Positions 1-48,140 of a stretch of 48,140 bases of DNA are shown in pieces. The stretch spans positions 1-48,140 of the forward strand of contig JANXDX010000025.1 of the NCBI GenBank assembly GCA_025058735.1, in the 5' to 3' direction. This stretch comes from Archaeoglobaceae archaeon (GTDB lineage: Archaea; Halobacteriota; Archaeoglobi; Archaeoglobales; Archaeoglobaceae). Every line of letters starts with the position of its first letter. The first letter of the stretch is position 1. The notes beneath the pieces are model-generated. The model saw nothing but the letters and a program-made list of their open reading frames with translations, made no database searches and was not told the DNA's origin. The position numbers were made by a program, and so were the translations under genes.

Positions 1-130
1 TGAGCGACATTTAAATTCAAAGCTTTTGCAAGTGCTATAGAGAAGAGCTCAGTAAACGGGAAGACATGTTTTGAACAATTTTAAATAAACTTCAAATTTT
101 TGACTTCATTCCTTCAAAAGTTGAGCAAGT

Positions 131-520
131 TCATTCGTAGAAAACAACTTCTAAATCGGAAACTTTTGCAATTTCTAAAAAATCCCGATCTCTCGTCAAT
201 ATCTTTTCCGCACCATTAGCAACCGCTATTCCTGCTATGAGGATGTCAAGTGCATTGACTTCTTTTCCAATTGCCAAAAGCTTTGCTGCAATATTACTTG
301 CTTCATCCGCAGACTTAACGTCGAAAAGTAAAATCTTGATCTCTGAAAAGAAGCGCCTAAAAAATTTCTCTTCCGCACTCTTTTTTCTTCTTACTCCAGC
401 AAAAATTTCGTAGTAAGTGATCGCTGTAGTTGCAAACTCGTCTTCTTTGCTTATAAGCTTTCGAGTCACATCTAAGCCTCTAAAATAATCTATTAGAAAA
501 CTCGTATCAAGTACTATCAA
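131..520 (-). CDS. vapC: VapC-type PIN-domain toxin (putative ribonuclease)
   Basis: PIN-domain protein of 129 residues, the usual VapC length. The acidic residues expected for metal-dependent RNA cleavage are visible: D5 in the opening MIVLDTSFLIDYF, E38, D92 (in ALDILIAGIA) and D111/D113 (in LTRDRDF). VapC toxins cut tRNA or rRNA when not bound by their antitoxin. The start is a TTG at 518-520 whose bases overlap the TGA stop of the upstream antitoxin (TTGA), so translation is probably coupled to it. The RNA target cannot be told from sequence. Confidence 0.9.
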   Translation of the reverse strand: MIVLDTSFLIDYFRGLDVTRKLISKEDEFATTAITYYEIFAGVRRKKSAEEKFFRRFFSEIKILLFDVKSADEASNIAAKLLAIGKEVNALDILIAGIAVANGAEKILTRDRDFLEIAKVSDLEVVFYE

Positions 521-726
521 GTTCTCAACCTCGCACTTTTTCTCAGCTCGAGCATCTTTTCAACTTCATCTAAAACTTTGCTCTCCTTCAGTATTCCAAA
601 ATAATTTTCGATTTTAAACTCTTTTCTCTCGATTAGCTTTTCTATTACGTCGCTAAAGCTCTCATTCTCTCTCTTTAATCTTAAAAGTTTCTCATAAACC
701 TCATCTCTCAGTGTAATGGTTTTCAT
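517..726 (-). CDS. vapB: VapB-type antitoxin
   Basis: Small charged protein of 69 residues opening MKTITLRDEVYEKLLRLKR, typical of archaeal VapB-like antitoxins: a short beta strand, then helices for DNA binding and dimerisation, then a tail that occupies the toxin. It is the first gene of a two-gene operon and overlaps vapC by 4 nt. It probably represses its own promoter, as antitoxins of this kind usually do; that is family knowledge. No operator repeat is obvious beside the TATA box. Confidence 0.85.
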   Translation of the reverse strand: MKTITLRDEVYEKLLRLKRENESFSDVIEKLIERKEFKIENYFGILKESKVLDEVEKMLELRKSARLRT

Positions 727-743
727 GTATCTGTGTGTGCATA

Positions 744-758
744 CAAATATATATGTTT
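744..758 (-). promoter_or_regulatory. Candidate vapBC promoter (TATA box)
   Basis: Read on the minus strand, AACATATATATTTG lies about 20-30 bp before the vapB ATG. That is the distance of an archaeal TATA box from a start site at or just before the ATG, so the mRNA is probably leaderless or nearly so. No Shine-Dalgarno sequence precedes the ATG, which agrees. Confidence 0.5.
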
Positions 759-859
759 TTATCTACTTCTACCTTTAAAATCTTGCCCTCTTAAGGATTT
801 TAGTAGCTTTGATCGAATCCCCTATCCAAGAGCAATTATTTAGTCTTGCTTCAACAAAA

Positions 860-1036
860 TTATAGTGGTATAGCGATTTCTTTGGAGTGAGGGTATAACC
901 AGGTTTTATCGTCTGTGTTCTCTTTTATGAGCTTAAAAAATTCTTCTGCCTCGTATCCATGGATCTCTATCCTTTCGAGATTTCTTTCTGGATCAGAGCT
1001 CATAAACTTCAACTCAATCCTATTCTCACCCTTCAC
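860..1036 (-). CDS. Unrecognised short ORF or gene remnant (58 aa)
   Basis: From a GTG at 1034-1036 this frame gives 58 residues with protein-like composition, including RNLERIEIHGYEAEEFFKLI and ending KTWLYPHSKEIAIPL. The frame stays open upstream to a stop at 1070-1072 with no better start. It looks like an alpha/beta C-terminal fragment of a larger protein. I do not recognise the family. It could be a real small gene or the surviving end of a decayed one. No clear promoter or ribosome binding site is seen. Confidence 0.3.
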   Translation of the reverse strand: MKGENRIELKFMSSDPERNLERIEIHGYEAEEFFKLIKENTDDKTWLYPHSKEIAIPL

Positions 1037-1134
1037 GAACTCGCAGACAAATAACTTACAACCTTCAACTTATTATTTAATTTTCTCCCTGCGATTAATT
1101 TAAGCCCCAAAGCGAAACTGGAGATCTTTTTTAT

Positions 1135-1244
1135 CTTTCAATACCCGTTTTCAGTTTTTCGATTTCTACACTTCAAGCTTATCGAAAGAAAGTGCATAGT
1201 TTGCTATTTTTCAATACCCTTTTTCAGTGTTCTTAGATTGCTAG
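1135..1244 (-). CRISPR. Possible relict CRISPR: two degenerate repeats, one spacer
   Basis: Two similar segments start 73 bp apart. R1 (1135-1169) begins CTTTCAATACCCGTTTTCAG and ends GATTTCTAC. R2 (1208-1244) begins TTTTCAATACCCTTTTTCAG and ends GATTGCTAG. Repeats of 35-37 nt around a 38-nt unique segment match CRISPR dimensions. Read on the minus strand R1 ends in ATTGAAAG, the usual 3' end of many archaeal repeats. No cas gene is in the window. With only two diverged copies this is a relic at best and chance similarity is possible. Confidence 0.35.
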
Positions 1245-1248
1245 GGCG

Positions 1249-1271
1249 TTTGAAATTTTTAGAATTTCAAA
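1249..1271. repeat. Perfect 9-bp inverted repeat
   Basis: TTTGAAATT, a 5-nt loop TTTAG, then AATTTCAAA. The arms are perfectly complementary and AT-rich. It lies just right of the CRISPR-like repeats. It could be a terminator-like hairpin or part of an old leader; nothing in the sequence decides this. Confidence 0.4.
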
Positions 1272-1768
1272 AATATAAATTTTTCGCCATTTTTAGTAAC
1301 ACTAATTTCAAACCTTAAAGATGTTGTTTAAAAAGAGGATGCAGCGATCATAGCTAGCATACGTTTTTTGTAGCATTCAAAAACAAAAATTTCGAATAAA
1401 AAACATTTCATGTACAGAAATCTTTTATGAACAAAAAATTTAAAAAGATGTTAAATGCAGATCTCGATTTTTATAAAGCTTTTCTGGACTTTTTTGCTAC
1501 TAGAGACCGTGTAACAAAATTTCGTATGAAAAATTTTTATTTTTTATACTTTAAAACAGCACTAACTTAGCCTTTACTAACACCGTGAATATTTTTGTCA
1601 AAGTAAAAATAAACCTAAAAAGAACAAAGTTTTGACTCCTAATTCGTGTTCCAAAAATATCAATTTTTTAAAATCTAAACATTTACAGGCTAGATGACTT
1701 CTCTCCTACAAATTTTGAACTTTAGATGCAGATTTTTGCAATGACATAAAAACGATTTGTACAACAAC

Positions 1769-1805
1769 TATAAAAATCTTCAACTTCACATTTTTCTGTG
1801 AAGTT
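1769..1805 (+). promoter_or_regulatory. TATA box and inverted repeat spanning the Mut7-C gene start
   Basis: TATAAAAA at 1769-1776 is about 26 bp before the GTG at 1798-1800, implying a leaderless transcript. A perfect 9-bp inverted repeat, AACTTCACA (1782-1790), loop TTTTTC, TGTGAAGTT (1797-1805), lies exactly across the predicted start site and start codon. In a leaderless mRNA only the right arm would be transcribed, so a DNA operator is likelier than an RNA hairpin. With an upstream start, the hairpin would hide the start codon. Confidence 0.45.
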
Positions 1806-2271
1806 CGTTTGCGATAGAATGCTAGGAAAACTTGCGATCTGGCTTAGAATTTCTGGCTATGATACAATTTATGTTGGCGATTTTAATTTTGAAAACGAAG
1901 ATCACGCACTCTTAGAGAACTTTAAAGATAGAATTTTACTTACAAAAGATAAAACTTTATATAAGAAGGCTTTAAAAGAAAAAAGAGCTGTAATTTACAT
2001 TAGATCAAACGATGTAGCAGATCAAATGCGCGAATTGAAAAGAATTGGAGTTAACTTTCAAATAGTAATGGATAGATGTAGCGTTTGCAACACACCTTTG
2101 AGAAAACCAAGTGACGATGAAGCTTTAGAAGTTTTGAAAAAAGAAGGAATTAAAGAAGATTTGAGAGAAATCTACGAACTTTGGTTCTGTGAAAAATGTA
2201 AGAAGTTGTACTGGATGGGGGGTCATTGGAAAAACATGGTCAGATTTTTAGATAAAGTCGAAAAAAGTTAA
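1798..2271 (+). CDS. Mut7-C RNase-domain protein with zinc ribbon
   Basis: 157 residues matching archaeal Mut7-C proteins: an N-terminal PIN-like RNase fold (MKFVCDRMLGKLAIWLRISG, with D6 and the LLTKDKTLYKKA segment carrying D51) followed by a C-terminal zinc ribbon with C94-X2-C97 and C131-X2-C134. The family is predicted to cleave RNA in the cytosol; the substrate is unknown. Start is GTG at 1798, with a TATA box at leaderless distance and an inverted repeat across the start. It precedes the YbjQ gene by 24 nt on the same strand and may be cotranscribed with it. Confidence 0.85.
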   Translation: MKFVCDRMLGKLAIWLRISGYDTIYVGDFNFENEDHALLENFKDRILLTKDKTLYKKALKEKRAVIYIRSNDVADQMRELKRIGVNFQIVMDRCSVCNTPLRKPSDDEALEVLKKEGIKEDLREIYELWFCEKCKKLYWMGGHWKNMVRFLDKVEKS

Positions 2272-2295
2272 ATATACCTAAACGAAACAAAACTT

Positions 2296-2616
2296 ATGAT
2301 AATAGCTACAACGGAGAACGTTCCTGGTTATAAAGTTGCAAAAGTTTTAGGAGTTTGTAGTGGCTCTATAGTTAGAGCGAAGCACATTGGAAAAGATGTG
2401 ATTGCAGCTCTGAGAAACATTGTTGGAGGAGAAGTCAAGGAATACTCAGAAATGCTTGAAGAGGCGAGAAAGATGGCTATAGAAAGGATGGTTGAGAATG
2501 CAAAAAAGATGGGGGCAAATGGGATAGTAGGTGTTAGATTTATGACTTCTAGCATAGCAGCAGGAATGGCTGAAATATTTGCTTATGGAACCGCAGTTAT
2601 CCTTCAAAAGGAGTAA
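2296..2616 (+). CDS. YbjQ/UPF0145 family protein
   Basis: 106 residues matching the YbjQ (UPF0145) family: the opening MIIATTENVPGYKVAKVLG, the central GSIVRAKHIGKDV, helix-rich MLEEARKMAIERMVENAKKMGANGIVG cut here into its two recognisable parts, and a C-terminal VRFMTSSIAAGMAEIFAYGTAV. Members are small, form pentamer-like rings in crystal structures and have been called heavy-metal-binding; no metal ligands are evident here and the function is unproven. The TAA stop at 2614-2616 nearly touches the 3' end of the convergent 5S rRNA gene. Confidence 0.85.
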   Translation: MIIATTENVPGYKVAKVLGVCSGSIVRAKHIGKDVIAALRNIVGGEVKEYSEMLEEARKMAIERMVENAKKMGANGIVGVRFMTSSIAAGMAEIFAYGTAVILQKE

Positions 2617-2617
2617 A

Positions 2618-2740
2618 TGCCGACAGCTTCTGCGTTTCCCGGGCCCTCTCGGAACCCAGTACACCGCAGAACGGAGCGGGGCTTAACTTCCGGGTTCGGA
2701 ATGAGTCCGGGTGTTTCCCCCGCTCCTATGGCCGTCGGCA
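2618..2740 (-). rRNA. rrf: 5S ribosomal RNA (orphan)
   Basis: The minus strand starts TGCCGACGGCCATAG and ends GCTGTCGGCA. The ends pair over about 10 bp as helix I. It contains the conserved CATTCCGAACCCGGAAGTTA segment and the GGTGTACTGGG and GGGCCCGGGAA parts of the arms. Length is about 123 nt. No 16S or 23S gene is near, so the 5S is unlinked, as in several Archaeoglobus-type genomes. Its 3' end is 1 nt from the stop codon of the convergent YbjQ gene. Confidence 0.97.
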
Positions 2741-2772
2741 TATTAATTAAGAATGGACGTTATTTAAAGCTT
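2741..2772. promoter_or_regulatory. Interleaved divergent promoters (5S rRNA and TPR-like gene)
   Basis: For the leftward 5S gene, a TTTAAATA element (minus strand, 2761-2768) lies about 23 bp before the 5' end. For the rightward gene at 2777, ATTAATTAA (2742-2750) lies about 27-30 bp before the ATG. Each TATA-like element sits inside the other promoter's initiation region, so the two could interfere. Positions are inferred from spacing only. Confidence 0.45.
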
Positions 2773-2776
2773 TTGT

Positions 2777-3661
2777 ATGGAAATAGTTGAGCTTTTGAAA
2801 CCTTTTCTAAGTAGCGACGATTTCAAAATTTTGAAAGCTATTTGCTTAGACAACATGGTCACTTATTCGATAAAAAGGATATTTGAAAAACCTGAAAAAG
2901 CTTCAAAATATGTAATACTTCTTAAAGATAATCCTACAGCAATTTTACTAATAGCCAAAGCTGCAGAAAACATGAGTAAATATTTAGATGGCCAAGAGTA
3001 TGAAAAATCTTTTTCGATCTTTTTCACAGCTTTGAAAGCTTTAAAAAATGTTCAAGATAAAAAAATTTTTAACTCAACATTTTTATTAATAAAGGATGCT
3101 ATAGAGAGGAGACTGAACGAGAGGAGGTACGAAGATGCTGCTAGGTTGGTCGTTGAGTTCCAAGATCTTGGATTCAAAAATTACATAAAAAAAATATTAT
3201 TTTTTATAATAGATCTATCTGATGAAGATTGCGTAAGAGCTCTAAGAATACTGGAGATGCTTCCGGAAGATGAAGTTGTAAGAGAGGCTAAGGCTAGCAT
3301 ACTTTTGGAACTAGGAAAAAAACTCTCACTTTCAAATCCACAGCTTGGAATCTCAAAACTTGAAGAATCTTTGAAGTTGAAAGACGATCCATTAACAAGG
3401 TTAGCTTTGGCTGAAGTTTACGAGAACATAGGTAAATACGATGAAGCCTTAAATTACTACTTGAGCGTTGCAAGTTATCCTGGGGTTTCAAACAAGATCG
3501 CTAGACTTTTGATGGAATGGGGTGAAGTTGAATCTGATTTGAAAAAGCTCGAAGATGCCAAAAACTACGCTGACAACAGTTTATTGAGGGAGGAGATAGA
3601 GAGGAGAATAAAAAAGATAGGGGAAAGTAAAAATGGAAGCAAAACTTTACAGAAGATCTAG
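2777..3661 (+). CDS. Helical-repeat (TPR-like) protein of unknown function
   Basis: 294 residues, almost entirely predicted helix, with no signal peptide or membrane segment. One clear TPR-like unit is visible near residues 207-232 (LTRLALAEVYENIGKYDEALNYYL, shortened here to its core EVYENIGKYDEALNYY), following a weaker one around 175-200. Such proteins serve as binding scaffolds. The last 29 nt overlap the start of the radical SAM gene, so the two are probably translationally coupled. It probably has a leaderless transcript from a TATA-like element at 2742-2750. No more specific family is recognised. Confidence 0.7.
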   Translation: MEIVELLKPFLSSDDFKILKAICLDNMVTYSIKRIFEKPEKASKYVILLKDNPTAILLIAKAAENMSKYLDGQEYEKSFSIFFTALKALKNVQDKKIFNSTFLLIKDAIERRLNERRYEDAARLVVEFQDLGFKNYIKKILFFIIDLSDEDCVRALRILEMLPEDEVVREAKASILLELGKKLSLSNPQLGISKLEESLKLKDDPLTRLALAEVYENIGKYDEALNYYLSVASYPGVSNKIARLLMEWGEVESDLKKLEDAKNYADNSLLREEIERRIKKIGESKNGSKTLQKI

Positions 3662-4613
3662 AGATAAGTTAGTTTGTCAACTCTGTTGGCATTTTTGTAA
3701 ACTCTCCGATGGAGAACATGGAAAATGTAGAGTTAGGTATGTGAAAGATGGAAAAATGTACACTAAAACGTATGGAAAACTTAGCTACCTTGAAAGCAGA
3801 CCAATAGAGATAAAACCTTTCTACCACTTTTTACCTGGAAGTACGAGCATGACCTTCTCTAGCTACTCATGCAACTTCAGTTGTCCATGGTGTCAAAACT
3901 GGTCGATCTCGAAAAGTTTACCAGATGGAGACTTTTTTAAACCTGAAGAAGTTGTTAAAGCTGCAACAGCTTTTGGTGATGAAAGTACATGTGCAAGTTT
4001 AAACGAACCAACTTTACTCTTCGAATATCTTTTGGAAGTTTTCAAATTAGCAAGAAATGAAGGTTTACTCAATACAATGGTTTCAAACGGATACATGAGT
4101 ATTCTAGCTCTGAAAGAACTGAAAAAACATGGACTGGATGCTTTAAAAGTAGATGTTAAGGGAGATAGCTTAGCTTACTCCTTAGCTGAGGGAAAAGTTG
4201 AATTTGTTTGGAAAGTAATAAAAGAGGCTAACAAGTTAGGTATTCACTTGGAAGTAGTTTGTCTACTAGTCACTGGTGTAAGTGACAGTTTGGAAATTGT
4301 AAAGAAGAACGTTGAAACGTTGTCTGAGATAAATGCTGAAATACCCATTCATTTCACTCGATACTTTCCAGCTTACAAATTCAAGGCACCACCAACTAAG
4401 ATCGAAATTTTAGAAAAAGCAGTAGAAATTGCAAAGAAAGAGTTGAGCTACGCTTACATTGGAAACGTTCCGGGACATAAGTATGAAAATACTTATTGTC
4501 CAGATTGTGGAGAAGTTCTGATAAGAAGGTATCATGTCAGAGTTTTTGAGAACAAGATTGAAAACAGATCTTGTCCCAGATGTGGTAGAGAGATATATGG
4601 AATCTTTAAATAA
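3633..4613 (+). CDS. amrS: AmrS-like radical SAM enzyme (AmmeMemoRadiSam type)
   Basis: Radical SAM protein of 326 residues in the COG1180 group (pyruvate-formate-lyase-activase-like), closest to the AmmeMemoRadiSam enzyme AmrS. The cluster motif is C80-X3-C84-X2-C87 in YSCNFSCPWCQNW. An N-terminal Cys set (C15, C18, C22, C32) and two C-terminal CxxC pairs (CPDCGE, CPRCGR) suggest extra metal sites. Family members use a 4Fe-4S cluster and S-adenosylmethionine for radical chemistry; the substrate here is unknown. Its usual partners Memo and AMMECR1 are not in the window. ATG at 3633 follows a GGGGAAAG ribosome binding site within the upstream gene. Confidence 0.85.
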   Translation: MEAKLYRRSRDKLVCQLCWHFCKLSDGEHGKCRVRYVKDGKMYTKTYGKLSYLESRPIEIKPFYHFLPGSTSMTFSSYSCNFSCPWCQNWSISKSLPDGDFFKPEEVVKAATAFGDESTCASLNEPTLLFEYLLEVFKLARNEGLLNTMVSNGYMSILALKELKKHGLDALKVDVKGDSLAYSLAEGKVEFVWKVIKEANKLGIHLEVVCLLVTGVSDSLEIVKKNVETLSEINAEIPIHFTRYFPAYKFKAPPTKIEILEKAVEIAKKELSYAYIGNVPGHKYENTYCPDCGEVLIRRYHVRVFENKIENRSCPRCGREIYGIFK

Positions 4614-4646
4614 ATTAAATAAAATATTAAAATAATTTAAATTATA

Positions 4647-6161
4647 TTAAATGATAAATTTATAACCTCTATTTTTTAGTAACCTGAAAACTACTCCTAA
4701 AACGATGAAAAAGCAGCCGAGCCAAACTAGAGATATGAGTGGTATTATAGAAAATTTTACTTTTACAAATTCGTTGGAAAATTGTTCCATGACCAAATAG
4801 TAGTCAAAAAGTGGTGTACTTACTATGTTTACAGTTTGCACAACTTTTTCTGGTTTTCTGTAAAAGTGAATTTCCGGTTCAAAAACTGCCAAGTTGCTTT
4901 CAATTTTTGATCTAACTACGAACTTCTCATCATCTTCGCTGAAGTTCAAAGATGAAAACCTTAGCTCAATGTCTGAAACTTTTGCCGAAGGATTCAAAGT
5001 TAGATCGTAGCTTTTTTCAAATCCCCAGACTGAAATTGCTCCAGCAAAAATTAGGATGGCGCCCAGATGGATCAAAATGGCCCTTCTAGCTTTCAGAAGT
5101 ATCAAGATCACTGAAAGGGCAAAAAGAGGTAAAAATGTGAAGTAGTAGTAATTTACGCTGACGTTGTAAAAAATGCTGGAGAATATTCCCATTAAAAGAA
5201 CTACGATCATAGCTAAGAAAATTTGTGATGTATAGCAGAAGCCATCAAAATTTGTTTTAAGGTTCCTGTAAGCTAATACTGTGGCTGCTACTATTAGTAA
5301 CAAGAACAATTCTCCTCCAGCACCGACGAATGCGTGTGGAGACTGTACTATGCCACTCCTAGTTATATAAGTTGCCAAGATCACGAAGACGAATGTTAGA
5401 TATGCGAAGAAACTTCTAGCTTTTTTTGAATGGAGATAAGCTAAGATCGAAAGCCATGGTAAAAGAGATGAATTTTCAACAGGATCCCAAGCCCAAAATC
5501 CACCCCAACCTAGAGTTTTGTAAGCCCAAAATCCACCTAGAAAAATTCCTAAGCTCAAAAGCAAAAAAGTCATTTTTGCAAATCTTTCAGCGTTTAGATT
5601 AGAGATGTGCATAGAAAAAGGAACAGCAGCTAAGGCGTAAGCTAGAAAGATGATCGGAGGATGTAAGATCATTTCAAAAGTTCTTAAAATAGGGTTTAAT
5701 CCGAAACCGTCTGAAGGTTTGAAAGAGAAAACGTGAAATGGACTTTCGAGGAAAGTTATTAGAAGTATGTAAGATGCTATTCCAGTCAAAACGGTAGATG
5801 CCTTCAACCACTCTAAATCTTTTTTTCCATAAGATACAAATAAACTTGCGATTAGAAGGCTGAAAAAGCTCCAAATTAAAAGTGATCCTTCTTTTCCAGC
5901 CCATACAGCACTGATCTTGTAAAGTACGTTCATAGTTTTATGGGAATGGCTGTAAACGTACTCTATCAGGAAGTTATCTGTTAGGAAATAGTAGATCAAA
6001 ATCAGTAGAGATGCGAAACAGGATGAGAGTGAGAAGTATAGAGCAATTTCAGCAGTTTCGGCGTACTTTGAATTTTTCTTTTTTAAAGCTATGAAAAACA
6101 TTGTAGTAGATATAAAAGAAGATATTAAAGAAAGCAGAAGAAGAACGTTTCCAACTTCCAC
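4647..6161 (-). CDS. ccmF: Cytochrome c maturation protein CcmF (heme lyase component)
   Basis: Polytopic membrane protein of 504 residues. It has the CcmF/CcsA family marks: WAGKEGSLLIW (87-97), a conserved His in the MILHPPIIFLAY helix (H167), and the heme-handling WWD motif WGGFWAWDPVENSSLLPW (219-236). It is shorter than bacterial CcmF (about 650 residues) but retains the C-terminal periplasm-like domain and final helix. It would attach heme to apocytochrome c outside the membrane. The GTG start directly follows the ccmE stop (TAAGTG). The other Ccm components are not here. Confidence 0.93.
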   Translation of the reverse strand: MEVGNVLLLLSLISSFISTTMFFIALKKKNSKYAETAEIALYFSLSSCFASLLILIYYFLTDNFLIEYVYSHSHKTMNVLYKISAVWAGKEGSLLIWSFFSLLIASLFVSYGKKDLEWLKASTVLTGIASYILLITFLESPFHVFSFKPSDGFGLNPILRTFEMILHPPIIFLAYALAAVPFSMHISNLNAERFAKMTFLLLSLGIFLGGFWAYKTLGWGGFWAWDPVENSSLLPWLSILAYLHSKKARSFFAYLTFVFVILATYITRSGIVQSPHAFVGAGGELFLLLIVAATVLAYRNLKTNFDGFCYTSQIFLAMIVVLLMGIFSSIFYNVSVNYYYFTFLPLFALSVILILLKARRAILIHLGAILIFAGAISVWGFEKSYDLTLNPSAKVSDIELRFSSLNFSEDDEKFVVRSKIESNLAVFEPEIHFYRKPEKVVQTVNIVSTPLFDYYLVMEQFSNEFVKVKFSIIPLISLVWLGCFFIVLGVVFRLLKNRGYKFII

Positions 6162-6527
6162 TTAATCACCGTATCTCGTATGGCACTTTGTTAAAACTTG
6201 TTTTGCATGGAAAACATTTCCATCCCAGTCTCCGACAACTACAACTTCTTCTGCATTCAAAGATCCTCTGTAAACAACTTTTATTTTATTTTTTTCATCT
6301 GCTAAATAAAAAACAACCTTTTCACCGTCGATCTTAACATCTTCGACTTTTCCAATGACTTTGATTTCGTAAGCTTTTTCAAGACTTTTCACTTGTGAAG
6401 GTGTCATGTATGGAGAAACAGATTTGATTAGAGCTAAAAGGGCAAAAATCATGAAGATTGCGAATAAAATTATTAACTTTTTTGACACTTGAACTGTAGA
6501 CTCAAAGAATTTAAATTTTCTCCTCAT
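6162..6527 (-). CDS. ccmE: Heme chaperone CcmE, CxxxY type
   Basis: 121 residues: a single N-terminal membrane helix (about 17-37) then an OB-fold domain ([16 protein letters not shown] ... [16 protein letters not shown] ... [20 protein letters not shown]). In E. coli CcmE heme is held covalently by His in an HxxxY motif. Here the motif is C115-HTR-Y119, the CxxxY variant known from archaea and some sulfate reducers. The protein would carry heme to CcmF, whose gene starts at the next base. It is divergent from dnaG, 76 nt away. Confidence 0.9.
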
Positions 6528-6603
6528 TCTAGCTATAAAATCTCATACAAAACTATTTATTCATGTGAAGAATTTGATCATGGATATTGAAGGAGGTGCT
6601 TTC

Positions 6604-7716
6604 ATGAAATTCACCGATACTACTAAGTATCTAATTCACGCTGAAATGATTGCAGATGGCGTTGTAGAAAAACCAGACGTTATTGGAGCCGTATTTGGAC
6701 AGACAGAGGGATTACTTGGTAGTGATTTGGATTTAAGAGAGCTTCAAAAAACTGGAAGAATTGGAAGGATAGAGGTGAAAGTTGAAAGTAAAGGTGGTAA
6801 AAGTTTTGGTGAAATAAAGATACCATCCAGCTTAGATAAAGTAGAGACTGCTATAATAGCTGCGGCTCTAGAAACTATAGAAAGGATCGGCCCTTGTTCA
6901 GCAAAAATAAAAATTATAAAAATAGAAGATGTAAGAGCTAGCAAGAGGAAAAAGATAGTCGAGAGAACGATGGAAATACTAAGAGAGCTTTTTGAAGAAC
7001 CAGAGATCGAATCCGAAAAGATAGCCGAAATTGTTAGACAAGCTGTGAAAGCTGAAGAAATCATAGAATATGGAGAAGAGAAACTACCTGCTGGACCGGC
7101 GATAGATGAGAGTGATGCTATAATAGTTGTTGAAGGTAGAGCTGACGTTTTGAATCTTTTAAAGCACGGAATAAAAAATGTTATAGCTGTAGAAGGTACG
7201 AACATTCCTAAAACAATAATAGAGTTAAGCAAAAAGAAGACAATAACAGCTTTTCTAGATGGAGATAGAGGAGGAGATTTGATTTTGATGGAACTTTTAC
7301 AAGTTGCCGATGTAGATTACATAGCAAGAGCTCCTGAGGGAAAAAGTGTTGAGGAATTAACGTTGAAAGAAATTTTGAAAGCTTTAAGAAACAAGATACC
7401 AGTTGAGCAGTTGAAGAAAGTGGAGGAGAATGGAATCAGAGATCTTGTAGAAAAGGTTGAGGGAAAACTGATGGCAAGAATCTTAGACAAAAACATGAGC
7501 TTAATAAAAGAAGTACCAGTTAGAGACTTAGTAAAAACTCTAAAGACTGACAACTTGCCAAAGAATACAACAGTAGTTCTTGACGGTGTTATAACTCAAA
7601 GACTAGTTGATGTTGCTGCGAAAAAAGAAGTTAGTTGTTTGATAGGAGTAAAGATAGGGAGCATAGTAAAACTTCCGACGAGTGTAAAGATCATGACTTT
7701 CGATCAGATACTTTAA
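6604..7716 (+). CDS. dnaG: Archaeal DnaG-type primase
   Basis: Archaeal DnaG, 370 residues, with the conserved opening [19 protein letters not shown] and [14 protein letters not shown]. The Toprim domain is in the middle, with [12 protein letters not shown] (catalytic Glu) and FLDGDRGGD (acidic metal site). Archaeal DnaG has primase activity and also binds the exosome as a poly(A)-preferring RNA-binding subunit. I place the start at the ATG at 6604, 7 nt after a strong GGAGGTG, rather than an upstream in-frame GTG at 6565. The last 26 bp overlap the convergent cmk gene. Confidence 0.96.
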
Positions 7717-8230
7717 ACTCTAAAGCCTTTATCACAATCTCTGCAATCTCTTCAGCTGTAAACTTTCCCGAATTTATTATCAAATCGTAGATGCTCACGT
7801 CTTCAAGATCGATTCCGTAAAACTTTTTATACCTGGTTTTTTCTAATTCTTCTCTCATTTTAGTCTCAGACTTAACAACAGATATGTCTTTTCCTTCTCT
7901 TTTTGCGATCCTCTCATATCTTATTTCTTCGTTTGCAAAAAGCCAAATTTTTAAGTTAGCATCTTTTATGAACCATCCTGAAAGTCTACCTTCAAAGATC
8001 GCATCTTTTTCCTTTTCAGCCAACTCTTTCTGCATCTGATCGATCTTGTTATCTATCTCCGGGTTCTCTTCTGCAAACTTGCTAAACTCTTCAAGAGTAA
8101 GACCTCTTTGCTCCGAAAATTTTCTAAAAATTTCACCAGCAGATATGAACTTTAGGTTTAATTTTTTAGCCAAAATTTTACCAACTGTAGTCTTTCCAGT
8201 ACCAGGCAGTCCTGAGATCGTGATCTTCAA
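7691..8230 (-). CDS. cmk: Cytidylate kinase, archaeal type
   Basis: Phosphorylates CMP/dCMP to the diphosphate with ATP. The Walker A motif is [13 protein letters not shown], followed by a SAGEIFR segment, GRLSGWF and the lid Arg residues ([12 protein letters not shown]). I choose the TTG at 8228-8230, which gives the family's usual opening [13 protein letters not shown] and 179 residues; it overlaps the upstream stop as TTGA and has AGGTGGG just before it. This is the last gene of the ribosomal superoperon and converges on dnaG with a 26-bp overlap. Confidence 0.92.
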
Positions 8231-8877
8231 GTTCCCACCTTCAGCAATCTTTTCAAAACTTGTCCTGATGCGATCGAGCAAATTATGTACCACCAGAGCC
8301 ACCAGGGGAATATAAAAGCGTCGATGATATGAATTAATCCACTGAACGGTACGTTTACAAAGAAAAGTTCTGGTTTTATTGCTAAAACAAAACTTTCTGG
8401 AAACGTCGAATGATCGATACCTCCAAAAGCTTTTTCATAACTTATATAAGCGCACTCCCACAGCCAGGTGAATATAGGTAAGGAAAATACCAAAGTGAAC
8501 CCCATCGGTTTCATCTGCTCGTTCATCAATTCAGCTTGCATCTTTTTTATTTCCGGTTTCATCTTTTCTAGTTTTTCTATTTTTGCTTTGTTGTTCTTTT
8601 TTAGAGCATCTAAGTATTCTTTATGATAACTAGTAATTTTTTCTTGTAAGTGTTTCAGTTTCTTGTAATCTACTACGAACTTTTGGACCAAGTTCGAAAA
8701 CACACCAGTTACAATTGATAGTATAAAAATAGTTTGATAGAATTTTAAATACAATAATGGATGTAAAACTGAGTTGACGAGCAATCCCAAACTCAACCTA
8801 AAATCTCCACTTATCAAGATCCCGATCAAGAGTATAAAACTTGCAATCAAAAGGATCTTACTCAAAGCTTCTTTCAT
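8227..8877 (-). CDS. DUF106/EMC3-TMCO1 superfamily membrane insertase
   Basis: 216-residue membrane protein of the archaeal DUF106 family, related to YidC/Oxa1, EMC3 and TMCO1. The order fits: a first helix (about 8-25), a second near 45-65, a cytosolic Lys/Glu-rich coiled coil (about 68-118, with KIEKLEKMKPEIKKMQAEL), then MGFTLVFSLPIFTWLWECAYI and a C-terminal helix near 190-210. It would help insert membrane proteins next to the translocon. Start and secY stop overlap as ATGA, which ties it to SecY production. Confidence 0.88.
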   Translation of the reverse strand: MKEALSKILLIASFILLIGILISGDFRLSLGLLVNSVLHPLLYLKFYQTIFILSIVTGVFSNLVQKFVVDYKKLKHLQEKITSYHKEYLDALKKNNKAKIEKLEKMKPEIKKMQAELMNEQMKPMGFTLVFSLPIFTWLWECAYISYEKAFGGIDHSTFPESFVLAIKPELFFVNVPFSGLIHIIDAFIFPWWLWWYIICSIASGQVLKRLLKVGT

Positions 8878-10343
8878 ACACTTTCACCGAGCATCCTCCT
8901 TATTAGTGGATGCATCTCCGCTACCTGCTCTCTTAAAAGTTGTTCGTAAAATCTGTAAGATATGCTAACTGCAAGCAGTAAACCTGTTCCACCGACACCA
9001 CCTACTGTTCCGAGCATGCTAGCTACTAAAGTTAAAAATCCTATCAAAGCTCCACCTATTACAGTTGTTTTTGGAATGTACCTTTCAAAAAGTCTTTCAA
9101 GTACTATTGGATTCTTTCTAAATCCAGGAATTCTTAAACCTGATCTTGCGATCTGAGATGCTACAGTTCTTGCATCCATTCCACTCGTTTGGACCCAGAA
9201 AATTGAAAATATTATTCCTCCAAGTATCAGTATGGTAGCATCTAGAATTAGATGAAGTAATATTGCCCAATCTGGGACTGCTGCAAAAGCAGCACCTCTT
9301 GCTTTGAAAAGACTTGGTACCCAATCGTGTGGACCGTTTATTGGTGATAAGTAGAACATTATTCCACTAACTGGAACTCCTTCAACGTAATCACCAAAGA
9401 TCGTTATTCCTCTATAGTATAGCATTGCTCCAAAAGATACGATCGTGATCTGAAAAGCTCTAACAAAGATCATCGGCAAAACACTTGCATATATCAATTT
9501 TATTGGAAATCTAGCTCTAACTCCTCTTACAGCTGCGTGGGCTAAAGGTACTTCGATCCTAGTTCCTTCAAAAAATATAACAAGTATTATTATAAAAATA
9601 GTTGTAATTAAAGCTAGGATTCCACCTTCAACCATCAAATAAATTAAACCATCTCCAGAAAGTAGAAAGTCTGCAGGATAGTTTGTTGCTATGTAGAAAA
9701 GTCTTGGAAATATTCCAGCTGGAAGTTCAGAATTAGGTGGAGTTATCCAGTTAAAAAGACCAACCATAATTGCTTGAGAAACGCTTGCTAGAATAAAAAG
9801 ACTGACTCCACTCCCTATCCCCCATTTTGATACTACTTCATCCATGTAAACTATCAAAAATCCTCCTATGACTAATTGTACAAAGATCAAAAAAGATATT
9901 ACTGAAAGACTCACTCCTAGAACTTCTGCAAGGTTTTTGTCAGGTAACAACATCCTTCCTCCAATTTGAGCTGCAGCCTCAACTAGTATCATCAAGATCA
10001 CGAGAAGTCTTTGGAGTTGCTGATAAGTAGCTCTGTCTTCTGGATTCGTCAGATCTAATTTTATTATTCCAGCTCCTACTAATAGTTGCAGGACTATTCC
10101 AGCTGTAACTATTGGCGCTATACCTAGAGCTAAGATCGATCCTGAAGCTCCAGCAAAAAGAGCTCTGTAAGCTGCAAATATGTCTATAGATTCTGGAGAC
10201 AAACCAAAAATTGGTACGTTGCAAAGGAAGAAATAGAGTAACAAAATCACAGAAGTCCAAAGGAATTTTTCTCTAAAATGTACATGCCTTTTTGGTTTTT
10301 CAACACTTGGAAGTCTTTCTACATAAGTACGGAAGTTTTTCAT
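8874..10343 (-). CDS. secY: Preprotein translocase subunit SecY
   Basis: 489 residues with the ten-helix SecY pattern. Recognisable parts are LFAGASGSILALGIAPIVTA (plug and helix 2 region), QLLVGAGIIKLDLTNPEDRA, a Lys/Arg-rich cytosolic loop (PLAHAAVRGVRARFPIKLIYA) read in two pieces, and the SQIARSGLRIPGFRKNP loop before the last helices. It forms the membrane channel for secretion and membrane-protein insertion. It lies after uL15, as in most archaea. The adenylate kinase gene that often follows secY is absent; DUF106 follows directly. Confidence 0.97.
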   Translation of the reverse strand: MKNFRTYVERLPSVEKPKRHVHFREKFLWTSVILLLYFFLCNVPIFGLSPESIDIFAAYRALFAGASGSILALGIAPIVTAGIVLQLLVGAGIIKLDLTNPEDRATYQQLQRLLVILMILVEAAAQIGGRMLLPDKNLAEVLGVSLSVISFLIFVQLVIGGFLIVYMDEVVSKWGIGSGVSLFILASVSQAIMVGLFNWITPPNSELPAGIFPRLFYIATNYPADFLLSGDGLIYLMVEGGILALITTIFIIILVIFFEGTRIEVPLAHAAVRGVRARFPIKLIYASVLPMIFVRAFQITIVSFGAMLYYRGITIFGDYVEGVPVSGIMFYLSPINGPHDWVPSLFKARGAAFAAVPDWAILLHLILDATILILGGIIFSIFWVQTSGMDARTVASQIARSGLRIPGFRKNPIVLERLFERYIPKTTVIGGALIGFLTLVASMLGTVGGVGGTGLLLAVSISYRFYEQLLREQVAEMHPLIRRMLGESV

Positions 10344-10870
10344 AGCTTTATTACTCTCCCACCTGCAGAAGAGATTTTTTCTACAGCTCTACTAGATGCT
10401 TCCTGAACTATCACCTCAACTCTCTTTTTAATATTTCCACTTCCCAAAAGTTTTGAAAAACCGAGCTTAGACAGATCTACTTTGTACACATCGTTTTCTA
10501 TAGATGCCAAACCTAAGCTTACAAGTCTGTCGACTATGAAATCTAGATCTGAAACATTTAGCTCTGGCCTTGAAATTAAAAACTTGTAAGTATAATCATC
10601 TAACTTTCCAGAATCTTTAAGTTCCCTTAGTACAGTTTTTGCATTTGAGACGATCTTGTACTTTTTACTTATGGATTTTGGTCTAGTAAATCCGTGTTTT
10701 CCAAATTCATAGAGACCTAGTTTTGCGAGCTTTAGAAATCTCAAATACTTATGTTTATGAACTCCAGCATTTCCCCTTCCTCCTTTTCTCCCAGCACCTC
10801 TCCAATTTTTATGCTTTCCATGTCCATGTGTCCTTGAGCCTCTCATCTTTTTTACCTTCTTTTTTCCCAC
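10340..10870 (-). CDS. rpl15: Large ribosomal subunit protein uL15
   Basis: 176 residues with the glycine- and basic-rich N-terminus typical of uL15 (SRTHGHGKHKNWRGAGRKGG). The C-terminal globular part ends VIVQEASSRAVEKISSAGG. It stabilises 23S rRNA in the large subunit. The start is a GTG at 10868-10870 with AGGTGAT about 6 nt before it. Its stop overlaps the secY start. Confidence 0.97.
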   Translation of the reverse strand: MGKKKVKKMRGSRTHGHGKHKNWRGAGRKGGRGNAGVHKHKYLRFLKLAKLGLYEFGKHGFTRPKSISKKYKIVSNAKTVLRELKDSGKLDDYTYKFLISRPELNVSDLDFIVDRLVSLGLASIENDVYKVDLSKLGFSKLLGSGNIKKRVEVIVQEASSRAVEKISSAGGRVIKL

Positions 10871-10874
10871 AAGA

Positions 10875-11333
10875 TCACCTCATTTTGTACAGGAGTTTTT
10901 TGATATCTCTTCCATGGTAACCTAAACTTCCTATAGGATAGTGCCATTTTATATTTTTTAAGCCCCCCCTCGGTGGATGCAATCTAAAGACAGGTTTTAA
11001 ATCTGGTAGATCTTTCAAACTAGCTCTTTTTTCAATTACAGCTTTTGCAAATTCATCTATGTTTTCATAACTTGTTTTTTCTTTAACATATTCATCGGTT
11101 AACTTTTTGTTTCCAACCAACTTTCCTCTTTCTCTTAAAAGCATTGAAAGTGTTTCTGCATCGATCTCTCCATAGGCTATGTAGTCTTTAACCACGTTCA
11201 ACATTCCCCTGTAAGATCGTGTGTCTGGAACTAATACGCAGTGGTATCTTTTATGCAGCCTCAAGAGTTTAAGCGTATAATCTATCTTTCCATGAACTTC
11301 AACCGTTCCTCTTAACCTTACAACTGCAAGCAC
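10875..11333 (-). CDS. rpl30: Large ribosomal subunit protein uL30
   Basis: Archaeal uL30 of 152 residues, longer than the roughly 60-residue bacterial form. It opens LAVVRLRGTVEVHGKIDYTL and holds LRLHKRYHCVLVPDT and a C-terminal LHPPRGGLKNIKWHYP. The start is GTG at 11331-11333 with AGGTGAG directly upstream. It is separated from uL15 by 4 nt. Confidence 0.97.
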   Translation of the reverse strand: MLAVVRLRGTVEVHGKIDYTLKLLRLHKRYHCVLVPDTRSYRGMLNVVKDYIAYGEIDAETLSMLLRERGKLVGNKKLTDEYVKEKTSYENIDEFAKAVIEKRASLKDLPDLKPVFRLHPPRGGLKNIKWHYPIGSLGYHGRDIKKLLYKMR

Positions 11334-11337
11334 TTTC

Positions 11338-11928
11338 TCACCTTTTTATGTAAACTGTCTTCTTTAAAGCATCAAAAGTAGCCTTTACAAAGTTCGTAGT
11401 TGTCTTCGTTTGACCTCTAGTTTGTGTCCAAACATCTTTTATTCCAGCAAGTTCTATTACTCTTCTCACAACTTTTCCTGCAACAATTCCCAAACCTTTT
11501 GGTCCTGGAACTATGGTTATTTTGACGCTTCCACAGTTCCCCGTTACTTTAAAAGGTATCGAATGTTTACTTCCGCATCCACATTCCCAAGATCCGCAAC
11601 CTCTCTCAACTTTGAATATGTTTATCTTAGCATCGTTTATAGCCTTTTGAATCGCTGGAGCAACTTGTGAAGCTTTCCCTATTCCAACTCCAACAAAACC
11701 ATCTTTGTTCCCAACTACAGCTGTAACTCTAAACTTCGTCCTCCTTCCGCTGTCCGTCATCCTTTGGACCATTGATATCTCTAAAATATCATCTTCCAAA
11801 TTTGGAAGTAAAGTATCGACAATTTCAGGTTCTTTAAGAGGTAAACCACTTGCTAAAGCCTCTTCCATTGTTTTTATCTTTCCTTCTACGACAAGTTTCC
11901 CAAGTCTAGTTTTAGGAGTCCAATCCAT
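11338..11928 (-). CDS. rps5: Small ribosomal subunit protein uS5
   Basis: 196 residues with the S5 double-stranded-RNA-binding domain ([20 protein letters not shown]) and a C-terminal domain with [35 protein letters not shown] segment carrying several Cys is typical of archaeal and eukaryotic uS5. It shapes the mRNA entry and decoding region of the 30S. ATG at 11928 follows AGGTGGTTGA. Confidence 0.97.
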
Positions 11929-12489
11929 TCAACCACCTATAATCTTAGCTTTAACATAATCAACGTGAGATGGAAGATCTGTAGGTTTCAACCCTCTTTT
12001 TTCATATTCAGTAAAAAGTTCAGGTCTAACTTTGTAGTAAGAAGCTATGTGTACCCCTTTTACTCTATCATCATTTGGTAAAACTTCTTTACCGTGTGGA
12101 ACTTTTAAGCCAGCCTCTACAGCTCCTCTAAGAACTGAAAAAACTCTTGAACTTTTTGTGGGAGTTCTCAGGCCTATATCTAATACAGCCTCTTTAATAC
12201 CTTTCTCCAAAGCTCTTTTACCTATCAACAGACCTGTTAGATAAGCTGCAGGGGTGTTGTTCAGATCACCTTTCCATCCATAGTTTAAAAGCATCGAAGA
12301 ATCTACTCCAACTAGAACTCTATCCCCTCTTGGATTATATTCAATTAATTGTGCTATGACTCTTTTGTTCGTTATTCTAACAACTAACCTTGGTTTCCTT
12401 GAAAGTAATAGTTTCAACCTTTTCCTATAATCTGTTTTTCCCTCTCTTCTCCTCTTGTATGGAACTTTGTACTTCGGCCCCTTAGCCAA
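11929..12489 (-). CDS. rpl18: Large ribosomal subunit protein uL18
   Basis: 186 residues matching archaeal uL18, the 5S-rRNA-binding protein: [20 protein letters not shown] at the N-terminus, [19 protein letters not shown] and [20 protein letters not shown]. It would anchor 5S rRNA (encoded at 2618-2740) in the central protuberance. The start is TTG at 12487-12489 with GGTGATAA before it. It abuts uS5 with no gap. Confidence 0.97.
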
Positions 12490-12493
12490 GTTA

Positions 12494-12934
12494 TCACCTC
12501 TTCAACTGCTGAACATAAGCTCTTAGATGAGATACACTTCTAAATTCTCCTCCTTTTGCTTTTCTATAAATGATCCTATAAGTTCTCCCATCTATCTCTC
12601 CAGAATTTTTCATCCTTCTAAGTTCTTTTCTTAAAGCTCTGATTCTAATTATCCATAATCTTTTTCTTGGCATTCTAGCAGTTTTCTTACCCTTCCTACT
12701 CCCATGTCCCCTTCTTCTCCCTTTCTTCTTTTGCAATCTGATCTTTTTTATTCTAGCTCTACAAGTTCCCTTTACAGGCTTTCTTTTTATTTTACCCGCC
12801 CCTATCAGCTCCCTTATATCTTCCTTTGTTGCTGCGGCGGCGATGTCGTTGAGTGCTGAAGGATCGAACCATACTCTATTTTTTCCGCACTTCAAGATCT
12901 CTGCAGCTAACCTCCTCTGAACACTTAGATCCAT
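12494..12934 (-). CDS. rpl19e: Large ribosomal subunit protein eL19
   Basis: 146-residue eL19, found only in archaea and eukaryotes. Diagnostic parts are the opening [20 protein letters not shown], the basic stretch [20 protein letters not shown] and [17 protein letters not shown]. The C-terminal half is a long basic helix that reaches across to the small subunit. It sits between eL32 and uL18 with 4-nt gaps, the standard archaeal order. Confidence 0.97.
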
Positions 12935-12938
12935 AAGA

Positions 12939-13337
12939 TCACCTAACTTTAGGGTTTAAAATCTTGAATCCCAACTCGGAAGCTTTCATTTCGATCTCTA
13001 TTCTCTTCTTCATTCCAACGCATGAAGCAACTCTTACAGCATGTCTTTTTGGATCGAGCTTTTCAAGGTCTTTAACGTTGTAAACTAGCACATCTTCGTA
13101 GCCAGATGGATGTAGATACCTTACAGCTTTTGGAGCTCTAAAGCCGACTTTAACTAGCACTCTTCCAGACCATTTTCCACCATACTGAAGTCTTAGCTTG
13201 TTGTCTATACCTCTCGGCCTTCTCCAACTCTCTTCTCTTAACTTCAATTTTCTGTCCCAACAGTGCCTTCTAAATTCAGGTTTCTTCTTTTTTTGCCTAA
13301 ATCTAACTCTAAGCAATCTCTTCAAAGCAATCACCAC
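12939..13337 (-). CDS. rpl32e: Large ribosomal subunit protein eL32
   Basis: 132 residues of archaeal eL32: FRRHCWDRKLKLREESWRRP, GIDNKLRLQYGGKW and KVGFRAPKAVRYLHPSGYED. The start is ambiguous between GTG codons at 13335-13337 and 13332-13334; the first is used here and it overlaps the end of the uL6 gene by 7 nt. It sits in the conserved uL6-eL32-eL19 order. Confidence 0.96.
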   Translation of the reverse strand: MVIALKRLLRVRFRQKKKKPEFRRHCWDRKLKLREESWRRPRGIDNKLRLQYGGKWSGRVLVKVGFRAPKAVRYLHPSGYEDVLVYNVKDLEKLDPKRHAVRVASCVGMKKRIEIEMKASELGFKILNPKVR

Positions 13338-13879
13338 GGTTTCTTAACGATGTATATACCGTCTTGAAAAACTCTAGGATCTTTTCTTTTTATCTTGGTA
13401 GCTTTCTCTATGTTAGCTGCAGTTTGACCAGCATCTTCGATGTCTACACTCTTTACGATCACTTCCTGACCTTTAACTTCTACTTTTGTTTTTCCAACTA
13501 TTTTAGCTTTTCTTGGAACTGTTTCTCCAAGGAAGTTTTCTATTATTACTTCATCTTTTTCAACTTTAACTTTTATTGGAAAATGAGAATAAACTATTTT
13601 GAGTCTATATTCAAAACCATCCTTAACACCTTTTATCAGATTCTCTAAATGTCCAGCAAAAGTTCCAATCATAGCTCTGTACCTTCTTTTTGTATTGTTT
13701 GAATAAATTTTTATTAAATTATTAAATTTTTCAATATAAATTTCTCTAAATTTTAAAACTCTACTATTTTCTCCAAGCGGTCCTTTGGCCTTTATCAAAT
13801 AACCTTTAACATCATCTCCTTCCACAACAACACTTACATCACTTGGTATCTTTACAACTCTTTCAATAAACGTATGCAA
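13331..13879 (-). CDS. rpl6: Large ribosomal subunit protein uL6
   Basis: uL6 with its two repeated domains; the C-terminal part ends [15 protein letters not shown], which is diagnostic. I place the start at a TTG (13877-13879), 6 nt after a strong GGAGGTG (13886-13892), giving 182 residues. An in-frame TTG at 13892-13894 lies on the Shine-Dalgarno itself and is less likely. The start overlaps the uS8 stop by 17 nt. The protein binds near the sarcin-ricin loop. Confidence 0.96.
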
Positions 13880-14252
13880 GAAGGACACCTCCAAGTCTTT
13901 TCTGTATAGCTTCCCTTTGCGACATAACTCCTTTAGTTGTAGAAACTATCAAAATTCCAAATTCTCTAGCTGGAAGGTACCTTTTTTCAAATTTTTCATA
14001 TTCTGTTACTTTAACTGGAAATCTGGGCTTAATTGAGCCGCAATCATTTATCTTTCCTCTGAGCTTTACTATAAATTTTCCACCCCTTGGATCGTTCAAA
14101 AATTTGAACTCCTCTATATAACCACAATCTTTCATAACTTTTAAAACATTTCCTATGAGCTTTGAGGCTGGTTTTATTTCACACTCCTTCTTTCCAACCA
14201 TTTCAGCATTTTTTATTGTTGTCATAGCATTTGTAAGAGTATCTACACTCAT
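13863..14252 (-). CDS. rps8: Small ribosomal subunit protein uS8
   Basis: 129 residues with the family opening [20 protein letters not shown] and the conserved C-terminus [20 protein letters not shown], then VLLAYVY. It is a primary 16S rRNA binder. The ATG at 14250-14252 is preferred over an upstream GTG because GGTGAT sits 4 nt before it and because it matches family length. Confidence 0.96.
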
Positions 14253-14257
14253 AGAAA

Positions 14258-14416
14258 TCACCAATACTTTTTAAAACCCAACTCAGAAGCTACTTCTCTA
14301 AAGCACTGTCTACACAAGTATATACCATATCTTCTAACTAAAGCTCTCTTCCTTCCACATCTTTTACATCTGTTTGCTCCTCTACCAAAAACTTTTTTTC
14401 TAGGCTTACTTGCCAT
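14258..14416 (-). CDS. rps14: Small ribosomal subunit protein uS14, zinc type
   Basis: Short zinc-binding uS14 of 52 residues: [20 protein letters not shown] at the start, C-X2-C in RCKRCG, a second C-X2-C in YLCRQCFR, and the ending ELGFKKYW. The four Cys bind zinc. It assembles in the head of the 30S near the decoding site. The second of two tandem ATGs (14414-14416) is used because GAGGTGA is at better spacing; the upstream ATG would add one Met. It overlaps uL5 by a few bases. Confidence 0.95.
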
Positions 14417-14916
14417 CATGTCACCTCAACGCCAAGACTTTTCAGCCATTCGATCGTTTCATCTTTAGTTATTCTATGATCGCTTCCAACCTTACTTCTA
14501 CACCTCCTCCTTTCAGCAACTCTGTACCCTCTCCTCTTCAAAGTAACACAGATGTCCATGCCAAATATTCCGATCTCTGGATCGTAATCAACACCAGGTA
14601 GATCTATGTGTTCTAGAATACCAAATGAAAAGTTTCCAGCGTTTATCGATTTAGCACTCAATTTCATCTCCTTTGTTTTAAGAGCATCTAACAAAAAATT
14701 CATAGCTTTCTCTCCTCTAAGTGTTAATTTTACACCTATCGGCTCTTTCTTTCTTATACCAAAATTCTTTATCGTCTTCTTAGCCCTAGTTATCGCAGGT
14801 TTTTGATCAAAAAGCATTTCAAGAAGTTTTACAGCTTTCTGATGCCTTTCTCCGCTCTGGCCAACTCCTATGTTTATTACAACTTTATCTAGCAAAATCT
14901 CTCTCATCTTGTTCAT
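14416..14916 (-). CDS. rpl5: Large ribosomal subunit protein uL5
   Basis: Archaeal uL5, 166 residues from the ATG at 14914-14916, six bases after a GGTG. An in-frame GTG at 14925 would add three residues. Visible family features: [40 protein letters not shown] and [19 protein letters not shown]. It binds 5S rRNA and contacts the P-site tRNA. The eS4 stop lies between its ribosome binding site and its start codon. Confidence 0.96.
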
Positions 14917-14917
14917 T

Positions 14918-15616
14918 TTAGACACCCAACTCTATTACAGGCTTACTGCTGCCTTTTTTTCCAATTACAAAGATGTGATCTTCTACAGTAGTTATCTCAC
15001 CTTTTTCAGTTTCAACTGTAACAAGGTTTGGAGCTGGACTCCTCAAAATTTTATAGTTCTTCAAAATTCCAATTCTTCCAGCATGGTTTCCGCCGACGAT
15101 CATAACTAAAGCCCCTTCTTCAAACTTCAGATGATCTAAGATCTTTTTTTCTGGTATTTTAAGTAAAACGGAATCTTTGGTTTTGAAATCTCTTGATGCT
15201 AATATGTTTGTACCATCAAAAAGGTTCAGCTGTATCTTTCCACCTTTCACCATAGTTTTGTTCACGATCTTGTAAAGTTTTACTTCAGGATCTCCGATCT
15301 CCTTTGGAACGTATCTACCTTTTCCATCAAACAAAATTCTATAATTTTTATTTATCTTTGGAATTGAAATTACGTCGAAAAGACCAACTGGAAATTTGTA
15401 GTCTTTTCTTGGAACACGATCTACAAGTACTTCTCCAGCACCAATTATCCTTCTAGCCTCTCTTGCAGTGTCTGCAAGCTTTAAAAGATCTCGAACGATC
15501 AAAAGTAAAGGAACTGCTTCTTTGTTGTGGGGACCGGGAGAAGATTTTACGACCCATTTAAATCCTTTTCTCGGTATTTTATACGTTTTAGGAGCAGAAA
15601 GTCTTTTTTGATGCAT
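14918..15616 (-). CDS. rps4e: Small ribosomal subunit protein eS4
   Basis: 232 residues, archaeal/eukaryotic eS4. It has an S4-like RNA-binding region (DTAREARRIIGAGEVLVDRV), a central KTMVKGGKIQLNLFDGTNIL and a KOW-like C-terminal part (LVMIVGGNHAGRIGILKNY). The N-terminus KRLSAPKTYKIPRKGFKWVV is diagnostic. ATG at 15616 follows GGTGATTGA. It lies between uL24 and uL5, the normal place in archaea. Confidence 0.97.
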   Translation of the reverse strand: MHQKRLSAPKTYKIPRKGFKWVVKSSPGPHNKEAVPLLLIVRDLLKLADTAREARRIIGAGEVLVDRVPRKDYKFPVGLFDVISIPKINKNYRILFDGKGRYVPKEIGDPEVKLYKIVNKTMVKGGKIQLNLFDGTNILASRDFKTKDSVLLKIPEKKILDHLKFEEGALVMIVGGNHAGRIGILKNYKILRSPAPNLVTVETEKGEITTVEDHIFVIGKKGSSKPVIELGV

Positions 15617-15620
15617 TCAA

Positions 15621-15983
15621 TCACCTCTCTAAAATTTTCTTCCTAACATCATCGACTTCACCAAGTTCAACGATCATGACGTTTGAAGGGTTTATCGGAA
15701 CTAAAACTTCTGCTCCGCTTGCTTTCTTAATTTTAACACCTTCTATTTTTATTCTACATCTCTTCATGTCAACTTCCAAAACTTTTCCAACGTGACCTCT
15801 AAAGTCTCCTCGCATGATCTTAACTTTATCACCTTTTCTAACTCTCAAAGTTCTTTTTCCATATTTTTTTCTAAGATCTTTTGACAACGTTGCTCTAAGT
15901 AATTTGTGCCTTTCATGTAACTTGATCGTTTTGAAAAGCCATCTTCTTTGCTTTCTTGGCTGTTTAGACTTTGGAACTGACAT
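15621..15983 (-). CDS. rpl24: Large ribosomal subunit protein uL24
   Basis: 120 residues of uL24 with the KOW motif ([20 protein letters not shown]) and the archaeal N-terminal extension [20 protein letters not shown]. It is an assembly initiator of the large subunit and sits near the exit tunnel. ATG at 15983 follows GAGGTGTCTCG. The gap to eS4 is 4 nt. Confidence 0.97.
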
Positions 15984-15992
15984 CGAGACACC

Positions 15993-16391
15993 TCAAACTA
16001 TTATCGCAGCTATAGCACCTATCTTAGAAAACCTCTCAGCAGCCTCTCTTGCAACTGCCCCTCTTATCTCTGTCCCTTTTGGTTCTCCTTTCTCATTTGT
16101 TATTACAGCTGCATTGTCTTCAAACTTAACTCTAGTTCCGTCAGGTCTTCTATACTCTTTTCTCTGCCTTATTATGACAGCGTAATGTATTTGTTTTCTT
16201 ATTTCAGGCGTTCCCTTTTTGACTGAAACGATAACTATATCTCCAACTCCTGCAGTAGGATATCTCCTTCTAACTCCTCTGTATCCTCTAACAGCTATTA
16301 TTTCTAACTCTCTTGCTCCAGTGTTGTCAGCACAAATTAATCTAGCACCTGTAGGCAAGCTTTTTGGTATGTAAGATTTGATCGCTTTCAC
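15993..16391 (-). CDS. rpl14: Large ribosomal subunit protein uL14
   Basis: 132 residues: [40 protein letters not shown] and the C-terminal [20 protein letters not shown] mark uL14. It forms part of an intersubunit bridge. It starts at a GTG (16389-16391) preceded by GAGGTGGTGAA and overlaps the uS17 stop by 4 nt. Confidence 0.97.
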
Positions 16392-16705
16392 TTCACCACC
16401 TCAACTATTACAAAACTTTTTGTTTTACTTAAAGGTCTACATTCAGCTATTGTAACTAAATTTCCTGGTTTTGCTGAAATACAGTCGGGGTTGTGGGCAT
16501 GCATCTTTGATCTTTTTCTCATGTACCTTTCGTACTTTGGAACATACCTTATAAGATCCCTTTCAATCACAGCAGTTTTTCCATAAACTTTCAAAACTTT
16601 TCCTCTAAATATTTGTCCTCTAACTGTTATCTTTCCATGAAATGGGCATTTTTCATCGTTACAAGTTTTTTCCGGAATTTTGACATCCAATCCTATGTCT
16701 TTCAT
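16388..16705 (-). CDS. rps17: Small ribosomal subunit protein uS17
   Basis: Archaeal uS17 of 105 residues. [20 protein letters not shown] is the archaeal/eukaryotic N-terminal part; the OB-fold core continues [20 protein letters not shown] and ends in [21 protein letters not shown] primary 16S rRNA binder. Its start and the Rpp29 stop overlap as ATGA. Confidence 0.97.
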
Positions 16706-17004
16706 ACCTTAACACCTTTAGCTCTCTTCAAAAGCATCAAACCTCTCTTTATCCTATCTTCAGGTCTGAAAGTTATCAAATTCCCACTGATCTTGACGAC
16801 TTGTTCCATGAACCACACCTTGAATGTTCTCCCTTTTTTCGCCACAATTTTTAAACCTTTTTCAGTCATAATCTTTAACGTCCACATGGTCTCATCAACA
16901 ACTTCTCCAGCTATTCCTACTTCACTTTCATTTGGACTTTCAACAACTTCAACTTTCAACCCAATCCAATCTCTAGCAATCAAACTCTGTAGTTCTCTTC
17001 GCAT
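16702..17004 (-). CDS. rnp1: Ribonuclease P protein component 1 (Rpp29/Pop4)
   Basis: 100 residues matching archaeal Rpp29. The Sm-like barrel shows as ARDWIGLKVEVVESPNESEV, GIAGEVVDETMWTLKI and AKKGRTFKVWFM. The protein pairs with Rpp21 and supports the RNase P RNA in 5'-end processing of tRNAs. Its place between uL29 and uS17 is conserved in archaea, but the SUI1 gene often found here is missing from this operon and is found at 36859. It overlaps uL29 by 25 nt. Confidence 0.94.
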   Translation of the reverse strand: MRRELQSLIARDWIGLKVEVVESPNESEVGIAGEVVDETMWTLKIMTEKGLKIVAKKGRTFKVWFMEQVVKISGNLITFRPEDRIKRGLMLLKRAKGVKV

Positions 17005-17177
17005 AAAGCCATCTTAAGCCTTGCAATATCTTTCCTTATAGCTCTAACTTTTCCAGGACTTTCAAGTGATCCTCCACTTCTTATCATTGTTCTAAGTTTT
17101 AAAAGTTCAATTTCTAATTCTTTAAGTTTTTTTATCTTATCTTCCCTGCTCATTTCCCTTATTTCCTTCATCTTCAT
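16980..17177 (-). CDS. rpl29: Large ribosomal subunit protein uL29
   Basis: 65 residues, two helices: MKMKEIREMSREDKIKKLKE and LLKLRTMIRSGGSLESPGKV, then AIRKDIARLKMAL. It sits at the exit tunnel and helps dock SRP. ATG at 17177 follows GGTGGGAAAAG. It overlaps the 3' end of uS3 by 41 nt and the start of rnp1 by 25 nt, an unusually tight packing. Confidence 0.95.
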   Translation of the reverse strand: MKMKEIREMSREDKIKKLKELEIELLKLRTMIRSGGSLESPGKVRAIRKDIARLKMALCEENYRV

Positions 17178-17796
17178 CTTTTCCCACCTTCAACTGGTTT
17201 ACATCAACATCTTTAACTTCGAACTCATCTGGCAAAGTTATATCTGGAGGAATTATTCTAATAGTAACTCCGTAAACTCCAAGCTTTTTTATAGCTACAT
17301 CAAACCCTCTTCTGACTAAACTGAAAGCAGGATCTCCACTGTGGACGATCGTTCCTGCGACGAATTTCTCACTTCTAGCTCTTTCACTTACCAACTTTCC
17401 GCTTATCTCTATTTCACACCCTTTTGCTCCAGCTTCCATTATTCTGTACAGAAATCTATATCCAGCTCTACGGAAATACCAACCCCTTTCCAAAGCTCTA
17501 GCTAAAAGAGACGCCATCAGTTGTGCGTTGAACTCCGGTTTTTCAACTTCATCTACACTCACCTGAGGATTGTCTAGTCCAAATTCTTTCAATTTTTCTG
17601 TAAGAACTTTTATTTTTCTACCACCTTTTCCTATGACCAATCCTGGCCTTTCAACGAACAAAGTTACTTGAGTTCCCAGCGGAGTTCTGACAATATCTAC
17701 TCCGCCAAAGCCAGCGTTTCTTACTTCTTCTTTTATCCATTCTTTAACCATCAACTTTTTAATTCGATCGCGGATGAACTTCTTCTCTACACCCAT
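17137..17796 (-). CDS. rps3: Small ribosomal subunit protein uS3
   Basis: uS3 with a KH domain (VERPGLVIGKGGRKIKVLTE) and a C-terminal domain (GWYFRRAGYRFLYRIMEAGA, KGCEIEISGKL). The acidic/basic tail ends KDEDEGNKGNEQGR. I use ATG 17794-17796 (219 residues), five bases after GGAGGTG; a GTG one codon upstream is possible. It lines the mRNA entry channel. It overlaps the uL22 stop. Confidence 0.96.
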   Translation of the reverse strand: MGVEKKFIRDRIKKLMVKEWIKEEVRNAGFGGVDIVRTPLGTQVTLFVERPGLVIGKGGRKIKVLTEKLKEFGLDNPQVSVDEVEKPEFNAQLMASLLARALERGWYFRRAGYRFLYRIMEAGAKGCEIEISGKLVSERARSEKFVAGTIVHSGDPAFSLVRRGFDVAIKKLGVYGVTIRIIPPDITLPDEFEVKDVDVNQLKVGKDEDEGNKGNEQGR

Positions 17797-18257
17797 CACT
17801 TCACCTCCGCAACTACTTGTACAGTTGTAAGGTATTGAAAGCGAGGAGTAGCTCTACCAAAAGCTCTTGGCCAATACCTTTTCAGAACTCTTCCCTTCTG
17901 AGCTTGGGCGTGGACTATTACCAACTTTTCTAGATCCAAACCTTTGTACTTTGCATTTGCTTCCAAGTTCTTTAAGACGTCGAGTATGTACATAGCAGCT
18001 TTCTTTGGATATCTTCCAGCGTACCACTTTTCTAAACTACTTTTGTGAGGCACCTTCTTTTTATATTTTTTGAACCTTACAGCTTTTTTCATTGAAACTA
18101 CTTCTTCCAGAAATTTCATAGCCTGTAAAAGCTTTTTACCTCTTATCTCTCCACAGATCTCTACAGCATGCTTAAAGCTTATCGGCATCTCGTAACCCAT
18201 GGCTTTTGCAGAGTTCAGCTGATCTGCCGGCTCGTATGAATACTTGATCCTAGCCAT
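17796..18257 (-). CDS. rpl22: Large ribosomal subunit protein uL22
   Basis: 153 residues of archaeal uL22: MARIKYSYEPADQLNSAKAM, KHAVEICGEIRGKKLLQAM and the tunnel-reaching loop near LVIVHAQAQKGRVLKRYWPR, with AFGRATPRFQ. It lines the peptide exit tunnel. It overlaps uS3 at its stop. Confidence 0.97.
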   Translation of the reverse strand: MARIKYSYEPADQLNSAKAMGYEMPISFKHAVEICGEIRGKKLLQAMKFLEEVVSMKKAVRFKKYKKKVPHKSSLEKWYAGRYPKKAAMYILDVLKNLEANAKYKGLDLEKLVIVHAQAQKGRVLKRYWPRAFGRATPRFQYLTTVQVVAEVK

Positions 18258-18261
18258 AAAA

Positions 18262-18660
18262 TCACTTCAGAGGGACAAACTTACTACTTCTAGTAGCTCC
18301 AACTCCTGGACCGCTGTGTTTCTCGAACTTCGTAGTTTGAGCAAACTCTCCTAGTCTATGTCCGATCATTTCTGGTTTTATTTCAACTCTAACAAAGTCT
18401 TTTCCGTTGTGAACAAAGACTACTTTTCCTACCATTTCTGGTAAGATAACCATGTCTCTGCAGTGAGTTCTTGCAGATCCTTTTTTCTTCAATTTTCTTA
18501 GAAGTTTGAGTTCTTGTTCAGTAAAACCTCTTTTTATTTTTCTTCTTTCCCTTGTATTTAGGACGTTTGCAAGTTCTTCTAAAGTCATCTTTTGAAGCTC
18601 TTCTAAAGTGTAACCGCGATATCTAAATTCTTTTGGTCTTGTAACTTTACTTTTCAACAT
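18262..18660 (-). CDS. rps19: Small ribosomal subunit protein uS19
   Basis: 132 residues: [20 protein letters not shown] is the archaeal/eukaryotic N-terminal part and [20 protein letters not shown] plus [20 protein letters not shown] the S19 core. It lies in the 30S head and contacts A-site tRNA. ATG at 18660 follows GGAGGTGAAGGT. The gap to uL22 is 4 nt. Confidence 0.97.
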
Positions 18661-18664
18661 ACCT

Positions 18665-19381
18665 TCACCTCCTAATTCCAGTCCTTCTGGCAGCTATACT
18701 ACCAACTTTTCTACCTGGAGGAGCATTTCTGCTAACAGTCTTAGGTCTTCCTACATGCTGATGCTTTCCACCACCAAAAGGATGGTAAACAGCGCACATT
18801 GCAACTCCTCTAACTCTTGGCCACTTAGCAGCTTTACTTTTCATCTTATGGTACTTTTTGCCAGCTTTCATGAAGGGCTTGTCTGTCCTTCCACCTCCGG
18901 CAACAACACCTATCATAGCTTTACACAATGGACTTAGCCATTTTTGTTTTCCTGAAGGTAATTGAACTAAAATTTTATCCATTTCTTTAGCTATTATCAT
19001 TGCAAAAGTTCCACTAGATCTTGCAAACCTCCCTCTATCTCCAGGTTTATTTTCAACGTTACATATTGGCGTCCCCTCTGGAATGTTTTTCAGATAAGTT
19101 GTATTTCCAGGAGCCAAGGGTACGTTGTCTCCAGCGTAAATTGTATCTCCAATTCCGATCCCTTCAACAGCTAAAACGTACTCTTTTTTACCATCTGCTA
19201 ACTCTACTAATGCTACTGGTCCATTTCTAACTGGATCATGTTGTACATCGATGACTTTAGCTTGAATCGTTTCACCTTCTTTAAAGGGTAGAAGTTTTAT
19301 GTCAGCTTTGTATTTGTGTGAAGGGGCTGTGTAAGTTGGTGTTCCTTTTCCCCTATTCTGAGCAATTATCCTCTTACCCAT
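18665..19381 (-). CDS. rpl2: Large ribosomal subunit protein uL2
   Basis: 238 residues of archaeal uL2. Conserved blocks: [38 protein letters not shown] and the peptidyl-transferase-proximal [20 protein letters not shown], with the conserved His in GGGKHQH. ATG at 19381 follows GGTGGTTTT. It is essential for subunit joining and peptide-bond formation. Confidence 0.98.
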
Positions 19382-19390
19382 AAAACCACC

Positions 19391-19636
19391 TCAGAACAAA
19401 CCTAATTTTGAGAGTAGATCTGAAGCAGAATACTCTTTTTTGAGTTTAATATAAGCTTTCTTTTCTCCTTTTGGAGTTATCAAAGTGTTGACACCTTCAA
19501 CTTCAACTCCAAACAGTTTTTCAAATTCTTTCTTTATTCTATTCTTTTTTGCCCTTTTATCAACTATTACTGTTAATACGTTCTTTTCAAGTTCAGCAGT
19601 AGTCTTTTCATTTATCAAAAAACATTTTATCAACAT
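19391..19636 (-). CDS. rpl23: Large ribosomal subunit protein uL23
   Basis: 81 residues of archaeal uL23: LINEKTTAELEKNVLTVIVD, RIKKEFEKLFGVEVEGVNTL and KKAYIKLKKEYSASDLLSKL. It sits at the tunnel exit and is the SRP/trigger docking point. I choose ATG 19634-19636, six bases after GGGTGA; an in-frame ATG at 19642 directly touches that sequence. It overlaps the end of uL4. Confidence 0.95.
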   Translation of the reverse strand: MLIKCFLINEKTTAELEKNVLTVIVDKRAKKNRIKKEFEKLFGVEVEGVNTLITPKGEKKAYIKLKKEYSASDLLSKLGLF

Positions 19637-20388
19637 AACCATTCACCCAGATATTCTACAGCAGATTTACTCCAAACAGTAAGTCTTCCAGGTTTGCAAC
19701 CTGGTGCAAGAAGTTCAGTATTTAGATTTCTAACTAAAACTGCGTCAACTCCTGGAAGATTTCTTGCAGCTCTTATAACTCCGTTATCATCTCTAACAAC
19801 GAGTAAAACACTCTTCTTTAAAACATACCTCCTTCCTCTCAACTTACCCCTTCCAGCTCTATGGCGTTTTGTTTTACTAGCTCTTTCGACGTCTCCATAA
19901 ACTCCAATCTTCTTAAAAACTTCAACAAGATCTTTAGTTTTGCTCAGGTTTGATATTTCATCTACAACTATCTTAGGCAATTCGCCACTGAAAATGTGAT
20001 TTCTCTGCTTAACTATTTCTGCATTAGCTGTAGCAGCTATTGCAGATCTTAAAGCTTTTCTCTTCTCTTTTTTATTTATTTTTTCTATCCATTTTTTCTG
20101 AACTTTCGGTGGATGAGCCTCTCTTCCACCTACAGCTTGAGGTATTACTACTGCTCTACTTCCAGTTTTCAACCTTGGAACCCTTGCATATCCATATCCA
20201 GGTCCCCAGTTTTCCCAAGAGTAATTTACACCGCTCAAAGGATTTGGTCCATAAGTTTGTCTTCTATGAGATTGTATAGCTAAAACAGCTTTCTTTATTA
20301 TGTCTGGTCTAAACTCTTCGTTGAAAACCTCTGGAAGTTCTATTTCTTCTAAAACTTCACCATTCAAATTTAAAACCTTTGCTTTCAT
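19630..20388 (-). CDS. rpl4: Large ribosomal subunit protein uL4
   Basis: 252 residues, uL4 of the archaeal/eukaryotic L4 (formerly L1e/L4e) type: SHRRQTYGPNPLSGVNYSWE (in the tunnel-constricting loop), RVPRLKTGSRAVVIPQAVGG and KRHRAGRGKLRGRRYVLKKS. Its extended loop lines the exit tunnel. It is separated from uL3 by 1 nt. Confidence 0.97.
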   Translation of the reverse strand: MKAKVLNLNGEVLEEIELPEVFNEEFRPDIIKKAVLAIQSHRRQTYGPNPLSGVNYSWENWGPGYGYARVPRLKTGSRAVVIPQAVGGREAHPPKVQKKWIEKINKKEKRKALRSAIAATANAEIVKQRNHIFSGELPKIVVDEISNLSKTKDLVEVFKKIGVYGDVERASKTKRHRAGRGKLRGRRYVLKKSVLLVVRDDNGVIRAARNLPGVDAVLVRNLNTELLAPGCKPGRLTVWSKSAVEYLGEWLC

Positions 20389-20389
20389 A

Positions 20390-21382
20390 TCACTTCCCCT
20401 GCTTTGAAGTTCTACTAATATAAATTACATTCAAACCTTCAAACTGAAGTTTTGGCGGTCTTATAGCGTCTCTAATCCTGATCAACCTTTTAACAGGCCC
20501 TGGAACAGTTCCAGAAAGCAAAACGTAGTTTGTTCTTATTAATCCGTAGTGCGGAAATCCTCCTGCTGGATTTATTTCTTCTCCATTTTCACCTATCTTC
20601 AGTATTCTTTTGTTGTATTCTGCTCTCTGATGGAAACCCATCTGTCCAGCTTGTGGTACTGTCCACCTAACTCTGCACGGTGTCCATGGGCCGAGTGTTC
20701 CAACTCTTCTATGTTTAGAACTCCTAGCATGTTTAGCATCTAAAGTTATAACTCCCCACCTCTTCACTGGACCTTGAAAACCTTTACCTTTCGTTACAGC
20801 AAAAACATCTACTATTGCTCCATCTCTAAAAACTTCACCAATCTTAATCTCTTTTCCAAGCTTTGAAACTGCATATTCAAAAGCTTCAACGGCATTTCCT
20901 CCAACTTTCTGTTCCATTAAATCTGGAACTTTTTTCGGTACTCCTGTTATTAAGTAAGGCTGAGTATAAGTTATTACTCTAATTTCTGCTGAATTTTCAA
21001 CTAAACTTCTAAGTTTATCAACATCTGGACTCTTTTTTGGAATTTGAAGTCTTCTGTTTAAATAGTTATCTAAATTGTTTGTCCAAACTTCTCCTGCTAT
21101 TTGTAAACCGTAAACTGTTTTCTTGTAAACTCTTACTCCAGCAACTTTCATTGGAGGAGTCTCTATTACAGTTACCGGTACTACTATCTCTTCTCCATAG
21201 GTAGGTGAATTTTTTCTATCATCTATCATTAAAACGTGGGTCATCCCAGCTTTGTAGCCAGCAAATCCTTGTAACCTTACAACATCACATTCTGGCCAGT
21301 TTCTTATCCTTGGAACTAAATCTTTTGCTCTTTTCCTTGGAGAAAATGCTAAAGAACCTCTTCTTGGTCTATGGTACTTCAT
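20390..21382 (-). CDS. rpl3: Large ribosomal subunit protein uL3
   Basis: 330 residues with the archaeal uL3 start MKYHRPRRGSLAFSPRKRAK and core features GYKAGMTHVLMIDDRKNSPT, GKGFQGPVKRWGV and GQMGFHQRAEYNKRILKIGE. It initiates large-subunit assembly and reaches the peptidyl transferase centre. Its ATG overlaps the stop of the SPOUT gene (ATGA), so the methyltransferase heads the operon. Confidence 0.98.
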   Translation of the reverse strand: MKYHRPRRGSLAFSPRKRAKDLVPRIRNWPECDVVRLQGFAGYKAGMTHVLMIDDRKNSPTYGEEIVVPVTVIETPPMKVAGVRVYKKTVYGLQIAGEVWTNNLDNYLNRRLQIPKKSPDVDKLRSLVENSAEIRVITYTQPYLITGVPKKVPDLMEQKVGGNAVEAFEYAVSKLGKEIKIGEVFRDGAIVDVFAVTKGKGFQGPVKRWGVITLDAKHARSSKHRRVGTLGPWTPCRVRWTVPQAGQMGFHQRAEYNKRILKIGENGEEINPAGGFPHYGLIRTNYVLLSGTVPGPVKRLIRIRDAIRPPKLQFEGLNVIYISRTSKQGK

Positions 21383-22149
21383 CTACTACCACCCCAATAA
21401 GTTAAAAAGTTTACAATCGCCAAAGTAGAAAAAATAGCCTCTTCAAGCCTGACAGTTCTAGTTCCTTGAAGAGGAATCGTGTTCCAGCATTCTGCATTAA
21501 TTTTTAAACCCATACGCTCAGCTATCTCAAAAACATCTTCTTCTGGATTCCCAAATACTAAAGTTAAATTTCTACTTATTCTTTGCGGCATAGGAACGTC
21601 ACACTTTCTCGAAGTTGTAACTACGTTTTCTCTTTCAAACACATCTTCTAGTTCCATTGTTATTACCTTATATCCCCAGTATTCATCAGGTTTAGCCTCT
21701 TCAACTTGCAACGGGTTCTTCGAACAGACCCTGACGGTAACACGAGCCCCTTTTGGTTTATCTATCTTCAGAGGGGCTAGGGCTTCAAAGCCTATATCAA
21801 CCCACCGTGTTCCGTCAGGTGCAACGTGTCTAACAACTCCTTCTCTAATTTCACCGACTTTTAAATGTTTCGGCTTGTGAGAAGGAATAGCTAATGGAGG
21901 TAAAATTCCTACGTATTTTAAAGAATCTTTCAGAGGAAAGAGGTACTTCCTTAAATATTGAGGAGTTTCAAGAAAATCTAAAATTTCTTTAATGAATTCG
22001 GTTTCATCGCATCTATCGTCTCTGTAGATTATTATTTCATCAACTCTAAAGATCGCTGCAGCCCTAGCTATTTTTCCAACTTTCAAAGTTTTCGCTCTTT
22101 CATCATATTCATTAATTAAAGATGATGAGGGTATTGCTATGGAAAGCAT
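21379..22149 (-). CDS. SPOUT-family RNA methyltransferase (COG2106, putative uridine N3-MTase)
   Basis: 256 residues matching the Methyltrn_RNA_3/COG2106 family: the opening MLSIAIPSSSLINEYDERAK, AAIFRVDEIIIYRD and the SAM-binding knot end (LVFGNPEEDVFEIAERMG, CWNTIPLQGTRTVRLEEAI). An inserted OB-like segment around 85-140 (IREGVVRHVAPDGTRWVDIG) is typical. It probably modifies ribosomal RNA; its fixed position just upstream of uL3 in many archaea supports a ribosome-related role. The RNA position is not known from sequence. Confidence 0.85.
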   Translation of the reverse strand: MLSIAIPSSSLINEYDERAKTLKVGKIARAAAIFRVDEIIIYRDDRCDETEFIKEILDFLETPQYLRKYLFPLKDSLKYVGILPPLAIPSHKPKHLKVGEIREGVVRHVAPDGTRWVDIGFEALAPLKIDKPKGARVTVRVCSKNPLQVEEAKPDEYWGYKVITMELEDVFERENVVTTSRKCDVPMPQRISRNLTLVFGNPEEDVFEIAERMGLKINAECWNTIPLQGTRTVRLEEAIFSTLAIVNFLTYWGGSR

Positions 22150-22189
22150 AAGAGTAAATTACGCGATACAAACTTGACCTAAATTGAAT

Positions 22190-22222
22190 GTAATGCAAAA
22201 TAAAAATATAAATATATTAAGT
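22190..22222 (-). promoter_or_regulatory. Candidate promoter of the ribosomal superoperon
   Basis: Read on the minus strand the region is a run of TATA-like DNA (TTAATATATTTATATTTTTA), starting about 70 bp before the SPOUT ATG at 22149. The leader would be some 40 nt. It follows the stop of the Lys/Glu microprotein gene, so the operon might also be read from the promoter upstream of that gene. Confidence 0.4.
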
Positions 22223-22226
22223 TTGT

Positions 22227-22310
22227 TTATTTTTTCTCAGCTTTCTCTTCTTTCTTCTTCTCCTCTGTCTTCTCTTCCTTCTTTTCCTCTTTCTTCTTCC
22301 TCTTGAACAT
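22227..22310 (-). CDS. Lys/Glu-rich microprotein (27 aa) upstream of the ribosomal operon
   Basis: A 27-residue frame composed almost only of Lys and Glu: it opens MFKRKKKEEKKEEKTEEK and ends EKAEKK. A full Shine-Dalgarno AGGTGAT lies at 22315-22321, 4 nt before the ATG, and a TATA-like TTATTAATAA is about 30 bp further upstream, so it looks expressed. It would be a single charged helix. It resembles basic/acidic tails of ribosome-associated proteins; no function is recognised. It is 77 nt upstream of the SPOUT gene on the same strand. Confidence 0.6.
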   Translation of the reverse strand: MFKRKKKEEKKEEKTEEKKKEEKAEKK

Positions 22311-22354
22311 AACAATCACCTCGTGCAGTCTTCAATTATTAATAAGCTCTCAAC

Positions 22355-23599
22355 TTAAAAATTTTTCGTTAAAACTTGTGCTCCTAGGGATTTAAGGGTA
22401 TCGAAGTAGCCTGGATACGACACGCTGACAACTTCTGCATTCTTGATTTTTATTTCTCCAAGTAATCCAAGGAGGGAGAAAGCCATTGCAATTCTATGAT
22501 CTCCTGCAGAGTCAACTGTCCCAAAAAATTTTCCACTTCTTCCAACGATCTCCATTCCATCTCTGTATTCTTTTACTTTGAATCCTAATTTCGACAAATT
22601 TTCGCATATAACCTTTATTCTATCAGTTTCTTTTATTCTAAGATGTTCTGCATTCCTTATTTTTGTAACACCTTTAGCTACTGTAGCCAACATTGCTACT
22701 GTTGGAACTAGATCAGGTGTATCGCTAGCATCAAAATCTATTCCTTCTAATTCCGATCTCTCTGCTCTTATTACTCCATTCTCTTTATCCCATTCAACTT
22801 TTCCTCCCATTTCTCTGCAAACATCTACAATCTTTTTATCTCCAAGCATAGAATCATACATGTTTCTAATTTCTACTTTTCCAGACAAAATACCTGCTGC
22901 AATTAAATAGCTTGCAGAACTGAAATCAGATGGAATAAAAAATTCTCTAAGTCTAAAATTTGATGGATAGATAAAATATTTGTCTCCTTCAAATTCAACT
23001 TTTACACAGCTCTCCTTCAATACGTGCATAGTTACGTCTAGATAAGGTTTTGACTTCACTTCTGCTTTTACCGTAGATTCAAATTTAGCTAGTGGAAGTG
23101 AAAAAAGTAGAGCTGTGACAAATTGAGAACTGAGCGCTTTTAAACTAACGTCTCCACCCTTCATTATTCCAGAAACTTTGATCGGTGCTCTGAAAAGTTC
23201 ATCACCAAAAACTTTTCCTCCAAGCTCTCTTATAGCTAAAGCTAGCTCTCTGTTTGGCCTGCTTCTAAGCGATTCATCTCCATCCAAAGTTGAAACATCT
23301 TTGCTCATTGAAAGTAGCGCTGTAAAAATTCTTAAAGTTGTTCCAGAGTTTGCAAAGTAGAAGTAACCTCCTCTTAGATCTTCGGTTCCAAAAACTAAAA
23401 AGTGGTCTTTTTTTTGCATTTTTGCACCGATCTTTTTGCATCCATTGATCGTAGCTAAAGTGTCTTCAGAGATTAGAGCGTTGTGAATCTTAGCTTTTCC
23501 AGAGAGACTTGCAGCAATAAAAGCTCTATGAGTATAGCTTTTTGATGGTGGAGGCTCTGCTACTCCACTTATTTCACTTTTTTTTACGACGACATCCAT
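22355..23599 (-). CDS. aroA: 3-phosphoshikimate 1-carboxyvinyltransferase (EPSP synthase)
   Basis: 414 residues. It transfers the enolpyruvyl group of PEP to shikimate-3-phosphate in chorismate synthesis. Visible motifs: PPSKSYTHRAFIAASLSGKA (substrate Lys and Ser), NSGTTLRIFTALLS, LDGDESLRSRP, SSQFVTALLF and ETDRIKVICENLSKLG near the C-terminus, with DHRIAMAFSLLGL. Its start overlaps the DUF763 gene by 16 nt, so the two are probably cotranscribed. No other shikimate gene is in the window. Confidence 0.95.
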   Translation of the reverse strand: MDVVVKKSEISGVAEPPPSKSYTHRAFIAASLSGKAKIHNALISEDTLATINGCKKIGAKMQKKDHFLVFGTEDLRGGYFYFANSGTTLRIFTALLSMSKDVSTLDGDESLRSRPNRELALAIRELGGKVFGDELFRAPIKVSGIMKGGDVSLKALSSQFVTALLFSLPLAKFESTVKAEVKSKPYLDVTMHVLKESCVKVEFEGDKYFIYPSNFRLREFFIPSDFSSASYLIAAGILSGKVEIRNMYDSMLGDKKIVDVCREMGGKVEWDKENGVIRAERSELEGIDFDASDTPDLVPTVAMLATVAKGVTKIRNAEHLRIKETDRIKVICENLSKLGFKVKEYRDGMEIVGRSGKFFGTVDSAGDHRIAMAFSLLGLLGEIKIKNAEVVSVSYPGYFDTLKSLGAQVLTKNF

Positions 23600-24639
23600 T
23601 TTTCCAACCTCCTAAGTATAGATACTTTTTCGTAGGATGAAAGATCCGATCTCTTTACAGCATCTCTCATAAAAGCTATAACTTCATCGTACACGTCTCT
23701 TCTTACTGGAAATGGAACTCCATCTTTTCCTCCAACTGCAAAACAATATTTAACAGGATCTTTTTTGTCGTAGTCTACACAGTATACAAGTTCAGCTATC
23801 AACGCTAAAGCTCTAACAGTTTCTCTTCCTACACCTCTAATCATCAAAAGGTCTTCGAATCTTTCTGGCTGTAAATTGTAAGCTTTTTCAATTGCTTTCC
23901 AATCGATCTTCTTTGGAGCTAAATTTTTAGGGATCTTTTCATAATCTTTTTTAAACCTTCCATCGCAAACAACTTCTAAACAAACTTTTCTAGCATCTCT
24001 GCTAAGTTTTGACTGCATATTTATTACGGAGCTTTCGATTCTATCTGAAACAATTCCGCTGTGAACCTCTTCTATACCAGGTAAGTTCTTGTAAACTTTC
24101 CAATGGTACCTCCTTGCAAGTCCCAACTTTTCATTCATCCCCTGCTGAATTACAGTAAAATACTTATCTGTGAACAACACTACGTGATGATAAATGTTGT
24201 AACCGTCTATGAGTGCAGCGTTATCAGCTTTTGCTGCAAACCTGCTAAATTTTATCAACTTCTCCGGATCTGCTGATACTTCAACAGAGAGTCTCCTTAT
24301 TTCTTCAGGAGTTTTTAAGGCTCTATCACCTTTACCACCAGCTATTTTTATAGAATATTTTTCATTCAAAAAAGATTTTAAAACAGATGTTAAAACAGTA
24401 GTCGATCCGCTAGAATTCCAATCGAATCCCAAAACGTTGGAAAAGCTTTGGAAAAATATAGGATCTGAAAGCCTCTTCAAAAGTTCAAGTTCTCCAAATT
24501 CGGAAATTATCAGAGAAACTATTGGTTCTGCAAGTTTTTTCATTCTATTCAGTAACCAAAAAGGAGCTTTTCCTGAATGGAGTATAAGATCATATGTCGA
24601 CGACGATGAAAGCATAATACTCATCATCTCTCTTTTCAA
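23584..24639 (-). CDS. DUF763 family protein (COG1415)
   Basis: About 351 residues; conserved in archaea and some bacteria, function unknown. Family features: DLILHSGKAPFWLLNRMKKL near the N-terminus, TVLTSVLKSFLNEKYSIKIA, IDGYNIYHHVVLF, and a helix-hairpin-helix-like MIRGVGRETVRALALIAELV near residue 265 that suggests nucleic-acid binding. A conserved Gly-Gly-Lys-Asp (FAVGGKDGVPFPV) follows. The start is uncertain: ATGs at 24639, 24627, 24624 and 24615 are possible because the gene begins inside archease. Confidence 0.85.
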   Translation of the reverse strand: MKREMMSIMLSSSSTYDLILHSGKAPFWLLNRMKKLAEPIVSLIISEFGELELLKRLSDPIFFQSFSNVLGFDWNSSGSTTVLTSVLKSFLNEKYSIKIAGGKGDRALKTPEEIRRLSVEVSADPEKLIKFSRFAAKADNAALIDGYNIYHHVVLFTDKYFTVIQQGMNEKLGLARRYHWKVYKNLPGIEEVHSGIVSDRIESSVINMQSKLSRDARKVCLEVVCDGRFKKDYEKIPKNLAPKKIDWKAIEKAYNLQPERFEDLLMIRGVGRETVRALALIAELVYCVDYDKKDPVKYCFAVGGKDGVPFPVRRDVYDEVIAFMRDAVKRSDLSSYEKVSILRRLEKWMSS

Positions 24640-24991
24640 CTCTGAACTTGTGCATAGTTATAGCTTTCGGTTCAACTCTTACAAGTTCTCTCGTAAATCT
24701 TGATCCTATAAGCTCACCTCTAACTTTTAAATTTTCAGCGTATACCTTTACATTCTTTGCAGCAAAGAATTCTGTATCAAAAAGAAAAAGAAGCTCGTTT
24801 AACCAGCGATAAAGCACTATATCTATCTCTTCTCCATGAACTTCTATCTCTTTTTTTTCTTTTTCTTTAATTTTATCTAAATGAACAAATGCATTGTAGA
24901 AAGCGTAGCTGGCGTTTTCTATTAACTCTTCAAAACTCTTTCCCCAAACTTCAAAAGCTATATCTGCTGTGTGATCTAGGTATCTGAACAT
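24590..24991 (-). CDS. Archease (RtcB RNA-ligase activator)
   Basis: 133 residues of archease: MFRYLDHTADIAFEVWGKSF, ENASYAFYNAFVHLD, EIDIVLYRWLNELLFLFDTE and TMHKFRVE. Archease helps the tRNA-splicing ligase RtcB to guanylylate and turn over. The Asp and His in DHTAD are conserved metal ligands. I use ATG 24989-24991 as start, because the family begins there; an upstream ATG at 24997 also overlaps the ilvC stop. RtcB itself is not in the window. Confidence 0.92.
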   Translation of the reverse strand: MFRYLDHTADIAFEVWGKSFEELIENASYAFYNAFVHLDKIKEKEKKEIEVHGEEIDIVLYRWLNELLFLFDTEFFAAKNVKVYAENLKVRGELIGSRFTRELVRVEPKAITMHKFRVEKRDDEYYAFIVVDI

Positions 24992-24996
24992 TAACA

Positions 24997-25986
24997 TCAC
25001 TTCTGAAGCCAAGGAATAAGTTTTCTCATCTCAGTTCCAACTTTTTCTATTGGATGTTCTCTCTCCACTTCAAGTAACTTGTTATATACTGGTCTTCCTG
25101 CTAAGTTTTCAAGGATCCATTCTCTAGCAAATTCTCCAGTTTGAATTTCTTTTAAGATCTTTCTCATCTCTTGTTTTACAGATTCATTGAAAATCCTTTT
25201 ACCTCTTGTCATTCCTCCATACTTTGCTGTCTCGCTCACAGCTTTCCACATGTTGTAAATTCCTCCCTCGTAAATCAGATCAACTATCAACTTCAACTCG
25301 TGAAGGACTTCGAAGTAAACTACTTCTGGCTGATATCCTGCTTCAACTAGTATTTCAAAAGCAGATTTTATCATTTCTGCAACACCACCGCAGAGATCAA
25401 CTTGTTCACCAAAGAGATCTGTTTCTGTCTCTTCTTTAAAAGTAGTTTCGATTACTCCAGCTCTAGTTGCACCTATACCTTTGGCGTAAGCTAAAGCAAT
25501 ATCTAAAGCTTTTCCTGTGTAATTTCTGTGAACTGCTACTAAAGCTGGAACACCTTTTCCTTCTAAAAACATCCTTCTAACTAATGGTCCAGGACCTTTT
25601 GGAGCTACCATTGCAACGTCAACGAATTCTGGAGGAATTATTTGATTGTAGTGTATGTTGAATCCGTGAGCAAACATAAGTAAATTGCCATCTTTGAGTT
25701 TTCTCTCGATAAACTCTCTGTAAACCTTTGGCTGAACCATGTCTGGAATCAGTACTGAAATTATGTCTCCTTCTATTTTTTCCAAAGTTACAACTTTCAT
25801 TCCATCTTTTTCAGCCCTTTTCCAACTTTCCTTATCCCATTCAGGTAGAGCTACAATTAAGTCGCATCCAGAATCTCTGAGATTTAAAGCATGTGCATGT
25901 CCTTGACTTCCATAGCCAACTATGCATATTTTTTTCTTTTTCAAGATTTCAAGTTTTACGTCTTCGTCTTTATAGATCTTGGCCAT
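24997..25986 (-). CDS. ilvC: Ketol-acid reductoisomerase
   Basis: Isomerises and reduces acetohydroxy acids in valine, leucine and isoleucine synthesis. 329 residues, class I length. The Rossmann motif is [38 protein letters not shown] and the metal-binding [10 protein letters not shown] and [15 protein letters not shown] are present. It stands first in the ilvC-archease-DUF763-aroA run; acetolactate synthase genes are not nearby. A TATA-like AATATATACG about 25 bp upstream suggests a leaderless mRNA. Confidence 0.97.
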
Positions 25987-26154
25987 ACTAAATGTTTAAA
26001 CTCAACGTATATATTTTTTTCTTTAAAATTTAAATTTATCTTTACAATATATTTATTAATAAAATAAAATAGTATATAACTATTATTTTGTAAAAATTAT
26101 TGATAGGCATTTCGCATGCACAAAGTTTAAAAGCTAAATGAACATTACCTTTGA

Positions 26155-26228
26155 GGGGCCGTGGGGTAGCCTGGTTATCCTCTCGGCCTTGGGAGCCGGT
26201 GACCCGAGTTCAAATCTCGGCGGCCCCA
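26155..26228 (+). tRNA. tRNA-Pro (UGG)
   Basis: Cloverleaf folds by eye: acceptor GGGGCCG/CGGCCCC with discriminator A; anticodon stem TCGGC/GCCGG with loop CTTGGGA and anticodon TGG; T arm CCGAG-TTCAAAT-CTCGG. CCA is not encoded. TTTAAAAG at 26126-26133, about 25 bp upstream, is a likely TATA box. Confidence 0.96.
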
Positions 26229-26286
26229 TTTATTAGCTAACATCACCAAAAAATTAAAATACAGTAAAATCGTACTATATAATTGA

Positions 26287-26361
26287 AGCGGGGTGGGGTA
26301 GTCAGGTTAGCCCGGCGGGCTCATAACCCGCAGATCCGTGGTTCAAATCCACGCCCCGCTA
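26287..26361 (+). tRNA. Initiator tRNA-Met (CAU)
   Basis: Acceptor AGCGGGG pairs with CCCCGCT, giving the A1:U72 pair that marks archaeal initiator tRNAs. The anticodon stem GCGGG/CCCGC has three consecutive G:C pairs beside loop CTCATAA, again an initiator feature. T arm CGTGG-TTCAAAT-CCACG; discriminator A; CCA not encoded. It lies 58 nt after tRNA-Pro. Confidence 0.95.
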
Positions 26362-26392
26362 TCCCCTTTAAATTTTTGTATATACTATTTTT

Positions 26393-27631
26393 ATGATCTT
26401 AGCTAAAGACTTTGATGAAGCAAAATCTTTGCTGACTTCAAAAGTATTGAAAAGTAAAAAATCTTGCAGATCTCGCTTTGGTAATTTTATTTACTCTGAG
26501 CCAACTTTGGTTGTTCTTGAAAAAGTAGAAGATTTGGAAATTGACAGAAGCAGTATCTACTTTAGAACATATGAAAAAAGATTCGAAGAACTCTTTGAAG
26601 TTGCTGAAAAAAAGTTAAAAAATTCTCCTTATACTAGAAGAGTTTCAATACCTATCTGGAGACCAGAAGATCACTACAGTGAAAATCCACCGGCTATAAC
26701 AGAGATTTCTTTTCTTTTTGACGGCGAGTTGCATTTAACAGCTTACCTTAGATCTTTAGAAGTTCTAAGGTACTTTGAACATGATTACGGATTTTTATCT
26801 TACTGCCTGCAAAGGATGAGTGAAAGGACTGGAATGAAAGTTGGAACAATTGCTATGCTTTTAGCAATTCCCCATGTTTATGAGAGGGATGTAAAGGTAG
26901 AAAATTTAGAAACTGATTTTTCAGAATTTTACGGTTATAACAAGTTTGCAACGCACATAGTTGAGGATTACATATCTTCGGCTTGGCATTCGGCTTTAGA
27001 ATTTATTTATAAGTATGGAAAAATGAAAAAAACTGAGTGGGAATTTGAAAAACAAAAAGAATCTCTTTTTGTTCATAGAATGTTTATAGAAGTTAAAAAA
27101 CCTGAAGAAAACGTTTTACATGATAAAGCTCCATTCGATCTAAAGTACGCTATCGACTATACCATGGAATACGTTTTGTACGACTCATTCGATAAACCCA
27201 TAAAAACTGGTTTTCTGAAGGGTGAAGAATATAGTTATGCAGAGAGAGCTAGGTTCTGTGAAAAAGATAAAATAAAAGTTGATCAGCTTTATGAAGCAGT
27301 AAAAAAGCTTAAAGACTATAGAAGAGATTGCTACGTCTGTATTTCTAGACCTTGGGATCTTGAAAGTTCAGATCCTCCATGTTTGAGAGGTTACCAATTT
27401 TTCAGAGATGAGAAAGTTTCAGGAATTTTTTACATGAGATCGAACGATGTTTACGGAGCTATGCATGCAAACATGTTTGCCTTCTCAACTCTAACGAAAT
27501 TGATAGCTGATTACTTTGGATCGAAGCACATTTACTATCACTTTGCAGTAGATGCTCACGTTTATCAAGGTTCACTAGATCTGGTCAAAGAAATTTTGTA
27601 TGGTCGACCAAAACGTTCATTCTTTAGCTAA
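26393..27631 (+). CDS. Tandem thymidylate-synthase-like protein
   Basis: 412 residues with two related halves. The second holds thymidylate-synthase marks: catalytic-type Cys in DPPCLRGYQFF (C330), phosphate-binding FYMRSNDVYGA (R349, S350) and VDAHVY (387-391). The first repeats the pattern with equal spacing but without the Cys: NPPAITEISFLF (A101), AYLRSLEV (R120, S121), IPHVY (159-163). PP-to-RS spacing is 21 residues in both halves and RS-to-HVY 41 versus 40. It may make dTMP from dUMP as a single-chain dimer with one active site. No Shine-Dalgarno precedes the ATG; probably leaderless. Confidence 0.75.
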   Translation: MILAKDFDEAKSLLTSKVLKSKKSCRSRFGNFIYSEPTLVVLEKVEDLEIDRSSIYFRTYEKRFEELFEVAEKKLKNSPYTRRVSIPIWRPEDHYSENPPAITEISFLFDGELHLTAYLRSLEVLRYFEHDYGFLSYCLQRMSERTGMKVGTIAMLLAIPHVYERDVKVENLETDFSEFYGYNKFATHIVEDYISSAWHSALEFIYKYGKMKKTEWEFEKQKESLFVHRMFIEVKKPEENVLHDKAPFDLKYAIDYTMEYVLYDSFDKPIKTGFLKGEEYSYAERARFCEKDKIKVDQLYEAVKKLKDYRRDCYVCISRPWDLESSDPPCLRGYQFFRDEKVSGIFYMRSNDVYGAMHANMFAFSTLTKLIADYFGSKHIYYHFAVDAHVYQGSLDLVKEILYGRPKRSFFS

Positions 27632-27907
27632 GTAAATATTTTAAAATTTCTAAAAAATAATAAAAGATCAAAAAATTTAAAGTTTCCTCTTTGAAAAATT
27701 GACGTTCTGATCGATGCAAAAATTTAAGAACAAAGTTTTCGACCGATGGCTTTAAAGTGCTAAAGATGAAAATTGAAAATAAAAAGATGATGAAGTTACT
27801 GCCAATTCCTCTAGCAAACATCTTTATAAACCTTTCATATTTTTATTATATAAATTAAATAGTTTAAATTTTAAAAATTAAAATATTTAATATATAAAAT
27901 AATCATA
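27632..27907. other. Short AT-rich gap between convergent genes
   Basis: Between the convergent TS-like and guaAb genes. A 65-codon minus-strand frame at 27624-27821 (MFARGIGSNFIIFLFSIFIF...) is hydrophobic only because it is rich in Phe and Ile codons; it lacks a ribosome binding site and I do not call it. The rest is almost pure A/T at 27835-27905 and probably acts as a termination zone for both genes. Confidence 0.5.
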
Positions 27908-28849
27908 TTATTCAAATTCAATCGTTCCAGGAGGTTTATCCGTTACATCGTAAAGAACCCTTGTAACTTCAGGAACTTCTCTTACTACTCTGTTTACAAT
28001 TCTCCTAAATCTTTCGTAAGGTATTTCTACAAATTTAGCATCAACAGCATCTTGCGAATCCACGATCCTTAGAGCTACTATGTATCCGTAAACTCTTTTC
28101 CAATCTCTTACACCTGTAGCTTTTGCATCGATCAAAACAGCAAAACTTTGAAAAGCTTTCAAATCGTTAGTCTCTTCTTCTACTATTTTTGTAACTTTTT
28201 TCAAAATTTCAAGTTTTTCCCAAGTAACTTCGCCTACTATTCTTATCGCTAATCCAGGACCTGGAAAAGGTCTTCTTTCTACAATCTCTTTTGGTAACCC
28301 CAATTCTCTTGCGACCAATCTTACCTGCCACTTGTAAAGATCTTTTATAGGTTCTAGAACTTTGAATCCATATTTCTCAGTTTTTATTCCTATTTGCTCT
28401 AAAACGTTGTGTTGAGTTTTTATACCTTTAACAGTTTCAAATATGTCTGCAGCGATCGTTCCCTGAACGACGTATTCAGCATTAAATTTTCTTGCAGCAT
28501 TTCCTAAAGCTTTGTAAAAAGCTTCTCTAAAAGCTAATCTTTTCTCTTCTGCATCTATCTTTCCTTTAAGAGCTTTTAAGACTTCATCCCTTGCATCGTA
28601 TATAAATGGATCTAATCCTAAATTTTTCAAAGTTTCAACGACTTTTTCAGCCTCTCCAATTCTTCTAAGACCATCTTCAATGTAAACTGCTTTTATTTTT
28701 TTATTTAAAGCTTTAGATACTAGTAAAGCTGAAACAGTGCTATCAACTCCACCTGAGCATGCTGCAACTATTTTTTCATCTTTTACATTTTTCAAGATAG
28801 ATCTTATTTCTTCCAACTTTTTGTTCACATACTCTTTTGCATCGAACAC
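27908..28849 (-). CDS. guaAb: GMP synthase subunit B (ATP-pyrophosphatase)
   Basis: 313 residues; converts XMP, ATP and ammonia to GMP. The PP-loop is VAACSGGVDSTVSALL, the C-terminal dimerisation domain shows RRPFPGPGLAIRIVGEVTWE and RVLYDVTDKPPGTIEFE. Archaea encode GMP synthase as two proteins; the glutaminase subunit GuaAa is not in the window. It is divergent from the nitroreductase with 46 bp between them. Confidence 0.97.
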   Translation of the reverse strand: MFDAKEYVNKKLEEIRSILKNVKDEKIVAACSGGVDSTVSALLVSKALNKKIKAVYIEDGLRRIGEAEKVVETLKNLGLDPFIYDARDEVLKALKGKIDAEEKRLAFREAFYKALGNAARKFNAEYVVQGTIAADIFETVKGIKTQHNVLEQIGIKTEKYGFKVLEPIKDLYKWQVRLVARELGLPKEIVERRPFPGPGLAIRIVGEVTWEKLEILKKVTKIVEEETNDLKAFQSFAVLIDAKATGVRDWKRVYGYIVALRIVDSQDAVDAKFVEIPYERFRRIVNRVVREVPEVTRVLYDVTDKPPGTIEFE

Positions 28850-28895
28850 ACTGCAGCTAGGCTAAAGTTTTTAAAATTTTCTTACAACTTGAAGC

Positions 28896-29417
28896 ATGAA
28901 AGAATGCTTAAAGTTGTTGTTCGAAAGAGTATCCATAAGGAAATTTAAGAGCGATGATGTGAGCGATGAAATTGTTAAAACTTTGCTTGAAGCTGGAAAT
29001 GCAGCTCCATCAGCTGGAAACTTGCAGGCTAGAGATTTTGTTGTTGTAAGAGATCCTGATAGAAAATTGAAATTAGCGAAAGCTGCATTAAATCAAATGT
29101 TCATAGCAGAGGCTCCGGTAGTTATAGTTGTCTGTGCAAATTATCCTAAAAGTATGAGAGTTTATGGTGAAAGAGGTAAACTTTACGCTGAACAAGATGC
29201 TACTGCTGCAGTAGAAAATATTCTTCTAGCTGTAACAGCTCTAGGATTGGGTGCAGTCTGGATTGGAGCTTTCAGTGAAGGAAAAGTGTCTGAAATCTTA
29301 AACTTACCAAATTATGTTAGACCAATAGCTATGATACCTATCGGTTATCCAGCTGAAAAACCTTCGAAGAGAAGTAGGTATCCAATAGAGTATCTAACAC
29401 ATTACGAAACTTGGTAA
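28896..29417 (+). CDS. Nitroreductase-family FMN oxidoreductase
   Basis: 173 residues with the FMN-binding pattern of the nitroreductase family: [60 protein letters not shown] and a closing [16 protein letters not shown]. Such enzymes reduce nitro groups, quinones or flavins with NAD(P)H, or act in cofactor synthesis; the substrate cannot be told. The next gene is on the same strand after 166 nt of AT-rich DNA and probably has its own promoter. Confidence 0.88.
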
Positions 29418-29583
29418 AAGAAGTTGAAAATATTTTCTTTTTTACTAATAATTTAATTGGAGTTAAAATATTATTAATATATATTTTTATTTATTTAATA
29501 AAATAAATAGTATTTTTTAAGAGTCAAAACTTGTTCAGAAAAATTCATATACTAGGAGATGAAAAGCTTAAAGGGGATAAAAA

Positions 29584-30204
29584 ATGTTACTCGTAGGTGA
29601 GGGGGATGATCTAGAACCTCCAGACAGTTTTCTTAAAAAGAAACCTAAGTCAGATGTTCTGAACCTTGTCGGTGATTACAGGTTTTTGACCGTTGGATAT
29701 TTTGTTTCGCTTCATGCGGAAGAAAACGGTTGTAAAGTTTTTCCACAAACAAAAGATGCGCTCGATATTTATAGGGCGGCTGTTTTTATCGAAAGATTGA
29801 AAAAATCTGGTATAAAAGTTCCAGAATTCAAGATAATTTATAAACCAGAACCAGAAACATGTGTACTAGCACCTATGAACCCTTTTTCTAAAAACTCTGT
29901 TAAGATTGTTAAAAATGATTATCAATATATAAAAGCTTTTAAAAAAATAGGAATCGGGAAATATCCAGTAGTACAGCTGAAAGCTGATAAGGTTGAAGAG
30001 GTTAAGATCTTTTTAAATAAAGCCGACAAAACTGAATTTGATTGGCTTGCTAGAGCTATTTTTAAAGAATTTGGTGTACCACTTGGAAAAGTTTTAATAG
30101 CAGATGATTACAAACCTTTCTACTTCATGCCGATAGAAAAAAAAGAAATAAGGTTAGATTTGATCTTTGAGGAGCTAAAAAATGAGAATAGGCTGTTTTG
30201 TTGA
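29584..30204 (+). CDS. RLAN-domain protein (RimK-like ATP-grasp N-terminal domain)
   Basis: 206 residues resembling the RLAN domain that precedes RimK-type ATP-grasp domains in longer bacterial proteins. Visible: MLLVGEGDDLEPPDSFLKKK, DVLNLVGDYRFLTVGYFVSL, a LHAEENGCKVFPQTKDAL stretch, then an SYNTHETASE-like tail with DWLARAIFKEFGVPLGKVLI. Here the domain is a separate gene that overlaps the ATP-grasp gene by 23 nt, so the two proteins are probably made together and form one enzyme. GGGGAT lies 5 nt before the ATG. Catalytic role of RLAN is unknown. Confidence 0.75.
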   Translation: MLLVGEGDDLEPPDSFLKKKPKSDVLNLVGDYRFLTVGYFVSLHAEENGCKVFPQTKDALDIYRAAVFIERLKKSGIKVPEFKIIYKPEPETCVLAPMNPFSKNSVKIVKNDYQYIKAFKKIGIGKYPVVQLKADKVEEVKIFLNKADKTEFDWLARAIFKEFGVPLGKVLIADDYKPFYFMPIEKKEIRLDLIFEELKNENRLFC

Positions 30205-31045
30205 ATCATACAATTTTAAGTTTAAAGAAGAGGCAGAAGCTCTTCAAATATTCGTAAAAACTGCAAAAAAAATGGGTCACGAACTTGAATTAGTTGGAAA
30301 AGAGATCTTAAGAAAAATGGACAAATATGATTCAATTTTTATTAGAGCAACGACAGACCCTCTGTTAACTGCTTTTGTTGTTTCAAGATTGGCTGAAGAG
30401 ATGGGCAAAAATGTTATAGATGATTCAGAAAGTATAAGGATTTGTTCTGACAAAATATCTTTACACTACAAGTTTCAGAAAAACGAGATACCTACTCCAA
30501 AAACAATTTTATTTTTTGGAGATTATGAAAATTTGGAGGATTACGCTGAACAGCTAGGTTATCCTGTAGTTGTGAAAAAACCGAACTCAAGATTTTCTCT
30601 CTACGTTGAAAAAGCAAACAATTATGAAGAACTTTTAAGTATTACTAAAAAATTTATGAGGAAGTGTAGAGCAGTTCTACTTCAGGAATACATTCCAACA
30701 AACTTTGACTGGAGAATTGGTGTTCTAAGAAACAAACTTCTTTATGCTTGCAAGTATGTGATGGCGAAAGGTGCTTGGAAAATACACGATATAGTAAATG
30801 GAAGAAGAGTTTATTGTGACGTTAAAGCAGTGAAAGTTGATAATTTATCATTAAAACTGAAAAATGTAGCTTTAAAGGCTGCAAAAAGTGTTGGCGATGG
30901 ACTGTATGGAATAGATATCAAAGAAGTGAATGGAAAGTTTTACGTCATAGAGGTTAACGATAACCCCTCTATAGGACATGGATGGGAAGATAGGAAAAAT
31001 CCTGAACTCTATGAGGAGATACTAATTGCATTAACTGAAACATAA
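30182..31045 (+). CDS. RimK-type ATP-grasp ligase
   Basis: 287 residues of ATP-grasp fold, RimK group: LRKMDKYDSIFIRATTDPLL in the pre-ATP-grasp region, DSESIRICSDKISLHYKF, the nucleotide-binding YPVVVKKPNSRFSL, LQEYIPTNFDWRIGVLR and the metal site DIKEVNGKFYVIEVNDNPS (E257, N259). RimK-type enzymes join a carboxylate to an amine through an acyl phosphate, often adding glutamate. GAGGAG precedes the ATG inside the RLAN gene. The acceptor molecule is unknown; the convergent GCS2 ligase suggests a peptide-like metabolite. Confidence 0.88.
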   Translation: MRIGCFVESYNFKFKEEAEALQIFVKTAKKMGHELELVGKEILRKMDKYDSIFIRATTDPLLTAFVVSRLAEEMGKNVIDDSESIRICSDKISLHYKFQKNEIPTPKTILFFGDYENLEDYAEQLGYPVVVKKPNSRFSLYVEKANNYEELLSITKKFMRKCRAVLLQEYIPTNFDWRIGVLRNKLLYACKYVMAKGAWKIHDIVNGRRVYCDVKAVKVDNLSLKLKNVALKAAKSVGDGLYGIDIKEVNGKFYVIEVNDNPSIGHGWEDRKNPELYEEILIALTET

Positions 31046-31120
31046 TTTTTGTTAACAAATTTCTCAAAAACTATTTAAATCTTCTAGTATATTCTATTTG
31101 CAGAAATTTTCGGTGGTTCT

Positions 31121-32258
31121 ATGATCAGCAAACTGTTAGCATGCGAAACTCTCATCGGTATCTCTTGGGGAGTTGTACTTAGCATATACGCTCCAACTTT
31201 AGTAGCTAGCAGTGTTTCTTATTCTTTAGCAATGATTTTTGCCACTCTATCTTCAATAGTAGCTTCTATCTTAACGGGTTTAGCTTTAAGCAAAAAGATC
31301 AACTTGATGCCACTAGTTTCTATAGCACTGATTTTAGCAACGGTGTGCGATGCAAAATGTTTGCCATTTCTCATAGGATTTGCAGTTGGAGTACATGGAG
31401 TCTACGTTGTCTACGTTTCGGGTGCAAAAGAATTTAGAGGTTACTCTCTATCTTACTCTCTAAGTCTTTTTGGGATATCTTTAGGAGCTATACTCTTTAT
31501 CCTTGGAATTCCAAAAGAAATTCTAGCTTTGTTATCTTTAGCTGGAGTTTTTTATCCAGAAGTTGTAAAAAAGACAGATAGAAGAGAAGAGAGCAGAGTA
31601 CCTCTAGCTATAACACTACTTCGGCGTAGCTGTAGGCTTTTCAGCTCTTAACATAGATTACTACGTTTTGTTGAAATTCGACATAAGTGAAAAAGATCTG
31701 GCTTTACTACTTTCAATAGGTTCAATAGCGGCCGCATTCTCAACTGTAGCATTTTACAGATTTATAAAAAATTACACTAAAGCTCATTTCTTAAGTATAG
31801 CTCTGCAGGCAGTTCTATTTCTACTGATTGCAGCAATCCCAGTATTTTTAATAGTAATTTTACTATACGCTATCAGAGAAGCATCTTCAATATTTGCAGA
31901 AGCTACGCTAGATACAGTACTACTCAAAGATAGCAGTGGGATCAAAATATCTGAATTCTTTATACTTTGGGAAATCTCTACTGGTATAGGAAAAGCTTTT
32001 GGTAGTTATCTGGCAGAGTACAGTCTATCTTTACCACTTATCTTAGCCTCTATAACTTTTTTTGTCTATCTCTTAAGTATTCGCAAAGATTCAATTCAAA
32101 AACTTTCTCTATTTCGTACTCTTCAACCTTCAAAATCTCTTCAAGTTCAGATCTATCTAGATCTAGTATCAATCGTACTATGTTTTCTAAAGCTCTACAA
32201 AGTTGCTCCTCGTACAACTTTTGATCCTCTTTTAACAGAGAAACCAGTGGACATATAG
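31121..32258 (+). pseudogene. MFS-type transporter, interrupted by a frameshift
   Basis: A multi-helix transporter in two frames. Frame one (31121-31651) gives about five helices from MISKLLACETLIGISWGVVL and ends falsely at 31651. From about 31612 the following frame continues HYFGVAVGFSALNIDYYVLL with further helices to FFVYLLSIRK near 32090. One missing base around 31610-31648 would restore a single frame. The second frame then runs on, antisense to the YkgJ gene, to 32258, so its natural end may also be lost. GGTGGT precedes the first ATG. It could be a real pseudogene, a sequencing error or recoding; it would export or import a solute. Confidence 0.6.
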
Positions 32259-32547
32259 TAGGTTTTTTTATATAGATCTCTAACTTTTCGTTTTTCAAAT
32301 CAAAAGTAAATGGACCTGCAACGCAAGTTTCAGGCTTTACATTGTGAACAGAACATTTTCCATCGATAAAAAATATGCAAAATCCATCTTCTCTGACTTT
32401 TGGATATCTATATTTTTTATACTCGAAGTTTTCTAACTTTGCTCCAGCGTTCAGTAGTATTTCCAACCTTCTCTTCGTAATTGGAGGTTTCGCATCTTTA
32501 CAGCAAATCCCTCCACATTTGGAGCATATAAAGTAGAAATCTGTCAT
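32050..32547 (-). CDS. YkgJ-family cysteine-cluster protein
   Basis: 165 residues of the YkgJ/UPF0153 family, whose Cys residues bind zinc or iron-sulfur. The cluster is FICSKCGGICC (C8, C11, C15, C16) with GFCIFFIDGKCSVHNVKPETC (C57, C65, C75), read here in its key residues. Function is unproven. Its ATG overlaps the GCS2 stop (ATGA), which makes it the third gene of a permease-GCS2-YkgJ operon. Its 3' third overlaps the run-on frame of the transporter. Confidence 0.85.
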   Translation of the reverse strand: MTDFYFICSKCGGICCKDAKPPITKRRLEILLNAGAKLENFEYKKYRYPKVREDGFCIFFIDGKCSVHNVKPETCVAGPFTFDLKNEKLEIYIKKPTICPLVSLLKEDQKLYEEQLCRALENIVRLILDLDRSELEEILKVEEYEIEKVFELNLCEYLRDRQKKL

Positions 32548-33638
32548 AAAAACACCTTATTTTTTTCTAAACATTTAGATAGCTTCAAATAAATTCTTAA
32601 AATTTCATCTCTATCGAAATTTTTAATTTTTTCAACTATCCTTTCAGAAACGGCTCCATTTTTTATCTTCTCTTTCACAATTCTTAGATATCTCCTCTCC
32701 TCACAGTCAGCATTCTTGATAGCGACTTTGTAAAGTTCTTTAAGCTCATCTCTTAAAGCTAAAGTTCCATGCTTTATAGCTAGATCAATCCTCTTTAAAA
32801 TTTCATCTCTGTTCATCTCTTTTATATCTGCTCTGATCAAAGATCTTATGAATGCTGCAACAGCTACATCACTCTTAATACACTCCTGCTCATCCATTAC
32901 CTTTATCTCCAAACATTTCCTTGTAAACCTGAAGATTACGCCTCTTGAATTTACCCACTCTCCACAAAGAACTTCTGCACCTCTTTTTCTCAGTTCTTCA
33001 TATATTCTTTCTAAAATCACTTTGTACTCTCCGATCGAACTTATTCTTTCTGGAACTATGTCGTTGCAGATAATTGGAATTTCTTTCTGGTTTATTCTGT
33101 AGAAATAAAGCCTAGAGCTTGCAAAAAAACGCTTACCTTCGCATATCGGTGACGATGAAGCTAGGGCTGCTATATAAGGAAGAAGAACTGTTAGCTTGTT
33201 GTGCAATTCTATAGCCTCTTTTTCGTTCTTGTAACGCAAGTTTAGCTGAAAACTTTGAATGTTTACCCATCCATGCTGTTTAATATTGAAAAGTCTGTCG
33301 TAAGTTTCGTAAAGTATTCTATCTCTATGATCCCAAACCTTGGCATCTTCAGGTTTTAAAAACGGATGCATTCCAGTTCCAATTAATCTAGAATCTAAAT
33401 AGCACATGAGTTCTTGAAGACCTTCAAACATAGTATCTTCAAATTCTGATAAACTTTGAAAAGGCTCTGTAGGTTTCAACTCGATCACGTGTTTTTGTAA
33501 CTCTTTTCCAACACAAACTTTTGAAAGCTTTGCCTCGTTTGCAAACCTTCCGCGGATTTTTTTTATCAAAAGATCAGCTATTGGCATAGGTTTTAGTTCA
33601 TCATCTACTATCATGAACTCGTGCTCAGGGCCGATCAT
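32544..33638 (-). CDS. GCS2-family carboxylate-amine ligase
   Basis: 364 residues of the glutamate-cysteine ligase family 2 (YbdK-like). The metal-binding acidic residues sit in IGPEHEFMIVDDEL (E5, E7) and in HVIELKPTEPF (E53); GWVNIQSFQLNLRY and LPYIAALASSSPICEGKRFF are further family blocks, with CLEIKVMDEQECIKSDVAVA late. The family forms a gamma-type amide between a glutamate-like carboxylate and an amine. Bacterial homologues occur beside RLAN-RimK genes, as here, so the two ligases may act in one pathway. It is coupled to both neighbours by ATGA overlaps. Confidence 0.83.
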   Translation of the reverse strand: MIGPEHEFMIVDDELKPMPIADLLIKKIRGRFANEAKLSKVCVGKELQKHVIELKPTEPFQSLSEFEDTMFEGLQELMCYLDSRLIGTGMHPFLKPEDAKVWDHRDRILYETYDRLFNIKQHGWVNIQSFQLNLRYKNEKEAIELHNKLTVLLPYIAALASSSPICEGKRFFASSRLYFYRINQKEIPIICNDIVPERISSIGEYKVILERIYEELRKRGAEVLCGEWVNSRGVIFRFTRKCLEIKVMDEQECIKSDVAVAAFIRSLIRADIKEMNRDEILKRIDLAIKHGTLALRDELKELYKVAIKNADCEERRYLRIVKEKIKNGAVSERIVEKIKNFDRDEILRIYLKLSKCLEKNKVFL

Positions 33639-34840
33639 AGTAAGTACAGCAGTATATCACCAGCTATTACACTTAAAACAGTTACTGGAACTCCGACCTT
33701 TAGGTATTCACTGAAAGTCACAACAACTCCTCTCCTTGCAGCACTTTCAACGACGATCAGGTTTGCAACACTACCTATTATCGTTAAGTTCCCAGCAAAA
33801 GTTGACGCCATCGCTAGCAAATACCATATATCTCCACCGATCGATTTTGCAGCTGGAATAGATAGCATAACAAATGGAACGTTGCTAACTAAATTGCTTC
33901 CAACTACGGTTAGCATGGAAATGTAAAGATATGATTCAAAAGATCCGGTGAATTTGAAAGCTTCCAAGATCAAGTTTCCATAGTATTTTTCAAAAGCATG
34001 AGTTACTATAAACAAGTTGCAGAACAAAAGCAAAAGCCCCCAGTCTACTCTATCCAAAACTTCCTTTGGATGTCTTCCTCCGATCAAAAATAGAGCAGTT
34101 GCACCGATCATCGCAGATAAACTTATTGGATAAATTTCTGTTATAAAAAAAATCAAGACCAAAACAAAAACTGCAAGACTCTTTTTTGCAAGATTTTTGT
34201 CAAAATAATAACTACTTTCTTCATACACAACTTCTTTGTGTAAATTTTTTTTATATAAAAAATATATAATAAAAAATGCTATAATTAAGCCAGCCAAGCT
34301 CGACGGTAAAACGTTTATAACAAATTCTACAAAGTTAATTTTTGATGCAATTCCTATAAGCATGTTTTGTGGATTTCCTACAATAGTAGCTGCGCTCCCA
34401 ATGTTAGCAGAGACTGCTAAAGCTATAAGTAAAGGTATTGCGTTTATCTTCGATATAGAGGAAATTCTGAGTATAACTGGAGTCATAAAAACGCAGATCG
34501 TATCGTTGACGAATAGAGCTGATAAAAAACCTGAGGAAAATATGATCGTTGCGAGTAACTTTTTACCGTTTTTTGCAAACTTCAAGATCTTGTAAGCTAA
34601 GAAATCGAAAAACCCTGAAATTCCTAGGTAAGCTACAATTATCATCATACCTAGAAGTAACATTATTGTATGAAAATCTATAGATAAAAAAGCTTCATCC
34701 AAAGTTAGAGCTCCAGAGACTAATATTAGAGTAGCTCCAATAGTTGACGCCGCAGGTCTTCCAAACTTTTTAGATACGCTTTGAAAGGATAGAAAAGCAT
34801 AAGTTAGAAAGAATATGATCAGTACGGCTAGATCGATCAT
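33635..34840 (-). CDS. ArsB/NhaD-type (ion transporter superfamily) permease
   Basis: 401 residues, about 11 membrane helices. Family features: ASTIGATLILVSGALTLDEA, the paired re-entrant SALFVNDTICVFMTPVILRI and SANIGSAATIVGNPQNMLIG, and the second-half copy SNLVSNVPFVMLSIPAAKSI. This superfamily moves anions or exchanges Na+/H+ (ArsB, NhaD, P-protein, CitM). I choose ATG 34838-34840, six bases after GAGGAG, over an upstream TTG. As first gene of the operon with GCS2 it may move the substrate or product of the ligase; that is inference. Confidence 0.85.
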   Translation of the reverse strand: MIDLAVLIIFFLTYAFLSFQSVSKKFGRPAASTIGATLILVSGALTLDEAFLSIDFHTIMLLLGMMIIVAYLGISGFFDFLAYKILKFAKNGKKLLATIIFSSGFLSALFVNDTICVFMTPVILRISSISKINAIPLLIALAVSANIGSAATIVGNPQNMLIGIASKINFVEFVINVLPSSLAGLIIAFFIIYFLYKKNLHKEVVYEESSYYFDKNLAKKSLAVFVLVLIFFITEIYPISLSAMIGATALFLIGGRHPKEVLDRVDWGLLLLFCNLFIVTHAFEKYYGNLILEAFKFTGSFESYLYISMLTVVGSNLVSNVPFVMLSIPAAKSIGGDIWYLLAMASTFAGNLTIIGSVANLIVVESAARRGVVVTFSEYLKVGVPVTVLSVIAGDILLYLL

Positions 34841-34921
34841 AACGCTCCTCAACTCGGCATATGAACTAGCTGAGTATTTAAGCCTTTTTGATAATATAAA
34901 AAATGTTCAAAAAAGTATTTT

Positions 34922-35935
34922 TTACTCTAAAACAACTATTGCTGAAGGATTCTTAACTCTAACAGTTAAAGCTTCACTTACTAGAAAAGCGATTTGTTCA
35001 CCTTCAGGTCCAAGTTCTTTCAAATCTATCTCTTGTCCAACCACAACATCTAAAACAGAAGGTGTATTTGCGAAAACTATAGCCTTTTCTGTATTAGGAG
35101 TAACTATTATCCCCCCTCTGAAGATCTCTTTTAAAATTTCGATCAACATTTTCCCACTCTTTTCATGTACCTTTAGTAGTTTTGAGAAGCGTTCTGGATT
35201 AATTATTATTGCAAATGGTCCACTAGAAACCTTTGAGACTTCTGATAGAGCACTCATTATACTGTTTAAAGCATCATCACCTTCCCAAGATGGAACTTTT
35301 ACAACTTTCCTGTTTGAGATCATCTCATCTACTACAAGCTTTTCTTCTCTTCTAACTAAAATTTCACCAGCCTTAGCAGCTAGTGCAACGTCGTAAGATC
35401 CATCGGTCAACTCTCTAATTCCAACGTAGAACTTCTCAGTTAGCAGTGGTATAGCTTTGTATACGTGTTCTAAAACTCTCACTCCATCTTGCAAGCCAAT
35501 TACGTCAACTCTTACAGACTGTCCTACTACTTTTGTTTTTGGTAAGTACTTCATCAAAACTCTCGATCTTTCAACAGACTCTACAAAAGCCCTTTTTAAT
35601 ACGTTTAAGTAACTTGAGTTGTTTTTTTCCACGTTGGATTCTGTTTTAATTCCCGTAAGTTCTTCGACTTCTTTAAATCCTTCTCTAAACTTTTCGACCT
35701 GTTCTGGATCTAAGTTGAAAAGTAAAGACATGAATTCACCGACATGAACTTTTTCCTCTGCAGCAACATCTAAAAATACCTTCTTAAATCTTTCATCTTC
35801 CGTATATCTAGCCATCTGTTCATAAAGGTTTACAGCGTCAAGTTCTGCTATAGCTGCTAAGCGAAGAGCTTCCATTAGTTCTTCTTTCGAATAAGGCTTG
35901 TCTCTACTTATAAGAGTAGGATTTATCGCAAGCAT
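34922..35935 (-). CDS. Encapsulin with fused N-terminal ferritin-like domain
   Basis: 337 residues closely resembling the Pyrococcus furiosus virus-like-particle protein (about 345 residues). Residues 1-97 are a ferritin-like helix pair with metal ligands in AELDAVNLYEQ (E31) and AAEEKVHVGEF (E61, H64). From about 118 follows the HK97-fold encapsulin shell: YLPKTKVVGQSVRVDVIGLQ, PLLTEKFYVGIRELTDG, GPFAIIINPERFSKLL, MLIEILKEIFRGGIIVTPN and ending SEALTVRVKNPSAIVVLE. It would self-assemble into a nanocompartment that oxidises and stores iron inside. A rubredoxin and a winged-helix regulator lie just upstream. Confidence 0.95.
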   Translation of the reverse strand: MLAINPTLISRDKPYSKEELMEALRLAAIAELDAVNLYEQMARYTEDERFKKVFLDVAAEEKVHVGEFMSLLFNLDPEQVEKFREGFKEVEELTGIKTESNVEKNNSSYLNVLKRAFVESVERSRVLMKYLPKTKVVGQSVRVDVIGLQDGVRVLEHVYKAIPLLTEKFYVGIRELTDGSYDVALAAKAGEILVRREEKLVVDEMISNRKVVKVPSWEGDDALNSIMSALSEVSKVSSGPFAIIINPERFSKLLKVHEKSGKMLIEILKEIFRGGIIVTPNTEKAIVFANTPSVLDVVVGQEIDLKELGPEGEQIAFLVSEALTVRVKNPSAIVVLE

Positions 35936-35953
35936 GTTGAGTTTAAAATTTGA

Positions 35954-35963
35954 AAAATATAAC
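35954..35963 (-). promoter_or_regulatory. Candidate TATA box of the encapsulin gene
   Basis: GTTATATTTT on the minus strand is centred about 24 bp before the encapsulin ATG, leaving at most a few leader bases. No Shine-Dalgarno precedes the ATG, in line with a leaderless mRNA. Confidence 0.45.
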
Positions 35964-36048
35964 TCTTTCGCAAATTTGACAAGTTAAAAGTTTGTAATCT
36001 AATTAATATACAAAAATAATTATTCATAAAATTTCACCGTCTGTGCAA

Positions 36049-36086
36049 GGTTGATCAGGTTGACCGTTACCTTTAAATCTGATCAA
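36049..36086. promoter_or_regulatory. Inverted repeat upstream of encapsulin (candidate operator)
   Basis: Perfect arms TTGATCAG (36051-36058) and CTGATCAA (36079-36086), 20 nt apart. Inside are a direct repeat of GGTTGA with a 9-nt period (36049-36054 and 36058-36063), AGGT...ACCT ends and a TTTAAA that could be a TATA box for leftward transcription. It is 115-150 bp before the encapsulin start and 40 bp after the rubredoxin stop. It may bind a regulator or mark the end of the rubredoxin transcript. Confidence 0.4.
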
Positions 36087-36127
36087 TTATAAAATAAAAT
36101 AATAAAAATAAATAATCATTTATAACA

Positions 36128-36289
36128 TTATTCTATTTTTTCAAACTGATCTTTTGGTGCTCCGCAAACTGGACAAACCCATTCTTCTGGTAGATCTTCA
36201 AACTTTGTTCCTGGAGGAACTCCGCTGTCTGGATCTCCCTCATCTTCATCGTACACGTATCCGCAAACTGTACATTGGTACTTTGCCAT
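36128..36289 (-). CDS. Rubredoxin
   Basis: 53 residues with the two Fe-binding knuckles [18 protein letters not shown] (C6, C9) and [14 protein letters not shown] (C39, C42 by count), the family's classic form. It carries one electron, in archaea often to rubrerythrin, flavoprotein or superoxide reductase. Here it follows a winged-helix gene by 1 nt and precedes the ferritin-encapsulin gene, which suggests it reduces iron or an oxygen-defence enzyme. GGTGGTTGAA before the ATG is the ribosome binding site. Confidence 0.97.
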
Positions 36290-36290
36290 T

Positions 36291-36542
36291 TCAACCACCG
36301 TAGGCTAAATCTACGCCATTTTCAGTTAAATATAGTTTTCCATCTTTTTCGATTACGAAACCTTCTGAGATCAAGTATTCCAAGTTAAACCTAAATTCAA
36401 ATTCAGAAATGTTTGGAACCCTCTTTCTTAGTTCTTCCCTTGTAATTCCTTCACTCGAACTGCCTATAGCTTCTGCAAGCCTTTTTCTTATAGGATTCAT
36501 AGCTGCTTTAAATAAACGCTCATGGTGTTCTTTATCTCTCAT
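36291..36542 (-). CDS. Winged-helix DNA-binding regulator
   Basis: 83 residues; a compact winged helix: [40 protein letters not shown], the recognition region around [19 protein letters not shown] and the wing [14 protein letters not shown]. It is likely a transcription regulator of its own operon (with rubredoxin) and possibly of the encapsulin gene. Four CGATTTT/AAAATCG boxes lie just upstream and overlap its TATA box. The signal it senses is unknown; no Cys is present, so metal or thiol sensing would need another route. Confidence 0.8.
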
Positions 36543-36858
36543 GATTAGATTTTTATTTTTGTAAATTTAACTCTTTTGCTCGATTTTCAAATTTATAAAA
36601 ACCAAAATCGTCGATTTTTATCATCAGATTTTAAAAATCGTATAATATTTTTTGAATTTTCATAACCTTTCTGCTTCAAGTTAAGTTTAAAAATTAGACT
36701 TTGATTCCATATTTATTTTTAATATTTATAAAAAATTTTCTAAATTTTAATAAAAAATTAGAATATAAACATACTCCTGCTACTTTTAAAACCCTTATAC
36801 CGAAAAATTTAAAATATTTTGAAAATACAAAAACAACAAAAGGAGGTAAAGTAGAAAA
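36543..36858. other. Divergent promoter region between wHTH and aIF1 genes
   Basis: 316 bp without a gene. The left part holds the CGATTTT boxes. The right part is AT-rich with AAATTTAAAATATT near 36808-36822 as a probable TATA for the rightward SUI1 gene, and ends in its ribosome binding site. A frame at 36701-36937 is rejected because it is low in complexity and overlaps SUI1 in another frame. Confidence 0.5.
36581..36650. promoter_or_regulatory. Four alternating CGATTTT boxes around the wHTH-rubredoxin promoter
   Basis: CGATTTT at 36581-36587, AAAATCG at 36604-36610, CGATTTT at 36612-36618 and AAAATCG at 36644-36650. The middle two form a near-perfect palindrome, AAAATCG-T-CGATTTT. The TATA-like ATTTATAAAA (36591-36600) lies between the first and second boxes, so a bound protein would cover the leftward promoter. 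This has the look of an operator array for the winged-helix protein. Confidence 0.5.
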
Positions 36859-37164
36859 ATGTCAGAAATATGCCCAGTTTGTGGGTTGCCAAAGGATATC
36901 TGTGTATGTGAAGAAGTGGCGAAAGAACAGCAAATAATAACCATAAAAGTTGTAAAGAGGAGATATGGCAAAGAAGTTACAATTATAGAAGGGCTAGATG
37001 AAGATCAAATAAATCTGGAGGAACTGATAAAGTTCTTGAAATCAAAACTTGCATGCGGTGGAACTATTAAAAACGGTGTAATAGAACTGCAAGGAAATCA
37101 TGTTCAAAAAGTTAAGGAGCTACTGATAAAGAAGGGATTTAGTCAAAACAAGATCAAAGCCTAA
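36859..37164 (+). CDS. Translation initiation factor aIF1 (SUI1) with zinc knuckle
   Basis: 101 residues. The SUI1 domain shows [40 protein letters not shown] and [18 protein letters not shown]. It binds the 30S P-site region and checks start-codon choice. The N-terminus [15 protein letters not shown] (C5, C8, C15, C17) forms a probable zinc knuckle. The gene stands alone, away from its frequent place in the ribosomal operon. AGGAGGT lies 11 nt before the ATG. Confidence 0.95.
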
Positions 37165-37218
37165 AAACTATCGACTTAGTACTTCCGTTCTTAGTCATCT
37201 CAGAAAATTGAACACTTC

Positions 37219-37250
37219 AAGAGACTATGATCTCTTTTAACGTTTTTTTA
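37219..37250 (+). terminator. Hairpin plus T-run after aIF1 gene (candidate terminator)
   Basis: AAGAGA (37219-37224), loop CTATGA, TCTCTT (37231-37236), followed by TTAACGTTTTTTTAG. A weak six-pair hairpin and T-run about 55 nt past the stop. Archaeal terminators usually need only the T-run, so the hairpin may be incidental. Confidence 0.3.
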
Positions 37251-37417
37251 GAAAGGTAAAGAATTTTAGGTTTAATTTTTTAATTAGCTAGAGATGCAAA
37301 GATCTTTTGTTATCGGACATTCTTAAATTTTCAAAACTTATGAATACGTTCGAAGTACCTTCAACCTCTATAAAAATCCACGTCAAACTTTTTAAGTTGT
37401 AACCTTTATCTCAGACT

Positions 37418-39109
37418 ATGTCTGACCTAATGGAAATAGCAATCAGAAGAGGCTTCTTTTGGCAATCCTTTGAAATATACGGTGGAATAGCTGGCTTTAT
37501 AGATTATGCTCCTTTAGGAAACAATTTAAGAAGAAAAATAGAAAATATATGGAGAAAATACTTTGTAATTGAGGAGAGAGCTGTGGAAATAGATTGTCCA
37601 AACATAGGAATTGAGGAAGTTTTTATAGCTTCAGGTCACGTATCAAGTTTCAACGACGTAGCTATAGAGTGTGAAAACTGTGGAAGAATATTTAGAGCGG
37701 ATCATTATATAAAAGAAAAATTAGACATAGAAGTTGATCCAAGCATAGAAGCTGTGAAAGAGGCAGTTGAATACTATCAAATGAAGTGCGAATGTGGAGG
37801 AAAATTCAAAGATCCTACTCCAATAAGTTTGATGTTTAAAACTACTATAGGACCTGGAAAGGGAAAAGTTGGTTACTTAAGACCAGAGACTGCTCAAGGA
37901 ATGTTCATAAATTTTACTAGATTACTTCACTATTTTAGGGAGAAACTGCCTTTCGGTGTAGCCCAAATTGGTAGAGCTTACAGAAATGAGATAAGTCCTA
38001 GACAGGGAGTTATAAGGCTTAGAGAATTTAATCAAGCTGAGTTAGAGTACTTTGTAGATCCTAAGTTTAAAAGACATGAGAAGTTTGAAGATGTTGCTGA
38101 AGATGTTGTAAGTTTAGTAGACAAGTTCGATGTCCTGCATAGGATAAAACTCAGAGAGGCTGTTGAGAGAGGTATCGTAGCTCATGAACTTCTAGCCTAT
38201 TTTATAGGAAGGACAAGAAGATTTTTACTTGATATAGGAATAAAGGATGAAAAACTCAGGTTTAGACAGCATAAAGATGATGAAAGAGCTCACTACGCAG
38301 CTGATTGCTGGGATGCAGAAGTTTTAACAAGTTTTGGATGGATAGAAATTGTTGGAATAGCAGATAGAACAGATTACGATTTAAAAAGGCATTCAGAGTT
38401 AAGTGGAGAAGATCTTTCAGTATTTATTCCTTATCCTGAGCCTATAAAGATTAAGAAAAAGAAAGTTGTAGCAAAGATGGAAAAAATAGGTCCAACTTTT
38501 AAACAAAAAGCTAAAAAAATAGCTGAAAAACTTGAAAACGTTGAACCAAAAGATTTTGTAGAGGTTGAAGTTGATGGAGAAAAAATAAAGTTGACTTCTG
38601 AATTCTTCGATGTAGTTGAGATAGAAGAGGAGTTAACTGGAGAAAGAATAGTTCCTCATGTAATAGAACCGTCTTTTGGACTTGACAGGATAAGCTACGC
38701 TGTTTTAGAACATGCTTTTGATAAAGACATCGTGGATGGAGAGGAAAGGAAAGTTTTAAGATTAAAAAGATCCGTAACTCCTATAGAAGTTGCAGTTTTA
38801 CCTTTGCTTTCCAGAGAACCTTTTACAACAAAATCTTTAGAAATTTACTCTTTTTTAAAAACCGAAGGATTTTATGTAGAATATGATGATTCTGGAAGTA
38901 TAGGAAGACGTTATAGAAGATACGATGAAATTGGAACACCTTTTTGCATTACAGTGGATCATCAAACCTTTGAAGATGATACAGTTACGATAAGAGATAG
39001 AGATACCACGAAACAGGTTAGAGTAAGTTGTAAAAAACTTGCAGAAATTTTAAGAATCTTGTTATCTACAAATAAAGACATAGAAGAGTTCGGTCCGAGG
39101 TTTAGATAA
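37418..39109 (+). CDS. glyS: Glycyl-tRNA synthetase, archaeal/eukaryotic dimer type
   Basis: 563 residues of class II aaRS. Motif 1 region: [20 protein letters not shown]; the zinc-like pair [12 protein letters not shown] and CECGG; motif 2: [20 protein letters not shown] with [10 protein letters not shown]; motif 3: [21 protein letters not shown]-terminal anticodon-binding domain follows ([20 protein letters not shown]). It charges tRNA-Gly. Its TAA stop shares a base with the ATG of cofD. A TTTTTAAG-type element about 25 bp upstream suggests a near-leaderless mRNA. Confidence 0.97.
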
Positions 39110-40002
39110 TGCTCATCCTTTCTGGAGGAACTGGAACTCCAAAACTTTTAATTGGATTAAAAGAAGTTTCAGATTTTTGGGTAGTCGTAAATACTGCTGA
39201 AGATGTCTGGATCTCAGGAAACAAGATCTGTCCTGATGTAGATTCTGTTATATACGCTCTAGCGGAAATAATAGATGAGGAAAGGTGGTGGGGAATAAAA
39301 GGTGATACTTTCACAACTCATGAATACTTGAAAAAACTAGGATTAGATGAGATCATGAAAATAGGTGATAAAGATAGAGCAACGCACATTCTCAGAAGTG
39401 AGATGCTTAGAAAAGGTTTAAGCTTATGTGAAGTAACTACTAAGCTTGCAAAAGCTTATGGAGTTCAAAAAGAAATTTATCCAATGTGTGAGGAAGAAGT
39501 TTCCACTACTATTTTAACTCCAGAAGGAGAAATGCATTTCCAGGATTTTTGGGTTAAAAACAAAGGTTTACCCGAAGTTATCGATGTGTACTTTAAAAAC
39601 ATAGAAAAAGCTAAAATCCCTGAAGTTGTAAGAAAAAAATTGGAAAAAGAAGATGAAGTTCTAATAGGGCCAAGCAATCCAATAACGAGCATACTTCCAA
39701 TTCTTAGTGTTGAAAATTTTAGAGAAATTTTGAAAGATAAAAAAGTTGTAGCTATATCTCCTATAATAGGAAACAAACCTGTAAGCGGGCCTGCTGCAAA
39801 GTTTATGAGAGCTAAAGGTTTTGAAGTATCACCTTTAGGAGTTTTCAAACTCTATAATGATTTTTTAGACGTACTAGTTGTTGATGAAAGCGATGCTAAG
39901 CTCGAATCTGAAAAGATAGTTTCAACAAAAACGATCATGAAAAACAAGATGGATGCTGTGAAGCTGAGCGAGTTCATACTGAAAATCTTTGATAGACTTT
40001 AA
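39109..40002 (+). CDS. cofD: 2-phospho-L-lactate transferase CofD (coenzyme F420 synthesis)
   Basis: 297 residues with the CofD pattern: [77 protein letters not shown] and late [20 protein letters not shown]. It joins the phospholactate (or phosphoenolpyruvate) unit to the deazaflavin Fo, making F420-0. This shows the organism makes F420. Translation is coupled to glyS by a one-base overlap (TAATG). Confidence 0.96.
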
Positions 40003-40061
40003 ATTATTTACTATGTAAATTTGCAGGCGCAAATCTTTTATCTTAAAATCGATTTTTGAAC

Positions 40062-40826
40062 ATGGAAGAAAAAATGATCAAAATTGCTGCAGAAATTTTA
40101 GCAAAATCTAAAAGAGCCGTAGTCTTTACAGGTGCAGGTATATCAGCTGAAAGTGGTATTCCTACTTTTAGAGGTCAAAACGGACTTTGGACAAAATACG
40201 ATCCAGAAGAAGTTGCATCTATACATGGATTTAGAAGAAATCCTAAGGCCTTTTGGGAATTTTCAAAAGAATTGATGATAAAAGCTACTGCTGAGCCTAA
40301 TCCCGCTCATTACGCTATAGCTGAACTCGAAAGGATCGGAATAGTTAGGGCCGTAATAACTCAGAACGTAGACATGTTGCATCAAAAGGCTGGGAGTAGG
40401 AAAGTTCTTGAACTTCATGGAAGTTTTGGAAGTTTAGAATGTCTAGATTGTGGAGCTGAACATTGTTGGGACGAAGTTTTACCAAAGGTCTCTGCTGGAG
40501 ATGTTCCGACTTGCAAGAATTGTAAAAGTTTTTACGTAAAACCTAAAGTTGTTCTTTTTGGAGAACCTTTACCTAGGAAAGTTCTTTTAGAAGCAATAGA
40601 AGAATCCCGCTTTTGCGACACTTTCATGGTCGTTGGATCGAGTTTAGTAGTTTATCCTGCAGCTGAACTACCTTTCATAGCTAAAAGAAGCGGGGCTAAT
40701 ATGATAATAGTTAATTTAGAGCCAACTCATGCCGATCTAATCTTTGACGTAGTAATTTATGGAAAAGCTGGAGAAGTTCTGCCGAAGATCGTTGAAGAAG
40801 TGAAAAAACTGAAAAGCTATACATAG
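40062..40826 (+). CDS. Sir2-family NAD-dependent protein deacylase
   Basis: 254 residues from ATG 40062 (a TTG at 40056 is in frame). NAD-binding GAGISAESGIPTFRGQNGLW, TQNVDMLHQKAGS and the catalytic His in LELHGSFG are present. Zinc Cys pairs CLDCG and CKNC are visible. The Tyr/Arg pair that favours succinyl substrates is not apparent, so deacetylase activity is likelier. In archaea sirtuins act on Alba and other proteins. It stands alone, 59 nt after cofD. Confidence 0.94.
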   Translation: MEEKMIKIAAEILAKSKRAVVFTGAGISAESGIPTFRGQNGLWTKYDPEEVASIHGFRRNPKAFWEFSKELMIKATAEPNPAHYAIAELERIGIVRAVITQNVDMLHQKAGSRKVLELHGSFGSLECLDCGAEHCWDEVLPKVSAGDVPTCKNCKSFYVKPKVVLFGEPLPRKVLLEAIEESRFCDTFMVVGSSLVVYPAAELPFIAKRSGANMIIVNLEPTHADLIFDVVIYGKAGEVLPKIVEEVKKLKSYT

Positions 40827-40854
40827 TAAACGTATCTCTTTAAGAGGCACTTTT

Positions 40855-41115
40855 TGTACAAAGTTAGAAAAATCGTCAAGGAACTTGAAATCTTTAAGAG
40901 AAACAGAGTTCCAATAGAAATTGAATAGTTATTTATTTTCAAATTGTAAGAAGCAAATACTATCGTATATTGAAATTGTTGAGTAAAAGATTTTCTACCT
41001 ATTTCAGAAGGGAGAAAGATAATAGCTTTAGATGAATTCTAGTTGATTTTTAGAAAAACATGTTTATTCTGCGATCGACACTGAAAGAACTAATTTTAAT
41101 CCGAACTTTGTTTGA
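40855..41115 (+). pseudogene. Decayed transposase fragment (IS6/DDE-like)
   Basis: Two short pieces in neighbouring frames look like the catalytic core of an IS6-type transposase. GRKIIALDEF (ends at 41042) resembles the first Asp block, and EKHVYSAIDTERTNFNPNF (41053-41112) the following strand. They are separated by a stop and a one-base frame change. Upstream, VRKIVKELEIFKRNRVPIEI is in the first frame. Stops break every frame, so no protein is made. The identification rests on short motifs only. Confidence 0.4.
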
Positions 41116-41244
41116 AAAATTAAAAAATCGAAAAAGTTTTAGAATTTGTAAAAAAGAATTAAAATTTTTAGATAATTTTTAGCTTTTAAATATTATTTAG
41201 AGAAGTAACAAATTCGAAGTTTATTATTTCTCATCTATAAATTT

Positions 41245-41266
41245 TAACCAACTAATAAGTTGGTTA
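41245..41266. repeat. Perfect 9-bp inverted repeat
   Basis: TAACCAACT, loop AATA, AGTTGGTTA. Uninterrupted pairing with a tetraloop. It is downstream of the transposase remnant and 145 bp before trxB, so it could be an old element end, a terminator or an operator. Confidence 0.45.
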
Positions 41267-41371
41267 GAAAATCGATGGAAGTAATTTTAAGTAAAAATTA
41301 AACTGAATTGTAAAGAGTTTTCGATGAAAAAAGTTAACTGGTAACGTTTCCATAAATACTCTGCTAGATGT

Positions 41372-41397
41372 AGGTGATAATACATATAAGTTCACCT
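41372..41397 (+). promoter_or_regulatory. trxB TATA box enclosed by an inverted repeat
   Basis: AGGTGA (41372-41377) and TCACCT (41392-41397) flank ACATATAAG, which sits about 26 bp before the ATG at 41411. A protein binding this repeat would block TBP, so it is a candidate repressor site. The mRNA would be leaderless. Confidence 0.45.
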
Positions 41398-41410
41398 CTG
41401 TATTAAAAAT

Positions 41411-42328
41411 ATGTACGACGTAGCAGTAATAGGTGCTGGACCTGCTGGCTTGACTGCTGCAATGTATTCAGCCAGATACGGTTTAAAAACTATATTCTTT
41501 GAAACGTCAGATCCAATTTCTCAACTTTCTCTAGCAGCAAAAATAGAAAACTATCCAGGTTTTGAGGGAGTTGGAATGGAGCTCTTGGAAAAAATGAAGG
41601 AACAAGCTTTAAAAGCTGGAGCAGAGGGAAAATTAGAAAAAGTTATAAAAATAATAAAATTAAATAAAGTTTTTAAAGTAATTACTGAAAGTGGAGAATA
41701 TATCGCTAAAGCTGTGATAGTAGCTACTGGTGGAAAGTACAAAGAAGCTGGTATAGATGGTGAGAAAATTTTCATTGGAAGAGGAGTAAGTTATTGTGCA
41801 ACTTGTGATGGGGCATTTTTCAAAGGAAGAAAAGTAGTTGTTTTTGGTAGCGGTAGGAGAGCTGTACACGAAGCATTACATCTGCATGATATAGGTTGTA
41901 AAGTCTCAATAATTTCAGCATCCCCACAGTTAAAGGTAGAAAAGTTTCTGATCGATAGGATAGAAAAAAGAAAGATAGAAGTTCTTACTGATACGGTTAT
42001 AAAGAAAATAATTGGTTCGAATAAAGTAGAAAAAATTGTTATTTTTAATAAAAAAGATAAAAAAGAGATAGAGCTGGAAGTTGACGGTGTTTTTATAGCT
42101 GTAGGTATGATCCCTGCTACAGACATAGTAGCTGAACTGGGTGTGGAAAGAGATGCTGGAGGTTACATAAAAGTTGACAAAGAACAGAAAACTAATGTAG
42201 ACGGAGTTTTTGCCGCAGGCGATTGTTGCAGTAAACCATTAAAACAAGTTTTAACTGCTTGTGGAGATGGTGTTTTAGCAGCCTATTCAGCTTACAAGTA
42301 TCTAATGGCTTTGGAAGTAGAGTTTTAG
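41411..42328 (+). CDS. trxB: Thioredoxin reductase-like flavoprotein
   Basis: 305 residues, low-molecular-weight TrxR fold. FAD site VIGAGPAGLTAAMYSARYGL, redox pair C129-A-T-C132 in SYCATCDGAFF, and VDGVFAAGDCCSKPLKQVL at the end. The NAD(P)H region is unusual: GSGRRAVHEALHLHDIG (147-163) lacks the usual GGGxSAxEEA form, and the HRRxxxR motif for NADPH is replaced by ISASPQLKVEKFL (168-180). It may use NADH or F420H2; CofD is encoded close by. It should keep a thioredoxin or glutaredoxin-like protein reduced. Confidence 0.9.
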   Translation: MYDVAVIGAGPAGLTAAMYSARYGLKTIFFETSDPISQLSLAAKIENYPGFEGVGMELLEKMKEQALKAGAEGKLEKVIKIIKLNKVFKVITESGEYIAKAVIVATGGKYKEAGIDGEKIFIGRGVSYCATCDGAFFKGRKVVVFGSGRRAVHEALHLHDIGCKVSIISASPQLKVEKFLIDRIEKRKIEVLTDTVIKKIIGSNKVEKIVIFNKKDKKEIELEVDGVFIAVGMIPATDIVAELGVERDAGGYIKVDKEQKTNVDGVFAAGDCCSKPLKQVLTACGDGVLAAYSAYKYLMALEVEF

Positions 42329-42440
42329 AGTTTATCTAACTAAATATTATTTATTTTTATTATTAAAATAAATTTTTATATTTTATAATTTTAATTTAAG
42401 ATCTCAAAAAAGTTATAAAATCTTGACTTTTCAAAATACA

Positions 42441-43202
42441 ATGCGCATAATCTATGGTTCTGGTTATGGAAAATATCCAGAGTGTAACTGCATACTGATT
42501 GAAGATAGATACTTAATAGATTCTGGAGCCAGTTTTTTAAAAAACTTGAAAGTTGAAGTTGTTTTGAACTCTCATTGGCACGAAGATCACGTAACTTACA
42601 ACTGCATTGCAAAAAAAGTAATGATACATGGAATGGATGCTGAAGCTATAAGTGATCGTAGAGAGTTTGATAGAAGGTATGGATTTGAAGGCGCATCGCA
42701 TCTTTTTGCTAAATTCGAATTTAAAGATGTTGATGACACTTTTAAAGGAGGAGATTTTTTAGAGCTTGGAAAAGTTTATGTAGAGATAGTTCATACTCCA
42801 GGTCATTCGGCGGGACATTGTTGCTTTATTTTAGATGATAAAATTTTGTTTCTTGGAGACATAGATTTAACACCTTTTGGCCCTTGGTACGGATGTTTAG
42901 ATTGTAGTGTTAACGATTTCATAAAGTCTATAGATAAAATTAAAAATTTGATTAAAGAAAGAATAGAGTTGAGAACAATAGTTCCAGCACATGGAAAGGT
43001 TTTAACTAGAGAAGAGGCACTTACTAGATTAGAAGAATATAGTAAAATTTTATTTGATAGAGATAAAAAAATCAAAGAGTTTGTAAAGAGTGGAGAAGAT
43101 CCATTAGGAAAGGGAATAATTTACAAAAAGTTACCAGAACCAAAAGAAATCTACTTACATTTTGAAAAAATTATGATCGAAAAACACCTCAGCCGCATTT
43201 AG
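42441..43202 (+). CDS. Metallo-beta-lactamase-fold hydrolase
   Basis: 253 residues from the ATG at 42441; an in-frame TTG at 42423 is less likely. The metal site is HWHEDH, followed by HTPGHSAGHCCFIL, the Asp of FLGDIDL and a final His in IVPAHGKVL. The family covers thioesterases, glyoxalase II-like enzymes and nucleases; the substrate cannot be told. It ends with a basic/acidic helix tail. The 3' end overlaps the convergent ribonucleotide reductase gene by 14 bp. Confidence 0.88.
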   Translation: MRIIYGSGYGKYPECNCILIEDRYLIDSGASFLKNLKVEVVLNSHWHEDHVTYNCIAKKVMIHGMDAEAISDRREFDRRYGFEGASHLFAKFEFKDVDDTFKGGDFLELGKVYVEIVHTPGHSAGHCCFILDDKILFLGDIDLTPFGPWYGCLDCSVNDFIKSIDKIKNLIKERIELRTIVPAHGKVLTREEALTRLEEYSKILFDRDKKIKEFVKSGEDPLGKGIIYKKLPEPKEIYLHFEKIMIEKHLSRI

Positions 43203-45441
43203 TAAATCCGCAATATTTGCACGTTGAACAACCTTCGCCATATTCTAAAACATTACCGCATTCTGGACAAACACCACCTATCATTTTAGTCTTATCGTCT
43301 TTTTCTTCAACTTCTCCGGAAGAAAATTCCGTCAAAGGTTTTATACCTTCGACCTCGATCTTAAGTTTTTTGTATTCACCTTTCAGATGTTTTTCTAAAA
43401 CCTTTGCAACCCCATCTGCACAGCTCGTAACAACTTCTCCATCATCAAATCCTATAGACGGGCATCTTATTCCTTTAAGTTGTTTTATTAAAACTTCTGG
43501 ATTTATCCAGCTCCTTAAAGCTATGCTCAGCAGTCTTCCAATAGCTTCAGTTTGTGAGGCCGCACATCCACCACTTTTTCCAAGTCGAACAAAAACTTCA
43601 GCTATTCCTTCGCTATCTTCGTTAATAGTTACGTACAAGGTTCCACAGCCAACTTTGGTCTCTATAGTTACACCTTTTGTAACTCTTGGTCTTGGTCTAG
43701 GTTCATAAAACTTTCCAGCTCTAACTTTTCTTTTCTTTTCTTCTTCAGTCTTTTTTATCTTTAAAACTTGTTCTTCTCTACTTCCATCTCTGTAAACAGT
43801 GATACCTTTGCACTTGAGTTCGTATGCTAAAAGGAAAGCTTTTTCTACATCTTTTTTTGTCGCATAGTTTGGAAGGTTTATAGTTTTGCTTACGGCATTG
43901 TCTGTGTACTTTTGAAAAGCTGCTTGCATTTTAACATGCCATTCTGGAGCAATATCTAATGCGCATTTGAAAACTTTTCTGGTCTCTTCAGGAAAATCTT
44001 TCATCTTTTGTATACTACCATTTTCAGCTATCTTAGCAATTATGCTTTCATCGTAAAGATCGAGTCTTCTCAACTCATCATCAAAAATTGGATTTATTTC
44101 AAAAAACTCCTCTCCGTCGAGTATGTTTGTTCTTTTATAGGCAAGTGCAAAAACTGGTTCAATTCCACTACTACAGCTTGCTATGATGCTGATCGTTCCA
44201 GTTGGAGCTATAGTTGTTGTTGTAGCATTTCTAATTTTTATTCCTCTTTTTTCCCAAACACTCCCTTTCCAGTTTGGAAAAACACCTCTTTCTTCAGCTA
44301 AAATTTGAGAAGCTTTGTGAGATTCATCTTGTATAAAGTTCATGACTTTTTCCGCCAATTTAATAGCTTCATCACTATCGTAAGGAATTCTAAGCATGAA
44401 CAAAGCATCAGCCCATCCCATTACACCTAATCCGATTTTTCTGTTTGCTTTAGTCATCTCCTCTATCTCAGGGACTGGATAGTTGTTAACTTCTATTACA
44501 TCATCTAAAAACCTTGTTGCCGTATGAACTACATTTTTTAACCTTTCCCAATCAAAATCTTTACCTTCAACAAACTTAGCTAGATTTATACTCCCTAAGT
44601 TGCAGGATTCGTATGGAAGCAAAGGCTGCTCACCGCAAGGGTTTGTGGATTCTATTATTCCTATGTGAGAAGTTGGATTGCCTCTATTTATTTCATCTAT
44701 GAAAACCAATCCCGGCTCACCGTTTCTCCATGCACCTTCGACGATCAAGTTGAAGACCTTTCTAGCTGAAACTCTCTTAACTACTTCACCAGTTCTTGGA
44801 TTTATCAGATCGTAATCTTCATCATCCATTAAAGCTTTCATGAAGATGTCTGTAACTGCTACACTTATATTGAAATTCCTCAAAACTCCTTCTTCCCACT
44901 TCGCTTTTATGAACTCTTCAATGTCTGGATGGTGAACACTTAGAATTCCCATGTTAGCACCTCTCCTTCTTCCTCCCTGCTTTATCTGTTCTGTTGCAGC
45001 ATCGAATATTTTCATGAAACTTACAGGTCCACTCGCAACACCCATAGTACTTTTTACAATATCTCCCTTTGGTCTTAAGCGAGAAAAAGAGAAACCTGTT
45101 CCACCACCACTTTTTTGAACTTTAGCCATATCCCAGAGAGCTTTAAAAATCTCATCTATACTATCACCGACAGGTATTACAAAGCAGGCCGAAAGCTGAT
45201 TTAATTCAGTACCGGCGTTCATCAAAGTTGGAGAATTTGGTAAAAATTCCTGATTCCACATCATTTCAAAAAATTTTTTAGACCAATATCTACTGTCATT
45301 TCCATAAATTTCCTCTGCCTTTGCAACTGTGTTAGCTACTCTCCAACACATCTGTTCAGGAGTTTCTGTAACTTCTCCCCTATCATCTTTAAGCAAGTAA
45401 CGCTTGCGAAGGACGACTTCGGCAGTTTTGTTAAGTTTCAT
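43189..45441 (-). CDS. nrdJ: Adenosylcobalamin-dependent ribonucleotide reductase (class II)
   Basis: 750 residues. It makes deoxyribonucleotides using a cobalamin-derived thiyl radical. Recognisable: NSPTLMNAGTELNQLSACFV (substrate-site Cys), GGTGFSFSRLRPKGDIVKST, ESTNPCGEQPLLPYESCNLG (radical-site Cys and Glu) and TGTISIIASCSSGIEPVFAL. The C-terminus has a separate domain (GCGTLYVTINEDSEGIAEVF) and a zinc ribbon CPECGNVLEYGEGCSTCKYC. ATG follows GGTGATCTA. It is independent of oxygen. Confidence 0.96.
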   Translation of the reverse strand: MKLNKTAEVVLRKRYLLKDDRGEVTETPEQMCWRVANTVAKAEEIYGNDSRYWSKKFFEMMWNQEFLPNSPTLMNAGTELNQLSACFVIPVGDSIDEIFKALWDMAKVQKSGGGTGFSFSRLRPKGDIVKSTMGVASGPVSFMKIFDAATEQIKQGGRRRGANMGILSVHHPDIEEFIKAKWEEGVLRNFNISVAVTDIFMKALMDDEDYDLINPRTGEVVKRVSARKVFNLIVEGAWRNGEPGLVFIDEINRGNPTSHIGIIESTNPCGEQPLLPYESCNLGSINLAKFVEGKDFDWERLKNVVHTATRFLDDVIEVNNYPVPEIEEMTKANRKIGLGVMGWADALFMLRIPYDSDEAIKLAEKVMNFIQDESHKASQILAEERGVFPNWKGSVWEKRGIKIRNATTTTIAPTGTISIIASCSSGIEPVFALAYKRTNILDGEEFFEINPIFDDELRRLDLYDESIIAKIAENGSIQKMKDFPEETRKVFKCALDIAPEWHVKMQAAFQKYTDNAVSKTINLPNYATKKDVEKAFLLAYELKCKGITVYRDGSREEQVLKIKKTEEEKKRKVRAGKFYEPRPRPRVTKGVTIETKVGCGTLYVTINEDSEGIAEVFVRLGKSGGCAASQTEAIGRLLSIALRSWINPEVLIKQLKGIRCPSIGFDDGEVVTSCADGVAKVLEKHLKGEYKKLKIEVEGIKPLTEFSSGEVEEKDDKTKMIGGVCPECGNVLEYGEGCSTCKYCGFTKCG

Positions 45442-45596
45442 TAGATCACCGATTTAACTAGGATTAAAGATAAAAAATGTTTTTGGTTTAAAAAAATATA
45501 TTTTTTACAATTTATGTTAAATTTATTTTACTAAAATCCAAAAATTTTGATAACAGCGATCGTTAAAATGATAAAATCTTAGTGGAGGGTTAATAC

Positions 45597-46562
45597 ATGG
45601 AAACTCTGATCTTAACAGAAAAAGAAGTGAAAGAATTGATAAGTATGGAAGAAGCTATAAATGCTGTAGAGGGAGCTTTTAAATTGCATGCATTGAAGAA
45701 AGTTCAAATGCCACCAAAAATTTATCTTTTTTTCGAAAATGGAGATCTTAGAGCTATGCCAGCCTTAGTTGGAAATTATGCTGGAATAAAGTGGGTAAAT
45801 TCACACTCAAATAATCCGTCGATTGGTTTACCAACAGTTATGGCGTTGTACATACTCAACGATCCATCTACTGGTTTTCCTTTGTCAGTCATGGATGCTA
45901 CATTTCTAACATCTCTCCGCACCGGAGCTGCTGGAGGAGTGGCAGTAAAACATTTAGCCAGAAAAGATTCGAAAGTTGCAGGATTTATAGGCTGTGGTAG
46001 GCAAGCTTATTTCCAGTTAGAGGCTATAAACAAAATTTTGAGTTTGGAAAAAGTAAAAGGATTTGACATAAGTAAAGAGGCTTTGAAAAAATTTGGAGAA
46101 TTTTGTTTAAAGATCGGGATAGATTTTGAAGCCTGCAGTGCTGAAGATGCTAGCAATTCAGACATCTTGATAACTGCAACACCATCAACGAAGCCAGTTG
46201 TGATGAACGAGTGGGTAAAAGATGGTACACACATAAACGCAATTGGAGCTGATGCTCCTGGAAAGCAAGAACTTGATGAAAGGATACTTCTGAGATCTAA
46301 AATTGTAGTAGATGATTTAGAACAAGCTTTGCACGGTGGAGAAATAAATGTAGCTTATTCAAGAGGTTTAATAAAAAGAGAAAACATCTACGCAACTCTT
46401 GGAGAAGTTGTTGCTAAAATAAAACCTGGAAGAGAGAGATACGAAGAGATCACGATCTTCGATTCTACTGGACTGGCAATTCAAGATGTTGCAGTAGCTA
46501 AAGTTGTTTACGAGAATGCTATAAAAAAAGGAGTTGGAAGATACATCAAGTTTTTTGAATGA
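45597..46562 (+). CDS. ala: Alanine dehydrogenase, archaeal (mu-crystallin/OCD family)
   Basis: 321 residues very like the Archaeoglobus fulgidus NAD-dependent alanine dehydrogenase of the ornithine cyclodeaminase/mu-crystallin family. METLILTEKEVKELISMEEA opens it; KWVNSHSNNPSIGLPTVMAL, TSLRTGAAGGVAVKHLAR, the Rossmann VAGFIGCGRQAYFQLEAI and NAIGADAPGKQELDERILL follow. It interconverts alanine and pyruvate plus ammonia. GGAGGG lies before the ATG. Its stop overlaps the next start (ATGA). Confidence 0.93.
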   Translation: METLILTEKEVKELISMEEAINAVEGAFKLHALKKVQMPPKIYLFFENGDLRAMPALVGNYAGIKWVNSHSNNPSIGLPTVMALYILNDPSTGFPLSVMDATFLTSLRTGAAGGVAVKHLARKDSKVAGFIGCGRQAYFQLEAINKILSLEKVKGFDISKEALKKFGEFCLKIGIDFEACSAEDASNSDILITATPSTKPVVMNEWVKDGTHINAIGADAPGKQELDERILLRSKIVVDDLEQALHGGEINVAYSRGLIKRENIYATLGEVVAKIKPGRERYEEITIFDSTGLAIQDVAVAKVVYENAIKKGVGRYIKFFE

Positions 46563-47260
46563 AAGTTGCGGCTTTGATTTCAGGTGGAAAGGATTCGATC
46601 TTAGCTTTACACAAGGTAGCTGAAGAAAACGAAGTATCTTACTTGATCTCAGCGATTCCGGAGAAAGAAGACTCTTGGATGTTTCACACTGCTTGTTTAG
46701 AAATGATAGACGTTGTAGCTGAATGTTTGAACTTACCTCTCAAAAAAATACCTGTTTCTGGTGAAAAAGAAAAAGAAGTAGATGAGTTCACTGAAGGTTT
46801 AAAATACCTAGATGTTGAAGCCATATGTTTAGGTGTAATAGAGTCAAGTTATCAATATAGAAGAGCTACTAAAATTTGTGAAAAATTGAAGTTAAAGCTG
46901 TTGACACCTCTGTGGAAAGTTGATCAGATGGAAATTTTGAAAGAAGTTGCAGAAAAGTTTGAGGCTATAATAGTTAGTGTTTCTGCTGAAGGGCTTGACG
47001 AACATTTTTTAGGTAAAAGAATAGATTTTAATTTGATAGAAAAATTGAAAAAACTTAGAATAAATCCTGCCGGAGAAGGAGGAGAGTATGAAACTCTAGT
47101 CTTGGATGCTCCTCTTTACAAAAAAAAGATCTTTTTGGAGAGTTTCGATGTAACTTGGAAAAATTTTAGTGGAAAAATAAATATAAAGAAGTTTAAATTA
47201 ATTAATAAAAACAAAAGTTTTTTTACAGCAGAAGTTAAATTAAAAAATGATGAATCTTGA
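46559..47260 (+). CDS. dph6: Diphthine-ammonia ligase (Dph6-like ATP-pyrophosphatase)
   Basis: 233 residues with the PP-loop of the COG2102 family, VAALISGGKDSILALHKV, then HTACLEMIDVVAECLNLPLK, EAICLGVIESSYQYRRATKI and the signature INPAGEGGEYETLVLDAPLY. It amidates diphthine on elongation factor aEF2 in the last step of diphthamide synthesis. It overlaps the alanine dehydrogenase gene before it and the acyl-CoA dehydrogenase gene after it, so these three are one transcription unit. Confidence 0.93.
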   Translation: MKVAALISGGKDSILALHKVAEENEVSYLISAIPEKEDSWMFHTACLEMIDVVAECLNLPLKKIPVSGEKEKEVDEFTEGLKYLDVEAICLGVIESSYQYRRATKICEKLKLKLLTPLWKVDQMEILKEVAEKFEAIIVSVSAEGLDEHFLGKRIDFNLIEKLKKLRINPAGEGGEYETLVLDAPLYKKKIFLESFDVTWKNFSGKINIKKFKLINKNKSFFTAEVKLKNDES

Positions 47261-48140
47261 ACTAAGTCCAGAACAGAAGTTACTAAGATATTCTGTTAGA
47301 GAATTTGCTGAGAAAGAAATAGTTCCAAAAGCTAAAGAATATAATGAAAGAGGAGAATATCCATTCGATCTACTGAGAAAAGCTGCTAAACAAGGTTACG
47401 TTGCTCCGGATCTACCAGAAGAGTTTGGAGGAGCAAACTTAGATTTTTTAAGTTGTATCATAATAATAGAGGAGCTTTGTCGTGCCGACAGCAGCGTTGG
47501 ATCTGCTATAGTTACAGCTTCCCTTGGATGTCCAATGATCAAGTACTTTGGTACTGAAGAACAGATGCAGAAGTACTTACCTTCGATCACAGGTGGAAAG
47601 ACAACTTCAGCTATAGCTATAACAGAGCCAGATGCAGGAAGCGATGTTGCAGCTATAAAAAGTAGAGCTGAAAAAGTTGAAAACGGTTGGATCCTGAACG
47701 GTTCCAAGACTTTCATAACAAATGGAAGCATCTCTGATTGGTTGATTGTACTTGCAAAAACAAATGTATCTGCAGGGTACAGGGGAATAAGTGCTTTTAT
47801 CGTTGAGAGAAGCTTTAAAGGATTTGAAGCAAGAAAAATCAAGAAGATGGGACTAAACTGCCATGATACCGCAGAACTATTCTTCAAAAACGTATTTATA
47901 CCGAAAGAAAACCTAGTTGGAGTCGAAAATGCTGGTTTTTATCAACTCATGAGATTTTTCAACGAGAGCAGAGTTGCAGTGGCAGCAGTTCAGATTGGTA
48001 TAGCAATTGGAGCTTATGAGAGAGCTTTGGATTATGCTAAGCAAAGGAAAGCCTTTGGAAAATCTCTTATCGAGCATCAGGCAATAGCTTTCAAGCTTGC
48101 AGACATGTTTACCTTGATCGAAGCTGCGAAGATGCTAGTT
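47250..48140 (+). CDS. Acyl-CoA dehydrogenase (3' end beyond window)
   Basis: Partial gene, 297 residues to the window edge of an expected 380 or so. Family features: NLELSPEQKLLRYSVREFAE, GYVAPDLPEEFGGANLDFLS, the FAD loop AIAITEPDAGSDVAAIKSRA, NGSKTFITNGSISDWLIVLA and CHDTAELFFKNVFIPKENLV. The catalytic Glu lies beyond the edge. It oxidises acyl-CoA in beta-oxidation or branched-chain/aromatic breakdown. Tandem ATGs at 47247 and 47250 overlap the Dph6 gene; the second is used. Confidence 0.95.
   Translation, partial: MNLELSPEQKLLRYSVREFAEKEIVPKAKEYNERGEYPFDLLRKAAKQGYVAPDLPEEFGGANLDFLSCIIIIEELCRADSSVGSAIVTASLGCPMIKYFGTEEQMQKYLPSITGGKTTSAIAITEPDAGSDVAAIKSRAEKVENGWILNGSKTFITNGSISDWLIVLAKTNVSAGYRGISAFIVERSFKGFEARKIKKMGLNCHDTAELFFKNVFIPKENLVGVENAGFYQLMRFFNESRVAVAAVQIGIAIGAYERALDYAKQRKAFGKSLIEHQAIAFKLADMFTLIEAAKMLV

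Follow-up and report, generated by a model that had tools for sequence, protein, structure and literature searches.

The locus between positions 29584 and 34852 of the window, the 48,140-nucleotide stretch of an Archaeoglobaceae genome that was analyzed here, raises the question of whether two amidoligases encoded on opposite strands belong to a single system, and of what that system might make. On the plus strand, a gene for an RLAN protein of 206 aa (29584-30204; PF14401, 53.3 bits against a cut-off of 25) is followed by one for a RimK-type ATP-grasp amidoligase of 287 aa (30182-31045; PF08443, 59.7 bits). A sequence-only reading of this DNA had claimed a 23-nt overlap between the two, and the coordinates place it at 30182-30204. 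The minus strand carries a CitMHS/ArsB-superfamily permease of 405 aa (33635-34852; PF03600, 229.9 bits), a GCS2-family (glutamine-synthetase-like) amidoligase of 364 aa (32544-33638; PF04107, 172.1 bits), and a YkgJ/CxxCxxCC protein of 165 aa (32050-32547; PF03692, 39.3 bits). The ATGA overlaps said to join these three genes are indeed there, represented by TCAT at 33635-33638 between permease and GCS2 and at 32544-32547 between GCS2 and YkgJ. The arrangement is more than chance, as the same genes are found together in dozens of archaeal genomes.

We surveyed a sample of 394 genomes of the phylum, the counts from which are not independent of phylogeny, and RLAN was present in 57 of them; 50 of the 51 genomes with GCS2 and all 48 with YkgJ fall among these. 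Searching with PF14401 alone overlooks ten divergent methanogen RLANs, which are recovered by a cassette profile. Both RLAN and GCS2 occur in 50 genomes, RLAN only in seven, GCS2 only in one, and neither in 336, while the corresponding numbers for RLAN and YkgJ are 48, nine, zero, and 337. In 46 of the 50 genomes that have both, no more than 3.4 kb separates the start of the RLAN match from that of the GCS2 match, and essentially neither GCS2 nor the YkgJ subfamily of the cassette was encountered without RLAN, the exception being one genome that is 73% complete. The two ligases are therefore strongly co-conserved, in keeping with the earlier proposal that they act in the same pathway, and the view that the RLAN/ATP-grasp and GCS2 ligases form one unit is supported. 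Operons containing all four genes were found in the Archaeoglobaceae, the Methanomicrobiales/Methanothrix, and the Bathyarchaeota, and gene order varies among them, indicating that the association outlives rearrangement. Within the Archaeoglobaceae, the set is present as a block in genus g1, G019, and G135 and absent as a block from G010, G012-G015, G017, G020, G022-G024, and others; in four members of the genus, GCS2 is located on a different contig from RLAN. The 23-nt coding overlap is retained in G000, G019, and G005. There are also genomes in which GCS2 and YkgJ are missing beside RLAN and ATP-grasp (Methanocella-type genomes, Methanoperedens, and one f23 genome), suggesting that the first pair can work alone.

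The separation of RLAN from ATP-grasp and its archaeal setting had been regarded as unusual, but the split form is the normal one in archaea. The two are separate genes as a rule at about 60 archaeal loci, while in bacteria an RLAN-RimK fusion of about 490 aa lies beside GCS2. On a tree, the archaea, with a small number of bacteria nested within their group, are set apart from the bacteria by a single change between split and fused forms; a second change counted on this tree corresponds to one GC-rich artefact ORF (L170). The idea that the split is a quirk of the window genome was accordingly discarded. Amidoligase systems with RLAN-RimK and GCS2 gene neighborhoods in bacteria were reportedly described by Iyer et al. 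in 2009, and our own finding of such neighborhoods shows that the link to the archaeal cassette is real: RimK-type ATP-grasp and GCS2 are side by side in both, and the RLANs are homologous (hhalign 99.3% and E 1e-20 for archaeal versus bacterial N-termini). Compared with the bacterial neighborhoods, the archaeal cassette differs in its separate RLAN, its added YkgJ, and, in some genomes, its CitMHS permease, whereas the bacteria have the fusion together with C39-like peptidase and FGase genes. A Pfam scan of the genes surrounding the locus in the window detected neither of these last two, and both family clusters are absent from the archaeal loci that were clustered. In our preferred reading, which we consider reasonably likely, the cassette represents an archaeal form of the RimK-GCS2 amidoligase pathways already described, to which a Cys-cluster protein, probably of the Fe-S type, has been added.

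To our knowledge, descriptions of RLAN have so far gone no further than a domain whose role is unknown, and none of the papers searched dealt with it or with the RLAN/ATP-grasp/GCS2/YkgJ cassette. A PDB sequence search with RLAN gave nothing significant. When its AF2 model (pLDDT 92.7) was compared with the PDB using Foldseek, there were 314 matches at E ≤ 0.001, and the best 50 of the 314 were all ATP-grasp enzymes; for Ddl, LysX, ArgX, and RimK, E-values reached down to 2.5e-7 with TMq of about 0.45-0.64. The profile score of RLAN against its partner ATP-grasp was 38.4, compared with 26.9 for the best of 150 column shuffles and 12-14 for controls with a reversed profile and unrelated families. 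It is the N-terminal half (residues ~39-146) that aligns above all 150 shuffles, with an hhalign probability of only 60%; sequence homology of the C-terminal half to the partner was also tested, and no similarity was found. At the RLAN position facing the ATP lysine of the ligase (K132), none of 18 sequences has a lysine, so RLAN would be at most a pseudoenzyme. Because a predicted ATP-grasp fold and a weak N-terminal similarity to the partner are combined with the loss of this lysine, we believe that RLAN is probably a pseudo-ATP-grasp subunit. It had previously been pictured as a piece severed from an enzyme, a view that is probably wrong given that its predicted fold itself resembles an ATP-grasp protein. 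This combination also makes the role of RLAN testable.

Both ligases have conserved active sites. In the ATP-grasp protein the active-site and catalytic residues are conserved in the alignment, and the nearest solved relatives by PDB sequence search are ArgX (3vpb, 60 bits), LysX, and RimK. Ligases such as LysX/ArgX, RimK, CofF, and MptN form amide bonds, usually with glutamate, and they have fold and family in common with the window protein, which differs in its pairing with RLAN and in scoring under every equivalog cut-off (best 94.5 bits, against 275.6 for LysX); nor was a LysW gene noticed next to it. GCS2 likewise shares PF04107 and a conserved acidic site with the YbdK/GshA gamma-glutamyl ligases. 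The metal site proposed for it is supported by residues E5, E7, E53, E244, and D249, which are invariant and also present in E. coli YbdK, as judged from the alignment. In contrast to the YbdK/GshA enzymes, the window GCS2 has near-obligate partner genes; it is 21% identical to E. coli YbdK, scores 49.7 bits where the subfamily cut-off is 176, and falls under all cut-offs of the glutamate-cysteine ligase (GshA) models. Its only PDB match by sequence was a plant glutamate-cysteine ligase at a non-significant E of 0.03. As both ligases are far under every NCBIfam equivalog cut-off, no substrate can be read from their sequences.

YkgJ had been listed merely as an operon mate. It is one, but it had been given no role, while our counts show that it is co-conserved as tightly as GCS2 and, since all 48 genomes with YkgJ carry RLAN, that it is part of the system. 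Eight cysteines are conserved in its alignment (C8, C11, C15, C16, C57, C65, C75, and C99), making a metal or Fe-S protein probable. The cysteine motif type is common to FliB and other CxxCxxCC (PF03692) proteins, and FliB has a [4Fe-4S] cluster and catalyzes methyl-group transfer (PMC8598068). Unlike FliB, the window protein is small and single-domain, with its eight conserved cysteines. A PDB sequence search with YkgJ gave nothing significant, and a fold search against the PDB gave no match at E ≤ 0.001. One alternative is that the cassette modifies proteins, with the RLAN/ATP-grasp enzyme attaching an amino acid such as glutamate to a protein, GCS2 adding a side-chain glutamyl group, and YkgJ acting as target or regulator. 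Ribosomal protein S6 is glutamylated by RimK, and the solved proteins closest to the ATP-grasp protein all act on a protein C-terminus; a small, strictly co-conserved, putatively metal-binding protein that retains an acidic IEEPET-like motif near its C-terminal end would also suit such a role. The C-terminus itself is not conserved, however, and lacks an acidic tail such as a LysW-like carrier would have, and the ligase pair occurs without YkgJ in Methanocella-type genomes and Methanoperedens, so we regard protein modification as unlikely.

The transporters bear on a further alternative. An MFS-like gene does follow ATP-grasp on the plus strand (31121-32258), as had been claimed, but three-frame translation shows that it is not intact: it is a single hydrophobic gene in two pieces (31121-31651 and 31668-32258) with frame shifts near 31616-31622, and its 3' end overlaps YkgJ antisense. 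Neither piece had a match in a Pfam scan. Either pseudogenization or a sequencing error may account for the break; the gene is probably not a working part of the cassette, and the frameshift led us to reject it as a functional member. Seven Archaeoglobaceae genomes, including that of the window, have the CitMHS-type permease immediately upstream of GCS2, and it also adjoins the cassette in G094 and G148, making it a recurring partner found in only part of the genomes. Its weak similarity to ArsB, along with the cysteine-rich YkgJ, could be taken to indicate a glutathione-like thiol pathway, in which GCS2, a member of the family of gamma-glutamylcysteine ligases, would make gamma-glutamylcysteine or an analogue, the ATP-grasp protein, which resembles peptide ligases, would add a third residue like GshB, YkgJ would handle the thiol or a bound metal, and the permease would export metal or arsenite. 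We find this improbable, as the permease is a far better match to CitMHS than to ArsB (229.9 versus 49.4 bits), GCS2 is distant from YbdK and reaches no glutamate-cysteine ligase cut-off, and the bacterial relatives neighbor FGase and C39-like peptidase genes rather than redox genes. Equally doubtful is that the RLAN/ATP-grasp enzyme and the permease-GCS2-YkgJ operon have two separate functions and are neighbors by chance. In favor of this, they lie on opposite strands in the window, RLAN and GCS2 are apart in G001, G003, G006, and G007, and RLAN and ATP-grasp stand alone in Methanocella-type genomes and Methanoperedens; against it, both GCS2 and this YkgJ subfamily almost never lack RLAN, and several lineages have single operons with all four genes.

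In the amidoligase pathway that we prefer, the RimK-type ATP-grasp protein, whose translation would be coupled to that of RLAN and which would form a complex with it, would first use ATP to activate a carboxylate as its acyl phosphate, and would then link this to an amine. RLAN, having lost the ATP lysine, may keep the second substrate in place or in the right orientation, or give the dimer its shape. GCS2, the other ATP-dependent ligase, whose acidic site is intact, would next form a further amide; the precedent of its family suggests that this is on the gamma-carboxyl of glutamate. The YkgJ-type protein, its eight cysteines probably holding a metal or Fe-S cluster, may act on or carry the product, and in those genomes that have it the CitMHS-type permease may move an anionic substrate or product. 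The cassette product would be a small compound, probably containing glutamate, that is moved. It is tempting to speculate further, though only tentatively, that RLAN is a paralogue of its partner and that the two form an obligate enzyme/pseudoenzyme heterodimer, present in bacteria as a tandem fusion, which together with GCS2 builds a glutamate-containing compound on or with the Fe-S YkgJ in an unrecognised cofactor-like pathway of Archaeoglobaceae, methanogens, and Bathyarchaeota. That two ligases and a cysteine-cluster protein are strictly co-inherited in three archaeal lineages speaks for an archaeal metabolite or modification that has not yet been described, and the cassette supplies a defined set of genes whose deletion strains could be examined by metabolomics.

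Genes for deoxyhypusine synthase were also observed in some of these genomes. G014, which is without RLAN, has two copies, and G000 has one, located elsewhere; in G009, in Bathyarchaeota, and in G135, where a pyruvoyl arginine decarboxylase accompanies it, the gene is found near the cassette, which offers a weak lead toward a polyamine link.

In the window, part of a 1.22-Mb archaeal genome that is 99.8% complete, the genes, coordinates and overlaps described in the sequence-only reading at 29584-34840 proved right, as judged from the sequence and a Pfam scan. RLAN (29584-30204, +) and a RimK-type ATP-grasp ligase (30182-31045, +) have 23 nt in common, the second gene starting inside the end of the first, and facing them are a CitMHS-type permease (33635-34852, -), GCS2 (32544-33638, -) and a YkgJ/CxxCxxCC protein (32050-32547, -), with ATGA overlaps joining GCS2 to both neighbours. 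The "transporter" 3' of the ATP-grasp gene did not hold up: it is a single MFS-like gene whose two pieces (31121-31651 and 31668-32258, +) lie in different frames, with the break near 31616-31622, and we leave it out of the working parts. The 3' end of this broken gene (31121-32258, +) runs antisense into YkgJ. The gene immediately upstream of the permease operon, likewise on the minus strand (34922-35935, -; Linocin_M18, 62.7 bits), encodes an encapsulin shell protein with an N-terminal ferritin-like domain and an EncB-type N-terminus, and a small winged-helix protein is encoded beyond it (36291-36542, -). The thymidylate synthase of the window (26393-27631, +; 412 aa) carries ~190 residues ahead of its match to the archaeal family model.

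Using cassette-derived profiles, we searched 394 genomes of the phylum and found RLAN in 57, GCS2 of the cassette subfamily in 51 and YkgJ of the cassette subfamily in 48. RLAN and GCS2 occurred together in 50 genomes, RLAN alone in 7, GCS2 alone in 1 (a genome only 73% complete) and neither in 336; for RLAN and YkgJ, the corresponding counts were 48, 9, 0 and 337. The Fisher values of ~1e-53 ignore phylogeny and are descriptive. More telling is that the cassette is kept or missing as one block in Archaeoglobaceae, and that RLAN and GCS2 matches start <=3.4 kb apart in 46 of the 50 genomes, in several gene orders. The archaeal co-occurrence of RLAN, RimK and GCS2, which the sequence-only reading put forward as a check, is borne out. 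That the RLAN/ATP-grasp pair and the GCS2 group serve two unrelated functions is a rival to be set beside these counts and beside the Methanocella-type genomes and Methanoperedens, which carry RLAN and ATP-grasp only (in Methanoperedens with an adjoining GNAT gene).

RLAN itself is probably a degenerate ATP-grasp, as suggested by a single structure prediction and a weak similarity in sequence. An AlphaFold2 model of the window protein, built from 18 archaeal sequences (pLDDT 92.7), had 314 Foldseek matches in the PDB at E <= 0.001, and the best 50 of these were all ATP-grasp enzymes. Matches included D-Ala-D-Ala ligase (2.5e-7), PsnB, LysX, ArgX, RimK and carbamoyl phosphate synthetase, with query TM-scores of ~0.45-0.64 and high rmsd (4-8 A). 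In an independent comparison, a 109-sequence RLAN profile matched the partner ATP-grasp profile with a score of 38.4 (P 8e-5, probability 60%), against 26.9 for the best of 150 column shuffles, 12.0 for the reversed profile, and 14.3 and 12.1 for the unrelated GCS2 and YkgJ. With archaeal-only profiles, RLAN ~39-146 aligned to ATP-grasp 62-180, placing the ligase ATP lysine K132 (in VVVKKPNSRFS) opposite the RLAN segment VLAPMNPFSKNS; the lysine is absent there in all 18 RLAN sequences, and no sequence alignment was found between the C-terminal halves. We rejected the idea that RLAN is the missing half of the enzyme, because a pre-ATP-grasp part and an ATP-grasp part are both present in its partner.

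RLAN, RimK and GCS2 were reportedly associated in bacteria by Iyer et al. in 2009. With few exceptions, RLAN and ATP-grasp form one bacterial protein of ~490 aa, often encoded beside GCS2 and accompanied by genes for a C39-like peptidase and an FGase, whereas archaeal loci have two separate genes. In a tree built from 108 ATP-grasp domains and an outgroup, one split/fused change divides the archaeal and bacterial groups; an apparent second change at locus L170 was a long GC-rich ORF, in our view an artefact. Transfer is suggested by a few bacteria (Calditrichaeota, Planctomycetota, Trueperaceae) that are nested within the split forms of archaea. Because the outgroup branch is very long, the tree is effectively unrooted and fits fission or fusion alike. 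In one Calditrichaeota locus (L102), the split genes are followed by a GNAT fused to a C39-like peptidase (DUF3335; 6875-7984). Three points are apparently new: the set of four genes that includes YkgJ in archaea, how this set is distributed, and the reading of RLAN as a pseudo-ATP-grasp; we found no mention of them in the open-access literature, the part that was searched, so an earlier description is possible.

We propose that the two ATP-dependent ligases, the RimK-type ATP-grasp and GCS2, would act in one pathway, with the pseudo-ATP-grasp subunit RLAN assisting the first, the cysteine-cluster protein YkgJ either working on the product or serving as its carrier, and the anion permease joining in some genomes. 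The ATP-grasp keeps its family motifs (K91, K132, E143, R178, D245, E257 and N259, invariant in 18 sequences). GCS2 retains E5, E7, E53, H91, E244 and D249 in archaeal and bacterial sequences and in YbdK of E. coli, which is a matter of kept acidic residues in the alignment, as distinct from a structural metal site. Both ligases fall far below all equivalog cut-offs, so that glutamate as a building block would follow from family precedent only; a glutathione-like thiol is a rival product. Another rival is protein modification with YkgJ as the target. YkgJ has eight conserved cysteines in the alignment, and an Fe-S cluster is plausible by likeness to FliB, in which related motifs hold [4Fe-4S] (PMC8598068).

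The gene order is RLAN-ATPgrasp-GCS2-YkgJ in four genomes (G004, G005, G008, G009) and RLAN-ATPgrasp-YkgJ-GCS2 in methanogens; the two pairs face each other in the window and in the genomes G019 and G135, and are divergent in Bathyarchaeota. The permease is a looser partner: it adjoins GCS2 in the genome of the window (G000) and in G002, G003, G006, G007, G019 (broken), G135 and G148, and adjoins ATP-grasp in G094; the cassettes of G004, G005, G008 and G009 showed no permease. The G019 permease (L015 12141-13339) is split over two overlapping frames and the G001 GCS2 (G001:C67:8990-10076) is in two pieces, through decay or sequence errors. Directly after YkgJ in G004 and G005 is a small winged-helix gene (L017 6813-7064, L020 10650-10901), and the winged-helix protein near the cassette is a possible regulator. 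Deoxyhypusine synthase lies near the cassette in three lineages (L164 5053-6570 in G135, where a pyruvoyl arginine decarboxylase accompanies it; L022 2952-3947 in G009; and L083-L094), and the genome of the window has a single copy, away from the cassette.
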